In this document: positions 1 through 64,000 of the stretch, one piece after another
Layout: every line of letters starts with the position of its first letter
How positions within the stretch are numbered: the first letter of the stretch is position 1
Source: Arthrobacter ruber
GTDB lineage: Bacteria; Actinomycetota; Actinomycetes; Actinomycetales; Micrococcaceae
Assembly: GCF_002954225.1 (NCBI RefSeq)
Contig: NZ_PPTH01000016.1
Location: 439,114 to 503,113, forward strand
Reading direction: 5' to 3'
Length of the DNA stretch: 64,000 nt
The notes under the pieces: generated by a model
Seen by the model: the letters and a program-made list of their open reading frames with translations, nothing else
Database searches by the model: none
What the model was told of the DNA's origin: nothing
Program-made: the position numbers and the translations under genes

Positions 1-2
1 GA

Positions 3-323
3 AGTCGGCTAGCAACCCTTCACACCAGCAAAGCCGCAGACGCGATTGGGCAGGAACCGGACGAGAATGCCGACTTGCGGCGGAAGCTGGACGCCACGCA
101 GGCCCTCCTGCAACGACAGATCGACAAGACGCAGCAGCTCCATCAAGCCGTCAACAGTCGGGACATGATCGGGCAGGCCAAGGGCATCCTGATGGAGCGG
201 CACAAGATCAGTGCCGAGCGCGCCTTCGCGATCCTGCAGGACGAGAGTTCCCGCACCAACCGCAAACTGGCGCAGGTCGCCGAACAGTTCATCTACTCGG
301 GAGCGGAGGCAGACCGGACCTGA
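3..323 (+). CDS. ANTAR-domain protein, 5' end outside the window
   Basis: The frame is open back to the first bases of the window, so the gene is cut by the window edge; a TTG at 75 could be an internal start but has no clear Shine-Dalgarno sequence. About 106 residues are visible. The last 65 form an ANTAR domain: a coiled-coil-like stretch, then the motif IGQAKGILMERHKIS and a helix ending in LAQVAEQFI. ANTAR domains bind paired hairpins in nascent RNA and prevent termination. An N-terminal sensor domain (GAF or PAS) probably lies upstream, but this cannot be seen. The nearby gene at 1831 has the same C-terminal domain. Confidence 0.75.
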   Translation, partial: SRLATLHTSKAADAIGQEPDENADLRRKLDATQALLQRQIDKTQQLHQAVNSRDMIGQAKGILMERHKISAERAFAILQDESSRTNRKLAQVAEQFIYSGAEADRT

Positions 324-480
324 CCCCACCTTCAGCCCAGCATCACGGGTGAGACCACGGTCAGCATCACGGTGCCTGTTCCCGGAGTGCAGCCGCAGCC
401 AATGATGCTCTGCTGACGGACGCCAGGAAGTCCCTGCCTGCGCGCCGACCACCGGTTGATAACGGCCGGGAGGGGCCGGT

Positions 481-801
481 CTATGGGCCAGTTTCCGTGC
501 CGTCAGCGGTCGTCCCGCCGGCCTCCTGCAACCCATCCGATGGAACCAGGTCGGTGCTGAAGGGGGCACGGGGCAAAGGGGGTATCTCGTCGATGAGTTC
601 GTTGACGGCCTGCGAGAGGATGTCGGCCTCTTCATCGGAGAGGATGAACGCACCATAGAGATGAGCTTCGATCTCGGTGACGTCAGCATTGCCCGTGATC
701 CCGAAGTACCGCTCCCATACACTCTGCAGGGAAAGCCTGGCAGTGCGGATGGCGTGTGCGGTGAGGCGGCGTTGTGTGTCTGCTGGAATGTCCCTGGTCA
801 T
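481..801 (-). CDS. Small protein sharing a domain with the GAF protein at 2643-3419
   Basis: This is a 106-residue protein of unknown function starting at ATG 801; its Shine-Dalgarno sequence is weak. Residues about 22-72 align by eye with the N-terminus of the GAF protein at 2643-3419. Shared positions include W-x-R-Y-[FY]-G, an E-[IV]-x-A-[HY]-L segment and a final A-[VM]-N-E-L-[IL]-[DE]. The domain looks mostly helical. The C-terminal 30 residues are Pro, Thr and Gly rich and probably disordered. It lies between two ANTAR genes, which suggests a part in the same signalling group, but this is inference. It could also be a degraded copy of the GAF protein that has lost its sensor half. Confidence 0.55.
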   Translation of the reverse strand: MTRDIPADTQRRLTAHAIRTARLSLQSVWERYFGITGNADVTEIEAHLYGAFILSDEEADILSQAVNELIDEIPPLPRAPFSTDLVPSDGLQEAGGTTADGTETGP

Positions 802-1502
802 CGTTTGCTCGGACCATCAGCCCGGTCGTCAACCGACTGCTGAGTAGATGAGTTCCCGGAGGGACGCTCGATTCCGGTGAGGGATGGGGTGCGCACGTGG
901 CGGCCTTAGTCATCCCATAGGAATCACTTCCATTGAAGTCACGATCAGTGGTCGACCGCGGTAGGCACCGAGGGAGGTAGTGGCGCCTACCCTCACGGTA
1001 CGCCACCCATGCTGTCAACGGGGGCTGGAGTTGGTACGGATAGTCGGCGACCCTTGCCACATAGATCGATGATCAGCGCTACCCAAAGCCGACAGCGCGA
1101 CGATTGCGCAGTCTTAAGCGCAGAGGAAGCAAGTACATGGGCGTCATCACCAGGTCCCTGCACATGCCCGGCCCGCTGCCAGCCCTGTAAGGCGTACGTT
1201 CCAGGAGGACAGAGACCATCGGGAGAAGTGAAGCTGTGGACCTTCAGATTTCGGGATAGTCGACCTTGGCATGGTCGCTGGTGACTGTCGGCCAGCCGGC
1301 CGGCACGCTTCTACCCATCGCCCGCCGCGGCCCTGCTGGTGCCCTGCCCATCTCCCTTCCGCTATGTCTCAGCGCCGGTGGTCGGGCGACGCGATCAATC
1401 ACCGGGCCTCGTGCTGGGTAGGATGAATTGTCCAGCATTGCGAGCGCCGGCCGTTGATCTGCGGGACGGCCTTCCTCCTTCGGCATCTGAATCGAGCATC
1501 TG
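802..1502. other. Gene-poor stretch
   Basis: About 700 bases hold no open frame with convincing codon bias in either direction. The frames that exist are short, rich in Arg, Pro and Ser, and lack ribosome binding sites. A 17-codon frame (1137-1190) follows an AGGAAG sequence, but it has no recognisable product. No palindrome, repeat or RNA gene was recognised. The low gene density contrasts with the rest of the window and fits a decayed accessory patch. Confidence 0.4.
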
Positions 1503-1841
1503 ATGATCAGCAGAATCACCCTGTCAGAGCTCTTTCATGAAGACCTGGGCGTGTTCGCAGATTCGGGGGTCGAGGGGCTCAACAGTAAGCTCCACCGGGA
1601 ACGTGACTACGAGTACGTGCACGGCGACGGGCCTTCCCCGGGAACCGACAGCCGAGTCGGCGAGGTCACCGAGAAGCGTTATTTCCGTGACCTCGTTTCC
1701 GAGGGCACAAAGAATCCGGTGGCAGACCGGGCGTGGGCTGACCTGAGGGACGCGGAAGCCTCCACTTGTGGAATGCGAACGACAACCAGTATGCGAGGAC
1801 CGGATTTCAGCGAACCCGGGAAGGAGCATCATGCCCGATGA
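1503..1841 (+). CDS. Possible hypothetical protein
   Basis: This is a weakly supported 112-codon frame. First and third codon positions are richer in G/C than second positions, as in real genes here, and the product is charged and soluble (many Asp, Glu, Arg). There is no Shine-Dalgarno sequence before ATG 1503, no family was recognised, and the frame runs 11 bases into the GAF-ANTAR gene at 1831. An opposing frame (1524-1898, minus) encodes a plausible hydrophobic C-terminus but fits the base pattern less well. It may be a real small gene, a fragment, or chance. Confidence 0.25.
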   Translation: MISRITLSELFHEDLGVFADSGVEGLNSKLHRERDYEYVHGDGPSPGTDSRVGEVTEKRYFRDLVSEGTKNPVADRAWADLRDAEASTCGMRTTTSMRGPDFSEPGKEHHAR

Positions 1842-2583
1842 GCAGGAGCTGAGCCGCGAGGTCGAGCAGGACGCCGTGACGGCATTGCTGCAGGACATGG
1901 TGCTGGAAAGTGCGGACGTTCAGGAGTTCCTTGACGGGCTCGTGAAAGTAGCGTCGCAGGCCTTCACTGGAGCCTACGGCGAGGTGTTCTGCGGCGTGAC
2001 GCTGCTGCGGCCGCGGTCGATGGCGACGGTTGCCAGCAGCAGTGTCGAAGCGCAGCGGATGGATGAGATCCAGTACGGGTTCGATGACGGACCCTGCCTG
2101 CATGCCGCCCGTGAGGGTTGCACCGTGCACATCCCTGATTTCCTGACCGAGACGCGGTTTCCTGAGTACCGGGAGGCAATCGCATCCCATGGGATCCGCT
2201 CCGCCCTGGGCATCCCCATCAGACTCGAATCCGGCGCCAGCGCCGGCCTCGACTTCTACTCCGACCGACCGAACACGTTCGACGACAAGGGCATTGCGGT
2301 CGCCGAAGGCTTCGCCCGGGACGCGTCCCGGGCGCTGCGTCTTGCTGTCCGCATCGCTCAGCTCGGTGACGAGGCCCGGGATCGTCAAGCGGCAATGGAG
2401 TCCCGCACCGCCATCGATATGGCCATCGGCGTGATCATGGCGCAGAACCGGTGTGGGCAGGACGAGGCCATAGCGATCCTGCGCCGGGCCTCGAACACCC
2501 GGAACATGAAGCTCAAGGATCTGTGCGCGGGGATCCTCACCTCTTTGGGTCAGACCGGACCGGTCCGCACCCATTTCCTCTGA
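1831..2583 (+). CDS. GAF-ANTAR sensor/antiterminator
   Basis: The protein has 250 residues. ATG 1831 is chosen because AAGGAG ends five bases before it (1821-1826). Residues about 10-170 form a GAF domain of the actinobacterial GAF-ANTAR type, with a conserved N-terminal ALLQDMVLES helix and an F-x-DGPCL-x-A segment. The last 60 residues form an ANTAR domain with the motif IDMAIGVIMAQNRCGQDEA. Such proteins are cytoplasmic, sense a small ligand or redox state through GAF, and bind hairpins in target mRNAs to stop termination. The ligand and targets are unknown. A close paralogue lies at 21427-22161, with the same layout and similar length. Confidence 0.9.
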   Translation: MPDEQELSREVEQDAVTALLQDMVLESADVQEFLDGLVKVASQAFTGAYGEVFCGVTLLRPRSMATVASSSVEAQRMDEIQYGFDDGPCLHAAREGCTVHIPDFLTETRFPEYREAIASHGIRSALGIPIRLESGASAGLDFYSDRPNTFDDKGIAVAEGFARDASRALRLAVRIAQLGDEARDRQAAMESRTAIDMAIGVIMAQNRCGQDEAIAILRRASNTRNMKLKDLCAGILTSLGQTGPVRTHFL

Positions 2584-2642
2584 GCGGTCCTGTTCTCCTA
2601 CCTGAGGCGAGAGCGAACTCAGCTGTTGACCGTACCTGACGG

Positions 2643-3419
2643 TCAGGCGTTGATCTCATCCTCGACGAAGCGGGCCAGTTTCCGGAGGAATCGTCCGTCG
2701 TGGCCCGAGAAGTCGCGGGGTTTCTGGTCGATGACGCAAAGGGTGCCCACGATCCATCCGCCGGGGCCCCGGAGCGGGTAGCCGGCATAGAAACGGATGA
2801 ATGGCTCCCCCACGACGAGAGGGTTGGTGCTGAAGCGGTCGTCCTTGAGCGCGTCGGTGACGATCAACGGGCCGGCGCTACGGATCGTCGCGTGGCAGAA
2901 CGTGATCTCCCGGGGCAGGTTCTGCTCGATCGGTCCGACCACGGATTTGAGGAACATGCGCCGGTCATCCAGGAGGGCGACGATTGATGAACTGACCTGG
3001 AAATGGTCTATCGCCTGTCGGGTGTACCGGTCGAACCGGTCCTCGGGGACGGAATCCAGCAGATGCGTCCGATCCAGCGCGGTCAGGCGCTCACTTTCCT
3101 GCTCGCCGTCACTGAACAGGAAGGCACCGGCAGCACCAAGCTCCCGGCGTGACGCCTCCGCGGAACCGTCTGCTTCATCCTCGTCCTCCAGGGGTACTCG
3201 TAGCCGCACCGCCGTCGACTCGAGCAGCTCGTTCATGGCCTCCGCGAGAAGATTCCGCTCCAGCGGCGGAAGCGCCAGAAGACCGGACAGATACGCCTGG
3301 ACCTCGAACAGTGAGATCGCGCCACCTAACCCGTAGTACCGCACCCACAGATCCTCGACGCTCAGATGTGCCTCGGAAAGCGCGAACATCGTCATCTTGA
3401 CCTGCACTTGCCCGTCCAT
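2643..3419 (-). CDS. GAF-domain protein with an unnamed N-terminal domain
   Basis: ATG 3419 is chosen because GGAGG lies five bases upstream; this gives 258 residues. In-frame ATG 3440 has no Shine-Dalgarno sequence. Residues about 1-70 are the helical domain shared with the gene at 481-801 (W-x-RYYGLGG, then AEAMNELLE). An acidic linker follows (about 75-105). Residues about 112-255 form a GAF domain of the short redox/light-sensor type, with a conserved FCHATI core, a VTDALKDDRF segment and a GTLCVID-x-KPRDFS end. It has no output domain of its own and may act through a partner. It converges on the GAF-ANTAR gene, with 59 bases between stop codons. Confidence 0.8.
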   Translation of the reverse strand: MDGQVQVKMTMFALSEAHLSVEDLWVRYYGLGGAISLFEVQAYLSGLLALPPLERNLLAEAMNELLESTAVRLRVPLEDEDEADGSAEASRRELGAAGAFLFSDGEQESERLTALDRTHLLDSVPEDRFDRYTRQAIDHFQVSSSIVALLDDRRMFLKSVVGPIEQNLPREITFCHATIRSAGPLIVTDALKDDRFSTNPLVVGEPFIRFYAGYPLRGPGGWIVGTLCVIDQKPRDFSGHDGRFLRKLARFVEDEINA

Positions 3420-3768
3420 CCGAACCTCCACGGTGGTCATCAAGAGCCGCTCAGAATCAGGCTGGCAGCGCAGAGGCCTCGATCATCAGCACCCTTAGTA
3501 GTTCAGCCTACCGTCGATCCAAGCGACCGATGCATTCGATCAGGACGTGGACGACATCACGACGAGCAACTAGGCCTTGGGAACTCGACGCCGAACCCAT
3601 AGATCGTCAGGAGCCGGAAACGGCACGTCTCGAAGAACGAAAGGTCATAAAACGAACTGCCGACACCCTGGCGTCTGACCAAGCCACTGCTCACGTCTCG
3701 CTTCGGATCCGCACAAGATCGGCGAGGTCGATGCCGGGAGGGGAAACATGTGCAGTTAGGCTCGATTG
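3420..3768. other. Divergent intergenic region with a three-codon upstream frame
   Basis: About 350 bases separate the GAF gene and the phospholipase-D gene and must hold both promoters. No clear -35/-10 pair was found. The best ribosome binding site, GGGAGGGG (3735-3742), sits five bases before ATG 3748, not before the phospholipase start. It would translate only three codons (Met-Cys-Ser, stop at 3757-3759). The main gene starts nine bases after that stop, so its translation could depend on re-initiation. This is inference. Confidence 0.35.
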
Positions 3769-5022
3769 ATGGTCCGCGTCGGTAAGAGCTCCTGTGTCCC
3801 GTCCTTGCGGCGTCTTGCGTTGAACGGCGCGGCCGGGTTCTTTGCCGCACAGGGTGCCGTCGTCGCCGCGCTAGTTGTGGCTGACGCCCTGAAGAAGAAG
3901 GGCCGGTCCCGGCGCACCGGGTTCCCCCGCCCCGGGACGTTCCATTCGGACGTCGGTGAAACAGCGACGACGACCTACACCTATGGCGAGGATCTGTTCC
4001 GGGACATGCTGGGTGCCATCAGGAAGGCCGAGAACCGGATCTTCCTCGAGACCTACCTGTGGAAGGACGACGAAATAGGTCACGCATTCCGCGACGCGAT
4101 CAACGACGCGGCAGTCCGAGGCGTGGCTGTCTATGTGATCTACGACCACTTCGGGAACCTCGTTGTGCCCTCCTCCTTCTACACCTTCCACCCTGATGTC
4201 AATGTGTTCCGATTCCCGGCCCTGGGCCCGAATCTGCAGTTCGGCCCCATCGCGGCGACGGGCCTGACGCACCGGAAGATCCTCCTGGTCGACAACGACA
4301 CCGCCTTCGTCGGTGGATACAACATCGGCTCCCTGTACGCGACGGAATGGCGGGACACGCATGTGCGGCTCGTCGGACCGGCAGCGTTCGAACTCGGGCA
4401 TGCGTTCGGACAGGTATGGAACCATCTCGCCGTCAAGCGTCCCGAACTGTCACCCGAGAACCCCGTGCACTGGAACTCGCGCATCGTGGCGATCAACAAC
4501 ATCCCCGCCGACCTGGTCTACCCGATCCGCAGTGTCTACCTGGATGCGATCAGCCGCGCCCAGCACCACATCTACCTGACGACCGCCTACTTCATTCCGG
4601 ACCAGAGGATCCTCGCAGGCCTCATCGAAGCAGCCCGACGCGGCGTCGACGTCCAGATCATCGTCCCCCAGGACTCCAACCACATCCTCGCGGACTGGCT
4701 CTCCAGAGGCTTCTACTCCTCGCTCCTCCGCGAGGGCATCACCGTGCTGCAGTACCGCAACGCGATGATCCACGCCAAGACCGCCACGATCGACGGCCAA
4801 TGGTCCATCGTCGGCACCGCGAACATCGACCGCCTCAGCCTCCGCTTCAACTACGAGACCAACCTCGAGATCCAGGACGAGGGCTTCGCAGCCGACATGG
4901 AGAAGATCTTCGCGATCGACAGGGACAACTCCACGAGGGTGGAGCTCGAGGAGTGGAGCGAACGTCACCCCGCGGCCCGCTTCGCCGAGACGATCCTCGT
5001 ACCCCTGCGGCCCCTCCTCTGA
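3769..5022 (+). CDS. Phospholipase D / cardiolipin synthase-like enzyme
   Basis: This is a 417-residue member of the phospholipase D superfamily. Two HKD motifs form the active site: H168-x-K170-x4-D175 and H335-x-K337-x4-D342, each followed by the usual Gly-rich or Asn segment (VGGYN, VGTANID). A hydrophobic N-terminal stretch (about residues 20-40) followed by KKKGRSRR looks like one membrane anchor. Cardiolipin synthases of this family join two phosphatidylglycerols, or phosphatidylglycerol and CDP-diacylglycerol, at the membrane; which reaction applies here cannot be read from sequence. It could also be a phosphodiesterase. ATG 3769 directly follows an alternative TTG at 3766. A hairpin at 5150-5180 probably ends the transcript. 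Confidence 0.88.
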   Translation: MVRVGKSSCVPSLRRLALNGAAGFFAAQGAVVAALVVADALKKKGRSRRTGFPRPGTFHSDVGETATTTYTYGEDLFRDMLGAIRKAENRIFLETYLWKDDEIGHAFRDAINDAAVRGVAVYVIYDHFGNLVVPSSFYTFHPDVNVFRFPALGPNLQFGPIAATGLTHRKILLVDNDTAFVGGYNIGSLYATEWRDTHVRLVGPAAFELGHAFGQVWNHLAVKRPELSPENPVHWNSRIVAINNIPADLVYPIRSVYLDAISRAQHHIYLTTAYFIPDQRILAGLIEAARRGVDVQIIVPQDSNHILADWLSRGFYSSLLREGITVLQYRNAMIHAKTATIDGQWSIVGTANIDRLSLRFNYETNLEIQDEGFAADMEKIFAIDRDNSTRVELEEWSERHPAARFAETILVPLRPLL

Positions 5023-5086
5023 GTCCTCCACCATCCGGCGCACCTGCTGCACAACGTGGGGCGGCCTCTGCACCCCCGGAGCCCTG

Positions 5087-5122
5087 GACAGACCGGTGGA
5101 CGACAGACCGGTGGACGACAGA
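5087..5122. repeat. 15-bp tandem repeat, 2.4 copies
   Basis: The unit GACAGACCGGTGGAC occurs at 5087-5101 and 5102-5116, followed by a partial GACAGA. It lies in the spacer after the phospholipase gene. Copy number could vary between strains. No function is apparent. Confidence 0.9.
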
Positions 5123-5149
5123 TCGCTTCGCTGGATGACTGGACGCCAG

Positions 5150-5180
5150 AGGGGAGCACCCCACACAGGAGTGCTCCCCT
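5150..5180. terminator. Hairpin between convergent genes
   Basis: AGGGGAGCAC (5150-5159) pairs perfectly with GTGCTCCCCT (5171-5180) around an 11-base loop. It lies between the convergent phospholipase and csbD genes and can serve both. There is no long T tract. Confidence 0.65.
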
Positions 5181-5216
5181 CACGTCAACGCTCGGCTACC
5201 GACGCCGGGTTGCTGA

Positions 5217-5393
5217 TCAGTCCTTCTTGAAGACGTCCTTGATCTTTTCGCCGGCCTGCTTGAGGTCGCCCTTGGCCTGATCGCCCTGGCCCTCGGCCTT
5301 GAGGCTCTCGTCCCCGGTCGCACGGCCGGCGGCTTCCTTGCCCTGTCCGCCGAGCTTCTCTGCGGTGTTGCCGATCTTGTCGTCCAGACCCAT
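5217..5393 (-). CDS. CsbD family stress protein
   Basis: This is a 58-residue hydrophilic protein starting at ATG 5393, with AAGGAG ten bases before it. It begins MGLDDKIGNTAEKLGG and continues with the alternating Gly/Lys/Asp/Ala-rich pattern typical of CsbD, including KAEGQGDQAKGDLKQ, and ends in DVFKKD. CsbD-like proteins are small, abundant and induced by general stress in many bacteria; their molecular role is not settled. It is a single gene facing the phospholipase gene, with a shared hairpin terminator. No SigB-type promoter could be identified upstream. Confidence 0.9.
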   Translation of the reverse strand: MGLDDKIGNTAEKLGGQGKEAAGRATGDESLKAEGQGDQAKGDLKQAGEKIKDVFKKD

Positions 5394-5641
5394 GACTGTT
5401 CTCCTTCTGCTTCGAGGTGCATCGGTGATGCGGCCGGGATGTGACCGACTGCCTCCAGCCTAGGAAGGATTCCTGATCGGTCTCTGAGCACCACAGCGGC
5501 CGCCGCCCCGTGGTATGTGAGTGGCGAGCACCAGACCGGCAGCCCTGCCCGGTTACAGGCAGCCATCGATCCCGCATCGAATCCATCTCGGACCACCCCT
5601 CAGGCGGGATGGACCGCAACCGGATCGTTAGCGTTGAAACA

Positions 5642-6757
5642 GTGACTTCTTCCTCTCCGCAACCTCACGGCCCACCAATCCGCAGTGACGATCCATCGAG
5701 CCCGACCCTGGCGGTCCCGCTCACGTCTTCACGTGCTGCTTCCATGCCGATCAGGACTGGTCTCGCCCATGCCGTTCGCGGCGCGCTGATCGGGCTGGTC
5801 GAACTGGTACCGGGTGTCTCCGGCGGCACCGTCGCACTGGTGCTAGGAATCTACGACCGGCTCGTCCTCTCGGCCCACCGCCTCATCCGCGGCGTCACTG
5901 GGCTTCTCCCCCGAAGGGCTACGGCCAGCACGGCTAGCACGAGCCGTCGTACCCGGGCCGGCGCTCCGTCCTCCTTCGCGGGCGTGGAGTGGCTGTTGAT
6001 CCTGCCCCTTGCCGCAGGTATGTTCGCCGCCCTGTTCACCCTCGCGAAACCCCTGCATACCTTTGTGGAGACACAGCCCGTCATCTCCAGCGCCCTGTTC
6101 CTGGGCATGGTGACGGCCAGCCTGCTGGTCCCGATCACCATGGCCCGGGACGCCGCACCACCGCGTTCGAACCGATCTGTCGGATCGCGACTGAGGGCAC
6201 CGGTCGTCGTCCTCGTCGTCGCTGCCGTGATGTTCGTCCTGCTCGGGCTGCCCTCGCTCGCGATCGGGCAGCCGCCCACCTGGGTGATCGTCCTCAGCGG
6301 TGCCGCGGCGGTCTGCGCCCTCACCCTTCCCGGGCTGTCCGGGTCCTTCGTCCTGCTCACCCTCGGCCTGTACGAGCCGACGCTCGAGGCCGTCAGTACG
6401 AGAGACACCGGCTACCTCTTCTTCTTCATCGCCGGCGCCGTCCTCGGACTTGTCTCCGTGGTGCAGCTCCTCGCCTACCTCCTCCGCGCACATCGGCGAG
6501 CAGTCCTGCTCATCGCCACGGGCCTGATCCTCGGATCACTGCGGGCCCTCTGGCCATGGCAGGACGACAGCACGCTCGTCACGCCCCCGGCTGGCGAGTG
6601 GACCGGCGCCCTGCTCGCCTTCGTCACGGGGGCGGGCGTCGTCCTGCTGCTCTGGTGGTGGGATCGCCGCAAATCATCCGCTGCACGCGCCCGACACCTG
6701 CAGGTGTCGACACAGGACCGCACCCCCGGCCTCTCGCCACGGAGCCATGATGCGTGA
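5642..6757 (+). CDS. DUF368 polytopic membrane protein
   Basis: GTG 5642 gives 371 residues. Earlier in-frame codons exist back to 5510 but encode an unlikely Arg/Pro-rich leader, so the start is uncertain, and no Shine-Dalgarno sequence precedes GTG 5642. The family signature RGALIGLVELVPGVSGGT lies near residue 45, followed by about eight to nine membrane segments. A second inverted signature-like stretch, LPGLSGSF, lies near the middle. DUF368 proteins have recently been linked to undecaprenyl-phosphate (C55-P) recycling across the membrane. The next gene, a PAP2 phosphatase, overlaps by 11 bases and could supply that same lipid-phosphate pathway. Confidence 0.85.
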   Translation: MTSSSPQPHGPPIRSDDPSSPTLAVPLTSSRAASMPIRTGLAHAVRGALIGLVELVPGVSGGTVALVLGIYDRLVLSAHRLIRGVTGLLPRRATASTASTSRRTRAGAPSSFAGVEWLLILPLAAGMFAALFTLAKPLHTFVETQPVISSALFLGMVTASLLVPITMARDAAPPRSNRSVGSRLRAPVVVLVVAAVMFVLLGLPSLAIGQPPTWVIVLSGAAAVCALTLPGLSGSFVLLTLGLYEPTLEAVSTRDTGYLFFFIAGAVLGLVSVVQLLAYLLRAHRRAVLLIATGLILGSLRALWPWQDDSTLVTPPAGEWTGALLAFVTGAGVVLLLWWWDRRKSSAARARHLQVSTQDRTPGLSPRSHDA

Positions 6758-7646
6758 GCGCAAGCCACGTGCAGGAAAGAACAGCACCATCCGTGCGGAC
6801 ATGTTCATCCTGGGCCGGGATCTGACGCTCTGGCGTACCCGGGTCATGCAGCGATTCGTCGCCATCCTGTTACGGCTCAGTGCACGCATCGGTGCCATGG
6901 CGACCCTCGCCGTCGTCCTCCTCAGCGGGGTTCTGCTCACCCTGGGGACCGCGACCGGCGCCACCGAACTGTACGAGGCGACCGTGGAAGGAGACGGCGC
7001 ACAACTCCTCGATACGCCTGCACTCCGAACAGCCATGGCGATACGGTCACCACCCGTCGACGACGCCATCACCGCGTACACGATGATCGGCGGACCCATC
7101 GGCATGACCGTTCTCTCCGGCGCGATCATGACCGTGCTGGCCATCCGGCGTCGTTCGTGGACGCCCGTGGCGCTCGTCGTCCTCGCAGCCGCCGGATCCG
7201 TTCTCATCACGGTCGTCAGCAAGCAGTTCATCGGCCGCGCCCGACCACCCCTGAGCGACGCCATCCCACCCTACGAATACTCCGACTCCTTCCCCAGCGG
7301 GCACGCACTGAACTCGCTGGTGCTGGCCGGTGTGATCACGTACCTGGTGATGCTTCGCCGTCGAACTCGACGAACCCTGAGGTGGACAGCCATCGTCGCC
7401 GCCCTCTTCACGATCACCATGGGCATCAGCCGTGTCTACCTCGGTCACCACTGGCTCACCGACGTCCTCATGGCCTGGCTGCTGGGAACGCTCTGGCTCA
7501 CCGTCGTGATCACCACACACCGCCTCTATCTGTCGACACGACCTCCAGCCATCAGTCGTCGGGTCGCTGGGAACCGGAAGGACGACACATGGGTGACGGG
7601 CTCTCAGTGCAGGAGCGAAGAACATGGCTGGTCCTCCATGCGGTGA
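6747..7646 (+). CDS. PAP2-type membrane phosphatase
   Basis: The protein has 299 residues from ATG 6747; the first 30 residues are basic and the real start could be further in. All three PAP2 phosphatase motifs are present: K159-x6-R166-P167, P183-S-G-H186 and S228-R-x5-H235-x3-D239, with five to six membrane segments. The family removes phosphate from lipids such as phosphatidate or undecaprenyl diphosphate at the outer face of the membrane. It overlaps the DUF368 gene, so the two are probably co-translated. Their pairing favours a role in undecaprenyl phosphate recycling for cell-wall synthesis, but the substrate is inferred. Confidence 0.85.
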   Translation: MMRERKPRAGKNSTIRADMFILGRDLTLWRTRVMQRFVAILLRLSARIGAMATLAVVLLSGVLLTLGTATGATELYEATVEGDGAQLLDTPALRTAMAIRSPPVDDAITAYTMIGGPIGMTVLSGAIMTVLAIRRRSWTPVALVVLAAAGSVLITVVSKQFIGRARPPLSDAIPPYEYSDSFPSGHALNSLVLAGVITYLVMLRRRTRRTLRWTAIVAALFTITMGISRVYLGHHWLTDVLMAWLLGTLWLTVVITTHRLYLSTRPPAISRRVAGNRKDDTWVTGSQCRSEEHGWSSMR

Positions 7647-7883
7647 TGTCAGGCGTCCCATTACGACCGAGCGTGCAGCTGTTCCACGCTGCACGGATCA
7701 CCCGCAGCACCACGGCACCGCACCTTCCGTCCGCCCCGGGCTCGGGCGGCATGAGGAGGCACCCCGAACAGGGCACTGGGCGCCTGGGGGGAAGCGTGCG
7801 GAGCCTGGGAACGGTCATCAGGACGAGGAACGACGTTCGGAAGCAGTGTCCTGGCTCTCCGGGGACCGGTGATGCTAATGGCC

Positions 7884-8108
7884 TTACCCGGCGGTTCGGC
7901 GACGAAACGACGTCCAGTAGTGCGCAGCCATCGCCATGCACAGGCATACCGCACTGAGGTGAAGGAAGAAGAAGGGCCCGGCGATTCCGTCACTGACGAT
8001 CGCAGTCCACAACCACAACCCTGCCGCAACGAACCACACCAAGGCCGCCAGCAGACGACGCCCGGCCCTCCTACTAGCCGTCCGTCCCTCGTTCTCCTTC
8101 TCACTCAT
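7884..8108 (-). CDS. Small two-helix membrane protein
   Basis: ATG 8108 gives 74 residues and has GGAG nine bases upstream; a longer frame to 8180 lacks a ribosome binding site. A hydrophilic basic N-terminus (about 18 residues) is followed by two hydrophobic segments (about 20-38 and 44-62) and an Arg-rich end. This layout is common in uncharacterised actinobacterial inner-membrane proteins. No family was recognised. The 237 bases between it and the PAP2 gene hold nothing recognisable. Confidence 0.55.
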   Translation of the reverse strand: MSEKENEGRTASRRAGRRLLAALVWFVAAGLWLWTAIVSDGIAGPFFFLHLSAVCLCMAMAAHYWTSFRRRTAG

Positions 8109-8239
8109 GCCTTCAGGCTCCACGACACCGTATGACCTGGCAAAACGGAACCGGAATCCACCCCCGATTGCCACGCCCATGGTGCCTCCACTGCGAAAAG
8201 GACTCAGGCTGTACGGGGCCAGGTAGCGCAGGACGAGGA

Positions 8240-9298
8240 TCAGTCGGGTCGGAATCTCTTACGCATCGTCGCGGTGACAGTCTCGTATCCGAGGGATTCG
8301 TAGAGTCCCCGCGCTGCCTGGTTGGACCCGAACACGCTCAGACCGAGATCTCTCGCGCCCTCGGATCGCGCGTGTTCCTCGGCCAGCTCGAGGGCTGCTC
8401 GGCCGAATCCTTTGCCTCGGTGCTCTGGGTGGATGAGTATGTCCCATATCCACCACGAATCGTCCTTCCCCTCCTGATCCCGGCCCACCCAGATGTAGCC
8501 GACCCTCGTGCGGTTCTCGTCGGTGATGTCGAAGACGGCGTGGCCGTCGACGGGCGCCCGGGCCGGAAAGACGCGGTCGAGCGTCTCCTCCGCATGGTGC
8601 CTGGCCTTGTCTGCCGGCTCTCCGGCGGCCATGAGATCCGTCTCGTATTCTCGTCGGCTCTGTTCGAGCCATGCGGGGAAACGGTCGGCCGCCAACGGGA
8701 CCAGGTGGACACGCGCCCTCGAGGGGGTGCGGTCTCCACGAAGGACGGACATGACGATGGTGTCGAAGCGCTGATCGTCGAAGGTGAAGGTCTGGCGCAG
8801 GCGCCCTTCGACCTTGAAGCCGGCACTCTCGTAGACGTGCAGCGCCCTGGGATTGAAGGCGAACACTTCCAGTTCCACACGGTTCAGCGCCGTGGTGGCG
8901 AATGCGTGGTCGAGCACCAGGCGGGTCGCTTCGGTCCCGATACCCCTGCCACGGCCTGCGGCGCCGATCAGTATCCGGAAGTTGCAGCATGCATCTGCTT
9001 CGTTCAGCTCATTGAGGACGACCTCGCCGACGCACGATCCCGTGGTGCGTTCGATGATCGCGAGATCGAGACGGTCGCCGCGTGCCGCAAGGGAGGCGTA
9101 CCACTGGCGCACTTCGGGTGACAGTTGGGCCGGAGCGTTCGAGGCCTCCTCCGTCGTCCGGACCGATCCCGTCAGGTGCCGTACCTCCGGGTCTGCAAGG
9201 ACGACGGCCATGTCCTCGACGTCGTTCTCGGTGAAGGGACGCAGGACCACGAGGTCGCCCTGAAGGATCGGTTTGCGGGTGAAGAACGATGTGCTCAT
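8240..9298 (-). CDS. Tandem GNAT acetyltransferase
   Basis: The protein has 352 residues from ATG 9298 and holds two GNAT domains in one chain. The first (about 15-180) is RimJ/RimL-like: it opens with LVVLRPFTENDVEDM and has the acetyl-CoA loop GRGRGIGTEA. The second (about 195-350) has the loop HRGKGFGRAALE and the late motif SVFGSNQAARGLYESLGYE. GNAT enzymes move an acetyl group from acetyl-CoA to an amine. Tandem forms can use one domain for catalysis and one for substrate binding; both acetyl-CoA loops look intact here. The substrate is unknown. It is transcribed away from the DeoR-type gene across 134 bases. Confidence 0.85.
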   Translation of the reverse strand: MSTSFFTRKPILQGDLVVLRPFTENDVEDMAVVLADPEVRHLTGSVRTTEEASNAPAQLSPEVRQWYASLAARGDRLDLAIIERTTGSCVGEVVLNELNEADACCNFRILIGAAGRGRGIGTEATRLVLDHAFATTALNRVELEVFAFNPRALHVYESAGFKVEGRLRQTFTFDDQRFDTIVMSVLRGDRTPSRARVHLVPLAADRFPAWLEQSRREYETDLMAAGEPADKARHHAEETLDRVFPARAPVDGHAVFDITDENRTRVGYIWVGRDQEGKDDSWWIWDILIHPEHRGKGFGRAALELAEEHARSEGARDLGLSVFGSNQAARGLYESLGYETVTATMRKRFRPD

Positions 9299-9432
9299 GG
9301 TGCGTGTTTCCTGGGCCGGAGGGCTGACGGGGCGGGAGTAGACTCGAAGCAAGGAGAAACAGGTAATAACAATATGGATCAAGCAACAACGTGTAAAGGG
9401 TGGGAGCGGTCGCTCCAGGAGGGGAGGTCGAC

Positions 9433-10197
9433 ATGCTGATGCCCGCTGAGCGGCGTGAGCTACTCGTGGAGAGGCTCCGGAGCCAGGGCAAACTGGTGTC
9501 CCGGGATATGGCGATGGAACTCGGCGTATCGGATGACATCATCCGACGCGACCTCCGGGACATGGCTGCGGCAGGGCTGTGCCAGAGGGTTTACGGCGGA
9601 GCGCTGCCCGCCTCGCCGGCAGTGGTCACCTACGAGGAACGTAGGCAGGTCCGACCGGATGCCAAGCACCATGTCGCCAGGATCGCCGTCGAGCTCCTCC
9701 CCTCCAGGGCGACCCTTCTGCTCGATGGGGGGACGACGGCGCTCGAAGTGGCCCGCGCCTTGCCCCTGGCCTTCGACGGAACGATCATCACCCACAGCGT
9801 CACCGTCGCCGCAGCCCTCCTCGACCACACCGACACAGAGGTCATCATTCTCGGAGGGCGCCTGTTCAAGCACTCGGCCGTAGCCTGCGGCCCGACCACT
9901 GCAGCAGCGCTCGAGGGGATCAGCGCCGACTTCTGCTTCCTCGGAGTCACCGGCGTGCATCCCCAGGCCGGACTCACCACGGACGACTACGAGGAAGCAG
10001 CGATCAAGCGTCTCTTCGCGCAACACTCCGCGGAGACCTACATCCTGGCCAGCTCCGAGAAGATCGGCGCTGCATCCCGCTTCACCGTCATGCCCCTGCG
10101 GGACGTCAGCGGAATCATCACGAACCCGTCCACCGATCCAGCCGATGCCGGCCTACTGCGCGACCTTCAGGAACAGGGAATCAGCATCCTCAGCTAG
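9433..10197 (+). CDS. DeoR family transcriptional regulator
   Basis: The protein has 254 residues. ATG 9433 is preceded by a strong GGAGGGGAGG. Residues about 4-57 form the DeoR helix-turn-helix, with SRDMAMELGVSDDIIRRDLRD as recognition region and RVYGGALP closing it. The rest is the DeoR effector domain, with the phosphosugar-binding motif LDGGTTALEVARAL and a later LFKHSAVACGPTT. These proteins usually repress sugar or nucleoside genes and respond to a phosphorylated sugar. It lies 53 bases upstream of a DUF4406-racemase pair whose promoter carries an inverted repeat (10209-10230), the likely operator. Confidence 0.9.
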   Translation: MLMPAERRELLVERLRSQGKLVSRDMAMELGVSDDIIRRDLRDMAAAGLCQRVYGGALPASPAVVTYEERRQVRPDAKHHVARIAVELLPSRATLLLDGGTTALEVARALPLAFDGTIITHSVTVAAALLDHTDTEVIILGGRLFKHSAVACGPTTAAALEGISADFCFLGVTGVHPQAGLTTDDYEEAAIKRLFAQHSAETYILASSEKIGAASRFTVMPLRDVSGIITNPSTDPADAGLLRDLQEQGISILS

Positions 10198-10208
10198 CGC
10201 ATCCGTGA

Positions 10209-10244
10209 AAACACTTGTTTATCAGTGTTTATGCACGTTATGCT
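10209..10244 (+). promoter_or_regulatory. Leaderless promoter with inverted repeat, putative DeoR operator
   Basis: TTGTTT (10215-10220), an 18-base spacer and TATGCT (10239-10244) form a -35/-10 pair that places the transcription start at or next to ATG 10251, which has no Shine-Dalgarno sequence. AAACACT (10209-10215) and AGTGTTT (10224-10230) are a perfect inverted repeat with an 8-base centre, overlapping the -35 box. A repressor there would block RNA polymerase. The DeoR-type gene just upstream is the obvious candidate. The base pattern is seen directly; the function is inferred. Confidence 0.6.
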
Positions 10245-10250
10245 GCTGCC

Positions 10251-10649
10251 ATGACCAAACCACTGATGATCCTGATTGCCGGCCCGTACCGCAGCGGGAC
10301 GAACGATGACCCCGCTCTCCTCTCCGCCAACCTCCGCGCCCTCGAGGCATATGCATGGCCTGTCTTCGAGAAAGGCCACATCCCGATGATCGGGGAGTGG
10401 GTGGCCCTGCCCGTCCTCGAAAGCGCGGGTGCGGGGCTTGCCGACCCGCTGGCGGAGAAGGTCATGTATCCCACGGCGCAACGCCTGCTGCACCACTGCG
10501 ATGCCGTCCTGCGTCTGCCCGGCAATTCCCGGGGTGCCGACAATGACGTTCTGATCGCCAGGGAACTGGGACTCCCCGTCTACACGGACGTCATGGACAT
10601 CCCCGTGCGGGAGGCTCACCATGCACCCGCTCGGGCCGTCGGATCATGA
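10251..10649 (+). CDS. DUF4406 (nucleoside 2-deoxyribosyltransferase-like) protein
   Basis: This 132-residue protein starts at ATG 10251 directly behind a leaderless-type promoter. It begins with LMILIAGPYRSGT, the first strand and loop of the nucleoside 2-deoxyribosyltransferase fold, and ends with a GNSRGADNDVLIARELGLPVY segment that matches the family's second conserved region. Members cleave or transfer N-glycosidic bonds of nucleosides, but DUF4406 members are mostly uncharacterised. It overlaps the following racemase gene by four bases (ATGA), so they are translationally coupled. A DeoR-type regulator precedes them, which fits sugar or nucleoside control. Confidence 0.8.
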   Translation: MTKPLMILIAGPYRSGTNDDPALLSANLRALEAYAWPVFEKGHIPMIGEWVALPVLESAGAGLADPLAEKVMYPTAQRLLHHCDAVLRLPGNSRGADNDVLIARELGLPVYTDVMDIPVREAHHAPARAVGS

Positions 10650-11335
10650 AGCGCATCGGGCTTCTGGGCGGCATGAGTTGGGAATCCACCGTCGAGTACT
10701 ACCGGTTGGCGAACGAACTGGTGCGCAACCGGCTCGGCGGCGTCCACTCGGCCAGTATCCTGCTCGACTCCATGAACTTCGCCGTCATGGAGAAGCTGCA
10801 GTCGGCCGGAAAATGGCAGGAAGCCGGCACCATGCTCGCCGGCAAGGCCTCGGCGTTGGAAGCCGCCGGCGCGGACATGATCGTCCTCTGCACCAACACC
10901 ATGCACATCGTCGCCGACTCCATCGAACGAGCGGTGAAGATCCCCGTGCTGCACATCGTCGACGCGACCTCGGCCAGAATCACGCAGGCCGGCCTGAAGC
11001 GTGTCGGGCTGCTAGGGACCGCGTTCACCATGGAACACAGCTTCTACCGCGACCGACTCTCCGCCGCCGGCGTGGAAGCCATAGTGCCCGAACGCTCCGA
11101 CCAGGCCACGGTCCATCGGATCATCTACGAGGAGCTCGTCCGCGGCATCGTCAGCGACGAGTCCCGCGCAGAGTACGCAGCGATCATGGAACGCCTCGTT
11201 GAGGCCGGCGCCCAAGGAATCATCCTCGGTTGCACCGAGATCGAGATGCTGGTGACCCCGGCAGACAGCACCGTCCCGTTGTTCCCTACCACTCAGATCC
11301 ACATCGAAACCGCCGTCGAACACGCATTCCACTGA
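10646..11335 (+). CDS. Aspartate/glutamate racemase family protein
   Basis: The protein has 229 residues. The start is fixed by the ATGA overlap with the preceding gene. It opens with the family motif GLLGGMSWEST and has both catalytic cysteines: C82 in LCTNTMH and C196 in LGCTEIE. These act as the acid and base that interconvert L- and D-amino acids without a cofactor. YgeA-like members have broad or unusual amino-acid specificity, so the substrate cannot be assigned. D-amino acids for peptidoglycan or for catabolism are both possible. Confidence 0.9.
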   Translation: MKRIGLLGGMSWESTVEYYRLANELVRNRLGGVHSASILLDSMNFAVMEKLQSAGKWQEAGTMLAGKASALEAAGADMIVLCTNTMHIVADSIERAVKIPVLHIVDATSARITQAGLKRVGLLGTAFTMEHSFYRDRLSAAGVEAIVPERSDQATVHRIIYEELVRGIVSDESRAEYAAIMERLVEAGAQGIILGCTEIEMLVTPADSTVPLFPTTQIHIETAVEHAFH

Positions 11336-11377
11336 GTCATTCGACGGACGAGGTGGCCACCAACCGCGCCCGCCGGG

Positions 11378-12481
11378 TCATCGCGGTGAGCCGCTTCCGG
11401 GCTGGATACCACCTTCGATCCATGGGTAACCCGTGGCCAGGGGGGCGCCGTCGTCGTGGCGTGATAGCCATTCGACCGCAGCACCGTGGTAGCGGTGGAA
11501 TCCCTTGTAGTCGGCGAGTTCGGGGTCCAGGGACGCGAGCGCCCGATGTACTCGTTTCGCCCAGCCCGGAGCGTGTTCCACCAGCTCGGCAAGGCTGACG
11601 AGGTAGGTACGGACCGGGAAGACGATGGCGTTCGATCGCGGCAGACGATGCAGGGGCTGCAGTTCGATGCGCAGGTACACCATGTCTCCCGCGTTCTCAG
11701 CGGTGACCCGCGCGCGATCCGGGGCCCAGTCGGGAAGCGTCTCCACCGAGGTCTCGAGACGCGGATGGACGGTCAGCGACCAATTGACCCGCCGGACGGG
11801 GTGACCGGGCTTCATACGGAGCAGGAACTTGAGCGCCCGGTCGAGGATCCCCATCTTGTCCAACTTGGGCACGGGGCCGTGGAACTCCGAGAAGTTCATG
11901 CCGAGATTGAACTGCAGGGAGTAGTCGGCGCGCTGGGTCGTCATGCCGGCGCCGATGACGAGGGTGTTGTCCCTCTCCTCGAGTACGACGAACTCTCCCT
12001 GGGCCTGGCGCGTGGCGTACTCCATCGGATCCATCGGCAGGGTTTCAGGATCGCCGAAGGTGAAGGAGTCGTCGATGCCGAGGAGCCGGTTCTGCCACCG
12101 CCACTCGTTCCCGTTCCTGGTGAGGGTGAAGTGCTCGGGGAAGTCCCTGTTATACGACTCGAAGATGAGTTCCAGGAGGTCCCACTGCGCCTCCATCATG
12201 TGCGGCAGCGCGAGGTAGTGGACACCTGGCATCTCTCGCAGCATCTGGTCGCGATGGGCACACTCGGACACATAGTGCTCATCGACGTCGAAGGCAGCCC
12301 TCAGGGCGCCGGTGCCGGCCGAAACGTGCGGTTCGAGATTCATTGAGTACATGTACTCGTCGTCCGGGAACGGGAACGGGAGACGGCGAACCGCCTCGCG
12401 TGAATTCCGGAACCGGTACTCCCCGCCCGGCGTATAGGTCTCGTCCGGTGTGAATCCGGCTGGGTTGGATACCGCTGTCAT
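11378..12481 (-). CDS. Heme-dependent oxidative N-demethylase (DUF3445) subunit
   Basis: ATG 12481 is chosen because AAGGAG lies upstream; this gives 367 residues. The protein belongs to the DUF3445 family, whose characterised members use heme in a PAS-like fold to remove methyl groups oxidatively from amines such as dimethylamine. Family segments visible include WRWQNRLLGI, ERDNTLVIGAGM and VNWSLTVHPRLET, followed by a C-terminal RTYLVSLAELVE helix and a WLSRH end. It closes an operon with an APC permease, a DmmA-like protein and a flavin/2Fe-2S reductase that would supply electrons. The actual substrate is not known. Confidence 0.87.
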   Translation of the reverse strand: MTAVSNPAGFTPDETYTPGGEYRFRNSREAVRRLPFPFPDDEYMYSMNLEPHVSAGTGALRAAFDVDEHYVSECAHRDQMLREMPGVHYLALPHMMEAQWDLLELIFESYNRDFPEHFTLTRNGNEWRWQNRLLGIDDSFTFGDPETLPMDPMEYATRQAQGEFVVLEERDNTLVIGAGMTTQRADYSLQFNLGMNFSEFHGPVPKLDKMGILDRALKFLLRMKPGHPVRRVNWSLTVHPRLETSVETLPDWAPDRARVTAENAGDMVYLRIELQPLHRLPRSNAIVFPVRTYLVSLAELVEHAPGWAKRVHRALASLDPELADYKGFHRYHGAAVEWLSRHDDGAPLATGYPWIEGGIQPGSGSPR

Positions 12482-12492
12482 CGGTGTTCTCC

Positions 12493-13464
12493 TTAAGCGT
12501 TCAGAACGAGTTTTGTACAGGTGGCCCGCGAGACGCAGGGCATGATGAGCTTGTTCGTGCAGCGGTCCGATTCGGACAGCCAGTCGTCCCGGTGGTCGAT
12601 GGTGCCTTCGAGCTCCAGGACCTCGGTCTCGCATTCACCGCATGCACCTCCCCGGCAGAGGTAGGGCAGCTTGTGGCCCGCCTCCTCGACAGCCTCCAGC
12701 AGCGACTGCTCGGGGGACACCTCGACGACCGCTCCGGACCGCGCCAGGGTGACGGAGAAGGGATCGCCGGTGGACCCGAGGTCCTCGAACCGCTCGAAGT
12801 GGATGTGCGAGTCCGTCCAGCCGTGGGTGTGTGCCGCCCGGATGACGTCGTCGACCATGCGCGAGGGTCCGCAGACGTAGGCGTGGGTGCCGAGCGGCAG
12901 CCCACCGAGGATCTCGTACGAGTTCAGCCGGGTCCCGTCGCCATCGCCGTACAGCACGACCCTCTCCCCGTAGCGTTCCCGGAGTTCATGCCCGAGAGCG
13001 GCATGCTCCGGGCCGCGGACCGCGAGGTGGAGTTCGAACGAGCTTCCCTTGAGACTCAGTTCGTCGAGTTGGGCATAGATGGGCGTGACCCCGACGCCTC
13101 CGGCGATGAAGACGTGATGCCGCGCGTGCTTGGAGACAGGGAAGAGATTCGCCGGGATGGTGGCGGACAGGACGTCGCCCTCGCGGACATCCCTGTGCAT
13201 GGCGATGGAGCCGCGCTTCCCTTCGTCGACCCGGCGGACGGCGATCTGGTATTCGCTGGTGTCGTAGGGCGAACTCATGAGCGAGTAGGCGTTGCGTCTG
13301 GTCTCCCCCTCGAACGGGATCAGGACCCTGATATGGCTGCCGCCGGAGAAGGGCGGGAGCCAGGACCCGTCCGCCGCGGAGAACGTGTACCGGTTGATCT
13401 CCGGAGTGACGGCCTCTATGCGCTTCACCCTGAGCTGCAGGGATCCGTGGTGCGCCTCGCTCAT
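12493..13464 (-). CDS. Flavin and 2Fe-2S oxidoreductase of the N-demethylase
   Basis: This is a 323-residue reductase of the phthalate dioxygenase reductase type. An FMN-binding barrel comes first, with R57-N-A-Y-S61. An NAD-binding domain follows, with GGVGVTP at 122-128 and a VCGPSRM segment near 197. A plant-type ferredoxin domain ends the protein, with cluster ligands C270, C275, C278 and C310. It carries electrons from NAD(P)H through FMN to the iron-sulfur cluster and on to the heme protein encoded 11 bases downstream. ATG 13464 overlaps the stop of the DmmA-like gene by four bases. It corresponds to the reductase subunit of dimethylamine monooxygenase-type systems. Confidence 0.9.
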   Translation of the reverse strand: MSEAHHGSLQLRVKRIEAVTPEINRYTFSAADGSWLPPFSGGSHIRVLIPFEGETRRNAYSLMSSPYDTSEYQIAVRRVDEGKRGSIAMHRDVREGDVLSATIPANLFPVSKHARHHVFIAGGVGVTPIYAQLDELSLKGSSFELHLAVRGPEHAALGHELRERYGERVVLYGDGDGTRLNSYEILGGLPLGTHAYVCGPSRMVDDVIRAAHTHGWTDSHIHFERFEDLGSTGDPFSVTLARSGAVVEVSPEQSLLEAVEEAGHKLPYLCRGGACGECETEVLELEGTIDHRDDWLSESDRCTNKLIMPCVSRATCTKLVLNA

Positions 13465-14066
13465 GTGTCCAACTCCTCGTTCTCCGGAAGCTCGCCCGGT
13501 ACTTCGCCGTCCGCTTTGACTCCCTGGAACGCAGCGAGCCTCCCCGAGTAGTGATCACGGACGATCAGGTTGCGTTCGCACCCCGGGCATCGGAAGATCC
13601 GCCGGGACACGTTCTCGGAATAGTGGCTGCAGTGCGCGCACCATACGCGGCGCACGAAGGAACCTGCATGCTCGCGCAGTACCTCGTCGCGGTTCATGCC
13701 GTAGGAGGTGGCGACTTGCATCGACGTGCCGATGAACCCTTCGGAACCGGAGAGGTACAGCCGGGTGCCCATCTTCGCGGTCGCGAGGAACGCGTCGAGT
13801 CCCCTCACGGCGTCGGCATTGTTCGGGAACACGACGAGTTCGCGGACTGCGAAGTTCCGGAGGTCGGCCAGGTAGTTCTTCCCGGTGAACGACTCGATCG
13901 AGTAGAGCACGGTGGTCGCCGCCAGCTGTCCCGGAATCATCGCTCCGAGCAGCCGCACCAGCGGCTCTCCGCCACTGCCCTGTGCGGCAGCGACATGGCT
14001 CGTGCCGGTCGCCATCGGCGCCAGCTCGTCGTAGATGGGGCGGCTCTTGATGCCAGTGATCAGCAT
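13461..14066 (-). CDS. DmmA-like subunit with a C-terminal four-cysteine ribbon
   Basis: This 201-residue protein resembles the DmmA-type subunit of dimethylamine monooxygenases. Residues about 30-120 have alternating hydrophobic strands, suggesting a flavodoxin- or ferredoxin-reductase-like alpha/beta fold. The C-terminal 60 residues are the conserved DmmA-like domain with C143-x2-C146 and C160-x2-C163, which probably bind zinc or iron, followed by VRDHYSGRLAAFQGV. It lies seven bases after the permease stop and overlaps the reductase start by four bases. ATG 14066 is preferred because upstream codons are Arg/Pro rich. Its role is probably structural or in electron transfer. Confidence 0.78.
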   Translation of the reverse strand: MLITGIKSRPIYDELAPMATGTSHVAAAQGSGGEPLVRLLGAMIPGQLAATTVLYSIESFTGKNYLADLRNFAVRELVVFPNNADAVRGLDAFLATAKMGTRLYLSGSEGFIGTSMQVATSYGMNRDEVLREHAGSFVRRVWCAHCSHYSENVSRRIFRCPGCERNLIVRDHYSGRLAAFQGVKADGEVPGELPENEELDT

Positions 14067-14073
14067 GGCTCTG

Positions 14074-15621
14074 CTACCTCTGATCCTTCGATGGAGCCGA
14101 CAGGACGGCGTCCTGTCGGTTGCCGGCCGGGGCGGTAGGAACTGCATCGGCTGCCGGAGCATCACCCTTGAGGTACGGCTTCTTCCAGGCCATGTAGACG
14201 AGTCCCACCACCACGACGGAGACTGCGGAGATCAGGACGACGTAGTTGGCGAACCAGCCATCCTCCGGTGTCCGGGGCCACGCCATGTTCACCATGCCGA
14301 GTACGCCCCAGACGAGGGCTGCGATATTGACCGGGATGCCCCAGGCACCCAGTTGGAAGGCGCCGTTCGGCTTCCAGCCGAGGAGGCGGGCCCGCAGCGA
14401 GGCGAGGACGACCATCTGGAACCCCATGTACATCCCCATGGCCGCGAACGAGATGATCACTGTCAGGGCGTCACTGGAGACCTTCGATCCGACGACGATG
14501 GCGGCGGGCACCAGCCCTGCCAGGAGCAGGGCGTACGGAGGTACGTGACGGGACTCGCTGAAGGTGCTCAGGAGCCTGCTGCCCGGGAGGATGCCGTCGC
14601 GGGCCATCGAGTAGGCGAGGCGCGAGGTGGCTGCCTGCAGGCTCAGGACGCATGAGAGGAACGAGACCAGGACGATGGCAAGCACCACCTTGAAGCCGAT
14701 GGGGCCGAAGGCCGACAGGAGGATGTTGCCGACGGGATCGGTGTCGGTGCCTGAGATCACGGCCGCGAAATCCGGGACGGCGAGGATCAGGGACAGGCAG
14801 ACGAACATTGCTGCGAAACCACCGATGTAGATGGTCATCCGCATGGCCTTGGGGATCGTGCGGCCCGGGTTCGGGACTTCCTCAGCCACGTCACCGCAGG
14901 CTTCGAAGCCGTAGTACTGGAAGATGCCGATCAACCCGGCGGCCGCGAAAGCCACGAAGTAGCTGCTGCCCTCTCCTGCACCGAAGGCCTGGAACAGGAC
15001 ACCGAGGTCGTGGTGCCTGGCCGTCAGCAGCAGCCAGCTCCCCACTGCCAGGGCACCGCCGAGCTCGGCCAGGAGGCCTATCATCGCCACGGTGTTCAGG
15101 ACCTTGGTTCCTCCCAGGTTCAGGACCGTGGCAAGCGCTATCACCACGAGACCCGAGACGATCACGGAGTCGACGGTGTTCTCCATACCGACGAGCGTGC
15201 TCAGGAACGGTCCTGCCCCGTACGCGACGCTGGCGATGGTGGTCAGGAGCGCGACCAGGTAGACCCAACCATTCATCCAGCCCCATTTGCGGCCCCATAG
15301 CCTGCGTGACCAGGGATAGACCCCCCCGGCCACGGGGTACGCCGCGACGACCTCCCCGAAGACGGTGGCGACGAGGAGTTGACCGACGCCGACGATGACG
15401 AGGGACCAGAACATCGGCGGGCCCGCGACGCCTAGTGATGCCGCGAACAGCGAGTACACGGCCACAACCGGCGACAGGTAGGTGAACCCCAGCGAGACAT
15501 TCCCCCAGAACGTCATCTCCCGCTTGAACTGCCGCTCGTAGGAGTAGCCGAGGCTGGCGAGGTGCTGGGCGTCCTGGTCGGCGACAGACTCCTTGGGCGG
15601 TTCTGCACTATCTACACGCAT
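14074..15621 (-). CDS. APC superfamily amino acid/amine permease
   Basis: The protein has 515 residues and about twelve membrane segments. Membrane segment 1 carries the substrate-site pattern GFTYLSPVVAVYSLF. A conserved GFEACGDVAEEVPNPGRTIP segment near residue 265 is typical of the amino-acid/choline transporter branch that takes up GABA, choline or polyamines. The N-terminal 45 residues are cytoplasmic and charged; the C-terminal 30 are flexible. As first gene of the N-demethylase operon it probably imports the methylated amine or amino acid that the operon degrades. ATG 15621 is used; the upstream region carries a palindrome that may be the operator. Confidence 0.87.
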   Translation of the reverse strand: MRVDSAEPPKESVADQDAQHLASLGYSYERQFKREMTFWGNVSLGFTYLSPVVAVYSLFAASLGVAGPPMFWSLVIVGVGQLLVATVFGEVVAAYPVAGGVYPWSRRLWGRKWGWMNGWVYLVALLTTIASVAYGAGPFLSTLVGMENTVDSVIVSGLVVIALATVLNLGGTKVLNTVAMIGLLAELGGALAVGSWLLLTARHHDLGVLFQAFGAGEGSSYFVAFAAAGLIGIFQYYGFEACGDVAEEVPNPGRTIPKAMRMTIYIGGFAAMFVCLSLILAVPDFAAVISGTDTDPVGNILLSAFGPIGFKVVLAIVLVSFLSCVLSLQAATSRLAYSMARDGILPGSRLLSTFSESRHVPPYALLLAGLVPAAIVVGSKVSSDALTVIISFAAMGMYMGFQMVVLASLRARLLGWKPNGAFQLGAWGIPVNIAALVWGVLGMVNMAWPRTPEDGWFANYVVLISAVSVVVVGLVYMAWKKPYLKGDAPAADAVPTAPAGNRQDAVLSAPSKDQR

Positions 15622-15968
15622 GGGGTTCCTTCTCTTGGATCCTCAGGGGCTCATGTGAGCTGGACCACGTCGCAAAAACTATAGTTTCAAATGTTTAACT
15701 CCGCAACACCAGCCCAAGCACCCCCTGATCGGCAGGTGGAGCGTGACCCAAGGTGGTGCAAGAGGTCCATAACCTATGTTTCCGATGGATTTTCTGAACT
15801 AGTCGATACACTTGTGACACTCCTGTAGGAGAGCGGCTGCAGGCGAATACGCCGGCAGCCGTTCGAGGGGTTCGTCGGAGGCAGCCGCGGTCCGTCCTGC
15901 TACCGTCCGGTGCGGGGAACGGCGCCGACTAAACTTGCTGCTGTCCTCACACCGCATGGAGTCTCTAC
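15622..15968. promoter_or_regulatory. Divergent control region with perfect palindrome
   Basis: These 347 bases separate the permease operon (minus) from the GntR-Cache operon (plus). AAACTATAGTTT at 15676-15687 is a perfect 12-bp palindrome, about 55 bases before the permease start. A degenerate relative, AACCTATGTTT, lies near 15771-15781. The palindrome sits in an unusually A/T-rich stretch that includes CAAATGTTTAACT. GntR-FCD regulators bind short palindromes of this size, so the divergent regulator is the likely ligand. The palindrome is seen directly; the binding is inferred. Confidence 0.5.
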
Positions 15969-16730
15969 TTGGCACCCACCACCGCCTTCCAGGCCCACGT
16001 CTACCGATCGCTGCCGGAGACGGAGCGCTCAGACGCCATTGTGAACAGGATCTCCAAGGCGATCTCCCTGGGTCTGCTGAAGGTCGGGGAGCGGCTCCCC
16101 TCGGAGACAGCGCTTTCGGAGATGTTCGGCGTCGCGCCGTCCACACTCAGGGAAGCGCTGTCGGACCTGCGGCAGCAGGGAATCGTTGCCACACGGCGAG
16201 GACGCAGCGGCGGGACGTTCATCGTCAAGCAACCCTTCATGTCGCCCGATGCGACGAGGAGATGGCTGCAGGAGACGTCCATCGCGGAGCTACGGGACCT
16301 GGGCGACGAGCATGCCGCCATCGCTGCTGCCACGGTTCGACTGGCCTGCGAACGAGCCGAATCCCACGAGGTCGGCAGGCTGCTCGACCTCGCTCGGGCA
16401 CTGGTCATGTCGGACAAGTCCGAAGCGCGCGCCCACGCTGACAGCCGGTTCCACATCGAACTGGCGGTCCTTGCGCAATCGCCGCGGCTCACCAACGCGG
16501 AGATAAGGCTGCAGGCCGAAACGGTCCAGGCTCTGTGGGCACCCTTGTCATCGACCCGCGATCCGGAACGGGTGGCCGCGGAACACCTCGCCGTGGCTCG
16601 CGCCATCGCCGACGACGCACCCGAGGAGGCCCAGCGGCTGGTACTGCAGCATATCCGCCACGACATCCACCACCTCGTCGATGCCAAATTGTCCCTCGGG
16701 TACCCCACGAATCAGGAGGAGCGACCATGA
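15969..16730 (+). CDS. GntR family regulator with FCD domain
   Basis: This is a 253-residue protein. TTG 15969 is the only reasonable in-frame start before the DNA-binding domain; ATG 15956 is in another frame. Residues about 20-88 form the winged helix typical of GntR proteins, with ERLPSETALSEMFGVAPSTLREAL and a GIVATRRGRSGGTFI wing. The rest is an all-helical FCD domain with metal-ligand-like His residues (DSRFHIELAV, QHIRHDIHH). These regulators usually repress catabolic genes and are released by an acidic or amine substrate. It faces the N-demethylase operon and overlaps the Cache gene by four bases, so ligand sensing may be shared. Confidence 0.87.
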   Translation: MAPTTAFQAHVYRSLPETERSDAIVNRISKAISLGLLKVGERLPSETALSEMFGVAPSTLREALSDLRQQGIVATRRGRSGGTFIVKQPFMSPDATRRWLQETSIAELRDLGDEHAAIAAATVRLACERAESHEVGRLLDLARALVMSDKSEARAHADSRFHIELAVLAQSPRLTNAEIRLQAETVQALWAPLSSTRDPERVAAEHLAVARAIADDAPEEAQRLVLQHIRHDIHHLVDAKLSLGYPTNQEERP

Positions 16731-17428
16731 CGGCCAGTGCCCCCGCCCTGAAGGCCGCCCGCGAGATAGCAGCCTGGACGAACGCCCTGAGCCTCGACGT
16801 GCATGAGTTCGCGGCACGCTCGGCCGAGCTCTGGTCGGGTCGTCCACGCCCCCTCTCGATCACCCGCGGGGACATCGCACGGCTGGAGGAATTGGTAGGG
16901 GCGTTCCTCGAGACCCACGATTTCGTCGTCGGAGCGGGCGCGATCTTCTCCACCGAAGCCATCAGGAGCAAGGACGGCGGTCTCGAGTGGTGGATCAGGC
17001 GTGAGCGCAGCATCGAGAAGCTGGAGTTCGACCTGACACCGGGCGGAGAACGGTTCTACGACTACCAGAACATGCCATTCTTCGCCTCGGCGAGTCGAAC
17101 CGGCGAACAGACCGTGTGGGGACCGTACGTCGACTACCTCGGGATGGACGAATACATCCTCACCTACTCGGCACCGATTCAGCTGGAAGGAGAGTTCGCG
17201 GGAGTCGCGGGCTGTGACATCAGGATCAAAAAGCTGGAGGAGATACTCATGCCCACACTCCGTTCGATTCCCGGGGACGCCGCGCTGCTCAATGCCGGTG
17301 GCCGCGTCGTCGTCGGCAATTCCGGGGCGCATCTGGTGGGTGAGAGAGTCCGCTCGACGTCGGGCGGACGAAGCCTGATCCCGATCGAGGTACCGCATCT
17401 GGGGTTCTCGCTGCTGGTCTCCCCCTAG
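16727..17428 (+). CDS. Cache-like sensor domain protein
   Basis: This 233-residue protein starts in an ATGA overlap with the GntR gene. It resembles a stand-alone Cache (PAS-like) ligand-binding domain, with RFYDYQNMPFFASA and VWGPYVDYLGMDEYILTYS followed by GVAGCDIRIKKLE, which match the ligand pocket and closing helix of double-Cache sensors for amino acids and amines. There is no signal peptide or membrane segment, so it should be cytoplasmic, which is unusual for Cache domains. It probably modulates the GntR regulator or binds the pathway substrate. The function is inferred from fold and position only. Confidence 0.7.
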   Translation: MTASAPALKAAREIAAWTNALSLDVHEFAARSAELWSGRPRPLSITRGDIARLEELVGAFLETHDFVVGAGAIFSTEAIRSKDGGLEWWIRRERSIEKLEFDLTPGGERFYDYQNMPFFASASRTGEQTVWGPYVDYLGMDEYILTYSAPIQLEGEFAGVAGCDIRIKKLEEILMPTLRSIPGDAALLNAGGRVVVGNSGAHLVGERVRSTSGGRSLIPIEVPHLGFSLLVSP

Positions 17429-17524
17429 CATGATCGATCAGCCGCCTGCCGTGATCAGCCGCCGAACAGGGCCACCATCCCGGCTCCCGTCGATCCGGAG
17501 GAGCGCGGAGGTCGGAGGCGACGG

Positions 17525-18211
17525 TCATGAGGACGTCTGCTGCCTGCGGACGATCTCGTTGATCCAGATCGGCGCGAACGGGGAGGTGCAGTTCGGCGGC
17601 GTCGGGTAGTCCTTCAGGACCTCCAGTCGCTCGCCGATGCCGATAGCCCGTTGCCGGTGCTCCGCGTGATTGATCCCGATCTGGGCCAGGGTATGGTTCA
17701 TCGCCCACTGCAGGCGGTCGGGAGCGTCCTTCATGGTGCCCTCGATGGTGTCCAGCAAGCCGGGGAGGTCGAGCCCCCCGGGCTTCTTCAGCACGCGTTC
17801 GCTCGTGAGCGCCCATCCGGCACTGGCCACCACGGGATCCGGATCCCCCACCCACGCGAGGCGCAGCTCCTCGGCGTGCGGGCTCTTCTTCACCACGTAG
17901 TTGACGAGCCAGTCGTGGACCTTCGGCGGGCGCCCCTGCCGCAGCATGGTGTCCAGCTCGGCCTGGTCGAAGGCCCTCGGGCGGCAGAGGAGGAGCGCGA
18001 GCAGGCGTGCGGCGGTGTCCTCCGTGGCCCACAGCTCGCGTGCGAGATCCTGCTGGGTCTTCAGCCGCTTGGCGACGCCCCGCAGCGCGGACAGGTTCAC
18101 GCCGTGGTCGTCCCCGTGCTGTTCGTTCACGGCCCGCAGGCGGGGATCCTCGAGTGCTGACAGCTCGGCCAGCACGTCATCGACGGCCGGGACATCGACG
18201 CCTGTGGACAT
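17525..18211 (-). CDS. DNA alkylation repair (AlkD-like) protein
   Basis: This 228-residue protein belongs to the DNA alkylation repair family built from HEAT-like helical repeats. Typical features are VAKRLKTQQDLARELWATED, VHDWLVNYVVKK and HTLAQIGINHAEHRQRAI. AlkD-type enzymes remove alkylated bases such as 3- or 7-methylpurines by binding DNA in the superhelix groove. The catalytic Trp-Asp pair cannot be assigned with certainty by eye, so a non-enzymatic relative is possible. It is a single gene; 96 bases separate it from the Cache gene, and this spacer contains GATCAGCCGCC twice. Confidence 0.75.
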   Translation of the reverse strand: MSTGVDVPAVDDVLAELSALEDPRLRAVNEQHGDDHGVNLSALRGVAKRLKTQQDLARELWATEDTAARLLALLLCRPRAFDQAELDTMLRQGRPPKVHDWLVNYVVKKSPHAEELRLAWVGDPDPVVASAGWALTSERVLKKPGGLDLPGLLDTIEGTMKDAPDRLQWAMNHTLAQIGINHAEHRQRAIGIGERLEVLKDYPTPPNCTSPFAPIWINEIVRRQQTSS

Positions 18212-18300
18212 TTCCTACCTCCGGGTGGTCACTCGTCTCCCCACATCCTCCCGCCATGAGGGGGAGCCCGCCAGAGCCACCCCCTGGACGCTCCGTCCTG

Positions 18301-19662
18301 CTATGCCCCCCGGACCGCCCCGCTCCGCGAAGCGCCCGTGACCATCCAGCGGTCGTTCCGCACGCGCCAGCCGAGCGTTCCGGCCCGCGCCAGCATGTAG
18401 CCGACACCGAACGCGAGCCAGAGCCAGACGATCCCCTCACCCCCGGTCAGGTCCGCCCGGCCCACGAGGACCAGCAGCGGCAGGTAGGCCGCGAGGTTCA
18501 CGACGCCGGCGAGCGCCAGGTAGCGGGCGTCCCCGGCACCGATCAGGACGCCGTCGAGCACGAACACGAAACCGCAGACCGGCTGGGAGGCTGCGAGTAC
18601 CCATAACCCGGCCGCGAACGCCGCCTGAACCTGGGGATCGGGGGTGAAGATCCCCCCGATGAGCGGCGCGACGGCGGCGAGCAGGCACCCGGTGATGACG
18701 CCGAACCCCACACCCCAGACAGTCATCCGCCGCGTGAGCGCCCGCGCCAGGGGGCGGTCGCCGGCACCGAGCTCCTTGCCGATGAGGGCCTGGGCGGCGA
18801 TGGCGAGGGCATCGAGTGCGAAGGCGAGGAAGGTGAAGACGGTCATGACGAGCTGGTGGGACGCGAGGCTCAGGGGACCCTGCGCCGTCGCCACGAACAC
18901 GGTGGCGAGGATCGCCACCCGCAGGGACAGGGTCCGCAGCATGAGCCACGAGCCCACGCCCGCGGTGCCACGGATGCCGCGCAACGACGGCGTCAGGGGT
19001 ACCCGCTCGCGTCGCGAGGCGCGCACGAGCATCACGAGGTAGACCGCGGCCATGCCCCACTGCGCGAGGCTCGTCCCGAGCGCGGAGCCGGCCACCGACA
19101 TCCCGGCACCGTAGACGAGCAGGTAGTTGAGGACGATGTTGACCCCGAATCCGGCCCCTGCGACGACCAGCGGCGTCCGGGTGTCCTGCAGTCCGCGCAG
19201 CACGCCCGTCGCGGCGAGCACCACGAGCATGGCGGTGAGCCCGGGCATCGACCAGCGGAGGTAGTCGACGGCGAAGGCATGGACGGCGCCCTCGGCGCCG
19301 AGGAGCGAGGCGAGCCGGGGTGCTGCGAGCCAGCCCGCGGTGGACAGGACCACCCCTAGGACGACGGCGAGGCCCACGCCGTCGCGCCCGGCCGCGAGCG
19401 CCTCGGGCAGACGCCCGGCACCGAGGAGACGGGCGACGGCGGGCGTGGTCGAGTAGGCGAGGAAGACCATGAGCCCGACGGCGGTCTGCAGCACGGTGGA
19501 TGCGAGGCCCACGCCGGCGAGCTGATCCACGCCGAGGTGTCCCACGATCGCGGAGTCCGCGAGCAGGAAGAGCGGCTCGGCGATCAACGCGCCCAGGGCC
19601 GGAACGGCCAGCCGGAGGATACTGCGGCTGAGGGCGCGGTTGCTGGGCGGTCTCTGGTGCAC
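18301..19662 (-). CDS. MATE family multidrug exporter
   Basis: GTG 19662 gives 453 residues; the open frame continues far upstream, but that part is antisense to other genes. Twelve membrane segments are arranged as two bundles of six. The first bundle opens with LRLAVPALGALIAEPLFLLADSAIVGHLG, the usual MATE start with its conserved Glu-Pro-Leu and Asp, and a GLQDTRTPL loop lies near residue 165. DinF-like MATE proteins export cationic drugs, DNA-damaging agents or other small molecules in exchange for protons or sodium. It diverges from a small membrane protein gene 78 bases away. The substrate is not known. Confidence 0.88.
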   Translation of the reverse strand: MHQRPPSNRALSRSILRLAVPALGALIAEPLFLLADSAIVGHLGVDQLAGVGLASTVLQTAVGLMVFLAYSTTPAVARLLGAGRLPEALAAGRDGVGLAVVLGVVLSTAGWLAAPRLASLLGAEGAVHAFAVDYLRWSMPGLTAMLVVLAATGVLRGLQDTRTPLVVAGAGFGVNIVLNYLLVYGAGMSVAGSALGTSLAQWGMAAVYLVMLVRASRRERVPLTPSLRGIRGTAGVGSWLMLRTLSLRVAILATVFVATAQGPLSLASHQLVMTVFTFLAFALDALAIAAQALIGKELGAGDRPLARALTRRMTVWGVGFGVITGCLLAAVAPLIGGIFTPDPQVQAAFAAGLWVLAASQPVCGFVFVLDGVLIGAGDARYLALAGVVNLAAYLPLLVLVGRADLTGGEGIVWLWLAFGVGYMLARAGTLGWRVRNDRWMVTGASRSGAVRGA

Positions 19663-19740
19663 CCGTCCAGCGTAGGCGCGCAGGCTGCAGGGCCTAAGCT
19701 GGATGCGAACCCGCAGCCCGCGATCGCACCCAGGGGAGTC

Positions 19741-20097
19741 ATGAGAGTCGGCATCAAGCAGTACCTGGCCGGTCTGGTCCTGCTGTTCATCAGCACCTTG
19801 TTCATACCGCAGGCCGTGTCCGACTTCGCCCGCGCCCAGTCCTCGGGCAGCCCCGTACCGGCCGGAGCGCCGGTCCTGCTGGCGATCGGGCTCCTCATCG
19901 TCCTCGCGGCGGCGGCCTGCATCGGCTGGGGCTACTGGCTCACGCATCGCACGGGTGCCTCCCGGCGGGTCAATCCCGAGGACGACCCGGATGAGCCGCT
20001 GCTGCGTCCGGGCTACGCGCCGGAGCCCTCGGAGCGGGAAGGATGGCGTGAGCATCCGCTGCGCAGGCCGGACCAGCGAGGTGACGGGCGCCCGTAG
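19741..20097 (+). CDS. Small two-helix membrane protein
   Basis: The protein has 118 residues. ATG 19741 follows AGGGGAG. It begins MRVGIKQYLAGLVLLF, with a first membrane segment (about 8-27), a short external loop containing SSGSPVPAG, a second segment (about 44-64) and an Arg- and Pro-rich cytoplasmic tail of about 50 residues. No family was recognised. It lies between the divergent MATE gene and the HtrA protease gene, and it ends 165 bases before the latter, so it probably has its own transcript. Confidence 0.65.
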   Translation: MRVGIKQYLAGLVLLFISTLFIPQAVSDFARAQSSGSPVPAGAPVLLAIGLLIVLAAAACIGWGYWLTHRTGASRRVNPEDDPDEPLLRPGYAPEPSEREGWREHPLRRPDQRGDGRP

Positions 20098-20158
20098 GCG
20101 CCACCCCGCGCGATGCCGGCACTCCGGCTGTCCGGCGGGAGGTCGACCGCTCTCCTGC

Positions 20159-20187
20159 TTGTCGTCGGATCGCCGCCTTCCTACAGT
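20159..20187 (+). promoter_or_regulatory. Probable promoter of the HtrA-like protease gene
   Basis: TTGTCG (20159-20164), a 17-base spacer and TACAGT (20182-20187) match the housekeeping -35 and -10 boxes at four of six positions each. This would start transcription about 70 bases before ATG 20263, which has its own GAGGAGG site. Confidence 0.4.
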
Positions 20188-20262
20188 TCTACGTAGTGTC
20201 GGCGCGCAGCCGCGGTAGGTCGTCGCGCCGCCCGGGCACCTGTCCAACCGAGGAGGATCAGC

Positions 20263-21357
20263 ATGACCCGCACCAGCATCCCGCCCGTCGCCGTGGGCGT
20301 CGCACTCCTGCTCCTGGTGACCGGCTGCACGGAGTCCGGGAACGAGCCCGGACCGAGCGCCCCGGCCCAGGTAGAGGACGGCAGCACCTCCTCGGCGGCG
20401 CCGTCCGGGTCGTCCACGGCGTCCTCGTCCGGATCCTCGTCCGGGCGGCAGGAGGACATGAGCATCCCCGACATCGTCGAGGCGGTGCAGCCGTCGGTGG
20501 TCACCATCTTCACCGAGAGAGGGCTCGGCAGTGGCGTCATCTACACCGAGGACGGCCTCATCCTCACCAACGAGCACGTGATCCGCGGCAACGAGGACGT
20601 CGAGGTGGCCTTCGCCGACGGACTGCGGGTGTCCGGGACGGTGGAAGCGACGGATGCCGTCTCCGACCTCGCGCTCGTCCGCGCGGACCGCACGGACCTG
20701 CCCGCGGCCACGTTCCAGTCCGGCCTTCCCCGTATCGGCGAGCTCGCCGTGGTGATCGGCTCGCCCCTCGGCTTCGAGAACACGGCGACGTCGGGCATCA
20801 TCTCGGGCCTGCACCGGGAGATCCCGGGGTCGGCGTCCACCAGCCAGTCGCTCGTGGACCTGATCCAGACCGATGCCGCCATCAGCCCCGGCAACTCCGG
20901 AGGTGCCGTCGTGAACGGGCGCGGCGAGATCATCGGCATCAGCGAGGCGTACATCCCGCCCGCGCAGGGAGCCGTGGCGCTGGGCTTCGCGATCCCCGCG
21001 CCCACCGCCACCGAGGTGGCGGAGGAGCTCCGCGAGGACGGCACCGCGGAGCACGCCTTCATGGGTCTGGCCCCGGGCGCGATCACGCCGCAGATCGCCG
21101 AGCAGCTGGACCTGCAGGACAGCACGGGCGTAGTGGTCCTGTCCGTGTCGGAGGGCGGACCGGCCGACGACGCCGGGATCCGGCCAGGTGACATCATCAC
21201 CCGGATCGGGGACGACGAGCTGTCCGCACCCGAGGACCTCCTGGCGGCGCTGCGGCAGCGCGACCCGGGCGAGAGGGTCGCCGTCGAGACCCGCCGGGGA
21301 TCGGATACGCGGACGGTGGACGTGCAGCTCACGGATCGGCCCGCCGCCCGGGGCTGA
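20263..21357 (+). CDS. HtrA/DegP-like serine protease, lipoprotein
   Basis: This 364-residue protease is predicted to be anchored outside the membrane. A lipobox, LLLVTGC22, ends the signal peptide. A low-complexity Ser/Gly linker follows (about 30-62). The trypsin-like domain has H105 (LTNEHV), D135 (SDLAL) and S212 (GNSGG), so the triad is complete. A C-terminal PDZ domain (about 265-355) includes EGGPADDAGIRPGDIITRI. HtrA proteases cut misfolded envelope proteins and respond to heat or envelope stress. Most HtrA relatives have a membrane helix instead; a lipid anchor is less common. A good Shine-Dalgarno site (GAGGAGG) precedes ATG 20263. Confidence 0.9.
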   Translation: MTRTSIPPVAVGVALLLLVTGCTESGNEPGPSAPAQVEDGSTSSAAPSGSSTASSSGSSSGRQEDMSIPDIVEAVQPSVVTIFTERGLGSGVIYTEDGLILTNEHVIRGNEDVEVAFADGLRVSGTVEATDAVSDLALVRADRTDLPAATFQSGLPRIGELAVVIGSPLGFENTATSGIISGLHREIPGSASTSQSLVDLIQTDAAISPGNSGGAVVNGRGEIIGISEAYIPPAQGAVALGFAIPAPTATEVAEELREDGTAEHAFMGLAPGAITPQIAEQLDLQDSTGVVVLSVSEGGPADDAGIRPGDIITRIGDDELSAPEDLLAALRQRDPGERVAVETRRGSDTRTVDVQLTDRPAARG

Positions 21358-21426
21358 CCCCCGCCCTCCCCGCGTCCGGTCGTCGACCGGGCGGACGCGG
21401 CGCGGCCCTCCGCCCGCGGCGAGCGC

Positions 21427-22161
21427 CTACTCGAAGTGCATCGTCACGGGCCCCTGCCCGAGGGACTCCAGGACGGAGGCCGCGACGTCCCGCAGCTTGA
21501 TGTTCCTCGCACTGGAGGCGGCCTTGAGGATCGACATCGCCGTGGCCTGGGAGCACCGGTTCTGGCCCATGATCACGCCGGCGGCGAGATCGATCGTGGT
21601 GCGGCTCTCCATGGCGGTCCGCATGTCGGCCCTCGCCTGGGTCAGGGTGGCGATGCGGACCGCGAGACGCAGCGACGCCCCGACCTCCTCGGCGAAGCGC
21701 TGTGCGGCCTCGATGGACTCCTCGCTGAACGCCTCCGCCAGGGGCGAGTAGAAGTTGAGCGCCGCCGTCGCCTCTCCCTCCAGGGGAATGGGTACCCCGA
21801 GGGCTGACTTGATGCCGTGGCCCGCGATCGCCGCGCTGTACTCGGGGAAACGGTCCTCGGTGCCGAAGTCGCAGACGTAGTGGACGGTGCCCCGGCGGGC
21901 GGCCCGCAGGCAGGGGCCGTCGTCGTACCGGTACTGGACCTCGTCCATCTTCTGGGCTTCGGGGCTGTTGCTGGCCACGGTGGTCTTGGTCCGCTCCCGG
22001 AGGAGGGTGACGCCGCACAGGACCTCGTCGTCCGCGGACAGGCTGTGGCCGGCGATGGTGACCAGCTTCGTCAGGAACTGCTCGACGTCGTCGCTGTCGA
22101 GGACCATGTCCTGGAGCAGCGCCGGAACCGTGGGACCGTTGTCCCTCTCGTGATGTGCCAA
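21427..22161 (-). CDS. GAF-ANTAR sensor/antiterminator
   Basis: This 244-residue paralogue of the protein at 1831-2583 has the same two-part layout. The N-terminal ALLQDMVLDSDDVEQFL helix and the YDDGPCLRAAR segment of the GAF domain match closely, as does the ANTAR core, here IDLAAGVIMGQNRCSQATA. The GAF ligand pocket differs in several residues, so the two proteins may sense different signals. It would act as an RNA-binding antiterminator in the cytoplasm. A GTTC-N14-GGGTAA sequence (22252-22275, minus) resembles promoters of SigB-like stress sigma factors. Confidence 0.9.
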   Translation of the reverse strand: MAHHERDNGPTVPALLQDMVLDSDDVEQFLTKLVTIAGHSLSADDEVLCGVTLLRERTKTTVASNSPEAQKMDEVQYRYDDGPCLRAARRGTVHYVCDFGTEDRFPEYSAAIAGHGIKSALGVPIPLEGEATAALNFYSPLAEAFSEESIEAAQRFAEEVGASLRLAVRIATLTQARADMRTAMESRTTIDLAAGVIMGQNRCSQATAMSILKAASSARNIKLRDVAASVLESLGQGPVTMHFE

Positions 22162-22538
22162 CAGATGTGCCTTTGCATCCGCTCCCTGCCCGCACGCGCG
22201 ATGCTGCAGGGAGAAGGTGGGGCCGCCTGCTGCTAAACGACCTAGAGAATATTACCCAACGGACGGGTTCGGAACGCGCCCACCCAGGGGCGACTGACCG
22301 GCAACCGGTCGGATCACACCCCGCCGCAGGGCGCCGCCGCCGTCACGATGGGGTGATCTTGATGCGCCGTTGAGGAGTGCGGCGCACACTGGGAGTACGC
22401 AGCGAATGGCCCGGACCTGTCCGCGGACTGATGTTGACTACATCGAAGTGCTCGCACGGACATGGGGCGGCGGTCGGGAGTCAAGCAGACGGCTCCCGAT
22501 CACCTGCTTGCGTCCGCCCCGACGCGCTCACGTCCCGT
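22162..22538 (-). promoter_or_regulatory. Upstream region of the GAF-ANTAR gene, SigB-like promoter motif
   Basis: Read on the minus strand, GTTC (22275-22272), 14 bases and GGGTAA (22257-22252) resemble the GTTT-N14-16-GGGTAT pattern of actinobacterial SigB/SigF promoters. The start codon of the GAF-ANTAR gene lies about 90 bases further on. The remainder of the region, to the end of the phosphoesterase gene at 22539, holds no gene, and no terminator hairpin was seen for that gene. The promoter call is tentative. Confidence 0.35.
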
Positions 22539-23306
22539 TCACGGCGCTGCGTCGACCATCCCGAGCCGGGCATGCTGCCCCCGGTAGACGGCCGTCCGCA
22601 GTTCGATGGCATAGGCCTCGAGGGCCGGCATCCCCACCGCGGTCGCCACGGCGATCTCCGCCTCGACATCATAGGGGACCCGCACGAACTGGATGCCGAA
22701 GGGTGCGGCGCGGTCGCCGCCGGGCTCCCCCTCGAGGATCACGTAGGACGCATGCGGTTCGTCCAGTGGGTTACCGACGCTGCCCACGTTGACGAGGGTC
22801 CTGCTCCGGTAGGTGGAGGCGAAGGCGTCGTGGATGTCGCCGTAACAGACCACGTCCGGCAGGGGGCCGTCCCCGGTGAGGTCCGTCGCGGCGAACATGC
22901 CGTCGAACTCCTCGTCCGTGTGGCGGGCGTGCACGCGGTGGTACACGCTCTTGGCCGACGCATGGAACATGCGGATGCGCCGCCCGCTCAGCGTCAGGTC
23001 GTGGGACAGCGGGAGCGACTGCAACCACCGGCGGTCCTCCGGTGTGAGTTCGTTGTGCCACCACCAGCCGGCGTCGTCGCGCCACTCGGGCGTCTCGCTG
23101 GGCAGGAAGTCGTCCCAGTTCCCGCGTACCGTGACGGCACAGTGCAGGCGGCTCAGGCGCACGCACTCCGAGCCGCGGGGACCCTTGCCCGCGACGTCGC
23201 CCAGGTTGTACACGGTGGAGACGCCCCGGTGCCGAAGATCCTCCAGCACCGCGCTGAAGGCGGTGACGTTCCCGTGGAGGTCCGAGATCACGGCGGCGCG
23301 TTCCAT
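22539..23306 (-). CDS. Metallophosphoesterase
   Basis: This 255-residue protein has the five conserved blocks of calcineurin-like phosphoesterases in order: SDLHGN near 8, GDVAGKGP near 36, GNWDD near 63 (in place of the usual GNHD), a central MFHAS and finally GDIHD. A late VNVGSVGNPLDEP motif is typical of the YfcE/diadenosine-tetraphosphatase-like subfamily that includes bacterial proteins acting on small phosphodiesters. Two metal ions would be bound by the Asp and His residues. Substrate unknown. It is a single gene diverging from the NmrA-like gene. Confidence 0.85.
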   Translation of the reverse strand: MERAAVISDLHGNVTAFSAVLEDLRHRGVSTVYNLGDVAGKGPRGSECVRLSRLHCAVTVRGNWDDFLPSETPEWRDDAGWWWHNELTPEDRRWLQSLPLSHDLTLSGRRIRMFHASAKSVYHRVHARHTDEEFDGMFAATDLTGDGPLPDVVCYGDIHDAFASTYRSRTLVNVGSVGNPLDEPHASYVILEGEPGGDRAAPFGIQFVRVPYDVEAEIAVATAVGMPALEAYAIELRTAVYRGQHARLGMVDAAP

Positions 23307-23449
23307 CCCGTCAGGCTATCCCGGCTCGGGAACGCCCCGGGCAGGCCTCACCCGCAGACGGTGGATTGCGCGGTGCACCTACTCTGTGAGAAGAGTCCAC
23401 CGCGCCGAAGTCGGCCGGTCGCCAGCCAACCCTCGACCGAAGGATCACC

Positions 23450-24367
23450 GTGCCCCAGACGATCGCCCTTGCAGGAGCCACCGGAGACCTCGGTGAACGG
23501 ATCGCCCGTGCCCTGCTGGACCAGGGGGCCGAGGTCCGGGTCCTCACGAGGGCCTCCAGCAACCCTGAGGCGCGCGGGCTACGCTCGCTCGGCGCGGACG
23601 TCCTGCCCGTGGACTACAGCGACGCCGACGGCCTGAAGAGGGCGGTCGGGGGTGCGGACGCCGTCGTGTCCGCGCTCAGCGGGCTCGCGCCCGTCATCCT
23701 GGACACCCAGACCCGGTTGCTGATGGCCGCCGTTGCCGCAGGTGTCCCGCGGTTCGTGCCCTCGGACTTCTCCCTCGACCACACCACCATCAGGGACGGG
23801 TCCAACCGCAACCTCCAGCTCCGACGCGACTTCCGCGCCATCCTCGATGCCGCGCCCCTCCGCGCCACCTCGGTGCTCAACGGGGCGTTCGCCGACATGC
23901 TCACGGGAGTGGCGCCCCTGATCCTGTTCGGCCGGAGGAGGGTCCTCTACTGGGGGGACGCGGACCAGCCCATGGCCTTCACGACCAAGGACGACGTCGC
24001 GGCCTACACCGCGCATGCGGCCCTCGACCGGGACGCACCGCGTTTCCTGCGCATCGCCGGCGACACGGTGTCCTCCCGGGACCTCGCCGGCATCATGACA
24101 AGCCTCGACGGCGAGCCCTACCGCCTGCTCTACGCCGGCGGCATCGGTCCATTGCGCCTGATGGCACGCACGGGACAGGCCCTTTCCAGGGACTCGGAGG
24201 ACCTGTACCCCGCATGGCAGGGCATGCAGTACTTCGGCAACATGTTCAGCGGGGACGGCGCCTTCCACGCGCTGGACAACGACAGGTACGGAGTCTGCGC
24301 ATGGACGTCCGCCCGGGAGATCCTCGAAGGCCACCGGCGGGCGGAGCCCCGGACCGCGGCGGCCTGA
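23450..24367 (+). CDS. NmrA-like NAD(P)-binding protein
   Basis: The protein has 305 residues and starts at GTG 23450. A Rossmann nucleotide-binding loop, GATGDLG, lies at residues 9-15, followed by VRVLTRASSN, which suggests NADPH preference. The usual Tyr-Lys catalytic pair of short-chain dehydrogenases is not apparent, which fits the atypical NmrA/isoflavone-reductase-like branch. Such proteins are redox sensors or reductases. The FVPSDFSLDH segment is typical of the isoflavone reductase-like group. Role and substrate unknown. The next gene downstream is a methyltransferase remnant in the same direction. Confidence 0.8.
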   Translation: MPQTIALAGATGDLGERIARALLDQGAEVRVLTRASSNPEARGLRSLGADVLPVDYSDADGLKRAVGGADAVVSALSGLAPVILDTQTRLLMAAVAAGVPRFVPSDFSLDHTTIRDGSNRNLQLRRDFRAILDAAPLRATSVLNGAFADMLTGVAPLILFGRRRVLYWGDADQPMAFTTKDDVAAYTAHAALDRDAPRFLRIAGDTVSSRDLAGIMTSLDGEPYRLLYAGGIGPLRLMARTGQALSRDSEDLYPAWQGMQYFGNMFSGDGAFHALDNDRYGVCAWTSAREILEGHRRAEPRTAAA

Positions 24368-24433
24368 TCACCGCCGATCCCGTGTAGCCGCTGTCCTCCC
24401 GATGCCTGGCCGCGTTCGACGAAGGGCCGTTCC

Positions 24434-24742
24434 ATGCCGCACCGCCCGCAGGACGCCGCTGCCGGCGTCGGTGCCGGCTCCGACGCCGCGGAGCCCGAGG
24501 CGCGGGAGCACGAGCCGCTGGTCGGTCTCGACGGCGGGTGGGACGGGCTGGAGCTGCAGCGGCGGGTGGCGCGGGAGGCCCGCGGATGGCCGGTGCCCGG
24601 CGGGTACGTGCTGTCCGAGGTGGGCGAGGACCAGGAGCAGGACTGCATCCGCCTGCTCCTGGACGCCGGCTTCCGGTCCTGGTCGGAGGGTTGCGAGGAC
24701 CTGGGCGTGACAGTGGTGATCGGCAGGGCTCCGGCGGGATAG
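24434..24742 (+). pseudogene. C-terminal remnant of a PrmC-related methyltransferase
   Basis: The visible 102-codon frame matches only the C-terminal third of PrmC/HemK-related glutamine methyltransferases of actinobacteria. The stretch PEAREHEPLVGLDGGWDGL corresponds to the segment just after the NPPY-like catalytic motif, and the APGG-like PVPGGYVLSEVGE strand and an LGVTVVIGR end follow. The SAM-binding domain and catalytic motif that should precede it are missing: the space upstream is filled by the NmrA-like gene. No Shine-Dalgarno sequence precedes ATG 24434. It is best read as a truncated gene, although expression of a short protein cannot be excluded. Confidence 0.65.
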
Positions 24743-24750
24743 CGGGCCGG

Positions 24751-25386
24751 TCAGGGTACCGGGCGCACGCCCATCCGCCCCGCCAGGAGCGACAGGCCGG
24801 GTCCGCGCAGCTCCTCCAGACCGGAGGGGCGCCCCGAGGCGGCGAGCAGCAGGGAGAGGGCGGGCCCTTGCACGACCTCCCCCGACCCCACCGTGTACCC
24901 GGCGTCGGTGGCCGTGAGAGCCAGGCCGGCGAGGCGACTCCTGCCCCCGGAGAGTCCGTCCCGCGCCAGGTACGCGAGGGCGTCCTCCACGCCGGGCGGG
25001 AGCGGCGGACGGGGAAGACCGAGGGGCCGCCGGATGTCCTCGCCATGGACCACGATCTCGAGGAGGCGCGTGATGAAGGGACCGGGCGGCGTCGTCGTGC
25101 TGGCGACCGTCGCCCGGAAGCGCTCGAGGGTGTCCGCGGGCGTGGTCCCCCGGTTGGCGGCCACCTCCCGCGCGTTCGCGCGGTCGAAGTCGAAGCGGGA
25201 CCGGATGAGGGAGGTCCAGAAACTCCGTCGCGTGGTGGCGGCCGAACCGGCCAGGTGCGCGACGACGTCGTGCACGTCCCATCCCCCGCACAGCGACGGC
25301 GTGTCCCACTGCCGCTCCGTCAGCAGCGCCAGGTCCTCTGCCAGGGCCCGCCGTTCCTCGTGGACCGGTTCCCAGTTCCCGCGCAT
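24751..25386 (-). CDS. Mycothiol-dependent isomerase-type DinB-like protein
   Basis: ATG 25386 is chosen because GGAGG ends seven bases before it; ATG 25401 is also in frame. The 211-residue product belongs to the maleylpyruvate isomerase/mycothiol-dependent family: its N-terminal metal-binding bundle has LCGGWDVHDVVAHLAG (a His ligand) and a later EIVVHGEDIRRPLG (Glu and His ligands). Such proteins bind a divalent metal and usually mycothiol, the thiol of actinobacteria. The C-terminal 70 residues form a sterol-carrier-like domain. The actual substrate is not known. Its presence supports an actinobacterial origin. Confidence 0.8.
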   Translation of the reverse strand: MRGNWEPVHEERRALAEDLALLTERQWDTPSLCGGWDVHDVVAHLAGSAATTRRSFWTSLIRSRFDFDRANAREVAANRGTTPADTLERFRATVASTTTPPGPFITRLLEIVVHGEDIRRPLGLPRPPLPPGVEDALAYLARDGLSGGRSRLAGLALTATDAGYTVGSGEVVQGPALSLLLAASGRPSGLEELRGPGLSLLAGRMGVRPVP

Positions 25387-25542
25387 CGTCCGCCCTCCCA
25401 TAATTCGTCCTGCTACTCGGACGGTGCGGGGGCCGCAGGATCATCGGCGGCCCGAGGTGCCGTTCCCGCCCGTGCCCGACGCCGTGCGCCTGCGCTAGTG
25501 TACGAGCACCCGTCGTGGAACCACCGTCAGGAGATGCCGCGG

Positions 25543-26166
25543 ATGAAGCTCGATCTCAGGAAGCAGGTGGGCACCTACACCGCCCCGCGGGGCCGGTTCG
25601 AGGTGGTGACGGTCCCGGTGCTGCAGTTCCTCATGATCGACGGCCGGGGTGACCCGAACACGTCGGAGGCCTACCGGGACGCCATCACCACCCTCTACCC
25701 CGTCGCCTATGCGCTGAAGTTCCTCAGCAAGGGCGACCTCGGCCGGGACTACACCGTGATGCCCCTGGAGGCCCTCTGGTGGTCGGAGGACATGGACTCC
25801 TTCACCGTCGCCCGGGACAAGTCGCGCTGGGCGTGGACGGTGATGATCATGGTGCCGGAGTGGACGACGCCGGAGCAGTTGGCGACCGCGCGCGGGACGG
25901 TCGCACGCAAGGGCGGCGCGCCCGCACTCGAGGCGCTCCGCCTCGAACCGCTCGAGGAGGGGCTGTCGGTGCAGACCCTCCACCTCGGCCCGTACGACGA
26001 CGAAGGGCCGGTGCTCGAGGCGCTGCACGGCGACTTCATCCCCTCCCACGCGCTGCAGGAGACTGGGAAGCACCACGAGATCTACCTCAGCGATGCGCGG
26101 CGCACCGCCCCCGGGAAGCTGCGGACCATCCTCCGGCAGCCCGTCACACCCCGGGCACCTCGCTAG
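25543..26166 (+). CDS. GyrI-like small-molecule binding protein
   Basis: ATG 25543 (after CAGGAG) gives 207 residues; ATG 25534 is too close to the ribosome site. The protein is a stand-alone GyrI-like domain: VVTVPVLQFLMIDGRGDP opens it, an ALKFLSKGDLGRDYTVMPLE segment follows, and LSVQTLHLGPYDDEGP matches the second repeat. GyrI-like domains bind bulky hydrophobic or cationic compounds and some hydrolyse toxic esters. No DNA-binding part is present. Role probably in sensing or neutralising a toxic molecule; ligand unknown. Confidence 0.85.
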   Translation: MKLDLRKQVGTYTAPRGRFEVVTVPVLQFLMIDGRGDPNTSEAYRDAITTLYPVAYALKFLSKGDLGRDYTVMPLEALWWSEDMDSFTVARDKSRWAWTVMIMVPEWTTPEQLATARGTVARKGGAPALEALRLEPLEEGLSVQTLHLGPYDDEGPVLEALHGDFIPSHALQETGKHHEIYLSDARRTAPGKLRTILRQPVTPRAPR

Positions 26167-26223
26167 GCTCGGGTAGAGCTCCCGCGGACCGCGGGATCCG
26201 GGACCGACAGGAACAGGGTGGAC

Positions 26224-26817
26224 ATGGATCTGGCACACGGCGTCGAACGCTTCACGGTGGCGCAGAAGATCACCATGATGGTGAACCGCTACGAGGTACG
26301 CGCCGTCGGCGCCGACGGACAGCCCGGGGACCTGCTGGCCTTCGCACAGCAGAAGCGGGCGGCATTCAAGGAGCAGGTCACGTTCTACCGTGACGAGTCG
26401 CGGACCACGCCCCTGTTCTCCTTCAAGGCCCGGCAACGGCTGGACGTCGGTGCCACCTACGACGTGCTGGACGCCGCCGGGCAGCCGATCGGGAGTTTCC
26501 GCAAGGACTTCGGCGCTTCGCTGCTGCGCTCCACCTGGCACCTGGAGGCGGCGGGCGTGCAGGCCAGAGGCAGCGAGCGGAGTGTCGGCGTGGCGATCGG
26601 CCGACGGATCTGGGAGATGGCGCCTGTCCTCGAGGCCATCCCGTCCCCGTTCCGCTTCCACTTCGACTTCGTCGACCAGGCCGGGCAGACCGTCCTGACG
26701 TCAGAACGCGGACAGTCCCTCCGGGACCGCTACCTCGTTACGGTCCCCGGTGCGCGGCTGGACGGACGGGTGGCAGCGGCCATGGCCGTCGCGCTCGACG
26801 CCCTGCAGTCACGCTAG
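26224..26817 (+). CDS. Tubby/LURP-one-like protein
   Basis: The protein has 197 residues from ATG 26224; GTG 26218 is two codons earlier. The pattern of about twelve beta strands around a central helix, with repeated turns such as NRYEVRAVGADGQPG, TYDVLDAAGQPIGSF and FVDQAGQTVLTSERG, matches the LURP-one-related (tubby C-terminal-like) fold. Related eukaryotic scramblases bind membrane phosphoinositides; bacterial members are uncharacterised. There is no signal peptide. It converges with nagB, with only ten bases between the stop codons. Confidence 0.7.
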   Translation: MDLAHGVERFTVAQKITMMVNRYEVRAVGADGQPGDLLAFAQQKRAAFKEQVTFYRDESRTTPLFSFKARQRLDVGATYDVLDAAGQPIGSFRKDFGASLLRSTWHLEAAGVQARGSERSVGVAIGRRIWEMAPVLEAIPSPFRFHFDFVDQAGQTVLTSERGQSLRDRYLVTVPGARLDGRVAAAMAVALDALQSR

Positions 26818-26827
26818 GTCCGCGCCG

Positions 26828-27604
26828 TCAGGACAGCTCGTCGTCGAGGGCCTGGGCCTCGCGGTAGTACTCCAGCAGGGTGAGCCGGGCCGCCGCCTCG
26901 GGATCGAGCACGACGACGGCCTTCGGGTGCAGCTGCAGGACCGAGCCCGGGCAGAAGGCACTGACGGGCCCTTCCACCATGGCGCGGACGGCCGATGCCT
27001 TCGTGGTGCCGAGCGCCACGAGGACCGCCTGCCGGGATTCGCCGATGGTGCCGAGGCCCTGCGTGAGGCAGAGCTTCGGCACCTCCTCGCCGTCGTCCTC
27101 GAAGAAGCGGGCGTTCGCCTGGCGGGTGGCGCTGGAAAGCGTCTTGACGCGCGTGCGGGACCGCAGGGACGACGTCGGCTCGTTGAACCCGATGTGCCCG
27201 TTGGCGCCGAGCCCGAGGAGCTGGACGTCCACACCCCCGGCGTCGACGATCGCGGCGTCGTAGCGGACGGCCTCGGCCACGAGGTCCCCGGCGTCACCCC
27301 TCGGCGTATGCAGCCGCGCGAGTGGCAGGTCCACGGAGTCCACGAACTCCCGGCGGATCGTCGAGGAGTAGGACTGCGGATGGTCGGCGGGAAGTCCCGC
27401 GTACTCGTCGAGCGTGAAGGCGGTGGCGTCGCGGAAGCTCAGGCCCTCCTCCCGGTGCCGGCGGATGAGCTCGGCGTAGGTGGAGGCGGGCGAGCTCCCG
27501 GTGGCCAGGCCGAGGACGGCCGGCCCCTGCCTCATCCTCGCCTCGACGAGGTCGGCGGCCCTCCGCCCCACCTCCTCGGCGGAGTCGCAGAGGATGATCT
27601 GCAC
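26828..27604 (-). CDS. nagB: Glucosamine-6-phosphate deaminase
   Basis: This 258-residue enzyme matches NagB in length and motifs. It converts glucosamine 6-phosphate to fructose 6-phosphate and ammonia in amino-sugar breakdown. The substrate loop LGLATGSSPASTY (phosphate binding) lies at 31-43. D66-E-Y68 is the catalytic acid region. GANGHIGFNEP holds the ring-opening His (H137) and E142. It lacks the extra C-terminal segment of allosteric enterobacterial NagB, so it may be unregulated. A lipoprotein gene ends 30 bases upstream in the same direction; the two may be co-transcribed. No nagA was seen in the window. Confidence 0.93.
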   Translation of the reverse strand: MQIILCDSAEEVGRRAADLVEARMRQGPAVLGLATGSSPASTYAELIRRHREEGLSFRDATAFTLDEYAGLPADHPQSYSSTIRREFVDSVDLPLARLHTPRGDAGDLVAEAVRYDAAIVDAGGVDVQLLGLGANGHIGFNEPTSSLRSRTRVKTLSSATRQANARFFEDDGEEVPKLCLTQGLGTIGESRQAVLVALGTTKASAVRAMVEGPVSAFCPGSVLQLHPKAVVVLDPEAAARLTLLEYYREAQALDDELS

Positions 27605-27634
27605 CGGGGTTCCCCTTTCGATGATGCCGTCCGA

Positions 27635-28282
27635 TCAGCCGTGGGATCGCAGCGCGGACAGCACGACGACGACGTCCTGCCCGTACTCGGCGTCCATCCT
27701 CTCCTGGAAGGAGCCGTCGTCGTGGATGACGGTGACCACGACGAAACCGCGTTCGATCCCGGCGGTCACGGTATAGCCTGCGTGACGGAAGTAGATGTCC
27801 TGCAGGATGCGGTCGAGCTCGGCCTGCCCCGTCGTCCCCTGCCTGCCGGCCATCGGGTCCGTGATGGGCGCCCTGTCGTAGAGCGCCAGGGAGATCGGAA
27901 CGCCCGTCCTCGTGAAGGTGGTACCGTCCCACGTTCCGGTCACAGCGTAGGCACCCCAGGTGACCCCCGATGCGGTCTCGGATCCGCCGGCAAGGTCCCA
28001 GTCCCAGTTCACGATCGGCGGCCCGCTGCACTGGGGCGGGTAGGACTCCATGACCCCGCCGAGGCAGAGTTGGGGGAGCCCGTCGTCGATCTGCAGCACG
28101 GTGCCCTCGGCGATCACCTCGCCGTCAGCCGGTGGAGCGCCGGGCACGGAGGTCCCCGCAGGATCGATCGGGCCGTCCGCCGTGCCGGATGCCGTTCCGC
28201 TCCCGGGACCACCCGGCGATGCGCATGCCGCGAGGAGGATCGCCGCGAGTGCTGTGGCACCGAGCCGGGCACGCCATGTCAT
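27635..28282 (-). CDS. Lipoprotein of unknown function
   Basis: This 215-residue secreted protein starts at ATG 28282. A signal peptide ends in the lipobox LLAAC (about Cys20), followed by a Gly/Ser/Pro-rich linker to about residue 50. The mature domain has CLGGVMESYPPQCSGPPI, with two cysteines that may form a disulfide, and a VNWDWDLAGG segment. A C-terminal beta-alpha-beta part includes VTAGIERGFVVVTVIHDDGSFQ. No family was recognised by name. It is predicted to be anchored on the outer face of the membrane, upstream of nagB. Confidence 0.72.
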   Translation of the reverse strand: MTWRARLGATALAAILLAACASPGGPGSGTASGTADGPIDPAGTSVPGAPPADGEVIAEGTVLQIDDGLPQLCLGGVMESYPPQCSGPPIVNWDWDLAGGSETASGVTWGAYAVTGTWDGTTFTRTGVPISLALYDRAPITDPMAGRQGTTGQAELDRILQDIYFRHAGYTVTAGIERGFVVVTVIHDDGSFQERMDAEYGQDVVVVLSALRSHG

Positions 28283-28467
28283 GCCTCCATGATCGACCTC
28301 TCCGGGGGTGATGGCCAGGGGCAGGAGCCGGCACCGCGACGCCGTCCACGGCGTCGGGGCGGACCGCACGCGCCGTGTCGATGATGTGCTGGAGGCAGGC
28401 GCGGACAGGCTCCCGCAAGGCGGCGAGCGCGACATCGACCGAGCCCGTGCCGTTCTCCTCGGTGGTC

Positions 28468-28866
28468 CTAGGTCCTGCGGGCAGCCCGCAGCAGGGTCGC
28501 GGCCAGGGCGCCGGCGACGGGTGTCCAGATGGCCCGCTCCACGCGCGACCGGGAGGCGAGGTTCATGACCGTCCCTGCACCCATCAGGCCCGCGGCCCCG
28601 GTGAGGACCCGGCGTCGGGCCTGCCCTCCGCTTCGCGCATCGAGGGTCACGAGGGCGAGGGCCGCGTACGCGAGGGACGCCGCGGCGCTGGTGACCCGGT
28701 ACTTCCGCGGCAGCGTGCCCCGGTGGGCACCGCCGTAGGCGGCCGAGCCCCAGGGCGCCCCGAGTGCGAGCGCGGCCTGGAAGGCGGAGACGATCAGCAG
28801 GAGGGCGGCGGGTACCGCTGTCGCGTCCCGGCCGCGCATGGTCCGGGTGATGCTGCGTCGTGTCAT
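28468..28866 (-). CDS. Small membrane protein
   Basis: ATG 28866 gives 132 residues. The N-terminus is basic (RRSITRTMRGRD). Hydrophobic segments lie at about 16-36, 57-77, 88-104 and 112-128, so it is probably a four-helix membrane protein. No catalytic motif or family was recognised. It lies 44 bases downstream of the DUF2834 gene and could be the last gene of the MerR-led operon. Confidence 0.6.
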   Translation of the reverse strand: MTRRSITRTMRGRDATAVPAALLLIVSAFQAALALGAPWGSAAYGGAHRGTLPRKYRVTSAAASLAYAALALVTLDARSGGQARRRVLTGAAGLMGAGTVMNLASRSRVERAIWTPVAGALAATLLRAARRT

Positions 28867-28910
28867 GCCTGGATGGTAACGGGCGACCCACACTGCGGTA
28901 AGGGGGCGCG

Positions 28911-29309
28911 TCAGCCCGTATGCCGTGACGGCGCCTGCACGGGGGCCGACGCGGACGTGCTCCGGCGCGCGAGCTGGAGTTCGCGCAGCAGGAGGAAGAG
29001 CGGCAATGCGAAGGCGAGGGCGACGGCGAACGTGAGCGCGACGAAGAGCACCCACCGCCGGCGCCACCCGAGCCGGCGTCCTTCGACGGCGTAGAAGATG
29101 CACGCCACCGTCGCGGCGACGATCACGTCCACGGCCGCCGATGCGCCGGCGGCGTTCGCGAACCACGCTTCGAGGTAGGAGCCGTCGCTGCCCCGGTACG
29201 AGAGGTTGAAGTACCAGGTGCCGAGCAGGCCCACGGCGGCCAGCATCCCGTACACGACGACGACCGCCCTGGTGCGGGCGGGCAGCGGCCCCCCGGGACG
29301 CGCGCTCAT
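28911..29309 (-). CDS. DUF2834 family membrane protein
   Basis: This 132-residue protein has three membrane segments (about 14-32, 54-74 and 85-105). The family pattern is visible: a LLGTWYFNLSY segment, then YLEAWFANAAGASAAVD in the first loop, and VEGRRLGWRR before the third segment. DUF2834 proteins are uncharacterised. Its start overlaps the stop of the upstream membrane gene by four bases (ATGA), which indicates coupled translation. Confidence 0.8.
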   Translation of the reverse strand: MSARPGGPLPARTRAVVVVYGMLAAVGLLGTWYFNLSYRGSDGSYLEAWFANAAGASAAVDVIVAATVACIFYAVEGRRLGWRRRWVLFVALTFAVALAFALPLFLLLRELQLARRSTSASAPVQAPSRHTG

Positions 29310-30310
29310 GCCGATCCGCCGGCGGCCGCCCGAGTGGCGGGAGGAGATGGCGCCGGTCTGCTTGGGCCGCTCCTGCGGCCGTGGGCGAGGATGACCGCGA
29401 TCGACACGCCGGCCAGGAGCACGAGGGCCACCGATGCCAGGGCGATGTCCGCACTCGGGCGGACCACGGACTGCCCCATGATGGCCTGCAGGGTGAGGAC
29501 CGCGAGGACCGCGGCGTACAGCACCGCCACCACCCGGACGATGCGCCGCCGGACCAGGCTCGATTCCAGCACTGCGACCCGGAGCGCCGCCGCTTCGAGC
29601 AGGATGGCCCCGATCGGCAACAGCTGCAGGGCGTGCATGCCGACGAAGTGGGGCACGCGGAGATCACCGGCCACGGTGCTCCATCCGAGGAGGAACAGGC
29701 CCGGCCCGCCATCGGCCGCCCCGACCGTGTGGGCGCCGGAGATGCCCTGCCAGTCGTCGAGCTGCGCCGCCGTCGGAGCCGTCATCAGGAACCCGAGGGC
29801 CATGCCGGTGAGGCCGAGGACCACCCCGGCCCGGATGGCGGTGGATCGCGCGGGATCGGCGTCCTTCACCCGGAACAGGAGGATGCCGACGATCAGCGAC
29901 GCCAGCCAGAGCACGATGATCGAGACCGCCATGATGCTCCAGAGTGCCGAGCTCAGCGAGGTGGTCACATTGAAGTGGCTCGTGGTGTCCGCCAGGACGG
30001 CGCCGACGATGATGATCATCTCGACGACGACGGCGACGGCCGCCGTGGTCCCCAGCCACCACGCCAGGCGCCGCGCGGAAGTCACCTGACCGATCAGCCA
30101 GGACAGCGTCAGGGCATAGAGGACGAACGAGATCGAGAATTTCAAGGGCTTGGCCCACGCGGGTGACCCGACGAGCTCACGGGGGTCGACGACGAGACCG
30201 ATCAGGCTGACAAGACCGGTGACGGCCATGAGGGCGGCCAGGAACAACAACGGGCTGTGCCAGGCAACGCCGGACGACAGCCGGCGACCTGCGGCGAGGG
30301 CCTGTGACAT
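29306..30310 (-). CDS. Polytopic membrane protein of the MerR operon
   Basis: ATG 30310 overlaps the stop of the MerR gene by one base (TGATG). The 334-residue product has about eight membrane segments. A conserved PAWAKPLKFSISFVLYALTL stretch lies near residue 50 and ISGAHTVGAADGGPGLFLLG near 195, with VPHFVGMHALQLLPI following. These features fit an uncharacterised actinobacterial membrane family, perhaps with heme-binding His residues as in cytochrome-like quinol proteins, but that is a guess. It may transport or sense the compound that controls the MerR regulator. Confidence 0.65.
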   Translation of the reverse strand: MSQALAAGRRLSSGVAWHSPLLFLAALMAVTGLVSLIGLVVDPRELVGSPAWAKPLKFSISFVLYALTLSWLIGQVTSARRLAWWLGTTAAVAVVVEMIIIVGAVLADTTSHFNVTTSLSSALWSIMAVSIIVLWLASLIVGILLFRVKDADPARSTAIRAGVVLGLTGMALGFLMTAPTAAQLDDWQGISGAHTVGAADGGPGLFLLGWSTVAGDLRVPHFVGMHALQLLPIGAILLEAAALRVAVLESSLVRRRIVRVVAVLYAAVLAVLTLQAIMGQSVVRPSADIALASVALVLLAGVSIAVILAHGRRSGPSRPAPSPPATRAAAGGSA

Positions 30311-30963
30311 CAGTTCTCCCCCGGGTTTCGGGGCGAAGGCTGCTTGCGGACGCCTGCGGCATACCGGGTGTAGGAGACGTGCTCCTGGGCCGCCCGGCGG
30401 AGCCCGGCGAACAGTGCGTCCCCGAGCACCGTGCCGACGACGACCGTCTCGGCTTTCGCGCTCCGAGCCTCCTGGGCATCCACCAGGTCGAGATCGGCCT
30501 CGGCGACGGCGAGGGCCGCAGCGGCATAGCGCCGGTACCAGTCGTCGGTGACCTTCAGGCCGGACTCCTGGAGGGCGGTGACCGCGGCCGCGGCATCGAA
30601 GCGGCCGCAGCCTCCCGGTATCACGTGCCAATCCGCGATGAGCGCGTCGACGCGGTCGAGATCGGCAGGGCGGATCCTCTCCCGGTCCACCGCCCGGGTG
30701 GCAGCGCGCTGCGCGATGCCGAGCGTCTGGATGAGTGGCAGGTCCGAGTCGATGGCATCGAGGACCTCACCTGCTGCGGCCAGGCTCAGCCGCCCGAGCC
30801 TGACGAGGGCCTGGATCAGTTTCAGCCGACGGACATGCGGCGGGCCGTATTGCGCCTGATTGGGTCCCGTCCTCTTTCCCGGGGGGAGGAGCCCTTCCCG
30901 GAGGTAGAGCTTGATCGTCGCGACGGGGATCGAACTGGTCTCACTGAGTTGGGCCATCCGCAT
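30310..30963 (-). CDS. MerR family transcriptional regulator
   Basis: This 217-residue protein has a MerR winged-helix domain: AQLSETSSIPVATIKLYLRE forms the helix-turn-helix, with GPPHVRRLKLIQALVRLG in the wing and second helix. A shorter coiled coil and a helical effector domain follow; there is no metal-binding Cys motif, so the ligand is probably organic. ATG 30963 has no Shine-Dalgarno sequence. A promoter with a 17-base palindrome in its spacer lies directly upstream, placed so that the mRNA begins at the start codon. MerR proteins usually twist such promoters to activate them. It heads a coupled operon with two membrane proteins. Confidence 0.87.
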   Translation of the reverse strand: MRMAQLSETSSIPVATIKLYLREGLLPPGKRTGPNQAQYGPPHVRRLKLIQALVRLGRLSLAAAGEVLDAIDSDLPLIQTLGIAQRAATRAVDRERIRPADLDRVDALIADWHVIPGGCGRFDAAAAVTALQESGLKVTDDWYRRYAAAALAVAEADLDLVDAQEARSAKAETVVVGTVLGDALFAGLRRAAQEHVSYTRYAAGVRKQPSPRNPGEN

Positions 30964-30969
30964 ACGGAT

Positions 30970-30999
30970 ACCATAACTATCGGATAGTTAATATGTCCA
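30970..30999 (-). promoter_or_regulatory. Leaderless promoter with MerR-type operator
   Basis: On the minus strand TGGACA (30999-30994), an 18-base spacer and TATGGT (30975-30970) form a promoter that starts transcription at ATG 30963. TAACTATCGGATAGTTA (30974-30990) has perfect 8-base arms around a single central base and fills the spacer, as in other MerR-controlled promoters. The long spacer (18 rather than 17) also fits. Autoregulation by the adjacent MerR protein is inferred. Confidence 0.6.
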
Positions 31000-31051
31000 T
31001 ATTCCTGATAGCACCCATCTACCGTATAGACCACCATTCCCCGTTCCGCAC

Positions 31052-31936
31052 TCATCCCGGAGTCAGTACTGAGAGCTCCCGCGTCATGTTCACACGGGCA
31101 CGCGGCGCCCACAGCGTCTGGGCTTCCGCTGTCCCGAACAGCGGCTCCAGCGCCAGGAGCCGCTGCAGCACCGCGCGGCGTCCTTCGACGAATGCTGCAT
31201 CAGGAATATGGGCGTACTCCTCCCGGACGGCAAGGAGGTAGCGCTGGTAGTCGGCCTCCGGCCCGCCGAGCACGGAGAGGTCGGCGTCGCACAGCAGCCG
31301 GCCCGCGCGATCCTCGGACGCGGGGTCATGCGTCGCGGTGAGGAGCACGAGACGCTCCACCTCCTGCGCCGCCGGTCGGCCCAGGGCGGCGAGTCGGTGG
31401 ACGGCGAGGGCCGCGGAGGCGCGTTCGTCCTCACCGGCCACTCCCTCGTAGACCGCGTCGTGGAACCACGCGGCGAGGAGCACGGTCCGCCGCAGCGGGA
31501 GGTCGCCCGGCTGCAGCAGCACATCGAGTGCCTCGAGTACCGCGAGGAGGTGGGTCTGCGTGTGGTACCTCCGGTGCGGTTCGGCCCAGCGATCGAGCAG
31601 GTCCTCGCCCAGGGCAGCATCCTCCGGCAGGAGCGATGCCCAGCGGGTGACCAGCGCGGCCCTCAGCTTCGGGCCCCGCCGTCGTGCAGGAACCCGGAGG
31701 CCGCTCCCGATGAGCGCCCGCACCAGGGATGCCCCGCTCACCTCCTGCGCGCCGCGCTCGACGAGTTCGCGGTAGCGACGGGCGGGGACGTCGTAGTGGT
31801 CCTCGTCGAAGGCGCGCCGCGGGATGCCCGCCGCCTCGGCGAAGGCGTGGAGTTCCTCCAGTGACGACGTCGAGACGAGGTGGGAGAAGACGGTCCCGTG
31901 CGCGGGCCACGACGGTGGATCGATGAGGACGGCCAT
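31052..31936 (-). CDS. DUF4031-HD domain fusion protein
   Basis: ATG 31936 gives 294 residues. The first 90 residues are a DUF4031 domain: it opens with MAVLIDPPSWPAHGTVFSHL and has DEDHYDVPARRYRELVERGA. The rest is an HD-type phosphohydrolase-like domain with HRRYHTQTHLLAVL, AAWFHDAVYEG and LTATHDP holding the metal-binding His and Asp residues. HD proteins hydrolyse phosphate bonds of nucleotides and similar molecules. The fusion suggests that DUF4031, whose role is unknown, works on the same or a related substrate. It is oriented with the following DUF4287 gene, 31 bases away. Confidence 0.82.
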   Translation of the reverse strand: MAVLIDPPSWPAHGTVFSHLVSTSSLEELHAFAEAAGIPRRAFDEDHYDVPARRYRELVERGAQEVSGASLVRALIGSGLRVPARRRGPKLRAALVTRWASLLPEDAALGEDLLDRWAEPHRRYHTQTHLLAVLEALDVLLQPGDLPLRRTVLLAAWFHDAVYEGVAGEDERASAALAVHRLAALGRPAAQEVERLVLLTATHDPASEDRAGRLLCDADLSVLGGPEADYQRYLLAVREEYAHIPDAAFVEGRRAVLQRLLALEPLFGTAEAQTLWAPRARVNMTRELSVLTPG

Positions 31937-31967
31937 GCCCAGCAGTCTAGGCGCGCAGCCCATCCCG

Positions 31968-32270
31968 TCAGGGAGTCGCGGATCCCGGTCGGGTGGCCTT
32001 GCCGTCGAGCCACAACTCCGTCGAGGCGTCCCCGTGGGTGCCGTCGGACCCTACGTGCTTCCCGCTGATGGTCGCGCCGTTCTTGATGACGTGTACGAGC
32101 GCCATGGCATGGCCCCGGCCAAGGTCGTGGTCCTCCTTGAGCCAGGTGACGATCTCTCCCGCCTTCGTGCCGGGAGCATCGAGGCCGCGCTCCCTGGCCT
32201 GATCGACGAGCTGGCGTGGGGTGAGTCCTGTCTTGCCCTCGATGGCGTCGAGATATGCCTGGAATGACAT
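31968..32270 (-). CDS. DUF4287 family protein
   Basis: This 100-residue cytoplasmic protein starts at ATG 32270 after GAAGGAAC. It has the DUF4287 pattern MSFQAYLDAIEGKTGLTPRQ, then KAGEIVTWLKEDHDLGRGHA and a MALVHVIKNG helix, the usual mark of the family. It may be a small DNA- or nucleotide-binding helical protein, but there is no characterised relative I can name. It starts 14 bases after the stop of the RibD-like reductase gene, so both are probably co-transcribed. Confidence 0.75.
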   Translation of the reverse strand: MSFQAYLDAIEGKTGLTPRQLVDQARERGLDAPGTKAGEIVTWLKEDHDLGRGHAMALVHVIKNGATISGKHVGSDGTHGDASTELWLDGKATRPGSATP

Positions 32271-32284
32271 GGTTTTGTTCCTTC

Positions 32285-32833
32285 CTAGTCGCGGCGGCCG
32301 TAGGTGGCCAGGACATTGCCCTTGCTGGTGCTGGGGACGTCCTGCAGCTCCAGTTTCATCACGGGATCCGTCGGTTCGAAGAGGTGCCGCCCGGTGCCCG
32401 CGACCACGGGGTGGATCATCAGGGTCAGCGAGTCGAGCAGGCCCGCGAAGAGCAGCTGGCGGACGAGAGAGATGCCGGCACAGATGCCGATGTCGCCACC
32501 CTCGGTCTGCTTCAGGGACCACACGAACTCCTCCAGGGGCGCGTCCATGAGGGAGGAGTTCGTCCAGCCCAGCGGGCCCTCGAGGGTTCGGGAGGCGACG
32601 TACTTGCGCACCGGGTTGATGAAACGCCCGAAGGGGTCCCCGGCGTCGGCGACCGGCCAGAACTCCGCCCACTCCTGGTACCCGTGCCGCCCGAGGAGGA
32701 CGGTGTCCACCCGATCGATCATCGCTCCCATCCCGGCGCCCAGTTCGGCGTCGAAGCTGTCGAACTGCCAGAGGTGGGGTGATTCGACCACTCCGTCGAC
32801 GGAGGAGAAGAGGCCTGCTGTGAGTCTGCGCAT
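32285..32833 (-). CDS. RibD C-terminal/dihydrofolate reductase-like protein
   Basis: This 182-residue protein belongs to the YwjB/RibD_C dihydrofolate-reductase-like family. It starts MRRLTAGLFSSVDGVVESP, continues with DTVLLGRHGYQEWAEFWP and has GGDIGICAGISLVRQLL, the family's NADPH-binding part. Typical members reduce pyrimidine or pterin-like substrates, but many function only in stress or drug tolerance. The start ATG 32833 has GGAG upstream. It is divergent from the SigG-like sigma gene by 124 bases, so both could share regulation. Substrate unknown. Confidence 0.8.
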   Translation of the reverse strand: MRRLTAGLFSSVDGVVESPHLWQFDSFDAELGAGMGAMIDRVDTVLLGRHGYQEWAEFWPVADAGDPFGRFINPVRKYVASRTLEGPLGWTNSSLMDAPLEEFVWSLKQTEGGDIGICAGISLVRQLLFAGLLDSLTLMIHPVVAGTGRHLFEPTDPVMKLELQDVPSTSKGNVLATYGRRD

Positions 32834-32957
32834 AAGAGCTCCCGATGGTGGCGGTTTCCCCAGTAGACGCCATGGGGAGCACCGAATCATCGATGACGCG
32901 GAACTTTTCCCGCCCGCCACCTCCCGCACGGGTGCCACCGTCGCTACGCTCGGATGC

Positions 32958-33980
32958 ATGCAGCCCGCCACCACGTCCCGGGGAACAGTGCCGGAGACCG
33001 CCGAGGACACGCCTTTCGACCGACAGCTCGAGGCCTCGCGCCGCGAACTCACCGGGTACTGCTACAGGATGCTCGGCGCCGCGTCCGAGGCGGAGGACGC
33101 CGTGCAGGAGACGATGATCAAGGCGTGGTCGAAGCGGGAGTCGTTCGCCGGTCAGTCCTCCCTGCGCACGTGGCTGTTCCGGATAGCGCACAACGTGTGC
33201 GTGGACATGCTCCGCAGCCCCCAGCGCCGGGCCAGGCCCATGGATCTCGGCCCGTCCACCCCTACGGCCGAGGCCGTGCTCGGCGCCCCGCTCACCGAGC
33301 GCGTGTTCGTGCAGCCCATCCCCGACGAGCGGGTGGTCGACCCCTCCGGCGACCCCGCCGTCGTCGCCGAGGCGCGCGACACCATCCGGCTGGCCTTCGT
33401 GGCCGCCCTGCAGCACCTCCCTCCGCTCCAGCGCAGCGCGCTGGTCCTGTGCGAGGTACTCCGGTGGTCCGCGGCCGAGGTGGCCGCGCTCCTCGAGGTG
33501 ACCACGGCCTCGGTCAACAGTGCGCTGCAGCGCGCCCGCAAGACGATGGCCGGCTACGAGCCGTCCACGCACATGCCCCTGGAGGATCCCGCGCACAAGG
33601 TCCTGCTCGCCAAGTACCTCCGGGCGTTCGAGTCCTACGACATGGACGTCCTGGTGTCGCTGCTGCGCGACGACGTCGTCCTCTCCATGCCGCCCTTCGA
33701 CCTGTGGCTCGCCGGGCCCGACGACGTCATCGCCTGGTTCGTGGGGAAGGGCAGCGTGTGCGAGGGTGGGCGCCTGATCCCCCTGGACGTCAACGGCGCC
33801 GGAGGGTTCGCGAACTACCACCTCGTGGAACCGGGGCTCTGGGAGCCGTGGGCCATCCAGGTCATCGAGACCGACGGCGAGCGCATCATCGGCCACCACA
33901 ACTTCCTGTACCCGGAGATGTTCGAGCAGTTCGGGCTTCCGCCGGTCATCGACGAGCGGAAGGCCGCCGGCAGGGTGTAG
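32958..33980 (+). CDS. SigG-like ECF sigma factor with SnoaL-like C-terminus
   Basis: The 340-residue protein is an extended ECF sigma factor. Region 2 (about 25-95) has the EAEDAVQETMIKAW core and LRTWLFRIAHNVCVDMLR. Region 4 (about 140-200) has LPPLQRSALVLCEVLRWSAA and VNSALQRARK. About 130 C-terminal residues form a SnoaL-like domain, with KYLRAFESYDMDVLVSLLRDD and GGFANYHLV, as in the SigG/SigJ group, where this domain controls activity in place of an anti-sigma factor. ATG 32958 fits; ATG 32954 is out of frame. It converges on the LuxR gene. Confidence 0.87.
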   Translation: MQPATTSRGTVPETAEDTPFDRQLEASRRELTGYCYRMLGAASEAEDAVQETMIKAWSKRESFAGQSSLRTWLFRIAHNVCVDMLRSPQRRARPMDLGPSTPTAEAVLGAPLTERVFVQPIPDERVVDPSGDPAVVAEARDTIRLAFVAALQHLPPLQRSALVLCEVLRWSAAEVAALLEVTTASVNSALQRARKTMAGYEPSTHMPLEDPAHKVLLAKYLRAFESYDMDVLVSLLRDDVVLSMPPFDLWLAGPDDVIAWFVGKGSVCEGGRLIPLDVNGAGGFANYHLVEPGLWEPWAIQVIETDGERIIGHHNFLYPEMFEQFGLPPVIDERKAAGRV

Positions 33981-34022
33981 CTGCTACCGGTCGGTGGATG
34001 ACGGTCGCCCGCACCGCGCGGC

Positions 34023-36662
34023 TCAGCGGACAGTGCTCGGGCGCAGGACGTGCACGGGGCCGGTGGAGGACGCGACCAGGCCGAGACGGCCGGCCGCCGC
34101 GATAGCCTCCCTCCGCGTGCCGACGCCGAGCTTCCGGTAGATCCCCCGGATGTGGGTCTTCACGGTGTTGGTAGAGATCTGCAGGTCGTGTGCGAGTTCC
34201 TCCACCGTCGCGAAGGTCGGGAGGAGGGCCAGGAGTTCCTCCTCCCGCGGGGTCAGCGGGGGCCCGATGAGCGCCACGGGCTGGGGGACATGCTGTCCGA
34301 TCATGTCGATCTCGCGCGCGTACCGGGCGTAGTGGTGCCGGTCGCGCTCCACTGACTGCCGCACCGCGTCCCCGGCGAGGGCGAAGCCGCGCACCGTCCG
34401 ATGCCGGGCCGCGATGGCCAGTGCCCGCTCGAGCGACTCCCGCGCCTTGAAGGTGCGCTCCTCCAGGAGGTCCAGCCGCGCCAGCAGGGCCCATGCGGTC
34501 ACGAGCCCCACACGGCTCCGGCTCGTCACGAACTCCGAGGTGACGCTCGTCAGGAGCTGACGTGCGCGGGCGTGCTGCCCGGACGCCAGGAACTCCCAGG
34601 CGGAGATCGTGTGGAGCTCCCCGCTGGCGCTCTGGCTCCTGCGCAGATCCAGCTTGAGCTGCGTGAGGTCGTCGGAGCGCCGCAGGAACAGCATCATCTC
34701 GGCGACCTGCAGCGCGCAGAGCGCGGCGTCCGGAGGGTACGCCCCGTGCCCGAGGTCGAAGCGGACCCTGTCGAGCAACTCGTCGGCGATCTCCGTACGC
34801 CGGTCGGAGCCGGGAAAGGCGAGGATCAGGGCCAGCTTCGCCGAGGAGTGGGAGACGACGGGCGCCGCCGTCGACGTCTTGAACACGAAGGCGTTGTGCA
34901 GGGCCGCGCCGCGGTCGTCGAGGACGTGGAACGCAGCCCATGCCGCGATCAGGTGGGCCGGCCGGAGCTTCGGACTGTACCGCAGGCCATGCTCCTCGCC
35001 GCGGCGGATCGCGGTCGCGGCCTGGACTGCCGCTTCCGCGAAGTCCTCGCTGATCGTGGCCAGCGAGGCGCTCGCCGTGCCGGCGTCGATCACAGCACCC
35101 GGATTCACACGCCTGGCTGCGGCCTCGAGAGTCCTCCGGGCCAGCGCCGTGGCCTCGGGGACCCTGGCTTCCGCGATCAGGGCCGCCACCTGGACGTTCA
35201 GGACGAAGAGCTGCACGTCGGGAGGTGCGGCCTCGAGATCCAACCGCTCCAGGAGCACCACCGCCTCGGCGGAACGCCCCTCCGGCAGCAGCAACTGCGC
35301 CTCCAACCCGAGGTTCAGCACGTCGAACGGAGAAGCAAGCTCGCATGATTCCTCGGCGGGCAGGCCCTCGTCCGGCGGGCGCCCCCGCCAGACCGCGGTC
35401 CGCGCGGCCCTTCCGGAGTCGCCCTCCGCGAGCGCGAGGAGGCACTCGAGCACGGCGAGCTCCGGAGACGCCGCGGAACCGATCTCCTTCAGGACGGACG
35501 CCAGTGTCCGCAGATCGTTCCTCCACAGCAGGTGCAACCCGGAGACGGTCACTACCCGCCGCAGGAGTGCGGCGTCGTGTGCCTTCGCGGCATGGCGGAG
35601 CGCCGCGGCATGGTGGCCTTGCCGGAGACGATGCCCTGCCATCCGGGCATGGAGCGGCCCGGCATCCGGCCAGTCGGGCGTCGGGACGGCCTCGGCGATC
35701 CAGCGGGCGAGCAGGCGGTGGAGCCGGAACCGCTCCGGAGCTCCGCCGTCCCGCTCAGCCACGACCATGCCGGTCTCGAGAGTGGTACGGGCCACGAGGT
35801 GCGCGCCGTCCGAGCGATCCAGCGCGACCTCGAGGTCCGCGATGGTGAAGGGCTCGATCAGCGCCATCACCGCGAGAACCTCCCGGATGGCCGGCCGGTA
35901 GGACCGGAACAGCGGCCCGCACAGCTTCTCGAGGAGTGATGCGCTGTGAGGTCCGCTCCGATACAGCGCGTCCGGCACCACCGCGCGGTGCGCCTGCGCG
36001 ACGGCGGCCGTCCATCCCTCGGTGGCCTGGAGCAGCGCGTCCACGTCGGACCGGGCCGGGGCGAAGAGCCTCCGCAGCTCGCGTCGGCGCATGACGAGGT
36101 CCTGCTGCGTGAGGCACTGGACTCCCCCGGCCAGGTCCAGTTTGTACAGGCAGCGGAGGTCGGGCGTCCTGCGCCCGCACAGCAGCACCACCACGTCGTC
36201 GGGGGTCCGCTCGATGAAGTAGTCGAGGTCGACGAGCAGCGCGCGGTTGGTGAGGTGTTCACAGTTGTCCAGGACCACGACCACCCGGGTGTCGTTCCGT
36301 GTGCAGCCCTCGATCAGGGCGTCGATCCTCGCCGTCCGCGCGGCGGCGGCGGCGGGCCCCTGCGGCTCCGGGTCCTGCTTCCCCGTCAGCGCCGTGCCCA
36401 GCAGGGACCAGAACCGTCCAGGCCTGTTGTCGGAGGGATCGAGGGACACCCATGCGAGGAGGTCTCCAGCCGCAAGGCGGAGTCGCGCCCATTCAGCGAC
36501 CACGGCCGTCTTGCCGAATCCGGCGGCGGCCGTGACCAGCAGGATCCGTGCGCCCCGTCCGAGCAGGGTGTCGAGACAGTCGGTCAGGCGTGGACGCGGG
36601 ATCTCGCGCTCGTCCTGCTCGGGGACCCGGGTCTTACGCCGCACGACGCCCGTCACGGCCAT
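34023..36662 (-). CDS. MalT-like LuxR family ATP-binding regulator
   Basis: The protein has 879 residues from ATG 36662, preceded by GGGGAGG. It is a LuxR-type STAND regulator. An N-terminal ATPase contains Walker A AAAGFGKT at 45-52 and a VVVVLDNCEHL Walker B. A winged-helix and a long helical-repeat part (about 350-800) of TPR type should bind the inducer. A C-terminal LuxR helix-turn-helix (about 810-870) has LTPREEELLALL and STNTVKTHIRGIYRKLGVGTR. Such regulators activate transcription after binding ligand and ATP. Targets are unknown. A CGCACC-A-GGTGCG palindrome lies upstream at 36772-36784. Confidence 0.9.
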   Translation of the reverse strand: MAVTGVVRRKTRVPEQDEREIPRPRLTDCLDTLLGRGARILLVTAAAGFGKTAVVAEWARLRLAAGDLLAWVSLDPSDNRPGRFWSLLGTALTGKQDPEPQGPAAAAARTARIDALIEGCTRNDTRVVVVLDNCEHLTNRALLVDLDYFIERTPDDVVVLLCGRRTPDLRCLYKLDLAGGVQCLTQQDLVMRRRELRRLFAPARSDVDALLQATEGWTAAVAQAHRAVVPDALYRSGPHSASLLEKLCGPLFRSYRPAIREVLAVMALIEPFTIADLEVALDRSDGAHLVARTTLETGMVVAERDGGAPERFRLHRLLARWIAEAVPTPDWPDAGPLHARMAGHRLRQGHHAAALRHAAKAHDAALLRRVVTVSGLHLLWRNDLRTLASVLKEIGSAASPELAVLECLLALAEGDSGRAARTAVWRGRPPDEGLPAEESCELASPFDVLNLGLEAQLLLPEGRSAEAVVLLERLDLEAAPPDVQLFVLNVQVAALIAEARVPEATALARRTLEAAARRVNPGAVIDAGTASASLATISEDFAEAAVQAATAIRRGEEHGLRYSPKLRPAHLIAAWAAFHVLDDRGAALHNAFVFKTSTAAPVVSHSSAKLALILAFPGSDRRTEIADELLDRVRFDLGHGAYPPDAALCALQVAEMMLFLRRSDDLTQLKLDLRRSQSASGELHTISAWEFLASGQHARARQLLTSVTSEFVTSRSRVGLVTAWALLARLDLLEERTFKARESLERALAIAARHRTVRGFALAGDAVRQSVERDRHHYARYAREIDMIGQHVPQPVALIGPPLTPREEELLALLPTFATVEELAHDLQISTNTVKTHIRGIYRKLGVGTRREAIAAAGRLGLVASSTGPVHVLRPSTVR

Positions 36663-36973
36663 GCACACCTCCCCAGCGTCAGCACACCGGGCCCGCGCCG
36701 ACCCGGGTGCACCAAGTGTGCTCCCGGGGCGGACGGTTGGCCAAGGGAACGGACCGGGTATGACGAAGTGACGCACCAGGTGCGGATACCCCGCACGTCG
36801 CGAATACCGAATTCGCAGCCGCCACGGGATGCCTCCGGGTGGCGATGGCGTTTATCCCGGCGAGAGGGAATTCGTCATCCACCGGTGCCGAATGATGTCG
36901 AACAAACGGGGACCTCGGTATAAGGTCGGATTCTGGGGGTCATGAATTCATCCGGACAATGCAGGAGAATGCG
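36663..36973. promoter_or_regulatory. Divergent region between LuxR and lsr2 genes
   Basis: About 310 bases hold both promoters. CGCACCAGGTGCG (36772-36784) is a perfect palindrome with one central base, 110 bases before the LuxR start. TATAAG (36919-36924) looks like a -10 box for lsr2, but no good -35 box is paired with it. The region is visibly more A/T-rich toward lsr2. Confidence 0.35.
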
Positions 36974-37306
36974 ATGGCACAGCGAGTACAGGTTCAACTG
37001 GTCGATGACCTCAGCGGTGAAGAAGCCCAGGAAACCGTCCGATTCGGCCTCGACGGCACGAATTACGAGATAGACCTCACGAAACAGAACGCCGAATCCC
37101 TGCGGGCCGCCCTTTCCGGGTACGTGGACAAGGGGCGCAAGGCAGGCACCGGTAAGCAGGCGTCCGCGAGCCCGAAGGCATCGTCCCGTTCGAAGCGCGA
37201 GGACACCCAGCAGATCCGCCAGTGGGCACAGGACAACGGTTATAACCCGAGTTCCCGCGGCCGCATCACGCAATCGATCATCGACGCCTACAACGAGAGC
37301 CGCTGA
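36974..37306 (+). CDS. lsr2: Lsr2 nucleoid-associated protein
   Basis: This 110-residue protein starts at ATG 36974 (AGGAG upstream) rather than at ATG 36959. Residues 1-60 form the dimerisation domain, with VQVQLVDDLSG and ETVRFGLDGTNYEIDLT. A Ser/Lys-rich linker follows. Residues about 75-110 form the DNA-binding domain, with IRQWAQDNGYNPSSRGRI; the RGR (95-97) inserts into the minor groove of A/T-rich DNA. Lsr2 bridges DNA and silences foreign genes, like H-NS. It is found in actinobacteria and phages. Gene is single, with a terminator hairpin at 37354-37378. Confidence 0.95.
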   Translation: MAQRVQVQLVDDLSGEEAQETVRFGLDGTNYEIDLTKQNAESLRAALSGYVDKGRKAGTGKQASASPKASSRSKREDTQQIRQWAQDNGYNPSSRGRITQSIIDAYNESR

Positions 37307-37353
37307 CGTCCCACGGCGGACTGCTTCCACGAATTCGGGGGTCGGCACCGTCC

Positions 37354-37378
37354 GCGGGGAACGGGGGTAATTCCCCGC
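37354..37378 (+). terminator. Hairpin after lsr2
   Basis: GCGGGGAA (37354-37361) pairs perfectly with TTCCCCGC (37371-37378) around a nine-base loop, 47 bases after the lsr2 stop. No T tract follows. Confidence 0.55.
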
Positions 37379-37529
37379 CCTCCGGAAGCAATCCCCTGCG
37401 TCCGTCCCCGGTCCGGAACATCCCGACCGCGTGCCGTGGACATCGGAATTCGGCGCGTCACCCGCCGTGCCCGACCCGAGCATGGCCGATGACCGGGAAA
37501 GGCGCCTGATTCGCGTTGCCGGAGGAGCG

Positions 37530-37961
37530 TCAGTTCCCCGGTGAGGTGGCGAGCGCCCAGGTGCGGGCGGCCTCGGGATGGTCGAAGTATCGGCTCTCGC
37601 ACAGCGCGGGTTCGAGGAAGGCCGCGAGGACAAGGTCCACCGGCCCGGTCCCCACGAAGCCGATGCGGGACGTGAGTGACCCCTCCACGAGCAGGGCCCG
37701 TGCATCGACGTCGATCCCCGACAGACCCTGCAGGTGCACGACGAGCGGGAGCAGATGGCCCTCGGACAGATCCCGGATCGCGTCGAGGGCCGCGAGGACG
37801 TCGGCGAGGGTCAGGAGGGCCCCGGTCTCCCACCGGAGGACGAGCAGCCCCGCCTGCGCCTCGAGGCAGTGCTTCCCGTCGCAATGCCGGCGGGCCGCGG
37901 GCAGATGCCACGTGCCGGGGCACCCCTGGGACAGGGCGTTGCCGGGGACGGTCCGACTCAC
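37530..37961 (-). CDS. STAS/SpoIIAA-like protein
   Basis: GTG 37961 is chosen because GGAGG lies six bases upstream; it gives 143 residues. The frame runs on to 38147 without a ribosome site. The product has alternating strands and helices with LEAQAGLLVLRWETG, a long ADVLAALDAIRDL helix, PLVVHLQGLSGIDVDARAL and GPVDLVLAAFLEP. This fits the STAS/SEC14 (SpoIIAA-like) fold of uncharacterised actinobacterial proteins. An N-terminal segment has two His and two Cys (GCPGTWHLP, HCDGKHCLE) that could bind metal. Divergent from the propeller gene by about 200 bases. Confidence 0.6.
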   Translation of the reverse strand: MSRTVPGNALSQGCPGTWHLPAARRHCDGKHCLEAQAGLLVLRWETGALLTLADVLAALDAIRDLSEGHLLPLVVHLQGLSGIDVDARALLVEGSLTSRIGFVGTGPVDLVLAAFLEPALCESRYFDHPEAARTWALATSPGN

Positions 37962-38158
37962 GCACTGCCTCCAGGATGCACAGGTCTCCACTCCCGACGA
38001 CCGAATACCCAACTCTGGCACGGCCGCATCCGCCGCCGGACGATTACGGACAGAAGCGGGTAGTCGAACCTGTACAAATCGAGTGGTCGGTGACATCATC
38101 CCGGGAGATCCATACCAGACACCCGGCGGATCGCCGGGACTTGCCAACGGGGGCAGCC

Positions 38159-39253
38159 ATGTCAGCAGCCGGAACGACCCTTCTCGCGATCGGCACGAAG
38201 AAAGGTCTGTGGCTCGCCTCGAGCCCCGACCGCGAGACGTGGACGCTCTCCGAACCGAAGTTCCTGATGGAGGAGATCCCGAGCGTCGGGATCGACACGC
38301 GGGGCGGGCGCACGCGCCTGTTCGCCGGACGCATGTCGTGGCATTTCGGGCCGTGCATCGCGCATTCGGACGACCTCGGTGAGACCTGGACCGAACCCCG
38401 GGAGGGCAGCATCCGGTTCGGGAGCGACGACGGCGCCGCCCTCGAGCGCATCTGGCAGATCCAGCCGGACGCGGAGCACCGCCCCGGCGTGGTCTGGGCC
38501 GGGTGCCAGCCCATCTCGGTCTGGAAGTCCACGGACCACGGGGAGACGTTCGAACTGAACCGCGGCCTGTGGGACCACCCCCACCGCGGCGAGTGGGGCG
38601 CCGGGTTCGGCGGGGCGGCCGCCCACACGGTCCTGCCGAGTCCCGTCGACGAGACGGTCCACGTGGCCATGAGCACCGGCGGCGTCTACCGCTCCGACGA
38701 CGGCGGAACCTCCTGGCAGCCCCGCAACAGGGGCATCAGTGCCCCCTTCATGCCCGACCCGGATCCGGAATTCGGCCAGTGCGTGCACAAGGTGGCCCGC
38801 GACGCCGTCGACCCCGACCGCCTGTTCGCGCAGAATCACCACGGGGTGTACGCGAGCACGGACCGCGGGGATTCGTGGCAGTCCATCGCCGAGGGCCTGC
38901 CGGCGGACTTCGGCTTCGTCATGCTCTCCCACCCCCGCCGCAGCGGCACGGCCTGGGTCATCCCGCTCAAGGCCGACGGTGAGCGCATCCCGCCCGACGG
39001 GCATCTGAAGGTGCACCGGACCGACGATGGCGGCGCGACCTGGGAGGCCGGTGATGCCGGGCTGCCGACGGCGGAGTACAACGCGGTCCTGCGCGACGCC
39101 GCCTGCGTGGACACCGCGGAGGTCGCGGGCGTGTACTTCGGCACACGCGGCGGGGCCGTCTATGCGAGCGCTGACGAGGGCCGCACCTTCCGCGAGGTGG
39201 CGAGGAACCTGCCGGACGTGCTCTCGGTGCGTGCCGCCGTCGTCCCGGCCTGA
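38159..39253 (+). CDS. Asp-box (BNR) beta-propeller protein
   Basis: This 364-residue protein contains at least six Asp-box motifs of the S-x-D-x-G-x-[TS]-[WF] type: HSDDLGETW, KSTDHGETF, RSDDGGTSW, ASTDRGDSW, RTDDGGATW and ASADEGRTF. They mark successive blades of a sialidase-like propeller. The sialidase Arg triad and catalytic Tyr are not evident, so it is probably not a sialidase but a binding or scaffold propeller. There is no signal peptide, so it should be cytoplasmic, which is unusual for this fold. Its stop overlaps the start of a MoaD/ThiS-like gene by one base (TGATG), so the two products are likely made together in fixed ratio. Confidence 0.85.
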   Translation: MSAAGTTLLAIGTKKGLWLASSPDRETWTLSEPKFLMEEIPSVGIDTRGGRTRLFAGRMSWHFGPCIAHSDDLGETWTEPREGSIRFGSDDGAALERIWQIQPDAEHRPGVVWAGCQPISVWKSTDHGETFELNRGLWDHPHRGEWGAGFGGAAAHTVLPSPVDETVHVAMSTGGVYRSDDGGTSWQPRNRGISAPFMPDPDPEFGQCVHKVARDAVDPDRLFAQNHHGVYASTDRGDSWQSIAEGLPADFGFVMLSHPRRSGTAWVIPLKADGERIPPDGHLKVHRTDDGGATWEAGDAGLPTAEYNAVLRDAACVDTAEVAGVYFGTRGGAVYASADEGRTFREVARNLPDVLSVRAAVVPA

Positions 39254-39561
39254 TGGGTACCGCCGTGGCCGCGACGAACTCCGTGACCGTCCTGATCCCC
39301 ACGCTCCTCCGTCCGTACATCGACGGTCGGAGCGAGGTCAGTATGAGCGTGCCCGACGACGGCGACGTCTCGGCACTGCTCGACGGCCTGGGCGAGGGGC
39401 GCCCCCTGCTCGACCAGCGCATCCGGGAGGAGACCGGGGCCCTCAGGCGCTACGTGAACATCTACGTGGACGGCGAGGACGTCCGCCGCCTGGACGGGCT
39501 GGGAACCGCGGTGCCCGGAGGTGCCACCATCATGATCATCCAGTCGGTGGCCGGGGGCTAG
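39253..39561 (+). CDS. MoaD/ThiS-like ubiquitin-fold protein
   Basis: This 102-residue protein has the beta-grasp pattern of MoaD/ThiS: TVLIPTLLRPYIDGRSE, DVSALLDGLGEGRP, VNIYVDGEDVRRLDGLGT and the final GATIMIIQSVAGG. It ends exactly in Gly-Gly, as needed for adenylation by an E1-like enzyme and thiocarboxylate or isopeptide formation. Roles may be sulfur transfer (molybdopterin, thiamine, cysteine) or protein modification. No moeB/thiF-like gene or JAB peptidase was seen in the window, so any partner would be elsewhere. It starts in the stop codon of the propeller gene; the pairing hints at a joint function. Confidence 0.87.
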   Translation: MGTAVAATNSVTVLIPTLLRPYIDGRSEVSMSVPDDGDVSALLDGLGEGRPLLDQRIREETGALRRYVNIYVDGEDVRRLDGLGTAVPGGATIMIIQSVAGG

Positions 39562-39571
39562 GGCCGGATCG

Positions 39572-39946
39572 CTAGAGCCGCAGGGCGTTCAGCTGCTCGA
39601 GCGCGTCGCCCGGACCCACCGATGTGATGCCGTGTCCCCGCGCCCAGGACGCCAGCTCCTCGGTGATCGCCCTCGACACGCCGGACCAGCGCGCGTACGG
39701 CAGGACGTAGACGTAGTCGATGTCGGCGCGGGAGCCCTTCAGGAGCCGCAGCCCGCCGCATCCCACGGGCTGTCCGGTCGCGAGCTCGTAGGCGATGAGG
39801 AAGACGGCGATACCGGCGCCGTCGTCCACTGCGGCCGGCAGGGGCACGGGTGAGCGGCCGCGGTCACGCTCCGCACGGAGAGCCTCCCGCAGACCGATGC
39901 CCACGGGATTGGCCCAGGGAACCTGTCGAACCCGCAGCGTCTGCAT
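39572..39946 (-). CDS. GNAT family N-acetyltransferase
   Basis: ATG 39946 is chosen because AGGAGG lies six bases upstream; this gives 124 residues. The fold of GNAT acetyltransferases is visible: a strand with AVFLIAYELATGQPVGCGGLRLL, then IDYVYVLPYARWSGVSRAI and ELASWARGHGI. The acetyl-CoA loop normally reads R-x2-G-x-[GA]; here RWSGVSRAI is close. It is shorter than typical GNATs (about 150), and the last strands are missing or shortened, so activity is uncertain. Substrate unknown. It converges on the MoaD/ThiS-like gene with ten bases between. Confidence 0.7.
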   Translation of the reverse strand: MQTLRVRQVPWANPVGIGLREALRAERDRGRSPVPLPAAVDDGAGIAVFLIAYELATGQPVGCGGLRLLKGSRADIDYVYVLPYARWSGVSRAITEELASWARGHGITSVGPGDALEQLNALRL

Positions 39947-40167
39947 GGCAGCCTCCTGAAATGTACGGTGCACCCCACGCTACGGAGAAGCCGTTTCGGC
40001 AGCATTTCCGACGGCGAAACTCTGCGTGCACCGCTTCCTCGCACTCGCCACCCGGATCGACAGGGCATCGGGCCGTCGTGAGGAAAGCGGCCTGCGCTGG
40101 CGCTCTTGCCTGGCCCGGGCACAGTACCGGAGGGGCGGCACGGACCTGCTGGTCCATCGCCTCGCCA

Positions 40168-41823
40168 TCAGCCCGATCCCGATCCGCAGGTCAGGAACCG
40201 CACGGTCGACCCCGGTGCGAGCTGCGCCGCACGGTCCAGGTCGGCAGCGAGGACGACGCCGACCACCGGGTATCCGCCCGTGACCGGATGATCGGCGAGG
40301 AACAGCACCGGCAGGCCCGACGGCGGTACCTGCAGTGCGCCGCGCACGGTGCCCTCGCTCGGCAGCTCCCCGGCCCGGGTCCGGACGAGGGCCGGCCCGT
40401 CGAGCCGGAGGCCGATCCGGTTGGACTGCGCGGTGACGGTCCATACGGTCCCGCACAGGCGCGCCAGCCCGTCGTCGAACCAGTCGTCACGAGGACCGGG
40501 GAGCACGCGCAGCACCTCGGGCGTGCGTGCCGGCCGCAGCTCCTCAGGGTCGCCGACCGCCGATCCCGGGGCCGGCTGCCCCACCGGCAGATGCATCCCG
40601 GCGGTGAGTGCGGGTGGGCCGAGCCCCGACATCGAGTCGGAGGATCGGCTGCCCAGCACCTCCTCCGCCGCGAAGCCGCCCCGGACGGCCGTGTATGTGC
40701 GCAGCCCCGACGCCGGCGGGGACTGCCGCAGCACCTCACCCGCGCCGAGGAGGAAGGGCGCGCACAGGGGAGCGTCGCGCTCCTGGTCGTCCGGCATACC
40801 GATGACCAGGCCGACGTCGGCGCCGGTGACGGCCAGCACCTGGTCCTCCCCGGCCTCGAGCACGAGGCCTCCGTTGACACTCTCGATCACCGCGGCGCCG
40901 GGGGTGTTGCCCACCAGCCTGTTCGCCTGCCGCGAGGCCGCGCGGTCCAGTGCTCCCGCCTCGGCGACGCCCAGAGCCAGGAGACCGGGACGGCCGAGAT
41001 CCTGGAGCGTGCTGGAGAGGCCCGGCGTCACGACCGTGAGCCCGGCCTCCGCCCGGCGAGCCGACACGTCGCGGGCACCCTCCCCGTCATCCACGGTCTG
41101 GCGCGTCGACCCCTCAGGGGCGGGAGCCGCTGCGCCGCCGGCCGGCGCGGGCGCCCGGACCGTGACGAGCTCGCGGACGACGGTGAACCGGACCCTGTTG
41201 CCGGGCCTGATCAGCGCCGGGTCCGTCCGGCGGGCATCCCACAGCACGGCGTCGGTCCGTCCGACCAGCTGCCAGCCGCCGGGCGACTCCCGCGGGTAGA
41301 CCGCCGAGAACGGGCCGGCGAGCGCCACCGAGCCAGCAGGGACGGCTGTCCGGGGGGAATCCCGCCGCGGGACCTCCAGCCGCGGATCGCCGCCGGTCAG
41401 ATAGGCGAAACCCGGCGCGAAGCCGCCGAAGGCGGCTACCCACGGTGTTGCCGTATGAGCAGCGACCACGGCCTCCTCACTGAGTCCTGTCCGCGCGGCG
41501 ACGTCGGCCAGGTCTTCGCCGTCGTAACGCACCTCGATGGTGACGAGCGTGTCGTCCAGCGCAGCGGCCACGGAGAGATCGATCGTGCGGAGCCGGGCCT
41601 CGAGAGCGGCGACCTGCCATGGGTTCTCGACGGTGACGAGGACAGTGCTCGCAGCGGCGACCACGTCCACCTGACCCTCAACGGGGTGCTGCCGCAGTTG
41701 CGCCTCCACGCTGAGCACTTCCGACAGGTCGGGCAGTTCCACGAGCAGGGCGCGGTCACCGACGGCTCGGAGAGCTCGATCCGGTCCGCCCGTGCCACCG
41801 GGCGCGGCGTCAGGCGAAGGCAC
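40168..41823 (-). CDS. pxpBC: Fused 5-oxoprolinase subunits B and C
   Basis: This 551-residue protein joins PxpB and PxpC, which are separate in many bacteria. Residues about 10-215 are PxpB (allophanate hydrolase subunit 1-like), with [14 protein letters not shown] and [10 protein letters not shown], followed by a Pro/Ala linker. Residues about 250-545 are PxpC (subunit 2-like), with [24 protein letters not shown] and [11 protein letters not shown]. With PxpA it forms an ATP-dependent 5-oxoprolinase that opens pyroglutamate to glutamate. GTG 41823 overlaps the pxpA stop by 14 bases and fits the reading frame; other starts are possible. Confidence 0.88.
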
Positions 41824-42559
41824 GGACGTCCACGCCCGCGGAGACGAGGGCCCGGCGGACCGCCGCGGCCATCGCGACGGCGCCCGGTGTGTCCCCGTGC
41901 ACGCAGATGCTCTCGGGAGAGATGCGGATGCGGGACCCGTCGATCGCCACCACTTCGCCGTCCGTCGCCATGCGCAGGACATGCTCGACGACCTCCGCCT
42001 CGGCATGCAGGACCGACCCGGGTTCACGCCGGGACACCAGCGCGCCGTCGGGCTGGTAGGCGCGGTCGGCGAAGGCCTCGGCCACCGTACGCAGTCCTGC
42101 CGAACGGGCCTCGGTCTCGATCACGGAGCCGGGGAGCACCAGCAGCGGCAGTGCGTCGTCGACGTCGCGGACCGCCCGGACCACGGCGCGGGCCTGCCGC
42201 TCGTGGACGGCGATGGTGTTGTACAGCGCGCCGTGCGGCTTGACGTACTGCACGGAGGTTCCGGCAGCACGGGCCAGGGCCTGCAGTGCCCCGATCTGGT
42301 AGATGACGTCGTCGGTGAGTTCGCCCGGGTCGACGTCAATGAACCGCCGCCCGAATCCGGCGAGGTCGCGGTACCCGGGGTGGGCGCCGACGGTCACCCC
42401 GGCGGTGGCGGCGGCGGAGCAGGTGGCGCGGATGCCGGCCGGGTCTCCTGCATGGAACCCGCAGGCCACATTCGCGCTGGAGACCGACCCGATGATGCTC
42501 GCGTCATCACCGAACGTCCAGTTCCCGAAGGACTCCCCGACGTCGCTGTTCAGGTCCAT
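41810..42559 (-). CDS. pxpA: 5-oxoprolinase subunit A (LamB/YcsF family)
   Basis: This 249-residue protein has the full LamB/YcsF pattern: [19 protein letters not shown] at the start, [38 protein letters not shown] and a late [12 protein letters not shown]. PxpA is the catalytic hydrolase part of the bacterial 5-oxoprolinase PxpABC and acts in the cytoplasm to recycle 5-oxoproline, a toxic by-product of glutamate or gamma-glutamyl metabolism. The gene is directly upstream of, and overlapping, the fused pxpBC. No pyroglutamate transporter lies beside it. Confidence 0.93.
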
Positions 42560-42677
42560 TGCCGCGCCCCCTCCTGGTCGCTCCCGTCAGTATGCCGTGA
42601 TCGGAATGCACCGGTCGACAGGAGGCTGAGCCGCGTGCACCCTTCGGGCCGCCCGGCCTTCCGCGGCCGTGCTGGGA

Positions 42678-42938
42678 TCAGACGTCCGACCGGAAGCCCG
42701 TGAACTTGTGCGAACCATCGCAGTACGGCTTCAGCGCCGACGCCCCGCACCGGCACAGCGCCACGGTCCGGCGCGTACGCGGCAACTCCTCGCCGTCCGC
42801 TCCGACGAGCACGAAGTCGCCGCGGACCAGCAGGGGTCCATCGGGGCAGGCCACGACGGACACCGGAGCTGCTGCACCCGAGTTCAGCGGGCGCCCCGGC
42901 GCGGGGTCCCGCTCCTCGTTCCTCAGGTCGGCGCTCAT
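42678..42938 (-). CDS. CDGSH iron-sulfur domain protein
   Basis: This 86-residue protein has the full CDGSH signature: C62-x-C64-x2-S67-x3-P71-x-C73-D-G-S-H77. The three Cys and one His hold a redox-active 2Fe-2S cluster that can transfer electrons or clusters. There is no membrane anchor, unlike mitochondrial relatives. Its ATG overlaps the stop of the upstream iron-enzyme gene by four bases (ATGA), so the two are coupled. The pairing suggests the CDGSH protein supplies electrons or iron-sulfur clusters to that enzyme. Confidence 0.93.
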   Translation of the reverse strand: MSADLRNEERDPAPGRPLNSGAAAPVSVVACPDGPLLVRGDFVLVGADGEELPRTRRTVALCRCGASALKPYCDGSHKFTGFRSDV

Positions 42939-43969
42939 GGGGCCATCGCCTCGGAAGGGAGCAGGGAGGAGCGGCCGTCCTCCCAGGCGGCCATGATCCG
43001 CTCCGTCATGATGGAGTCGACGGCGAGGGCCGCCGCTGCACCGAACAGGACGTCGGCAAGGAGATGGGGATCGGACTCGACGAGCCCACCGGCCATGTCG
43101 CGGCCGGCGATCTGCTCGTGGACGGCGTCGGCCTCCACGTGTTCGTCGAAGTACCCGGTGGCGGCCTCACCGTAACCGAGCCGGGTGAAGCCCCGGGAGT
43201 ACAGTCGGTTGGGCTGGGACGACGTCATCTCGTAGGCGGCGAGATGCCCCACGATCGCACCCCGCAGTCGACGGTTGAGACCGAAGAGGGACATCAGGTT
43301 GTTGCTCGCCAGCGTGATGGCCGGCGCGGCATCGAGGTAGGCGCCGTAGGTGTCGTCCATCCCGAGCTCGCGCATGGTCCGGGCGAAAAGGGACGAGTGC
43401 ATGCGCGCCAGCAGGCCGTTGCCGTACTCGTCGGCCTGGATCTCCACCAGGGCCGCTTTCGCCCGTCCTGCGAGGCGGGGGATGGCCCAGGTGTGCGGAT
43501 CGGCTTCCCGGAGCTGGGAGATGGATCTGTGCACGAGGAACTCCCGCAGCTGGTCGTCCGTGGCGGTCCTCGCGACGAAGCGGGACATGCTGGGGCCGGA
43601 ATCCCCGGCGGTCATGCGGAACAGTTCCGCGCAGACGGCTTCACCGGTCGCATCGGGCAGCTCGCCGAGCACCACCTCGTCCCGCACGCGCGCCTCGAAA
43701 GCCACCTCGATGCGCTGCCGCACGCCCAGCAGTCGGAGATTCCATTCCCAGTCGTCGCCCGCGCCTTCGATTCCGCTGTAGTGGAGCTCGTAGAGGCAGA
43801 AGAGAGCGAGCTGGAGGTCGTCGTCGTGCAGGATGTCCGGCGTCCGTGTCACCGCGGCCCCGACCGCGGACTCGAGGAGGGAGAGGGCGTCCCCCGGGGA
43901 GTCGACGGTGCCGGTGAGGACGGCCAAAAGCAGGGTGCTGGCTTCGCCACGCGGTGCGGGTTGCTTCAT
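42935..43969 (-). CDS. Iron-containing redox enzyme family protein (heme-oxygenase-like fold)
   Basis: ATG 43969 has AGAGG seven bases upstream, which gives 344 residues. The protein belongs to the iron-containing redox enzyme family of the heme-oxygenase-like diiron group. Candidate metal ligands fall in the expected order: FCLYELHYSG (Glu and His), VEIQADEYGNG (Glu and Asp/Glu), then YFDEHVEADAVHE (Glu, His and Asp). These non-heme diiron enzymes can cleave C-C bonds, hydroxylate or oxidise N-containing substrates. The coupled CDGSH protein could be its reductant. Substrate unknown. Confidence 0.82.
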   Translation of the reverse strand: MKQPAPRGEASTLLLAVLTGTVDSPGDALSLLESAVGAAVTRTPDILHDDDLQLALFCLYELHYSGIEGAGDDWEWNLRLLGVRQRIEVAFEARVRDEVVLGELPDATGEAVCAELFRMTAGDSGPSMSRFVARTATDDQLREFLVHRSISQLREADPHTWAIPRLAGRAKAALVEIQADEYGNGLLARMHSSLFARTMRELGMDDTYGAYLDAAPAITLASNNLMSLFGLNRRLRGAIVGHLAAYEMTSSQPNRLYSRGFTRLGYGEAATGYFDEHVEADAVHEQIAGRDMAGGLVESDPHLLADVLFGAAAALAVDSIMTERIMAAWEDGRSSLLPSEAMAP

Positions 43970-44053
43970 CGAGGACCTCTTCTGTCGGGAACGACCCACC
44001 GGGCCGGGGCCAGCATACTTCCCCCTACGACGTGGTGGACGCCACAGGGCAGA

Positions 44054-44103
44054 CGACGACGCCGGCCCCGCGGTACAGGCGTACCGGGGGGCCGGCGTCG
44101 TCG
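44054..44103 (-). terminator. Strong terminator hairpin after the DUF4383 gene
   Basis: A nearly perfect 23-base stem is formed by 44054-44076 and 44081-44103, with one mismatch and a loop of four (AGGC). It lies about 60 bases after the DUF4383 stop in the direction of transcription. It is the strongest hairpin in the window. Confidence 0.8.
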
Positions 44104-44162
44104 CCGCTTCCGGCAGGACGGGCCCGGAAGCGCCGCGTCACCCCGTCAGGGGTGCACTGCTC

Positions 44163-44624
44163 CTAGGTGCGCCTGGCCGTGTCGCGGGAGCCACGGCTCA
44201 GGGCGAGGGCCAGCCCGATCATGCCGACGGCCAGGAAGAAGTGCAGCCAGTTGTCCGCGCTGTTCAACGGGACGAAGTTGGCCGCCGATTCCTGCCCGAT
44301 GAAGAGGCCGTAGATCCACAGGACGGCGTAGATGATGCCACCGACCAGCAGGTACGAGCGTGCTCCCGAGACGGTCCGCGCCATGGCGAGACCCGCGATG
44401 CCGAACAGCAGGTGGACGATGTTGTGCAGGATCGAGACCTGGAAGATACCGAGCAGCATCGCCTCAGACTGATGCCCGGCGAACCTCATCGTGTCGTAGT
44501 CGGACGTGATCCCCGGGATGAATCCCAGGATTCCGACCAGCAGGAACACGATGCCTACGGCCTGTGCGGCGCGCTGGAGGGTCGTCTTGCCACCCTCCAC
44601 CGTCCGGTTGTTCGTATTTGCCAT
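44163..44624 (-). CDS. DUF4383 family membrane protein
   Basis: This 153-residue protein has four membrane segments (about 22-42, 58-80, 90-112 and 126-143). The family pattern is visible: QRAAQAVGIVFLLVGILGF, FQVSILHNIVHLLFGIAGL and NSADNWLHFFLAVGMI, with two conserved His-containing helices. DUF4383 proteins are small membrane proteins found in actinobacteria and others, often near stress or heme genes; function unknown. Its Shine-Dalgarno site (AGAAGGAGATC) precedes ATG 44624. The 280-450 bases upstream hold two of the proposed MarR sites, so it may share control with the operon at 45069. Confidence 0.82.
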   Translation of the reverse strand: MANTNNRTVEGGKTTLQRAAQAVGIVFLLVGILGFIPGITSDYDTMRFAGHQSEAMLLGIFQVSILHNIVHLLFGIAGLAMARTVSGARSYLLVGGIIYAVLWIYGLFIGQESAANFVPLNSADNWLHFFLAVGMIGLALALSRGSRDTARRT

Positions 44625-44903
44625 CAGGATCTCCTTCTCTTCGGGTAGCGCGAACGGTTATTCGCGGTTCAGTTTGTCCTGGACGGTACCGGCCAGTTTC
44701 TCCACGGTGTTCGGGATCTCCGTGGTGCCGTAGGACCGCGCATCGGGGTGCGTGGGCGGCGGTATCGGCGCGTATGACGGAGAAACACGGGTGCTCCCTC
44801 CCCACGTCGGCCCCCCGGTCTCGGGTCCGCTCCTTCTGGAGGCGCCCGCAGGAGGTCCTGTTGCTTCTACGGTAGGGGCACCTCTAGGATCTCCGAAAGG
44901 TAC

Positions 44904-44972
44904 TAAGTCTACTTATTTTGAAGTTGCGGAATCTGGGAAAAGAGCTTGCGTGAATGAATGTAAGCATGCTTA
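44904..44972. promoter_or_regulatory. Pair of MarR-type palindromes before the stress operon
   Basis: TAAGTCTACTTA (44904-44915) and the perfect palindrome TAAGCATGCTTA (44961-44972) lie 57 bases apart in the 444-base region between the divergent DUF4383 gene and the operon at 45069. A possible -10 box (TATAAC, 45038-45043) follows. Sites of the same type occur before the PRC-barrel gene (48526 and 48549) and the MarR gene (49643). A shared regulator is inferred. Confidence 0.6.
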
Positions 44973-45068
44973 GCTTTAGTCATACGGCCAGCATGGGATG
45001 CCGCACCATTGCATCGAGCACACGCTGGAGCGTCCGCTATAACGGCAATATCAACGTTAGGAAGAACC

Positions 45069-45911
45069 ATGACTACGCAGAATTGGCCGCAGGATCCCCT
45101 GGTCCCCTCCACGACCGGCAACGAGTCGTCCACTTCGAACCTCGGGGCGACCGAGGTCGGCACCACGGGAACCACCGGCGGCAACTCCGGCTCCGCTGAT
45201 TCGAAGACCTCCGTCGCGAAGGACCAGGCCAAGCAGGTCGGCCAGGAGGGCAAGGACGCCGCCAAGAACGTGGCCGGCACCGCCGCCTCCGAGGCGAAGA
45301 ACGTGGCTGCCGAGGCCGGCTCGCAGGCGAAGAACCTGCTCGGCACGGTGACCTCCGAGGTCAAGAGCCAGGCCGGATCGCAGCAGCAGAAGCTCACCGA
45401 GGGCATCCGCGCCATCGCCGACGAACTGAAGTCCATGGCCGAGAAGTCGGACAACCACACGGTCTCCAGCCTCGTCCAGCAGGCCTCGCAGCGCACCGGG
45501 TCCGCCGCCAGCTGGCTCGAAGGCCGCGACGCCTCCGACATCCTCGAGGACGTCAAGTCCTACGCCCGCCGCAAGCCCGGCACCTTCCTCGCCATCGCCG
45601 CGGGCACCGGCCTCGTCGTCGGTCGCCTGACGCGTGGCCTCACGGGCAACCCCGGTTCGGACAACAGCTCCGGCAACCAGGGCGCGGCCTCCACCGGCAC
45701 GTCGACCACGGGCACCTACCCCGGGTACACGGAGGTGGGTTCGGACGCCTACAGCGGCACCCCCGCCTCCGCCGGCTTCGGCGAGACCACGCGCGGACAG
45801 CACGTCGCCGAGTCCAGCCCGGCCTTCGTCGACCCCACGGACGACTACCCCACCATCCCGCCGGGAACCCCTCCTGTGGGCACCCTCCCGAATGACGGGA
45901 GCCTGCGCTGA
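45069..45911 (+). CDS. Hydrophilic LEA-like envelope protein
   Basis: This 280-residue protein starts at ATG 45069 (GGAAGAACC upstream). Residues 1-50 are Thr/Ser/Gly rich and disordered. Residues 50-115 form an amphipathic Lys/Ala/Glu helix resembling LEA/apolipoprotein repeats, with KDQAKQVGQEGKDAAKNVAG. Residues about 145-200 have SWLEGRDASDILEDVKSYA and a hydrophobic TFLAIAAGTGLVVGRL segment that could sit in a membrane. The tail is Gly/Ser/Pro rich. Such proteins may stabilise membranes under water or osmotic stress. It is first of three coupled genes: TGATG overlap with the next. Confidence 0.75.
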   Translation: MTTQNWPQDPLVPSTTGNESSTSNLGATEVGTTGTTGGNSGSADSKTSVAKDQAKQVGQEGKDAAKNVAGTAASEAKNVAAEAGSQAKNLLGTVTSEVKSQAGSQQQKLTEGIRAIADELKSMAEKSDNHTVSSLVQQASQRTGSAASWLEGRDASDILEDVKSYARRKPGTFLAIAAGTGLVVGRLTRGLTGNPGSDNSSGNQGAASTGTSTTGTYPGYTEVGSDAYSGTPASAGFGETTRGQHVAESSPAFVDPTDDYPTIPPGTPPVGTLPNDGSLR

Positions 45912-46363
45912 TGAGTGAGGCATACACGGGCGGCGCGCACCAGGCCGCTGCACCCCTGCCGACGGAGGCGGAGCAGCGTTCCGCCAACGCCTCGGTGGGC
46001 GAACTTCTCGGGGAGGTGACGAAGGACCTCTCCAAGCTCATGCGCCAGGAAGTGGCCCTGGCCAAGGCCGAGGCCACCCTGTCGGCGAAGAACGCAGGCA
46101 AGGGTGCGGGCATGTTCGCCGGTGCCGCCGTCGGCGGTCACTTCGTCCTCCTGTTCCTCTCCCTCGCCCTGATGTACGGACTCGCCGCGCTCATGCCGAT
46201 CGGCTGGGCCGCCCTCATCGTCGCCGTCATCTGGGGCATCATCGCCGCAGTGCTGGCGATGAAGGGCAAGAAGGAAGTCCAGAAGGTCAAGGGTCTCCCC
46301 CAGACTGCGGAGACCATCAAAGAAATTCCGCCGACACTGAAACCAGGTGAGCAGACACGATGA
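45911..46363 (+). CDS. Holin-like (DUF1469 type) membrane protein
   Basis: This 150-residue protein starts in the stop codon of the previous gene. Residues about 27-65 are an amphipathic helix with SVGELLGEVTKDLSKLMRQE and VALAKAEATLSAKN, the usual mark of the actinobacterial holin-superfamily III/DUF1469 group. Two membrane segments follow (about 72-96 and 100-120) and a Lys-rich tail. Despite the family name, chromosomal members beside DUF3618 genes are thought to be envelope stress proteins rather than lysis proteins. The four-base ATGA overlap couples it to the DUF3618 gene. Confidence 0.85.
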   Translation: MSEAYTGGAHQAAAPLPTEAEQRSANASVGELLGEVTKDLSKLMRQEVALAKAEATLSAKNAGKGAGMFAGAAVGGHFVLLFLSLALMYGLAALMPIGWAALIVAVIWGIIAAVLAMKGKKEVQKVKGLPQTAETIKEIPPTLKPGEQTR

Positions 46364-47055
46364 GCCAGACACCCGACGAGATCCGCGCAGATATCGAACG
46401 CACCCGCCAGGAACTGGGTACGGACGTCGACGCCGTTGCGGACAAAGTGAACCCCGCGAACATCGCGCACCGTCAGACCGAGAAGGTCAAGCACAGCTTC
46501 AGCAATGTGAAGGAGACCGTCATGGGCAAAGCCGAAGACGTGAAGGATTCCGTGCTCGGAAAGGCCGAGGACGTGAAGGACACGGTTGCTGACAAGGCCG
46601 GACATGCGAAGAACAAGGCCGGAAGCGGAATGGGCCACGCCCAGTCGGGCGCCGGCTCCGTGAAGGAGAGCGCTTTGGACAAGGCACACCACGCCGGCCA
46701 GGCCGTGCAGGGAGCACCCCGTCAGCTGAGCAGCAAGGCCGCGGGCAACCCCCTCGCCGCCGGGCTGATCGCTTTCGGAGCCGGCCTGCTGGTCGCCAGC
46801 ATCATCCCGGCCAGCCAGAAGGAGCAGCAGGCGGCATCGCAGCTGAAGTCGCAGGCCGCTCCGCTCAAGGAGAAGGTCACCGAGGCCGCGAAGCAGGTCG
46901 TCGAGGAGATCAAGGAGCCCGCGCAGGAGGCCGTCCAGTCCCTCAAGGAGTCGGCCACCGACTCGGTGCAGAACGTGAAGAACGAGGGCCAGCAGGCTGC
47001 GAGCGACGTCAAGGGCAGCGCCCAGGACGCGACGTCGACCGTCAAGCAGAGCTGA
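46360..47055 (+). CDS. DUF3618 family protein with LEA-like repeats
   Basis: The protein has 231 residues. The DUF3618 domain lies at the N-terminus: TPDEIRADIERTRQELGTDVD with AVADKVNPANIAHRQ. A repeat region (about 45-105) has the 11-residue unit GKAEDVKDSVL/GKAEDVKDTVA, as in LEA and apolipoprotein repeats. One membrane segment (about 128-147, AGNPLAAGLIAFGAGLLVAS) is followed by a long amphipathic helical tail. DUF3618 proteins occur in actinobacteria with holin-like partners; function unknown. The operon ends at a strong hairpin (47071-47111). Confidence 0.87.
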   Translation: MSQTPDEIRADIERTRQELGTDVDAVADKVNPANIAHRQTEKVKHSFSNVKETVMGKAEDVKDSVLGKAEDVKDTVADKAGHAKNKAGSGMGHAQSGAGSVKESALDKAHHAGQAVQGAPRQLSSKAAGNPLAAGLIAFGAGLLVASIIPASQKEQQAASQLKSQAAPLKEKVTEAAKQVVEEIKEPAQEAVQSLKESATDSVQNVKNEGQQAASDVKGSAQDATSTVKQS

Positions 47056-47070
47056 CACACCGCTCACCGA

Positions 47071-47111
47071 ACGACGGCGGCCACCGGAACACTTCCGGCG
47101 GCCGCCGTCGT
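47071..47111 (+). terminator. Terminator of the stress operon
   Basis: ACGACGGCGGCC (47071-47082) pairs with GGCCGCCGTCGT (47100-47111), and CCGGAA with TTCCGG inside, separated by one mismatch; the loop is three bases. It starts 15 bases after the stop codon. Confidence 0.8.
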
Positions 47112-47277
47112 CGTCTGTCCTGTCACACGACGACGGTGCCGTACAGCGGCACTGCGGGCCGCACAGCGGCACGATGAGGCGCGCGTCGGACCCCATCGGT
47201 GGCACTCCCGGGAACGCCTGAGCCGCTGTGATCAGTAGCTCGGCACTCCCCGCCCGCGGCTCTGCACCCCGGGCCGC

Positions 47278-47871
47278 TCAGCCGAGGAGCGCCTCGGCCT
47301 CCGCCTGCCCGATGATCGGCTGCCGATACTCCACCGACAGGATCTCGAGCATCGCCTCCGCGTACCTGTCGTTGGTGCTGCCGATCGCATCCAGCGCGTA
47401 GCTGACCCGGAAGTCATGGGCGAAAGCGTCCGCTCCGGTGTGCGCCACACAGTTGTGGGTCGATACCCCTGCGAGAACGAGCCTCTCCACACCCAGGTCC
47501 TTCAGGCGCGCGGCGAGGTCGGTGCCGAAGAAGGCGCTGTCCCGGGTCTTCGTCACCGTCTCCAGCCCCTCGACGCGCAATCCGGCGACGGTCTCGGCCT
47601 GGTGCGAGCCGCGGAAGATGAACCCCTGGTCATCATCGAGCATGGAGCGCGTCCACGTGGAGCGGTTCCGCAGATGTTCGGTGCGCGCCACCAGGACGGG
47701 CGTATTCCCGCGGTGCGCGGCTTCGATCAGCCTGTTGCAGGCCTTGACGAGGGCATCCTGCGCACTCGCCAGAGCGGCGTCCTCGAAGAAGGCGTTCTGC
47801 ATGTCGATGACCAGCAGGGCGGTCCCGCCACCGTCGATCCCGGGGCCGGGCGAGGTGTCAGAAAGCTGCAT
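47278..47871 (-). CDS. Isochorismatase family hydrolase
   Basis: ATG 47871 gives 197 residues; GTG 47889 is possible; neither has a clear ribosome site. The catalytic triad is complete: Asp in LLVIDMQNAFF (D23), Lys in TVTKTRDSAF (K108) and the nucleophile Cys in GVSTHNCV (C141). The family hydrolyses isochorismate or amides such as nicotinamide and N-carbamoyl compounds; the exact substrate is unknown. Its start overlaps the end of the upstream gene (47858-48214) by 14 bases, so they are probably translated together. Confidence 0.85.
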   Translation of the reverse strand: MQLSDTSPGPGIDGGGTALLVIDMQNAFFEDAALASAQDALVKACNRLIEAAHRGNTPVLVARTEHLRNRSTWTRSMLDDDQGFIFRGSHQAETVAGLRVEGLETVTKTRDSAFFGTDLAARLKDLGVERLVLAGVSTHNCVAHTGADAFAHDFRVSYALDAIGSTNDRYAEAMLEILSVEYRQPIIGQAEAEALLG

Positions 47872-48214
47872 CGGGTTCACGGAGGTCACTGGCGGCAGGT
47901 TCCGCGAGCACCGGGCCGTCGACCAGCTGGACCACCTCGGCGACGGAGGGAAGACCCAGGGAGACGGCGGAGAGGAGCGCTACCTCCTCGAGTACCGCCG
48001 GACCGATGGGCGGCGTCCCTGCGAGCCGTCGCACCTCGTTCTCGCTCAGATTCGCGGCCCTAGCCACGGCGGCGTGCGTGGAGCCGGCAACGAGTGCCTG
48101 GCGGATCGCTTCGCCGCAGAGAAGCGCAAGCCTGTCCCGCTGGAACTCGGCGTCCTCGAGATCCGCTGCCGCGATCATGACGGAGGTGATGTGTGGGGGC
48201 TGTTCTGCTGGCAT
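47858..48214 (-). CDS. Hypothetical protein with helix-turn-helix-like segment
   Basis: This 118-residue protein starts at ATG 48214 after AAAGGG. No family was recognised. Residues about 45-70 (STHAAVARAANLSENEVRRL) have the spacing of a helix-turn-helix, which suggests DNA binding. The C-terminus is Leu- and Val-rich. It ends inside the isochorismatase-like gene, so the two are coupled; it may be its regulator. This is inferred. Confidence 0.55.
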   Translation of the reverse strand: MPAEQPPHITSVMIAAADLEDAEFQRDRLALLCGEAIRQALVAGSTHAAVARAANLSENEVRRLAGTPPIGPAVLEEVALLSAVSLGLPSVAEVVQLVDGPVLAEPAASDLREPDAAF

Positions 48215-48525
48215 TGTCGCCCTTTCAGGGGCTCGGCGACCATTGCCGACAGCATGGTGGTCCAGGGCGCCGGCAGGGCTTCCTGGTCCGCCGCTCCGGG
48301 CGGGCCCGCGGTACTGCCCGAGGGCGTGCGACCCGCTGGACGGAAGGAGGCTCCGCTGGAACGTCGTGCATCGGCTCGATCGAGACTGTTCGGCCGGTGG
48401 CTGGACCTTCCTGCCATCATACGGAAGCACCTGAGCCTACGGAAACCCCGACCCGGTCCGGGAGGTCATGCCGGGCGAGGGTGCCCCGCGATACCGCCCG
48501 GACACTTGAATTCGCGCCCGAACGC

Positions 48526-48569
48526 TAAGCCTGCTTCCCATTGAGTACTAAGTATGCTTACTCTAGAGG
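48526..48569 (+). promoter_or_regulatory. MarR-type palindromes at the promoter of the PRC-barrel gene
   Basis: TAAGCCTGCTTC (48526-48537) and TAAGTATGCTTA (48549-48560) are 23 bases apart, about two turns of DNA, so proteins bound to both would sit on the same face. A possible promoter (TTGAGT 48541-48546, 17 bases, TAGAGG 48564-48569) spans the second site, so binding there would block RNA polymerase. The -10 box is poor. The function is inferred. Confidence 0.6.
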
Positions 48570-48651
48570 CCGGTGGTTCGCAGGGGCTTCCGCCCCGGTG
48601 CAACCGGAATTCCATACCCCTCGCAGTGAGATTACTCAGAAGGAGAAGGAA

Positions 48652-49527
48652 ATGATTACTCAGGAACACATCGACACCCTGCTCGGCAACGGCGGCAACG
48701 TCCTCGGGTCCGACGGAGAGAAGATCGGCGCGATCGGGCAGGTCTACCTGGACGATCAGACCGGTGAGCCCAGCTGGGTCACGGCGAAGACGGGCCTCTT
48801 CGGCACGTCGGAGTCCTTCGTTCCGCTTCAGGGCGCCGACGTCCAGGGTCACGACGTGCGCGTCCCCTACTCCAAGCACCAGGTCAAGGACGCCCCCCGC
48901 GTCGAGTCCGACGGCAACCTGAGCCCGGAGGAAGAGGATCGCCTCTACCGCCACTACGAGATCGGCGGCGGCACCAGCGGCTACGCCGATACGACGACGA
49001 CCGTCGGCCACGGCGATCGCGATGTCGACATCGACACGCACTCGGGCCGCCACGCCGGCACGACCGACACGACGAGCACCTTCTCGGACACCAACAGCGG
49101 ACGCGGCACGGTCGGTCACGACACGTCCGGCCCCACCACGGATGATGCCATGACGCGCTCCGAGGAGCAGCTCCGCGTCGGCACCGAGCGCCGTGAAGCG
49201 GGACGTGCGCGCCTGCGCAAGTACGTCGTCACCGAGAACGTCACGCAGACCGTCCCGGTCAGCCGTGAGGAAGTCCGCGTGGAGCGCGAGCCCATCACGG
49301 ACGCCAACCGTGGCGACGCGTACGACGGCCCCGCCATCAGCGAGGAGGAGCACGAAGTCGTCCTCCACGCCGAGCGCCCCGTCGTCGAGAAGGAAGCTGT
49401 TCCCGTCGAGCGCGTACGCCTCGACAAGGAGACGGTGACCACCAACGAGACGGTCAGCGCCGACGTCCGCAAGGAAGAGATCGAGGTCGAGGGCGTGGAC
49501 GAGACGCGCCGCGGCAACAACCTCTAG
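48652..49527 (+). CDS. PRC-barrel and DUF2382 stress protein
   Basis: The protein has 291 residues from ATG 48652, preceded by AGGAGAAGG. Residues 1-85 are a PRC-barrel domain with VLGSDGEKIGAIGQVYLDD, then SWVTAKTGLFG and VPLQGADVQGHDVRVPY. A Gly/Thr/Asp-rich linker follows (about 100-165). The C-terminal 115 residues are DUF2382, with EEQLRVGTERREAGRARLRK and repeated V-x-V-E-R/EKE patterns. Such proteins are linked to desiccation, oxidative or general stress in actinobacteria and Deinococcus; the mechanism is unknown. It sits behind two MarR-type palindromes and ends at a perfect hairpin. Confidence 0.9.
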   Translation: MITQEHIDTLLGNGGNVLGSDGEKIGAIGQVYLDDQTGEPSWVTAKTGLFGTSESFVPLQGADVQGHDVRVPYSKHQVKDAPRVESDGNLSPEEEDRLYRHYEIGGGTSGYADTTTTVGHGDRDVDIDTHSGRHAGTTDTTSTFSDTNSGRGTVGHDTSGPTTDDAMTRSEEQLRVGTERREAGRARLRKYVVTENVTQTVPVSREEVRVEREPITDANRGDAYDGPAISEEEHEVVLHAERPVVEKEAVPVERVRLDKETVTTNETVSADVRKEEIEVEGVDETRRGNNL

Positions 49528-49542
49528 GCACAACGGCAGCAT

Positions 49543-49577
49543 GAGGAAGGCCCGGAGCACTGCTCCGGGCCTTCCTC
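49543..49577 (+). terminator. Terminator of the PRC-barrel gene
   Basis: GAGGAAGGCCCGGAG (49543-49557) pairs perfectly with CTCCGGGCCTTCCTC (49563-49577) around a five-base loop, 15 bases after the stop. Confidence 0.88.
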
Positions 49578-49642
49578 GCATCCCGTGCAGGGCGTTCTGC
49601 GGTATACACACGCTGACGCCGGGCACCGCTCGACGACGATAA

Positions 49643-49691
49643 TAAGCATGCTGTCTATTTGGTGCAAAGTTGTCTACAGTAAGTAGTAACT
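49643..49691 (+). promoter_or_regulatory. MarR-type sites upstream of the marR-like gene
   Basis: TAAGCATGCTGT (49643-49654) matches the palindrome TAAGCATGCTTA at ten of twelve positions. TAAGTAGTAACT (49680-49691) is a weaker relative that keeps the left arm. They lie 48-96 bases before the MarR start codon, which suggests that this regulator controls its own gene. Inferred from the pattern shared with the two stress promoters. Confidence 0.5.
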
Positions 49692-49738
49692 GGACAAGCG
49701 ATCACATCGCGCAGAACCAAGGGGAAGGAAACGCCATC

Positions 49739-50161
49739 GTGCCGGAGTTGAACGATTGGTCGACCAGCCGCCTGCTAACGACCGCGGCCCGCATCGTCGA
49801 ACACTCATGGAACGAGAAGCTCCTGAGCATCGGCATCACGCACGCCGGGTTGACCACCCTGGGAGTCCTGGAACGTGAGGGAACACTGACGGGCGTCCGC
49901 CTGGCGCAGCTCGTCCATGTACAGGCACAGACCGTGGGCCGCACGCTCGACCGCCTCGAGAAGCGCGGTCTGGTGACCCGCCTGCGCAACACCGCCGATC
50001 GCCGGAGCCAGCGCATCACCATCACCTCGGCCGGCCTGAAAGCCCTGGAGCGGGCGAAGAACATCGAGCACGAGCTGATGGCCGAGGACGGGCTGGCCTC
50101 TCAGGACCTGCGGGACCGCCTCAAGACCGTCATCAACGAGCTCGGGCCCCGCAAGGACTAA
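49739..50161 (+). CDS. MarR family transcriptional regulator
   Basis: GTG 49739 follows GGGGAAGG at ten bases and gives 140 residues; TTG 49670 is also in frame. The winged helix-turn-helix is complete: HAGLTTLGVLEREGTLTG, VRLAQLVHVQAQTVGRTLDRLEKRG as recognition helix and TRLRNTADRRSQRITIT as wing. Long helices at both ends form the dimer. MarR repressors let go of DNA when they bind a phenolic or other ligand, or are oxidised. Its own upstream region and two nearby stress promoters share a palindrome, the likely operator. The stop codon overlaps that of dnaB in a tail-to-tail arrangement. Confidence 0.88.
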   Translation: MPELNDWSTSRLLTTAARIVEHSWNEKLLSIGITHAGLTTLGVLEREGTLTGVRLAQLVHVQAQTVGRTLDRLEKRGLVTRLRNTADRRSQRITITSAGLKALERAKNIEHELMAEDGLASQDLRDRLKTVINELGPRKD

Positions 50162-51534
50162 TAGCCCCCGCCGTCCGCGGCCATGTTGTTGAAGCGTGAA
50201 TAGTGGCCCTGGAAGCCGACCACGAGGGTCTTGGTGGGACCGTTACGGTGCTTCGCCACGATCACGTCCGCCTCGCCCGCGCGGGCTGACTCCTTGTCGT
50301 AGACGTCGTCCCGATGCAGCAGGATGACCATATCCGCATCCTGCTCGATGGAACCGGACTCACGGAGGTCCGATACCTGCGGGCGCTTGTCGGTGCGCTG
50401 CTCGGAGCCACGGTTGAGCTGCGACAGCGCGACGACAGGGACGTTGAGTTCCTTGGCCAGCAGCTTGAGCGCTCTGGAGAACTCCGACACCTCCTGCTGG
50501 CGGGACTCCACGCGCTTGCCGGAGGACATCAGCTGCAGGTAGTCGAGCACCACGAGCTTGAGGTCGTGGCGCTGCTTCAGCCGCCGGCACTTGGCCCTGA
50601 TCTCCATGAGCGACATGTTGGGGCTGTCGTCGATGAACAGCGGGGCGTCATTCATGCGCCCCATGGTCGTGGCGATCTTGCCCCACTGCTCGTCCTTGAT
50701 CGTGCCCTTGCGCAGGTCCTGCAGCCCGATGGTGGCCTCCGCGGACAGAAGGCGCATGGCGATCTCGTTGCGTCCCATCTCCAGGGAGAAGAACACGGTG
50801 GCCATGTTGTGCTTGATGGCGGCCGACCGCGCCCAGTCCAGCGCGAACGTCGACTTTCCCATTGCCGGACGCGCCGCCACGACGATCATCTGTCCGCCGT
50901 GGAGTCCCTGCGTCAGCTCGTCCAGTTCGTAGAATCCGGTGGGTACGCCCGTCATGCCCTCACCGCGGTGCCCCGCCGACTCGATCTCGTCGACAGTGCC
51001 CTCGATGATGTCCTTCAACGCCACGTAGTCCTCGGCCGTGCGGCGTTCGGCCACCGCGTAGACCTCCGCCTGCGCAGCATTGACGAGGTCGTCCACCTCG
51101 CCGTCGTTCGAGTATCCGAGTTGCACGATCTTGGTGCCGGCATCGACAAGGCGTCGGAGTACTGCCCGCTCGCGCACGATCTCCGCATAGAACCCGGCGT
51201 TGGCCGCGGTCGGCACGGACTGGATCAGGGTGTGGAGGTAGGCGGGGCCACCGATGCGCGAGATCTCGCCGCGCTTGGTGAGCTCGTCCGCCACCGTGAC
51301 GGCGTCGGCCGGCTCCCCCCGCCCGTAGAGGTCGATGATGGCCTCGTAGATGCTCTCGTGGGCCGGACGGTAGAAGTCCAGTCCGCGGAGGACTTCCACG
51401 CAGTCCGCGATGGCGTCCTTCGACAGCATCATGCCGCCGAGCACCGATTGCTCGGCGACGAGGTCCTGGGGAGGCGTGCGCGAGAACTCCGGGCTACGTG
51501 TGTCCGTCGATGAATCTGCATGTGCCAGGGACAC
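50158..51534 (-). CDS. dnaB: Replicative DNA helicase
   Basis: GTG 51534 with AAAGG seven bases before it gives 458 residues. DnaB is a ring-shaped hexameric helicase that unwinds DNA ahead of the replication fork with ATP. The N-terminal domain (about 15-120) has PQDLVAEQSVLGGMML. The RecA-like C-terminal domain has Walker A AARPAMGKST, LKLVVLDYLQLMSS as Walker B and ALSQLNRGSEQRTDKRPQ. No intein insertion is present. The gene lies downstream of rplI, as usual in actinobacteria, but 650 bases intervene with many DnaA-box-like sequences. Its stop overlaps that of the convergent marR-like gene. Confidence 0.96.
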   Translation of the reverse strand: MSLAHADSSTDTRSPEFSRTPPQDLVAEQSVLGGMMLSKDAIADCVEVLRGLDFYRPAHESIYEAIIDLYGRGEPADAVTVADELTKRGEISRIGGPAYLHTLIQSVPTAANAGFYAEIVRERAVLRRLVDAGTKIVQLGYSNDGEVDDLVNAAQAEVYAVAERRTAEDYVALKDIIEGTVDEIESAGHRGEGMTGVPTGFYELDELTQGLHGGQMIVVAARPAMGKSTFALDWARSAAIKHNMATVFFSLEMGRNEIAMRLLSAEATIGLQDLRKGTIKDEQWGKIATTMGRMNDAPLFIDDSPNMSLMEIRAKCRRLKQRHDLKLVVLDYLQLMSSGKRVESRQQEVSEFSRALKLLAKELNVPVVALSQLNRGSEQRTDKRPQVSDLRESGSIEQDADMVILLHRDDVYDKESARAGEADVIVAKHRNGPTKTLVVGFQGHYSRFNNMAADGGGY

Positions 51535-51700
51535 TGAAGGGCCTTTCTCCTGCTGCGAGGCGGCGTTCGCCGTAGCGGACCACCGGACGCCCGGGCGGGT
51601 CTGATAGGTCAGGCTTATCACCCGACACCCTCACTCCTGGCGGTCTCCCGCAACGGTAGCCCCCCGCCCGGAGGCCGCAAAGCGCCATCCCAACAGGGGC

Positions 51701-51883
51701 TGTGTATAACTAGGAAGATGCTGTGGATTGCAGGGGCTATCTTGTGCACAGGATGGGGACAACCCTGTGGACAGAAACATTCTCTCTCGCACAAACCGTG
51801 CCTGACCTGCGCAAACGTTATCCCCGGGCTGTGGATCAAAAGTATTTTTCCGAGCGATCCGTCCACAGGTCCGCTGTTGACAA
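51701..51883. promoter_or_regulatory. Cluster of DnaA-box-like nonamers upstream of dnaB
   Basis: At least nine sequences resemble DnaA boxes (TTATCCACA or TTGTCCACA). With one mismatch: 51701-51709 (TTATACACA on minus), 51742-51750 (TTGTGCACA), 51754-51762 (TTGTCCCCA on minus), 51766-51774 (CTGTCCACA on minus), 51830-51838 (TGATCCACA on minus) and 51875-51883 (TTGTCAACA on minus). With two: 51722-51730, 51818-51826 and 51859-51867. None is perfect. A short A/T-rich stretch (about 51836-51850) lies among them. The remaining spacer between 51535 and 52115 holds no gene I could support. Confidence 0.5.
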
Positions 51884-52115
51884 CTCGCCGAAGGAGCCCG
51901 GTTGAACGCTCCGGTGACCTATATGGCCCAAGTGCCACCCTTCCACCGCCCGCCGGACGGATCACAGCGGCGCCGGACGAGGGCATATGTGCCGGGGAGT
52001 ACGTACCCCGGCCGGGACGGCCTGCGAGAAGTCGTCCGCGTGCATGCTCGAGGGTCGTATGCCTGGCGGCCCATGGTGGTCCGCCGCGCACGCATGGCCG
52101 TCGGCGCCGTCAACG

Positions 52116-52150
52116 CGAGCAAGCCCCCGCCGTGGGCGGGGGCTTGCTCG
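52116..52150 (-). terminator. Terminator of the rpsF-rplI operon
   Basis: CGAGCAAGCCCCCGCC (52116-52131) pairs perfectly with GGCGGGGGCTTGCTCG (52135-52150) around a three-base loop. It lies 34 bases after the rplI stop in the direction of transcription and separates rplI from dnaB. Confidence 0.88.
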
Positions 52151-52184
52151 TGGACCTGGTCGCGCCGCTGCCGGCGCTTGGCAG

Positions 52185-52634
52185 CTAGCTGGCGACGACG
52201 TCCAGGTCGATGACCGCTGCTACGTCCTCGTGGAGACGGACGTTGGCCTGGTACGAGCCGACCGACTTGATGTGGGCCGGCAGTTCGACCTTGCGCTTGT
52301 CGATCTTGCCGAGGCCTGCGGCCTCGACGGCCTTGGCGACGTCGTCGGCCTTGACCGTGCCGAACAGGCGGCCGGAACCGCCCGCCTTCACGGTCAGGGT
52401 GACGGGCTTGGCCGAGAGGGCGGCAGCCTGGCGCTGGGCGTCCTCGAGCGATGCGTGCTCGCGGGCGGAACGGGCAGCCTTGATCGAATCGACCTGCTTC
52501 TCGCCACCCTTGCTCCACATCAGGGCGAAGCCGCGGGGCAGAAGGTAGTTACGTGCGTAACCGTTCTTCACCTCGACGACGTCGCCTGCTGCACCGAGTC
52601 CGGTGACTTCCTGGGTCAGAATGAGCTTCGACAT
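52185..52634 (-). CDS. rplI: 50S ribosomal protein L9
   Basis: This 149-residue protein has the L9 pattern: [20 protein letters not shown], then [16 protein letters not shown], which binds 23S rRNA, a central connecting helix and a C-terminal domain with [18 protein letters not shown]9 sits at the base of the L1 stalk and helps to keep the reading frame. It starts 15 bases after the rpsR stop and is followed by a perfect terminator. Last gene of the rpsF-ssb-rpsR-rplI operon. Confidence 0.97.
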
Positions 52635-52649
52635 TGTGTGTCCCTTTCC

Positions 52650-52889
52650 CTAGCCGCGGCCGGCGCCGGAGTACGGCAGGAGCGCGACTTCGCGGGCGTT
52701 CTTGATTGCCTGGGCGATCTTGCGCTGTTCCTGCACGGTCACACCGGTGACACGACGGGCACGGATCTTTCCGCGATCGGAAATGAACTTACGCAGCAGG
52801 GCTACGTCCTTGTAGTCGATGACGGTGACGTCAGCGGCCTTCAAGGGGTTGGACTTTGGTTTGGGCTTACGGAGTTCAGCCTTAGCCAT
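52650..52889 (-). CDS. rpsR: 30S ribosomal protein S18
   Basis: This 79-residue protein has the S18 core: [17 protein letters not shown] and [21 protein letters not shown]. It lacks the zinc-binding cysteines found in some copies of S18, so it is the Cys-free form. S18 binds with S6 to the central domain of 16S rRNA. ATG 52889 has AAAAGGAGC upstream. The gene lies between ssb and rplI, 119 bases from ssb. Confidence 0.96.
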
Positions 52890-53008
52890 CGTGGTGCTCC
52901 TTTTTCTGTTGGAGCCCGCAGAACGATTCTGCGGGATGGGAAGTACCAGTTCCTTGCAGAACTGCGGCAGGCGTCCCGGGAACGGGGCGGTGCTGCCTGG
53001 GGGAGAGC

Positions 53009-53587
53009 CTAGAAGGGGGGCTCGGAGTCGGCGCCGTTGCCCCAGCCCTGCGAGTTCCCACCCGAGGGAGCGCCCCAGGGGTCATCCGCAGGCTGCTGGG
53101 CCTGCTGGCCGCCACCCCAACCCGAACCGGAGTTCGAGCCACCGGAGTTGCCGCCGAAGCCGCCACCCTGGTTGCCACCGGAGTTGCCGCCGAAGCCGCC
53201 GCCACCGTTCCCGCCGCCGGAGCGCTGGGTGCGGGTGACCTTCGCGGACGCATAGCGCAGGGACGGACCGATCTCGTCCACCTCGAGCTCCATGACGGTG
53301 CGCTTCTCGCCCTCTTTGGTGTCGTAGGACCGTGACTTGAGTCGGCCCTGGGCAACCACGCGGGTTCCCTTGGTCAGGGTCTCCGCGACGTTCTCCGCAG
53401 CCTCACGCCAGACCGATGCGCGGAGGAACAGCGTCTCGCCGTCCTTCCAGTCGTTGCTCTGGCGGTCGAAGGTACGAGGAGTGGACGCGATGGTGAAGTT
53501 GGCGACCGCCGATCCCGACGGCGTGAACCGCAGCTCGGGGTCGTTGGTGAGGTTGCCGATCACCGTGATGACTGTTTCGCCTGCCAT
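53009..53587 (-). CDS. ssb: Single-stranded DNA-binding protein
   Basis: ATG 53587 follows AAGGAGG and gives 192 residues. Residues 1-110 form the OB fold with [30 protein letters not shown] and [19 protein letters not shown]. The rest is a long Gly/Asn/Gln-rich linker with repeated [10 protein letters not shown] units, and the acidic tip DSEPPF, which binds replication and repair partners. SSB coats single-stranded DNA during replication. Its position between rpsF and rpsR is the usual actinobacterial order. Confidence 0.96.
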
Positions 53588-53647
53588 GGTGCCTCCTTGA
53601 GTCACTGCCCGCCGGAGCGGGGTGGTTGGATGAAAGGTCCACCGAGA

Positions 53648-53953
53648 TTACTCGGCAGAGACCTTCTGCTCCTCGGGGCGGATAATCTTGGTCCGCATGA
53701 TCGTCTCGTTGAGGCTCAGCTGACGATCGAGCTCAGCGGCGATGGCCGGCGTGGCGGTGAAGTTGACGACGGCGTAGATGCCCTCGGTCTTCTTCTGGAT
53801 CTCGTAGGCGAGGCGCCGACGTCCCCAGATGTCCACCTTGTCCACAGTGCCGCCGCCGTTGCGGACGACATTGAGGAACTTCTCGAGTGTCTGGTCGATG
53901 GAGCGTTCCTCGACATCGGGGTCGATGATTACCATCAGTTCATAAGCACGCAT
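53648..53953 (-). CDS. rpsF: 30S ribosomal protein S6
   Basis: This 101-residue protein matches S6 along its length: [40 protein letters not shown] and [21 protein letters not shown]6 forms a pair with S18 on 16S rRNA. ATG 53953 has GAGGAGG about ten bases upstream. It heads the operon with ssb, rpsR and rplI. In its leader the palindrome ACGGTATCTACCGT (54036-54049) could be a regulatory element or part of an S6:S18-binding RNA, but the known CCG-bulge hairpin was not resolved by eye. Confidence 0.96.
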
Positions 53954-54120
53954 GTGTGAACCCACCTCCTCTGGGCTAAGCGGTCGCGGTCCTTCCGCAA
54001 CAGGAGGTTCTTTAGCGTTGGTCCGGCCGCCGTCCACGGTATCTACCGTCGACAGGCGCTGGCACAGACGTACCAATGTTACCGGACGATCCACCGGAGT
54101 CGAACTCCTGTGGACAGCCG

Positions 54121-55404
54121 CTACCGGGCGCCGCCGAAGAAGGCGGTGACGGCGGTGGCCAGGTGGCCCGGGTCCTCGGTGCCGCACAGTTCGCGTGCCG
54201 AGTGCATCGACAGCAGGGGCGTCCCGACGTCGACCGTGCGGATGCCCAGCCGGGTGGCCGTCAGCGGGCCGATGGTCGACCCGCAGGGCATCACGTTGTT
54301 GGAGACGAACTCCTGGTACGGCACGCCGGCGCCGCGGCACAGCGCCGCCCAGTGGGCGGCTCCGGGGGCGTCCGTGGTGTACCGCTGGTTGGCGTTGATC
54401 TTGAGCAGCGGACCGCCGTTGAGGACGGGCAGGTTGGCGGGGTCGTGCCGCTCCGCGTAGTTGGGGTGCACGGCGTGGCCGGCGTCGGCCGACACGCAGA
54501 ACGACGACGCCAGGGCACGCAGGCGTTCCTCCGTCCCGGCGCCGAGGCCGAGCGAGATGCGCAGCAGCAGGTCCTCGAGGAACGGACCGCTGGCACCTGA
54601 GCGGGAGCCGCTGCCCACCTCCTCGTGGTCGAACGCCGCGAGCACGGCGATGGGCCCCTCCGCCTGCTGGTCCACCGCCGCGGCGATGAGCGCCGTGAGC
54701 CCTGCATGCACCGAGGAGAGGTTGTCCAGCCGGCCGGAGGCGAAGAACTCGCCCTGTGCGCCGAAGACGCGGGGTTCCTGCGTGTCGGCGACGACGACGT
54801 CGAATCCGCCGATGTCCTGCGGATCCACGCCGGCACCGGTGGCGAGGAGACCGAGGAGATCGGCGCCCGACGGGTCGCCCAGGCCCCACACCGGGTTCAT
54901 GTGACGCTGCTTGTCGAGGGCCAGGCCGTCATTGACTGCGCGGTCGAGGTGGATGGCGAGCTGCGGGAAGCGTAGCAGCGGCCCCGTGGCGACGAGGCGC
55001 TCACTGCCGTCGTGCAGCGTCAGTCGGCCTGCGAGCGCGAGCTCGCGGTCGAGCCAGGAGTTCAGCAGCGGCCCGCCGTACACCTCCACGCCGGCCTGCA
55101 GCCAGCCGTACCTGCCCGTGGTGGGCTTCGGCTTCAGCTTGAACGACGGCGAATCGGTGTGGGCGCCGAGGATGTGGAAGCCGGTGGTGGGACCTGCGCC
55201 CGACGGCACCACCCAGGCGATGAGCGCACCGTCGCGGATCACGAAGTGCCGGCCGGATCCGCCCTCCCAGGCGTCCTGCTCCGTCAACTCGCTGAATCCC
55301 GCTGCCGCGAGGCGCCGTCCGGCCTCGGCCACCGCGTGGAAGCTCGACGGCGACGCCGACACGTAGGCGCCGAGGTCCTGGATGTGCACGGGTGCTCGGG
55401 TCAT
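54121..55404 (-). CDS. M18 family aminopeptidase
   Basis: ATG 55404 gives 427 residues. The protein is an M18 (aspartyl aminopeptidase-like) metallopeptidase that removes N-terminal residues, often acidic, from peptides in the cytoplasm. The two zinc ions are held by H82-x-D84 ([13 protein letters not shown]), a central [22 protein letters not shown] region, [16 protein letters not shown] with the catalytic Glu, and a C-terminal LLSMHSARE His. The length matches the family. It is a single gene; the promoter is probably in the 290 bases toward the divergent exported-protein gene. Confidence 0.92.
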
Positions 55405-55530
55405 CCTCCGATTCAACCAGATGTGCACCACGGAGGACGCCGTCGGGTCGTCCGGCTCGCGATCCATGGTGCCGCCGGGGTGCTGTGGAAGGCCTCGCGG
55501 CGTCCCGCCTTCGGTGCCCCTTCATCTTTC

Positions 55531-55559
55531 CTTCGGTCTTCGCACGGTCTTCGGTCTTC
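55531..55559. repeat. 11-bp direct repeat in a pyrimidine-rich spacer
   Basis: CTTCGGTCTTC occurs at 55531-55541 and 55549-55559, in the spacer between the peptidase and the TasA-like gene. It could be a binding site for the promoter of the latter, or chance in a biased stretch. Confidence 0.45.
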
Positions 55560-55698
55560 CTTCGCGGGAGGTTCGCCGACCGTTCGTAGGAACCCGGGCT
55601 GCAGTTGAACCGCAGCGACCAGAGTTGTCGTCAGACGCACCGGGCCCCGCTGGGGGGACCGGAGGACATCGGCACGAATTCACGAAAAGGGTCTCACC

Positions 55699-56346
55699 AT
55701 GGCACGCACCTCCCGCATCACCCTGAAGTCCACCTCGGGCAAGGTCCTCGCCTCGGTGGCGCTGCTGGGCGTGGCCGCCTCGGTTGCCGGCCTCGGCACC
55801 TACGGTTCCTTCACCTCGACGACGTCGGCCAGCGAGACGGTCACCGCGGGCACCGTCGAGGTCAAGCTCGGTGAGGCAGGCGCCGCCAACCGCCTCAATG
55901 TCGCGGCAGCGGGCATCGTCCCGGGCGACTCCATCCAGCGCGTGGCCACCCTGACGAACACGGGCAACCAGAACTTCGGCGGCGTCACCCTGACCACCGC
56001 CACCACGACCCCCAACCTGCTGACCACCGACGCCCTCAACGGCCTGCAGGTCACCATCGACGCCTGCAGCGTCCCTTGGACGGAGACCGCGATCCCTGCG
56101 GCACCCGCGCCGGCCACCGCCTACACCTACGCCTGCTCCGGCACCGTCACCACGGTCCTGCCGGCCCGCCAGATCATCGGCGCCAACGTCGTCCTGAACA
56201 ACCTCGCCTCGATGACCAGCACCAAGGCCGACAACCTCCGCGTCACCACCAAGCTCCCCACCACCGCGGACAACACCTTCCAGGGCCTCACGAACAACGT
56301 CGGCTTCACCTTCGTCGCCACGCAGCGCGCAGCCACCGACCGCTAG
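55699..56346 (+). CDS. TasA/CalY-like secreted protein with SipW-type signal
   Basis: This 215-residue protein has an unusual signal peptide: about 20 hydrophilic residues, then VLASVALLGVAASVAGLGTYGSF, ending near SFTSTTSAS, the pattern cleaved by the special signal peptidase SipW. The mature part fits the TasA/camelysin (CalY) family, with VTAGTVEVKLG, VPGDSIQRVATLTNTGNQ and NVGFTFVATQ, which mark an immunoglobulin-like fold. In Bacillus such proteins form biofilm fibres. No SipW-like peptidase gene was found in the window. An exported partner lies 82 bases downstream behind a hairpin. Confidence 0.78.
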   Translation: MARTSRITLKSTSGKVLASVALLGVAASVAGLGTYGSFTSTTSASETVTAGTVEVKLGEAGAANRLNVAAAGIVPGDSIQRVATLTNTGNQNFGGVTLTTATTTPNLLTTDALNGLQVTIDACSVPWTETAIPAAPAPATAYTYACSGTVTTVLPARQIIGANVVLNNLASMTSTKADNLRVTTKLPTTADNTFQGLTNNVGFTFVATQRAATDR

Positions 56347-56352
56347 TCCCGG

Positions 56353-56387
56353 TCCCGGTGTCCTGGGGCCCGCCCAGGGCACCGGGA
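56353..56387 (+). terminator. Hairpin between the two exported-protein genes
   Basis: TCCCGGTG (56353-56360) pairs with CACCGGGA (56380-56387) and CCTGGG with CCCAGG inside, with one internal mismatch and a five-base loop. It starts seven bases after the stop. It may partly end transcription so that more of the first protein is made. Confidence 0.65.
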
Positions 56388-56428
56388 CGGCTGCGTCCCA
56401 CGAGGGATCTCGAGGAAGGAGAACGACC

Positions 56429-56866
56429 ATGAGCCGGCACGGCACCCCGCCCCCGCTGCATCGTCTCCGACTCCTCGTGGGCGTCGTGGTCTGTGCCGTG
56501 ATCTTCACGTTCGCCCCCACGATCGCGCAGGCGGCCTTCGTCGGCTCCGCGACGGCGACGATGGAGGTCAGGACCTACGCCATCCCCGCGCCGGTCGGTA
56601 TCACGGGAACCTTCTCCTGCACCACGAACAAACTCTCCATGACGGTGACGCTCACCGACTTCGGCGCCGTGAACCGCGCCACGGGCTACACGGTGACCCT
56701 CACGGCACCGAGCGGCCAGGTGACGACCAACAACCTGCCGGCGACGTCACGGGCCACGACGATCACGCGCGCGTCCTCGACGGTGGGGAACTACACTCTG
56801 CGCATCCGTGCGACCGTCGGGTCCTGGACCGGGCAGAACCTCGAGCGCGTGCTCACCTGCCCCTGA
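56429..56866 (+). CDS. Exported protein of unknown function
   Basis: This 145-residue protein starts at ATG 56429 after GAAGGAG. A signal peptide (about 1-35) ends in TIAQA, so it is exported by the Sec route. The mature part has alternating short strands and many Thr and Val residues: GFTGTF-like ITGTFSCTTNKLSM, then NRATGYTVTLTAPSG and STVGNYTLRIRATVG, with two Cys (about 69 and 144) that may form a disulfide. It resembles one fibronectin- or immunoglobulin-like domain. It follows the TasA-like gene and may be its partner in a surface structure. Confidence 0.65.
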   Translation: MSRHGTPPPLHRLRLLVGVVVCAVIFTFAPTIAQAAFVGSATATMEVRTYAIPAPVGITGTFSCTTNKLSMTVTLTDFGAVNRATGYTVTLTAPSGQVTTNNLPATSRATTITRASSTVGNYTLRIRATVGSWTGQNLERVLTCP

Positions 56867-56883
56867 CCGGTCGATGCCGGGGA

Positions 56884-57588
56884 TCAGTGCGCCGGGCCCG
56901 GCACCACGATCCCGTTCTCGTAGGCGTACACCACGGCCTGCACCCGGTCCCGCAGATCCAGCTTGGTGAGGATGCGCCGCACGTGCGTCTTGATCGTGGC
57001 CTCCGACAGGTAGAACCGCGCCGCCAGCTCGGCATTGGAGAGCCCTCCGGCGATCGCCTCCAGCACCTCCCGCTCCCTGGGCGTCAGCTCGGCGAGCCGC
57101 CGGTCCGGCGTGGCCGTCCTCATATGGGCGGGCGGCAGCGACCGCACGTAGGTCTCGAGCAGCCGCTGCGTGACACGCGGGGCGACGACGGCGTCCCCGC
57201 TCGCGACGATCCGCACCGCGTGCACCAGGTCCTCGGGGGCCACGTCCTTCAGCAGGAACGCCGAGGCACCCGCCTGCAGACCCGAGAACGCGTACTCGTC
57301 GAGGTCGAAGGTGGTCAGGATGATGATGCGCGAGCCCGACGCCGATGCCGTGATCTGGCGCGTGGCCTCGATCCCGTCCAGGTAGGGCATCCGGACATCC
57401 ATCAGCACCACGTCCGGCTTGAGCTCCGCGGCCAGGCGCACGGCCTCGGCGCCGGTGGACGCCTCGCCGGCGATCTCGAGGTCCGCCTCGCCCTCGAGGA
57501 TGAGGCGGAAACCCATCCGCAGCAGGGGTTGGTCATCAGCGAGCAGAACCCTGATGGGCGTGCCCTGCGTGCTGTCGTGCGTGGTCAT
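56884..57588 (-). CDS. NarL/LuxR family response regulator
   Basis: This 234-residue protein has a receiver domain with the phosphate-accepting D64 (VVLMDVRMP), T93 and K114 (ASAFLLKD), and a LuxR helix-turn-helix at the C-terminus (LTPREREVLEAIAGGLSNAELA and ATIKTHVRRILTKLDLRDR). It is the partner of the histidine kinase gene that overlaps its start by 53 bases. The regulated genes are probably the ABC transporter of the same operon and others. Its gene converges on the exported-protein gene with 17 bases between. Confidence 0.93.
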   Translation of the reverse strand: MTTHDSTQGTPIRVLLADDQPLLRMGFRLILEGEADLEIAGEASTGAEAVRLAAELKPDVVLMDVRMPYLDGIEATRQITASASGSRIIILTTFDLDEYAFSGLQAGASAFLLKDVAPEDLVHAVRIVASGDAVVAPRVTQRLLETYVRSLPPAHMRTATPDRRLAELTPREREVLEAIAGGLSNAELAARFYLSEATIKTHVRRILTKLDLRDRVQAVVYAYENGIVVPGPAH

Positions 57589-58858
57589 CCTTGTCTCTCC
57601 CCCGCTGGTTACCCGTCCCGCCGTCGACGCCGGGGACTGTCAGTTGCACCTCCACGAGCCAGCCGCCCGCCGTACGGGCCCCGTACTTCACCGAACCGCC
57701 GTAGATGGCGGCCCGCTCGCGCATACCGGCGATGCCCTGCCCCGAGCCGAGGGACACCTCCGGCCCCATGGCTCCCCGCCCGTCGTCGACCACGCGCAGG
57801 GAGACCGCGTCGCCCGTCCGGGCGATCGAGATGTCCACCAGCGTAACCCCCTTGCCGTAGCGCAGGACGTTGGTCAGCGACTCCTGGAGGATCCGGTAGA
57901 CCGTCAGCTGGAAGGCCGGATCGTCCGGGAGCCTCGGCCCGCTCGTCGTCACCCTGAGCGGCAGTCCCGCCGCGCGGAAGCCGTCCAGCAGCTGGACGAG
58001 GGAGCTCGACGCCGGCAGTGGTCCGAGCGGTTCGCTCGCAGCCTCCGCGCGGAGGACCCCGAGGACGCGCCGCATGTCGGCGATCGCCGTGCGGCCCGTG
58101 CCGGACAGTTCACCCAGCACCGCCGCGGCGCGGTCGGGATCGCGCTTCATGACGACGGCGGCGCCGTCGGACAGCGCCACCATGACCGTCAGTGAATGCG
58201 CGACGACGTCGTGCATCTCGCGCGCGATCCTGTTGCGCTCCCCCGCGGACGCCAGTTCGGCATTGCGCGCAGCCCACTCGCGCAGTTCGCTCTCGTGCTC
58301 GCGATCGCGCCGGACCGTGATGCCGACGCCGGCGGCGACGGCCAGGAACATCACGATGAAGCCGCTGAGGAGCCAGATCACGCCCGGGGCCTCCGCGAAG
58401 GCGCTGACGGGGATGAGGAAGAGGGCTCCGACCGAGAAGAACATGGCCGCCGCCGCAGCGGCGAGCGCCTGTCGCAGCGGGTAGCTGGCCGCCACGGTGT
58501 ACAGGGCGAACATCGTCGCGACGCCGCTGCTGCCCGAGCCCTCGGTCAGGACGCTGACGGGGATGTCGAGGATCGCCACGAAGGCCAGGACGAGCAGCGG
58601 CCGGTCCCGGCGGAACGCCAGCGCAGCGGCCCCCAGCACCACGCCGGGGAGCCCGAACCAGTTGTCGCCGTCGATGATCAGGAAGAGCGCGCCGGGGAAG
58701 GCGAACAGGACGAACACCAGGATGACGACGGCATCCATGGCCCGCGGATGCCCGCGGAAGAACCGCCGGACGGGCCCCAGCCGACGGGCGTTGAGTTCGG
58801 TGAAGGAGACCGCGGGCGTCTGTTCCGCGGTCTCCTTCACCGGCCCGGCCTCACTCAA
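57536..58858 (-). CDS. Sensor histidine kinase (HisKA_3 type)
   Basis: This 440-residue membrane kinase pairs with the response regulator. About six membrane segments (about 40-180) come first with only short loops, which is typical of kinases that sense membrane stress or a partner transporter. The dimerisation domain has H216 in ERNRIAREMHDVVAHSL. The ATPase domain has YRILQESLTNVLRYG, VVDDGRGA and GQGIAGMRERA. The last 40 residues are polar and rich in His, Arg and Asp; they overlap the regulator gene. ATG 58858 is 21 bases after the permease stop. Confidence 0.92.
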   Translation of the reverse strand: MSEAGPVKETAEQTPAVSFTELNARRLGPVRRFFRGHPRAMDAVVILVFVLFAFPGALFLIIDGDNWFGLPGVVLGAAALAFRRDRPLLVLAFVAILDIPVSVLTEGSGSSGVATMFALYTVAASYPLRQALAAAAAAMFFSVGALFLIPVSAFAEAPGVIWLLSGFIVMFLAVAAGVGITVRRDREHESELREWAARNAELASAGERNRIAREMHDVVAHSLTVMVALSDGAAVVMKRDPDRAAAVLGELSGTGRTAIADMRRVLGVLRAEAASEPLGPLPASSSLVQLLDGFRAAGLPLRVTTSGPRLPDDPAFQLTVYRILQESLTNVLRYGKGVTLVDISIARTGDAVSLRVVDDGRGAMGPEVSLGSGQGIAGMRERAAIYGGSVKYGARTAGGWLVEVQLTVPGVDGGTGNQRGRDKDDHARQHAGHAHQGSAR

Positions 58859-58879
58859 CGGTGGCGTCCATCGGTGGTC

Positions 58880-59761
58880 CTAGACGTCCCGCTTCTTGGT
58901 GACGATGAGGGACACCACGAGGAGCAGCAGCGACCACCCGCCCAGGACGAGGGCTCCCTGCCACTGGTTGAAGGCGCCGTCCGCGATGGTCGTCGCGACC
59001 ATCTGCTCTCCACCGGAACTGGGCAGGAAGCGTGCCGCGTCCACGACCCACTCCGTGCCGCTGCCGAAGATCGCCACGACGATCGGCAGGACCAGCAGGA
59101 TGCCGATCGAGGTGACCACGCCGCCCGCGGTGTTGCGGATCAGGGTGCCGATCGACATCGCGAAGATGGACACGAGCGCCAGGACGGACCCGGTGTTGAC
59201 GATGTGGAGGAGCACTCCGTCATCGCCCAGACCGAAATCGAGATCCGAGCCCGCAAGGATGGGCTGGGCGATGAAGTAGGCGATCAGCGCCGAGCCCGCA
59301 CCGATCACGAAGGAGATCACCGCCATGATGAGCTGCTTCGCGAGGAGGGCGGGGGTCCTCCGGGGGACGGCGACCATGGTGGACCGGATCATGCCCGTGG
59401 CCCACTCCGACGCGATGAGGACCACGGCGAGGGAGGCCATCAGCAACTGCCCGAACGTGAGCCCCGACCCCGGGATGTCCCGGACGATGTCGTTCGGATC
59501 GGGAGCCCCCTGGGCCTGCATCTGCGCGGCCATCTCCGGGTCGCTCTGGGCCTCGAACAGGAAGGTGGTCTGCCAGGCCAGGAGTGCCGAGATGCCCACC
59601 ATCAGCACGACGGTGCAGGCGATGAGGATGACGGTCGAAGGAACCGTGGTGACCTTGATCCATTCCGACTTCAGGACCCGGCCGAAGTTCACGCCCGGGC
59701 CTGGGTTCCGGTCGGGCCGAGGCCGCTGCAGGGCGGGGGCCGGTGTTGTCGACGTTGCCAT
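58880..59761 (-). CDS. ABC-2 type transporter permease
   Basis: ATG 59761 gives 293 residues. The protein has six membrane segments; the first follows a cytoplasmic FGRVLKSEWIKVTTVPST, the usual entry of ABC-2 permeases, and a large external loop of about 60 residues sits between segments 1 and 2. EWATGMIRSTMVAVPRR is the conserved coupling segment. It forms an exporter with the ATPase gene that ends two bases upstream. With the histidine kinase and regulator downstream the system resembles antibiotic-responsive modules. The exported molecule is unknown. Confidence 0.88.
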   Translation of the reverse strand: MATSTTPAPALQRPRPDRNPGPGVNFGRVLKSEWIKVTTVPSTVILIACTVVLMVGISALLAWQTTFLFEAQSDPEMAAQMQAQGAPDPNDIVRDIPGSGLTFGQLLMASLAVVLIASEWATGMIRSTMVAVPRRTPALLAKQLIMAVISFVIGAGSALIAYFIAQPILAGSDLDFGLGDDGVLLHIVNTGSVLALVSIFAMSIGTLIRNTAGGVVTSIGILLVLPIVVAIFGSGTEWVVDAARFLPSSGGEQMVATTIADGAFNQWQGALVLGGWSLLLLVVSLIVTKKRDV

Positions 59762-59763
59762 GA

Positions 59764-60711
59764 TCAGCGTCCTTCCGAGGGTGCCGCGGCCGGGTCGGCG
59801 GCGGTCGGGGTGTGGGAGTGGTACTCGACCTCGTTCTGGGTGAGTTGCATGTAGGCGTCCTCGAGGGACACCTGCAGCGGCGTGAGCTCGTACACGAGGA
59901 CGCGCTCGCGCAGCGCGATCTCCGCGATGCGGCGGGGTTCGACCCCGGTGATCTCGACCAGCTCCGGTTCGAGGACCTGCGAGGTGACCCCCTCGCCGGC
60001 GAGGCCGCCGAGGAGGTCCTGCGGGCGGTCGGCCCGCACCCGCACCCGCACCTTGCCCTGTCCGTCGATGATCGACTGGATGGGGGCGTCGGCGATGATG
60101 CGGCCGCGTCCGATCACGATCAGGTGGTCCGCGGTGAGGGCCATCTCCGACATGAGGTGCGAGGACAGGAAGACCGTGCGGCCCTCGGAGGCGAGCCCCT
60201 TGGCGAGGTGGCGCACCCACTGCACGCCCTCGGGGTCCAGGCCGTTGACGGGCTCGTCCAGGATCACCGTGTGGGGGTCCCCCAGGAGGGCCGCGGCGAT
60301 CCCGAGGCGCTGGCCCATGCCCAGCGAGAAACCGCCGACGCGCTTCTTCGCGACGGGACCGAGACCGGTGAGTTCGATGACGTCCTTGACCCGGCTGTTC
60401 GGGATGCCGTGGGTGGCCGCCATGGCGCGGAGGTGGTTGTAGGCCGAGCGCTTGGTGTGCACGGCCTTCGCGTCCAGGAGCGCACCGACCTCGCGCAGCG
60501 GGGCGGTGTGCTGGGCGTAGGCACGGCCGTTGACCGTCACGCCGCCGCCGCTGGGGTTGTCCAGACCCACGATCATGCGCATGGTGGTGGACTTGCCGGC
60601 ACCGTTCGGGCCGAGGAAGCCCGTCACCTTGCCGGGCTGCACGGTGAATGAGACGGCGTCCACGGCGGTCTTCGCGCCGTACCGCTTGGAGAGGGCCTGG
60701 GCCTCGATCAT
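59764..60711 (-). CDS. ABC transporter ATP-binding protein
   Basis: This 315-residue ATPase has Walker A GPNGAGKST at 34-42, a Q-loop, the signature FSLGMGQRLG (an alternative to LSGGQ), Walker B TVILDEPVNGLDPEG and a switch His. The C-terminal 90 residues form a regulatory extension with ELVEITGVEPRRIAEIA, typical of ABC-2 exporters. It drives the permease encoded two bases downstream. The gene starts the four-gene operon of ABC transporter and two-component system. A terminator of the previous operon lies 70 bases upstream. Confidence 0.92.
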   Translation of the reverse strand: MIEAQALSKRYGAKTAVDAVSFTVQPGKVTGFLGPNGAGKSTTMRMIVGLDNPSGGGVTVNGRAYAQHTAPLREVGALLDAKAVHTKRSAYNHLRAMAATHGIPNSRVKDVIELTGLGPVAKKRVGGFSLGMGQRLGIAAALLGDPHTVILDEPVNGLDPEGVQWVRHLAKGLASEGRTVFLSSHLMSEMALTADHLIVIGRGRIIADAPIQSIIDGQGKVRVRVRADRPQDLLGGLAGEGVTSQVLEPELVEITGVEPRRIAEIALRERVLVYELTPLQVSLEDAYMQLTQNEVEYHSHTPTAADPAAAPSEGR

Positions 60712-60780
60712 GGTGCGTCCTTCGACTGGGAATGGTTCGGGGGTGTCCCGCGCCTGCGGGCCGATACCACCAACAGTAGG

Positions 60781-60812
60781 CCTGGGGCCGGTGACGAATC
60801 ACCGGCCCCAGG
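60781..60812 (-). terminator. Terminator of the DrrAB-like operon
   Basis: CCTGGGGCCGGTGA (60781-60794) pairs perfectly with TCACCGGCCCCAGG (60799-60812) around a four-base loop. It lies 43 bases after the permease stop and insulates the following ABC-kinase operon. Confidence 0.85.
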
Positions 60813-60854
60813 GATGACCCCGAGGGGGAGCAGTACCCCTTTCGGACGATGCCT

Positions 60855-61730
60855 CTAGCGGCTGCTGATCAGGGTGTACTTCCTGACGCAGAGCGGCACG
60901 AAGATCACGAGCATCAGTACGGCCCCGACCAGGACGGTCAGCACCGCGTTCTGCATGGGCCAGACATCGGGGGCGGGGACGGTGCCGGTGTTGCCGAACA
61001 GCTCCCGGGCCGCCTGCACCAGGGCCGAGACCGGGTTCCAGTTGGCGAAGGTCTCGAGCGCGCTCGGCAGGTTCTGCGACTGCACGAAGGCGTTGGAGAT
61101 GAAGGTCAGCGGGAACAGGATCATGAAGGACGCATTGTTGATGACCTCGGGGGACTTCACGGACATGCCGAGCAGTGCCATCACCCAGCTGAACGCGTAG
61201 GAGAACAGCAGCAGGAGTCCGAGACCGGCCAGGAAGCTGCCCATGGACGCATTGACGCGCCATCCCACCACGAAGCCGGTGGCCATCATGATCACCACCG
61301 ACAGCGCATTGAGCACGAGGTCGCTGTTGGTCCGTCCGATCAGCACCGCGGAGGAGCTCATCGGCAAGGTCCGGAAGCGGTCGATGATGCCGTCCTTGAG
61401 GTCCTGGGCCATCGCCGACCCGGAGAAGGTGGACCCGAAGATCACCGTCTGCGCGAAGATCCCGGCCATGAGGTACTGCGTGTAGTCGGCACCCTCCACC
61501 TGGATGGACCCGCCGTAGATCTGGCTGAACAGCAGCACGAACATGATGGGTTGGAGGACGGCGAAGATCAGCATGTCCGGTGACCGCTTCAGCTTCGTCA
61601 GGTTGCGCTTGGTGACGGTCCAGCCGTCGGAGAACCACATGGACAGTTCCGACGGCGGCTCGGACGGGGCCGCGTGGACGGCGGACCGCCGGTTCTCGGG
61701 CTGCCTGTCCTCGGGTGCCAGGACGCTCAT
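60855..61730 (-). CDS. DrrB-like ABC-2 permease
   Basis: This 291-residue permease has an amphipathic N-terminal stretch (WTVTKRNLTKLKRSPDML) and six membrane segments. The conserved ABC-2 motif GIIDRFRTLPMSSSAVLIGR lies near residue 115, and a FISNAFVQSQNLP segment near 205 matches the DrrB family. With the ATPase gene, which overlaps it by four bases, it should export hydrophobic drugs. The operon ends at a hairpin directly after the stop codon. Confidence 0.9.
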   Translation of the reverse strand: MSVLAPEDRQPENRRSAVHAAPSEPPSELSMWFSDGWTVTKRNLTKLKRSPDMLIFAVLQPIMFVLLFSQIYGGSIQVEGADYTQYLMAGIFAQTVIFGSTFSGSAMAQDLKDGIIDRFRTLPMSSSAVLIGRTNSDLVLNALSVVIMMATGFVVGWRVNASMGSFLAGLGLLLLFSYAFSWVMALLGMSVKSPEVINNASFMILFPLTFISNAFVQSQNLPSALETFANWNPVSALVQAARELFGNTGTVPAPDVWPMQNAVLTVLVGAVLMLVIFVPLCVRKYTLISSR

Positions 61731-62716
61731 GCTGCCGTCTCCTTCTGGGTCGTTGCCTCGTCGACATCCTCGGTCCGGTGGCCGGTGAGCGTCAGGAAGA
61801 CGTCGTCGAGGCTCGGCCGCCTCATCCCGGCGTCGTGCAGGTCGATCCCGCTCTCGCCCAGATCCGACAGGATGTACTGCAGGGCGCGTGGCCCGTCCGT
61901 GACCGCCACCTCCACGGTGCGGCCGTCACCGCCGATGCCCGGCTCGCCGTCGCCGTGGCGTCCGAGGATCTCCCTCGCGGCGCCCGCATGAGCGGCATCG
62001 ACGAGGGACACCACCACGCGGTGTCCGCCGATCTGGGACTTCAGCTCGTCCGCCGTACCCTCGGCGATGGTCCTGCCGCCGTCGATCACCGCGATGTCGT
62101 CGGAGAGCTGGTCTGCCTCCTCGAGGTACTGGGTGGTCAGGAGCAGCGTGGTGCCGTCGTTGACGAGGTCCTTGATGATCCCCCACATGGCCAGCCGGCT
62201 CCGGGGGTCCAACCCCGTGGTGGGCTCGTCGAGGAAGAGGATCTTCGGCTTGATCACGAGCGCCCCGGCCAGGTCGATGCGGCGTCGCATGCCGCCCGAG
62301 AAGCCCTTCACGGGTCGGTTGCCCGCCTCCGTCAGCTCGAACTGGTCGATGAGCTCCTGCGCCCGGCGCTTCGACTCACGCGGCCCCAGGTGGTAGAGCC
62401 TGCCCACCATCTCGAGGTTCTCGAAGCCGGTCAGGCCTTCGTCGACCGCTGCGTACTGGCCGGACACGCCGATGAGGCGGCGGGCCGCCTTGGGATCACG
62501 CAGGACGTCGATGCCGTCGATCCGCGCGGTCCCGGCGGTCGGTTGGATGAGGGTGGTCAGGATCTTCACCACGGTGGTCTTGCCTGCACCATTGGGCCCC
62601 AGGAGGGCCTTGACTGTTCCCCGGGGAACGGAAAGGTTCATGCCGTCGAGTGCGTGGACGGGCCCGCTCTTCGACGAATAGATCTTCTTCAGACCTTCTG
62701 CCTCGATAATCGCCAT
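61727..62716 (-). CDS. DrrA-like ABC transporter ATP-binding protein
   Basis: This 329-residue ATPase has Walker A GPNGAGKTT near residues 40-48, the signature FSGGMRRRID, Walker B ILFLDEPTTGLDPRSR and LLLTTQYLEEAD with the switch region. A C-terminal extension with VTDGPRALQYILSDL and RRPSLDDVFLTLTGH is the mark of the daunorubicin-resistance DrrA family. It powers export by the DrrB-like permease. The gene starts 32 bases after the MFS transporter gene and may be read from the same mRNA. Confidence 0.93.
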   Translation of the reverse strand: MAIIEAEGLKKIYSSKSGPVHALDGMNLSVPRGTVKALLGPNGAGKTTVVKILTTLIQPTAGTARIDGIDVLRDPKAARRLIGVSGQYAAVDEGLTGFENLEMVGRLYHLGPRESKRRAQELIDQFELTEAGNRPVKGFSGGMRRRIDLAGALVIKPKILFLDEPTTGLDPRSRLAMWGIIKDLVNDGTTLLLTTQYLEEADQLSDDIAVIDGGRTIAEGTADELKSQIGGHRVVVSLVDAAHAGAAREILGRHGDGEPGIGGDGRTVEVAVTDGPRALQYILSDLGESGIDLHDAGMRRPSLDDVFLTLTGHRTEDVDEATTQKETAA

Positions 62717-62748
62717 GCAACGAGGGTAGGACCGGCGCTCGGGCGGAC

Positions 62749-63969
62749 CTAGGGGGTTCGGTCAGATCCTGTCCGCAATGTGACCTCGATCTGCGCAGGC
62801 CGCTCACGGGCGGCCGGCGCGACCAGGAAGGACGCCAGGACGGCGACACCGACGGCCAGCAGGGCGTTGCGGATGCCCACCGCGTCGCCGAGGAACCCGA
62901 TCAGCGGCGGCCCGGCGAGGAACGCCGTGTAGCCGATGGTGGAGACCACCGAGACCCGCGCGGCGGCACGCTCGGGATCGTCCGCGGCCGCCGACATGCC
63001 CATGGGGAACCCGAGTGCAGCACCCGCGCCCCATAGGACGGCCCCGACGGCGGCGAGGGGAACGGTGGGTGCGGCGACGAAGACGACGAGCCCGGCGAGC
63101 GACGACCCGAGGCTGGCCTGCAGCACCCGTACCCGGCCGAAGCGGTCGATCAGGGGGCCGCCCAGGAAACGCAACGCGGTCATGGCGGCGACGAACACTG
63201 CGAACATGATCGCCCCGGTGCTCTCCGCGGTTCCGAGGCCGTCGACACTGGCCTTGGCCACCCAGTCGTTCGCGGCGCCCTCGGTCAGCGCGGCGCCCAG
63301 CACCACCAGGCCGATCAGCAGCGTGCGGGGCTCTCCCCATGCGCCGAACCTCCGCGGGCGGGCGCCGTCGTGCGCCTGAGCGATCGTGTCGCCGTCCGCC
63401 GTCGTCTCGGGCAGGAAGTAGCGCGGGGCCCACAGGGAGACCACGACGCTGAGGACGGCCACGGCGACGAGGTGCGCGGCGAGGGACACGTCGACGGCGG
63501 ACAGTCCCGCCCCGATGAGGGCTCCGACGAACGCCCCGCCGCTGAAGGCCGCGTGGAAGCGCGGCATGATCGTGCGCCCCACCCGGCGTTCGACGTCGGC
63601 GCCCTCGATGTTCTGCCCCACGTCCCACAGGGCGATGCCGCACCCGAACAGGAACAGTCCGACGCCGACCACCGGCACCGAGACGGTGGCCAGGCCGAGC
63701 GCGACGAGGGTCGCCGCCATCGCGGCGGCGGTCCCGCCGATACGCACGGTGTTACCGGTGCCGACGCGTGCCGCGAGGACACCCGCCAGGGGCAGGGACA
63801 GCACCGAGCCGACGGCGCCCACGAGCAGGAGGCCGCCCATCTGCCCTGCCCCCAGTCCCAGGGTGCCGGAGGCGGCGGGGATGCGTGCGGCCCAGCTCGC
63901 GAACACGAGGCCGTTGAGCCCGAAGATGGCGTAGGTGGCGATCATGGCGGCGCGGACGGCGGGGTTCAC
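62749..63969 (-). CDS. MFS transporter
   Basis: This 406-residue protein has twelve membrane segments of the major facilitator superfamily. The first loop has FASWAARIPAAS and the N-terminal half ends at an ARPRRFGAWGEPRTLL loop; the motif-A-like LIDRFGRVRVLQ lies in the second half near residue 270. The RIPAA start is typical of a YbjJ/FsrR-like group of uncharacterised actinobacterial exporters. The substrate is unknown. Its GC-rich sequence and orientation match the DrrAB-like genes downstream. The start lies 31 bases from the window edge, and its promoter is outside. Confidence 0.87.
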   Translation of the reverse strand: MNPAVRAAMIATYAIFGLNGLVFASWAARIPAASGTLGLGAGQMGGLLLVGAVGSVLSLPLAGVLAARVGTGNTVRIGGTAAAMAATLVALGLATVSVPVVGVGLFLFGCGIALWDVGQNIEGADVERRVGRTIMPRFHAAFSGGAFVGALIGAGLSAVDVSLAAHLVAVAVLSVVVSLWAPRYFLPETTADGDTIAQAHDGARPRRFGAWGEPRTLLIGLVVLGAALTEGAANDWVAKASVDGLGTAESTGAIMFAVFVAAMTALRFLGGPLIDRFGRVRVLQASLGSSLAGLVVFVAAPTVPLAAVGAVLWGAGAALGFPMGMSAAADDPERAAARVSVVSTIGYTAFLAGPPLIGFLGDAVGIRNALLAVGVAVLASFLVAPAARERPAQIEVTLRTGSDRTP

Positions 63970-64000
63970 CCTGCCACCGTAGGCGGGCGCCGGTGTGTGC

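Follow-up and report, generated by a model that had tools for sequence, protein, structure and literature searches.

An Arthrobacter ruber operon of the heme-dependent dimethylamine monooxygenase family: a proposed C4-amine branch with a GntR-Cache regulator pair

Background

Which amine is oxidised, and how is it sensed, where a heme-dependent monooxygenase operon lies beside a GntR regulator and a stand-alone Cache protein? The question is raised by a locus in the window, the whole stretch of 64,000 nucleotides of Arthrobacter ruber DNA that was analysed. A sequence-only reading had described the locus as an N-demethylase operon without a folate-binding subunit, and had suggested that its substrate is an amino acid or amine rather than plain dimethylamine and that the Cache protein may be a separate ligand receptor. 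According to PMC4822843, prokaryotes sense signals outside the cell mainly through Cache domains.

The operon resembles DmmDABC of Ruegeria and Paracoccus in the gene order dmmA-dmmB-dmmC and in its subunit families. Its heme subunit also resembles HODM (PDB 5LTE, 5LTH and 5LTI), presumably from a Pseudomonas, with which it shares the PF11927 alpha family and, over the 335 aligned residues of 5LTE, 53.7% identity.

Sequences compared

Alpha subunits were grouped by identity to the window protein (at least 60%, group II; 44-60%, group I; 33-44%, group III; lower, far), giving 150 rows: 84 of group II, 38 of group I, 22 of group III (19 loci) and 6 far ones; rows below 60 bits were excluded from neighbour counts. 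The group II loci are the best 80 of 98 from a similarity scan plus 4 others, so the species are not independent. Three pseudomonadotal loci (L205, L207, L209) that grouped among Pseudomonas in the tree are included in the 64 Pseudomonas loci. The tree holds 106 rows: 39 of 85 from group II, including the window, all 39 of group I, including 5LTE, 22 of group III and the 6 far ones. The 54 Cache rows are 24 linked to dmm genes and 30 others, the latter from 30 of 35 loci after open frames of at least 320 aa were dropped.

Results and discussion

The operon, whose features are collected in Table 1, is as tightly packed as first described, with 7 bases between the permease and DmmA genes, 11 between the reductase and alpha genes and a 4-base overlap of DmmA and reductase; the GntR and Cache genes, overlapping each other by 4 bases, lie divergently from it. 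Family profiles bear out the DmmABC-type set of three subunits (DmmA, reductase and heme subunit) that had been named from the letters alone. The alpha subunit belongs to the HODM-alpha family (PF11927, 219 bits, curated cut-off 25) and the regulator to the FCD subfamily (HTH 53.5 bits, cut-off 27; FCD 50.3 bits, cut-off 24.3), while the best NCBIfam of the permease, TIGR03428, stays at 220 bits, under its cut-off of 740.

Table 1. Features of the locus, in positions of the window
Feature	Position	Strand	Details
HODM-alpha / DmmC-like catalytic heme (PAS-fold) subunit	11378..12481	-	367 aa; group II; PF11927, E 9e-65
Flavin/2Fe-2S reductase subunit, DmmB-like	12493..13464	-	323 aa; Fer2, FAD_binding_6 and NAD_binding_1 above cut-off
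DmmA-like subunit	13461..14066	-	201 aa; PF22290 and PF22289; NF041259 109 bits, cut-off 60
APC-family permease, operon gene 1	14074..15621	-	515 aa; PF13520
Conserved block GTGGTCCAGCTCACA, candidate operator	15654..15668	-	upstream of permease
Palindrome AAACTATAGTTT	15676..15687		-10-like TATAGT inside, minus strand
GntR/FCD transcriptional regulator	15969..16730	+	253 aa; TTG start; PF00392 and PF07729
Stand-alone cytosolic Cache (dCache_1-like), proposed amine receptor	16727..17428	+	233 aa; PF22673, E 2e-10

The arrangement is not due to chance, because among the 84 group II loci, from two phyla (best 80 of 98 plus 4), DmmA adjoins the alpha gene in 82, the reductase does so in 83, and the GntR-Cache pair is present at 44. 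One group II locus (L044) has full flanks, yet neither DmmA nor the reductase adjoins its alpha gene. A role in the pathway was also weighed for the aspartate/glutamate racemase encoded at 10646-11335; this gene found no match in 80 loci (L007-L086, the best 80 of 98; E 1e-8, more than 40% coverage) and is therefore taken as a mere neighbour. For Pseudomonas putida KT2440, neither one locus tag nor two papers on amines yielded gene names.

In the tree, based on a quick search, group II is a single clade of Actinobacteria and Pseudomonas (SH-aLRT 100); its sister, weakly supported (SH-aLRT 81), is group I, the dimethylamine clade with 5LTE. The window enzyme falls outside the clade formed by 5LTE and Paracoccus DmmC, and one group III row (L219) is placed among the far rows. 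Seventeen alignment columns, compared at the level of sequence, separate group I from group II, and the alignment, which also contains invariant residues, gives group II smaller side chains at four positions (W180Y, W193F, F206L and Y242L in 5LTE numbering). Pseudomonas oleovorans (genome G394) carries both enzymes; its second copy, identical to 5LTE (L187), is accompanied by a reductase and a DmmA, just as the window enzyme is.

Unlike HODM, the window enzyme is without a folate (DmmD/GcvT) subunit: there is none in the operon, a search of the whole genome found none, and none occurs at the 84 loci of the clade (best 80 of 98 plus 4), as the sequence-only reading would have it. The five GCV_T matches in the genome (open frames of 466, 847, 1018, 399 and 249 aa) are probably, to judge from their length and company, the glycine-cleavage gcvT, a gene for a dehydrogenase-type protein, two genes of a sarcosine-oxidase-like pair and one distant relative; the best DmmD match, only 32% identical, is the 466-aa gene. 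On these grounds a DmmD encoded elsewhere in the genome was ruled out. DmmD adjoins 0 of 84 group II loci (best 80 of 98 plus 4) versus 35 of 38 group I loci, counts that include loci cut by contig ends; where more than 6 kb of flank is available on both sides, the numbers are 0 of 61 (from the same best 80 of 98 plus 4) and 34 of 35. Among 14 genomes that encode a group II enzyme, a DmmD (68% identical) is present in G394 alone, where it adjoins the copy identical to 5LTE; in the other 13 the top match reaches 29-34% identity. The neighbours of group I, namely DmmD and in part FolD, PurU, GlnT/GmaS, Tmm-like and sarcosine oxidase genes, adjoin 0 of the 84 group II loci (best 80 of 98 plus 4).

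The absence of DmmD alone cannot rule out formaldehyde as the product, because all 22 group III rows are also without an adjoining DmmD. It is to be asked whether the operon encodes an ordinary dimethylamine or methylamine monooxygenase without folate subunit, the formaldehyde being handled by the ribulose monophosphate route or by other dehydrogenases. The identity to 5LTE would suit this, and dmmABC without dmmD broke down dimethylamine in E. coli; in R. pomeroyi, a mutant without dmmD was able to grow on dimethylamine once it had received dmmABC (PMC5520151). The genome also encodes a hexulose-phosphate synthase (260 bits, cut-off 200) that could fix formaldehyde, and a paper on Nesterenkonia interprets a dmmABC cluster, which may or may not belong to group II, in this way by KEGG numbers. 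However, the synthase is above cut-off in only 3 of 11 genomes with a group II enzyme, that of A. ruber among them, and under it in 8, including a genome of the same genus that bears the operon; GmaS, to be expected if methylamine were formed, goes unmatched at E 1e-60 in 12 of 14 such genomes, the window genome included. Pseudomonadotal group I loci keep DmmD and group II loci have none, even in the genome with both enzymes, and the route gives no role to the PatD linkage described below. We consider a dimethylamine monooxygenase improbable here, and an amine other than plain dimethylamine, as already suspected, is the likelier substrate.

The pathway link comes from the Pseudomonas loci. A co-directional gene for the aminobutyraldehyde dehydrogenase PatD, another difference from HODM, is found in 40 of the 64 Pseudomonas group II loci and is absent from 24; it adjoins the operon in 0 of 20 actinobacterial loci, 3 of which have a succinate-semialdehyde-type dehydrogenase in its place (all from the best 80 of 98 plus 4). 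The PatD count leaves out a match at L044 (37%, opposite strand), and L027, being Pseudarthrobacter, is excluded from Pseudomonas. Two examples of PatD score 857 and 878 bits with TIGR03374 (cut-off 909) and 820 and 836 bits with PRK13473 (cut-off 615), so that PatD of the clade scores in the same NCBIfam families as that of the YdcSTUV-PatD (YdcW) operon. At locus L025 the likeness extends to the transporter, since YdcS/Pot-type ABC transporter genes and PatD run straight into dmmABC; to our knowledge, the E. coli YdcSTUV-PatD operon is without an oxygenase. In the A. ruber genome an aminobutyraldehyde dehydrogenase (650 bits, cut-off 615) is encoded away from the operon, next to a GABA transaminase. 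Because the linked gene encodes an aminobutyraldehyde dehydrogenase and not formaldehyde-handling functions, the name N-demethylase probably describes the wrong reaction for the group II clade, although PatD could serve the product of another enzyme.

The reading to which we lean, by a modest degree, is that the group II enzyme oxidises its amine to 4-aminobutanal, not formaldehyde, and that a split GntR-Cache receptor controls the operon. The four minus-strand genes would import the amine and then oxidise it: electrons would pass from the reductase, with DmmA, to the heme of the PAS-fold subunit, as in HODM and DmmABC, and the heme subunit would hydroxylate the carbon adjoining the amine nitrogen, after which the carbinolamine would collapse. 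The product may be 4-aminobutanal, in equilibrium with 1-pyrroline, and, formaldehyde not being released, no folate subunit would be needed. A PatD-type dehydrogenase, here encoded elsewhere next to the GABA transaminase, would convert 4-aminobutanal to GABA.

As substrate, we infer pyrrolidine, a secondary amine with a ring, as the best single guess, with spermidine or putrescine close behind. In the polyamine alternative, the oxygenase would split spermidine, or some other secondary amine that bears a 4-aminobutyl group, releasing 4-aminobutanal together with a second amine, or would deaminate putrescine. The YdcS-type transporter beside PatD at L025 fits a polyamine better than pyrrolidine, Pot/YdcS-type transporters lie near 21 of 35 GntR-Cache loci away from dmm genes, and the top structural match of the Cache model, a tied one, is the putrescine receptor McpU. 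On the other side, an APC or, in Pseudomonas, an MFS transporter is found near 81 of the 84 group II loci (best 80 of 98 plus 4; 54 APC and 29 MFS, some rows having both or neither), no 1,3-diaminopropane genes were noticed in passing, and the known HODM substrate is a very small secondary amine. Polyamine cleavage seems less likely than not, but likelier than a dimethylamine monooxygenase.

For the proposed receptor, the GntR-Cache pair recurs as a module: of 35 loci with a Cache gene but no dmm genes around, 34 have it coupled to GntR, adjoining or fused. The two are fused into one protein twice, one of these fusions being encoded in the A. ruber genome (C17, L280:6714-8204). The stand-alone Cache protein has no transmembrane stretch (top 19-residue hydropathy 1.39, permease 2.59) and by Pfam no output domain of its own, and is thus no extracytoplasmic membrane receptor of the dCache_1AM kind. 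Its AlphaFold model (pLDDT 90.6) resembles the dCache_1 amine receptors McpU, PctD, PacA, McpX and 3LIB (Z 19.4-20.4) in fold and apparently in several ligand-site residues, and differs from them in standing alone, without membrane segment, paired or fused with GntR/FCD; the highest Z, 20.4 with putrescine-bound McpU, is tied with others, and the amino-acid sensor CtaA (19.6) is tied with the amine sensors.

W88, D136, T146 and D164 are invariant in all 54 Cache rows, the Trp being W88 in the count of these rows and W89 in an alignment. F118, I144, T146 and D164 were aligned by hand, through PctA and 3LIB, with F188, M215, S217 and D235 of PctD, S217 being a Thr in the Cache protein, and W88/W89 was tentatively assigned to PctD W155 from spacing; the comparison gave no position for R103/D133 above the pocket. 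At the position of PctA R126 none of the 24 dmm-linked rows has an Arg. By this alignment the Cache protein appears to retain several amine-binding residues of chemoreceptors and to have no carboxylate-binding Arg. The position of PctD M215 is S or T in 16 of the 30 GntR-Cache rows away from dmm genes, so the ligands of those proteins may differ.

It might be argued that the two proteins are independent, GntR alone sensing the inducer through its FCD domain, intact by Pfam, after signalling by the Cache protein was lost; indeed, the Cache protein is less conserved than GntR between the window and its close Arthrobacter and Pseudarthrobacter relatives (63-87% versus 81-91% identity). The coupling at 34 of 35 loci and the invariant ligand-site residues speak against this, and we hold it for very unlikely. 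Together with the fusions they support the earlier suggestion of a separate, predicted ligand receptor partnered with GntR. The Cache protein would bind the amine and control GntR, which would act on the intergenic region. Group II loci differ from HODM also in their regulators, GntR-Cache or NtrC-type: an NtrC-type gene lies near 33 loci (best 80 of 98 plus 4) and only L033 among them also has GntR and Cache, so in 32 of these loci the NtrC-type gene replaces the pair. A narrow literature search found no description of Cache-GntR pairing.

In the intergenic region, the palindrome that had been put forward as operator is not supported in that role, as it overlaps the -10-like TATAGT and decays in orthologues, being exact in the window and in 3 of 11 orthologues, with its dyad not conserved. 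The adjacent block is better kept: GTGG[TC]CC[ACT]GCTCACA is present in all 12 intergenic regions that were aligned, from the window and its close relatives. When 15500-16050 and 11200-11600 were scanned under strict settings for sigma-70 promoters and terminators, none was found.

Conclusions

The gene content, the clade of the enzyme, its linkage to PatD, the lack of DmmD, the coupling or fusion of GntR and Cache and the conserved residues of the ligand site were observed directly. The group II enzymes probably carry the wrong label and go with a regulator that senses amines inside the cell. With somewhat less than even confidence, we propose in full that the group II enzymes are monooxygenases of C4 amines (pyrrolidine or polyamines) that form 4-aminobutanal and are induced via a cytosolic Cache amine receptor, which in Actinobacteria and Pseudomonas acts in trans or fused with GntR/FCD.

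If this is true, a family believed to act on dimethylamine would have a common branch with another substrate, and the number of organisms that use dimethylamine, when estimated from dmmABC annotation, would consequently be too high. The branch would also provide candidate genes for the initial step by which bacteria cleave pyrrolidine or polyamines; the second step of pyrrolidine use, the aminobutyraldehyde dehydrogenase, was reportedly described in 1959. Finally, a sensor family that is normally extracellular would here form one part of a proposed two-protein intracellular switch, and a widespread cytosolic, sometimes fused Cache partner of GntR would offer a way to find what induces many amine operons to which no inducer has been assigned.

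Operon and intergenic region

The six genes proposed in the sequence-only reading were all found where it had placed them (Table). The four minus-strand genes are separated by 7 and 11 bases, with one overlap of 4 bases, and over 335 residues the heme subunit shares 53.7% identity with the aligned part of PDB 5LTE. This is a real, conserved amine-oxidation operon, of an enzyme kind already known.

Table. Genes of the operon and of its regulators in the window
Gene	Positions	Strand	Arrangement
HODM-alpha heme protein	11378-12481	-	
Flavin/2Fe-2S reductase	12493-13464	-	
DmmA protein	13461-14066	-	
APC permease	14074-15621	-	
GntR/FCD regulator	15969-16730		divergent from the four minus-strand genes
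Cache protein	16727-17428		divergent; 4-base overlap with GntR/FCD gene

The 15676-15687 palindrome is intact in the window; of 11 orthologues, 3 have it exactly and the others carry changes. It includes a -10-like TATAGT, with TTGCGG 17 bases upstream, a pair too weak to register in a strict promoter scan. Directly downstream, 12 of 12 sequences retain the core GTGG[TC]CC[ACT]GCTCACA (15654-15668), a candidate operator. A second, partly conserved stretch lies upstream of the GntR gene (15768-15792; AAATCCATCGGAAACATAGGTTATG, minus strand) and is possibly that gene's own promoter or operator.

Phylogenetic grouping of the enzyme and the folate subunit

The absence of a folate-binding subunit, previously noted for the operon, extends to the whole genome (G000, 3.66 Mb, with one HODM-alpha gene): DmmD was not found among its five GCV_T matches, one of them under cut-off, and the top match to Rhizobium DmmD reaches 32% identity.

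Loci for comparison came from a scan of genome contigs (best 80 of 98) and from additional class and phylum searches; gene contexts were assigned by protein comparison within 8 kb. HODM-alpha proteins 44-60% identical to the window protein form group I (38 loci, including Paracoccus DmmC and a Pseudomonas oleovorans copy identical to 5LTE), where DmmD adjoins 35 of 38 enzymes and neither GntR nor Cache adjoins any. Group II, at 60% or more, includes the window and comprises 84 loci: Pseudomonas supplies 64 (three of them assigned by tree) and Actinobacteria 20. DmmD adjoins the enzyme in 0 of 84, GntR in 45 and Cache in 44. In the tree group II is a single clade (SH-aLRT 100) with group I as its weakly supported sister (SH-aLRT 81).

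Group III, with 22 rows that represent 19 loci (Actinobacteria for the most part), likewise yielded no DmmD. At three of its loci (L138, L148, L156) the HODM-alpha genes are tandem pairs accompanied by DmmB, by a cupin gene resembling EutQ and by a GlnT-like gene with about 40% identity. EutQ has been proposed for methylamine oxidation, and a separate dimethylamine monooxygenase candidate was not found in Gram-positive methylotrophs, according to the part of the source available (PMC5023230). Group III is a candidate of the sort missed there.

Substrate of group II

The group II enzyme may act on dimethylamine. In the available portion of PMC5520151, DmmABC without DmmD works on dimethylamine in E. 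coli, and dmmD of R. pomeroyi is required for growth on trimethylamine and its oxide, not on dimethylamine. The window's genome encodes a hexulose-phosphate synthase that could fix formaldehyde, but of the 11 group II genomes tested, 8 gave no match above cut-off. A search for GmaS, the enzyme for the methylamine product, likewise found nothing at E 1e-60 in 12 of the 14 group II genomes; the remaining two carry proteins of 36-42% identity, and those in two group I genomes reach 79 and 88%.

In place of DmmD, 40 of the 64 Pseudomonas group II loci have a same-strand aminobutyraldehyde-family dehydrogenase (PatD). Two such proteins stay below the TIGR03374 cut-off of 909 bits (857 and 878) and exceed the PRK13473 cut-off of 615 bits (820 and 836). 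Among group I loci there were just two dehydrogenase matches, both weak (29 and 33%) and on the opposite strand. After the operon in three Pseudarthrobacter loci comes a dehydrogenase closest to the succinate-semialdehyde type, as typed from one of them. On another contig of the window's genome, genes for an aminobutyraldehyde dehydrogenase and a GABA transaminase adjoin each other (650 bits against a cut-off of 615, and 795 bits against 639, respectively). From the dehydrogenases in Pseudomonas and in the window's genome we infer that the aldehyde to be handled would be 4-aminobutanal; the lack of PatD in 24 of 64 Pseudomonas loci and in the operon of all 20 actinobacterial loci counts against this.

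HODM chemistry works on secondary amines. Pyrrolidine, a small one, would open to 4-aminobutanal without losing a C1 unit. Spermidine or putrescine would better fit the ABC transporter at the Pseudomonas locus L025, where the genes for a YdcS-type binding protein (752 bits against a cut-off of 725) and for the rest of the transporter lead into the PatD-type gene. In 17 alignment columns each of groups I and II holds to a residue of its own, and in four of these W, W, F and Y of group I become Y, F, L and L in group II, changes that would suit a larger substrate provided they line the pocket. On balance, a job other than dimethylamine demethylation is the likelier one for the group II clade. 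P. oleovorans (G394) carries both enzymes, a group I copy (L187) identical to 5LTE over 333 columns with DmmD adjoining, and a group II copy (L025) with no DmmD adjoining, and so offers a natural side-by-side test of both clades. FolD and PurU are also present at L187; L025 has PatD and MFS.

The GntR-Cache regulator module

With a profile built from 24 Cache proteins (alignment A1), 34 of the 296 Actinomycete genomes gave a match at E 1e-8. Among 35 Cache loci fetched away from dmm genes, a same-strand GntR gene adjoins Cache in 32, two encode GntR, FCD and Cache in one chain of 495-496 residues, and no GntR was found at one (L276). One of these fused proteins, 496 aa long, belongs to the window's own genome (contig C17, L280:6714-8204). 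Nearby are two peptidase C26 genes, a gene resembling glutamine synthetase and one for a pyridine-nucleotide oxidoreductase, a set that suggests a gamma-glutamyl amine breakdown pathway. Of four ABC transporter families, three or more are represented near 21 of the 35 loci, and an aldehyde dehydrogenase lies near 10; one representative transporter gene is PotA-like (366 bits, cut-off 356) and one YdcS-like, under cut-off (363 bits, cut-off 725).

The regulator pair crosses enzyme groups, since at L141 (G195, same order as the window) a group III enzyme is accompanied by GntR and Cache proteins that share 67 and 46% identity with those of the window. An NtrC-type gene lies near 33 of 84 group II loci and in 32 of them, all Pseudomonas (L055 and 31 others), replaces the GntR-Cache pair; it is a second, different regulator for the clade. 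A further conserved gene (cluster 16), PAS-containing in the one tested, precedes the NtrC-type gene in 28 of the best 80 of 98 loci.

The Cache protein is modelled as a double Cache fold (pLDDT 90.6). McpU with putrescine and a Leptospira receptor (6PZJ) share the top Z of 20.4, with PctD, McpX, TlpQ and CqsR no more than 1 below; the amino-acid receptor CtaA ties with the amine receptors (19.6), and therefore fold alone cannot tell the ligand. The residues, matched by hand and with roles as described in part of PMC10104139, appear to say more. W88 (the W88/W89 match being made by spacing only), D136, T146 and D164 are invariant across all 54 rows; Y134 is replaced by F in two and kept in the other 52. 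Where PctA has its carboxylate-binding R126, each of the 24 dmm-linked rows shows M, L, I, A or S, and 3 of the 30 others show Arg. Y111 occurs in 24/24 dmm-linked rows versus 15/30 others; at the M215 position the residue is hydrophobic in 24/24 and S or T in 16/30. Because these last two positions vary among the 30 other rows, the wider module may bind other ligands.

No stretch of the Cache protein is hydrophobic enough for a membrane segment. A 2016 survey, as far as its available part goes, counts 78% of Cache domains as confidently extracellular and just two small families as mainly intracellular, with GntR not mentioned in its main text (PMC4822843). In the GntR-Cache pair, Cache domains seem to have been put to a new, intracellular use.
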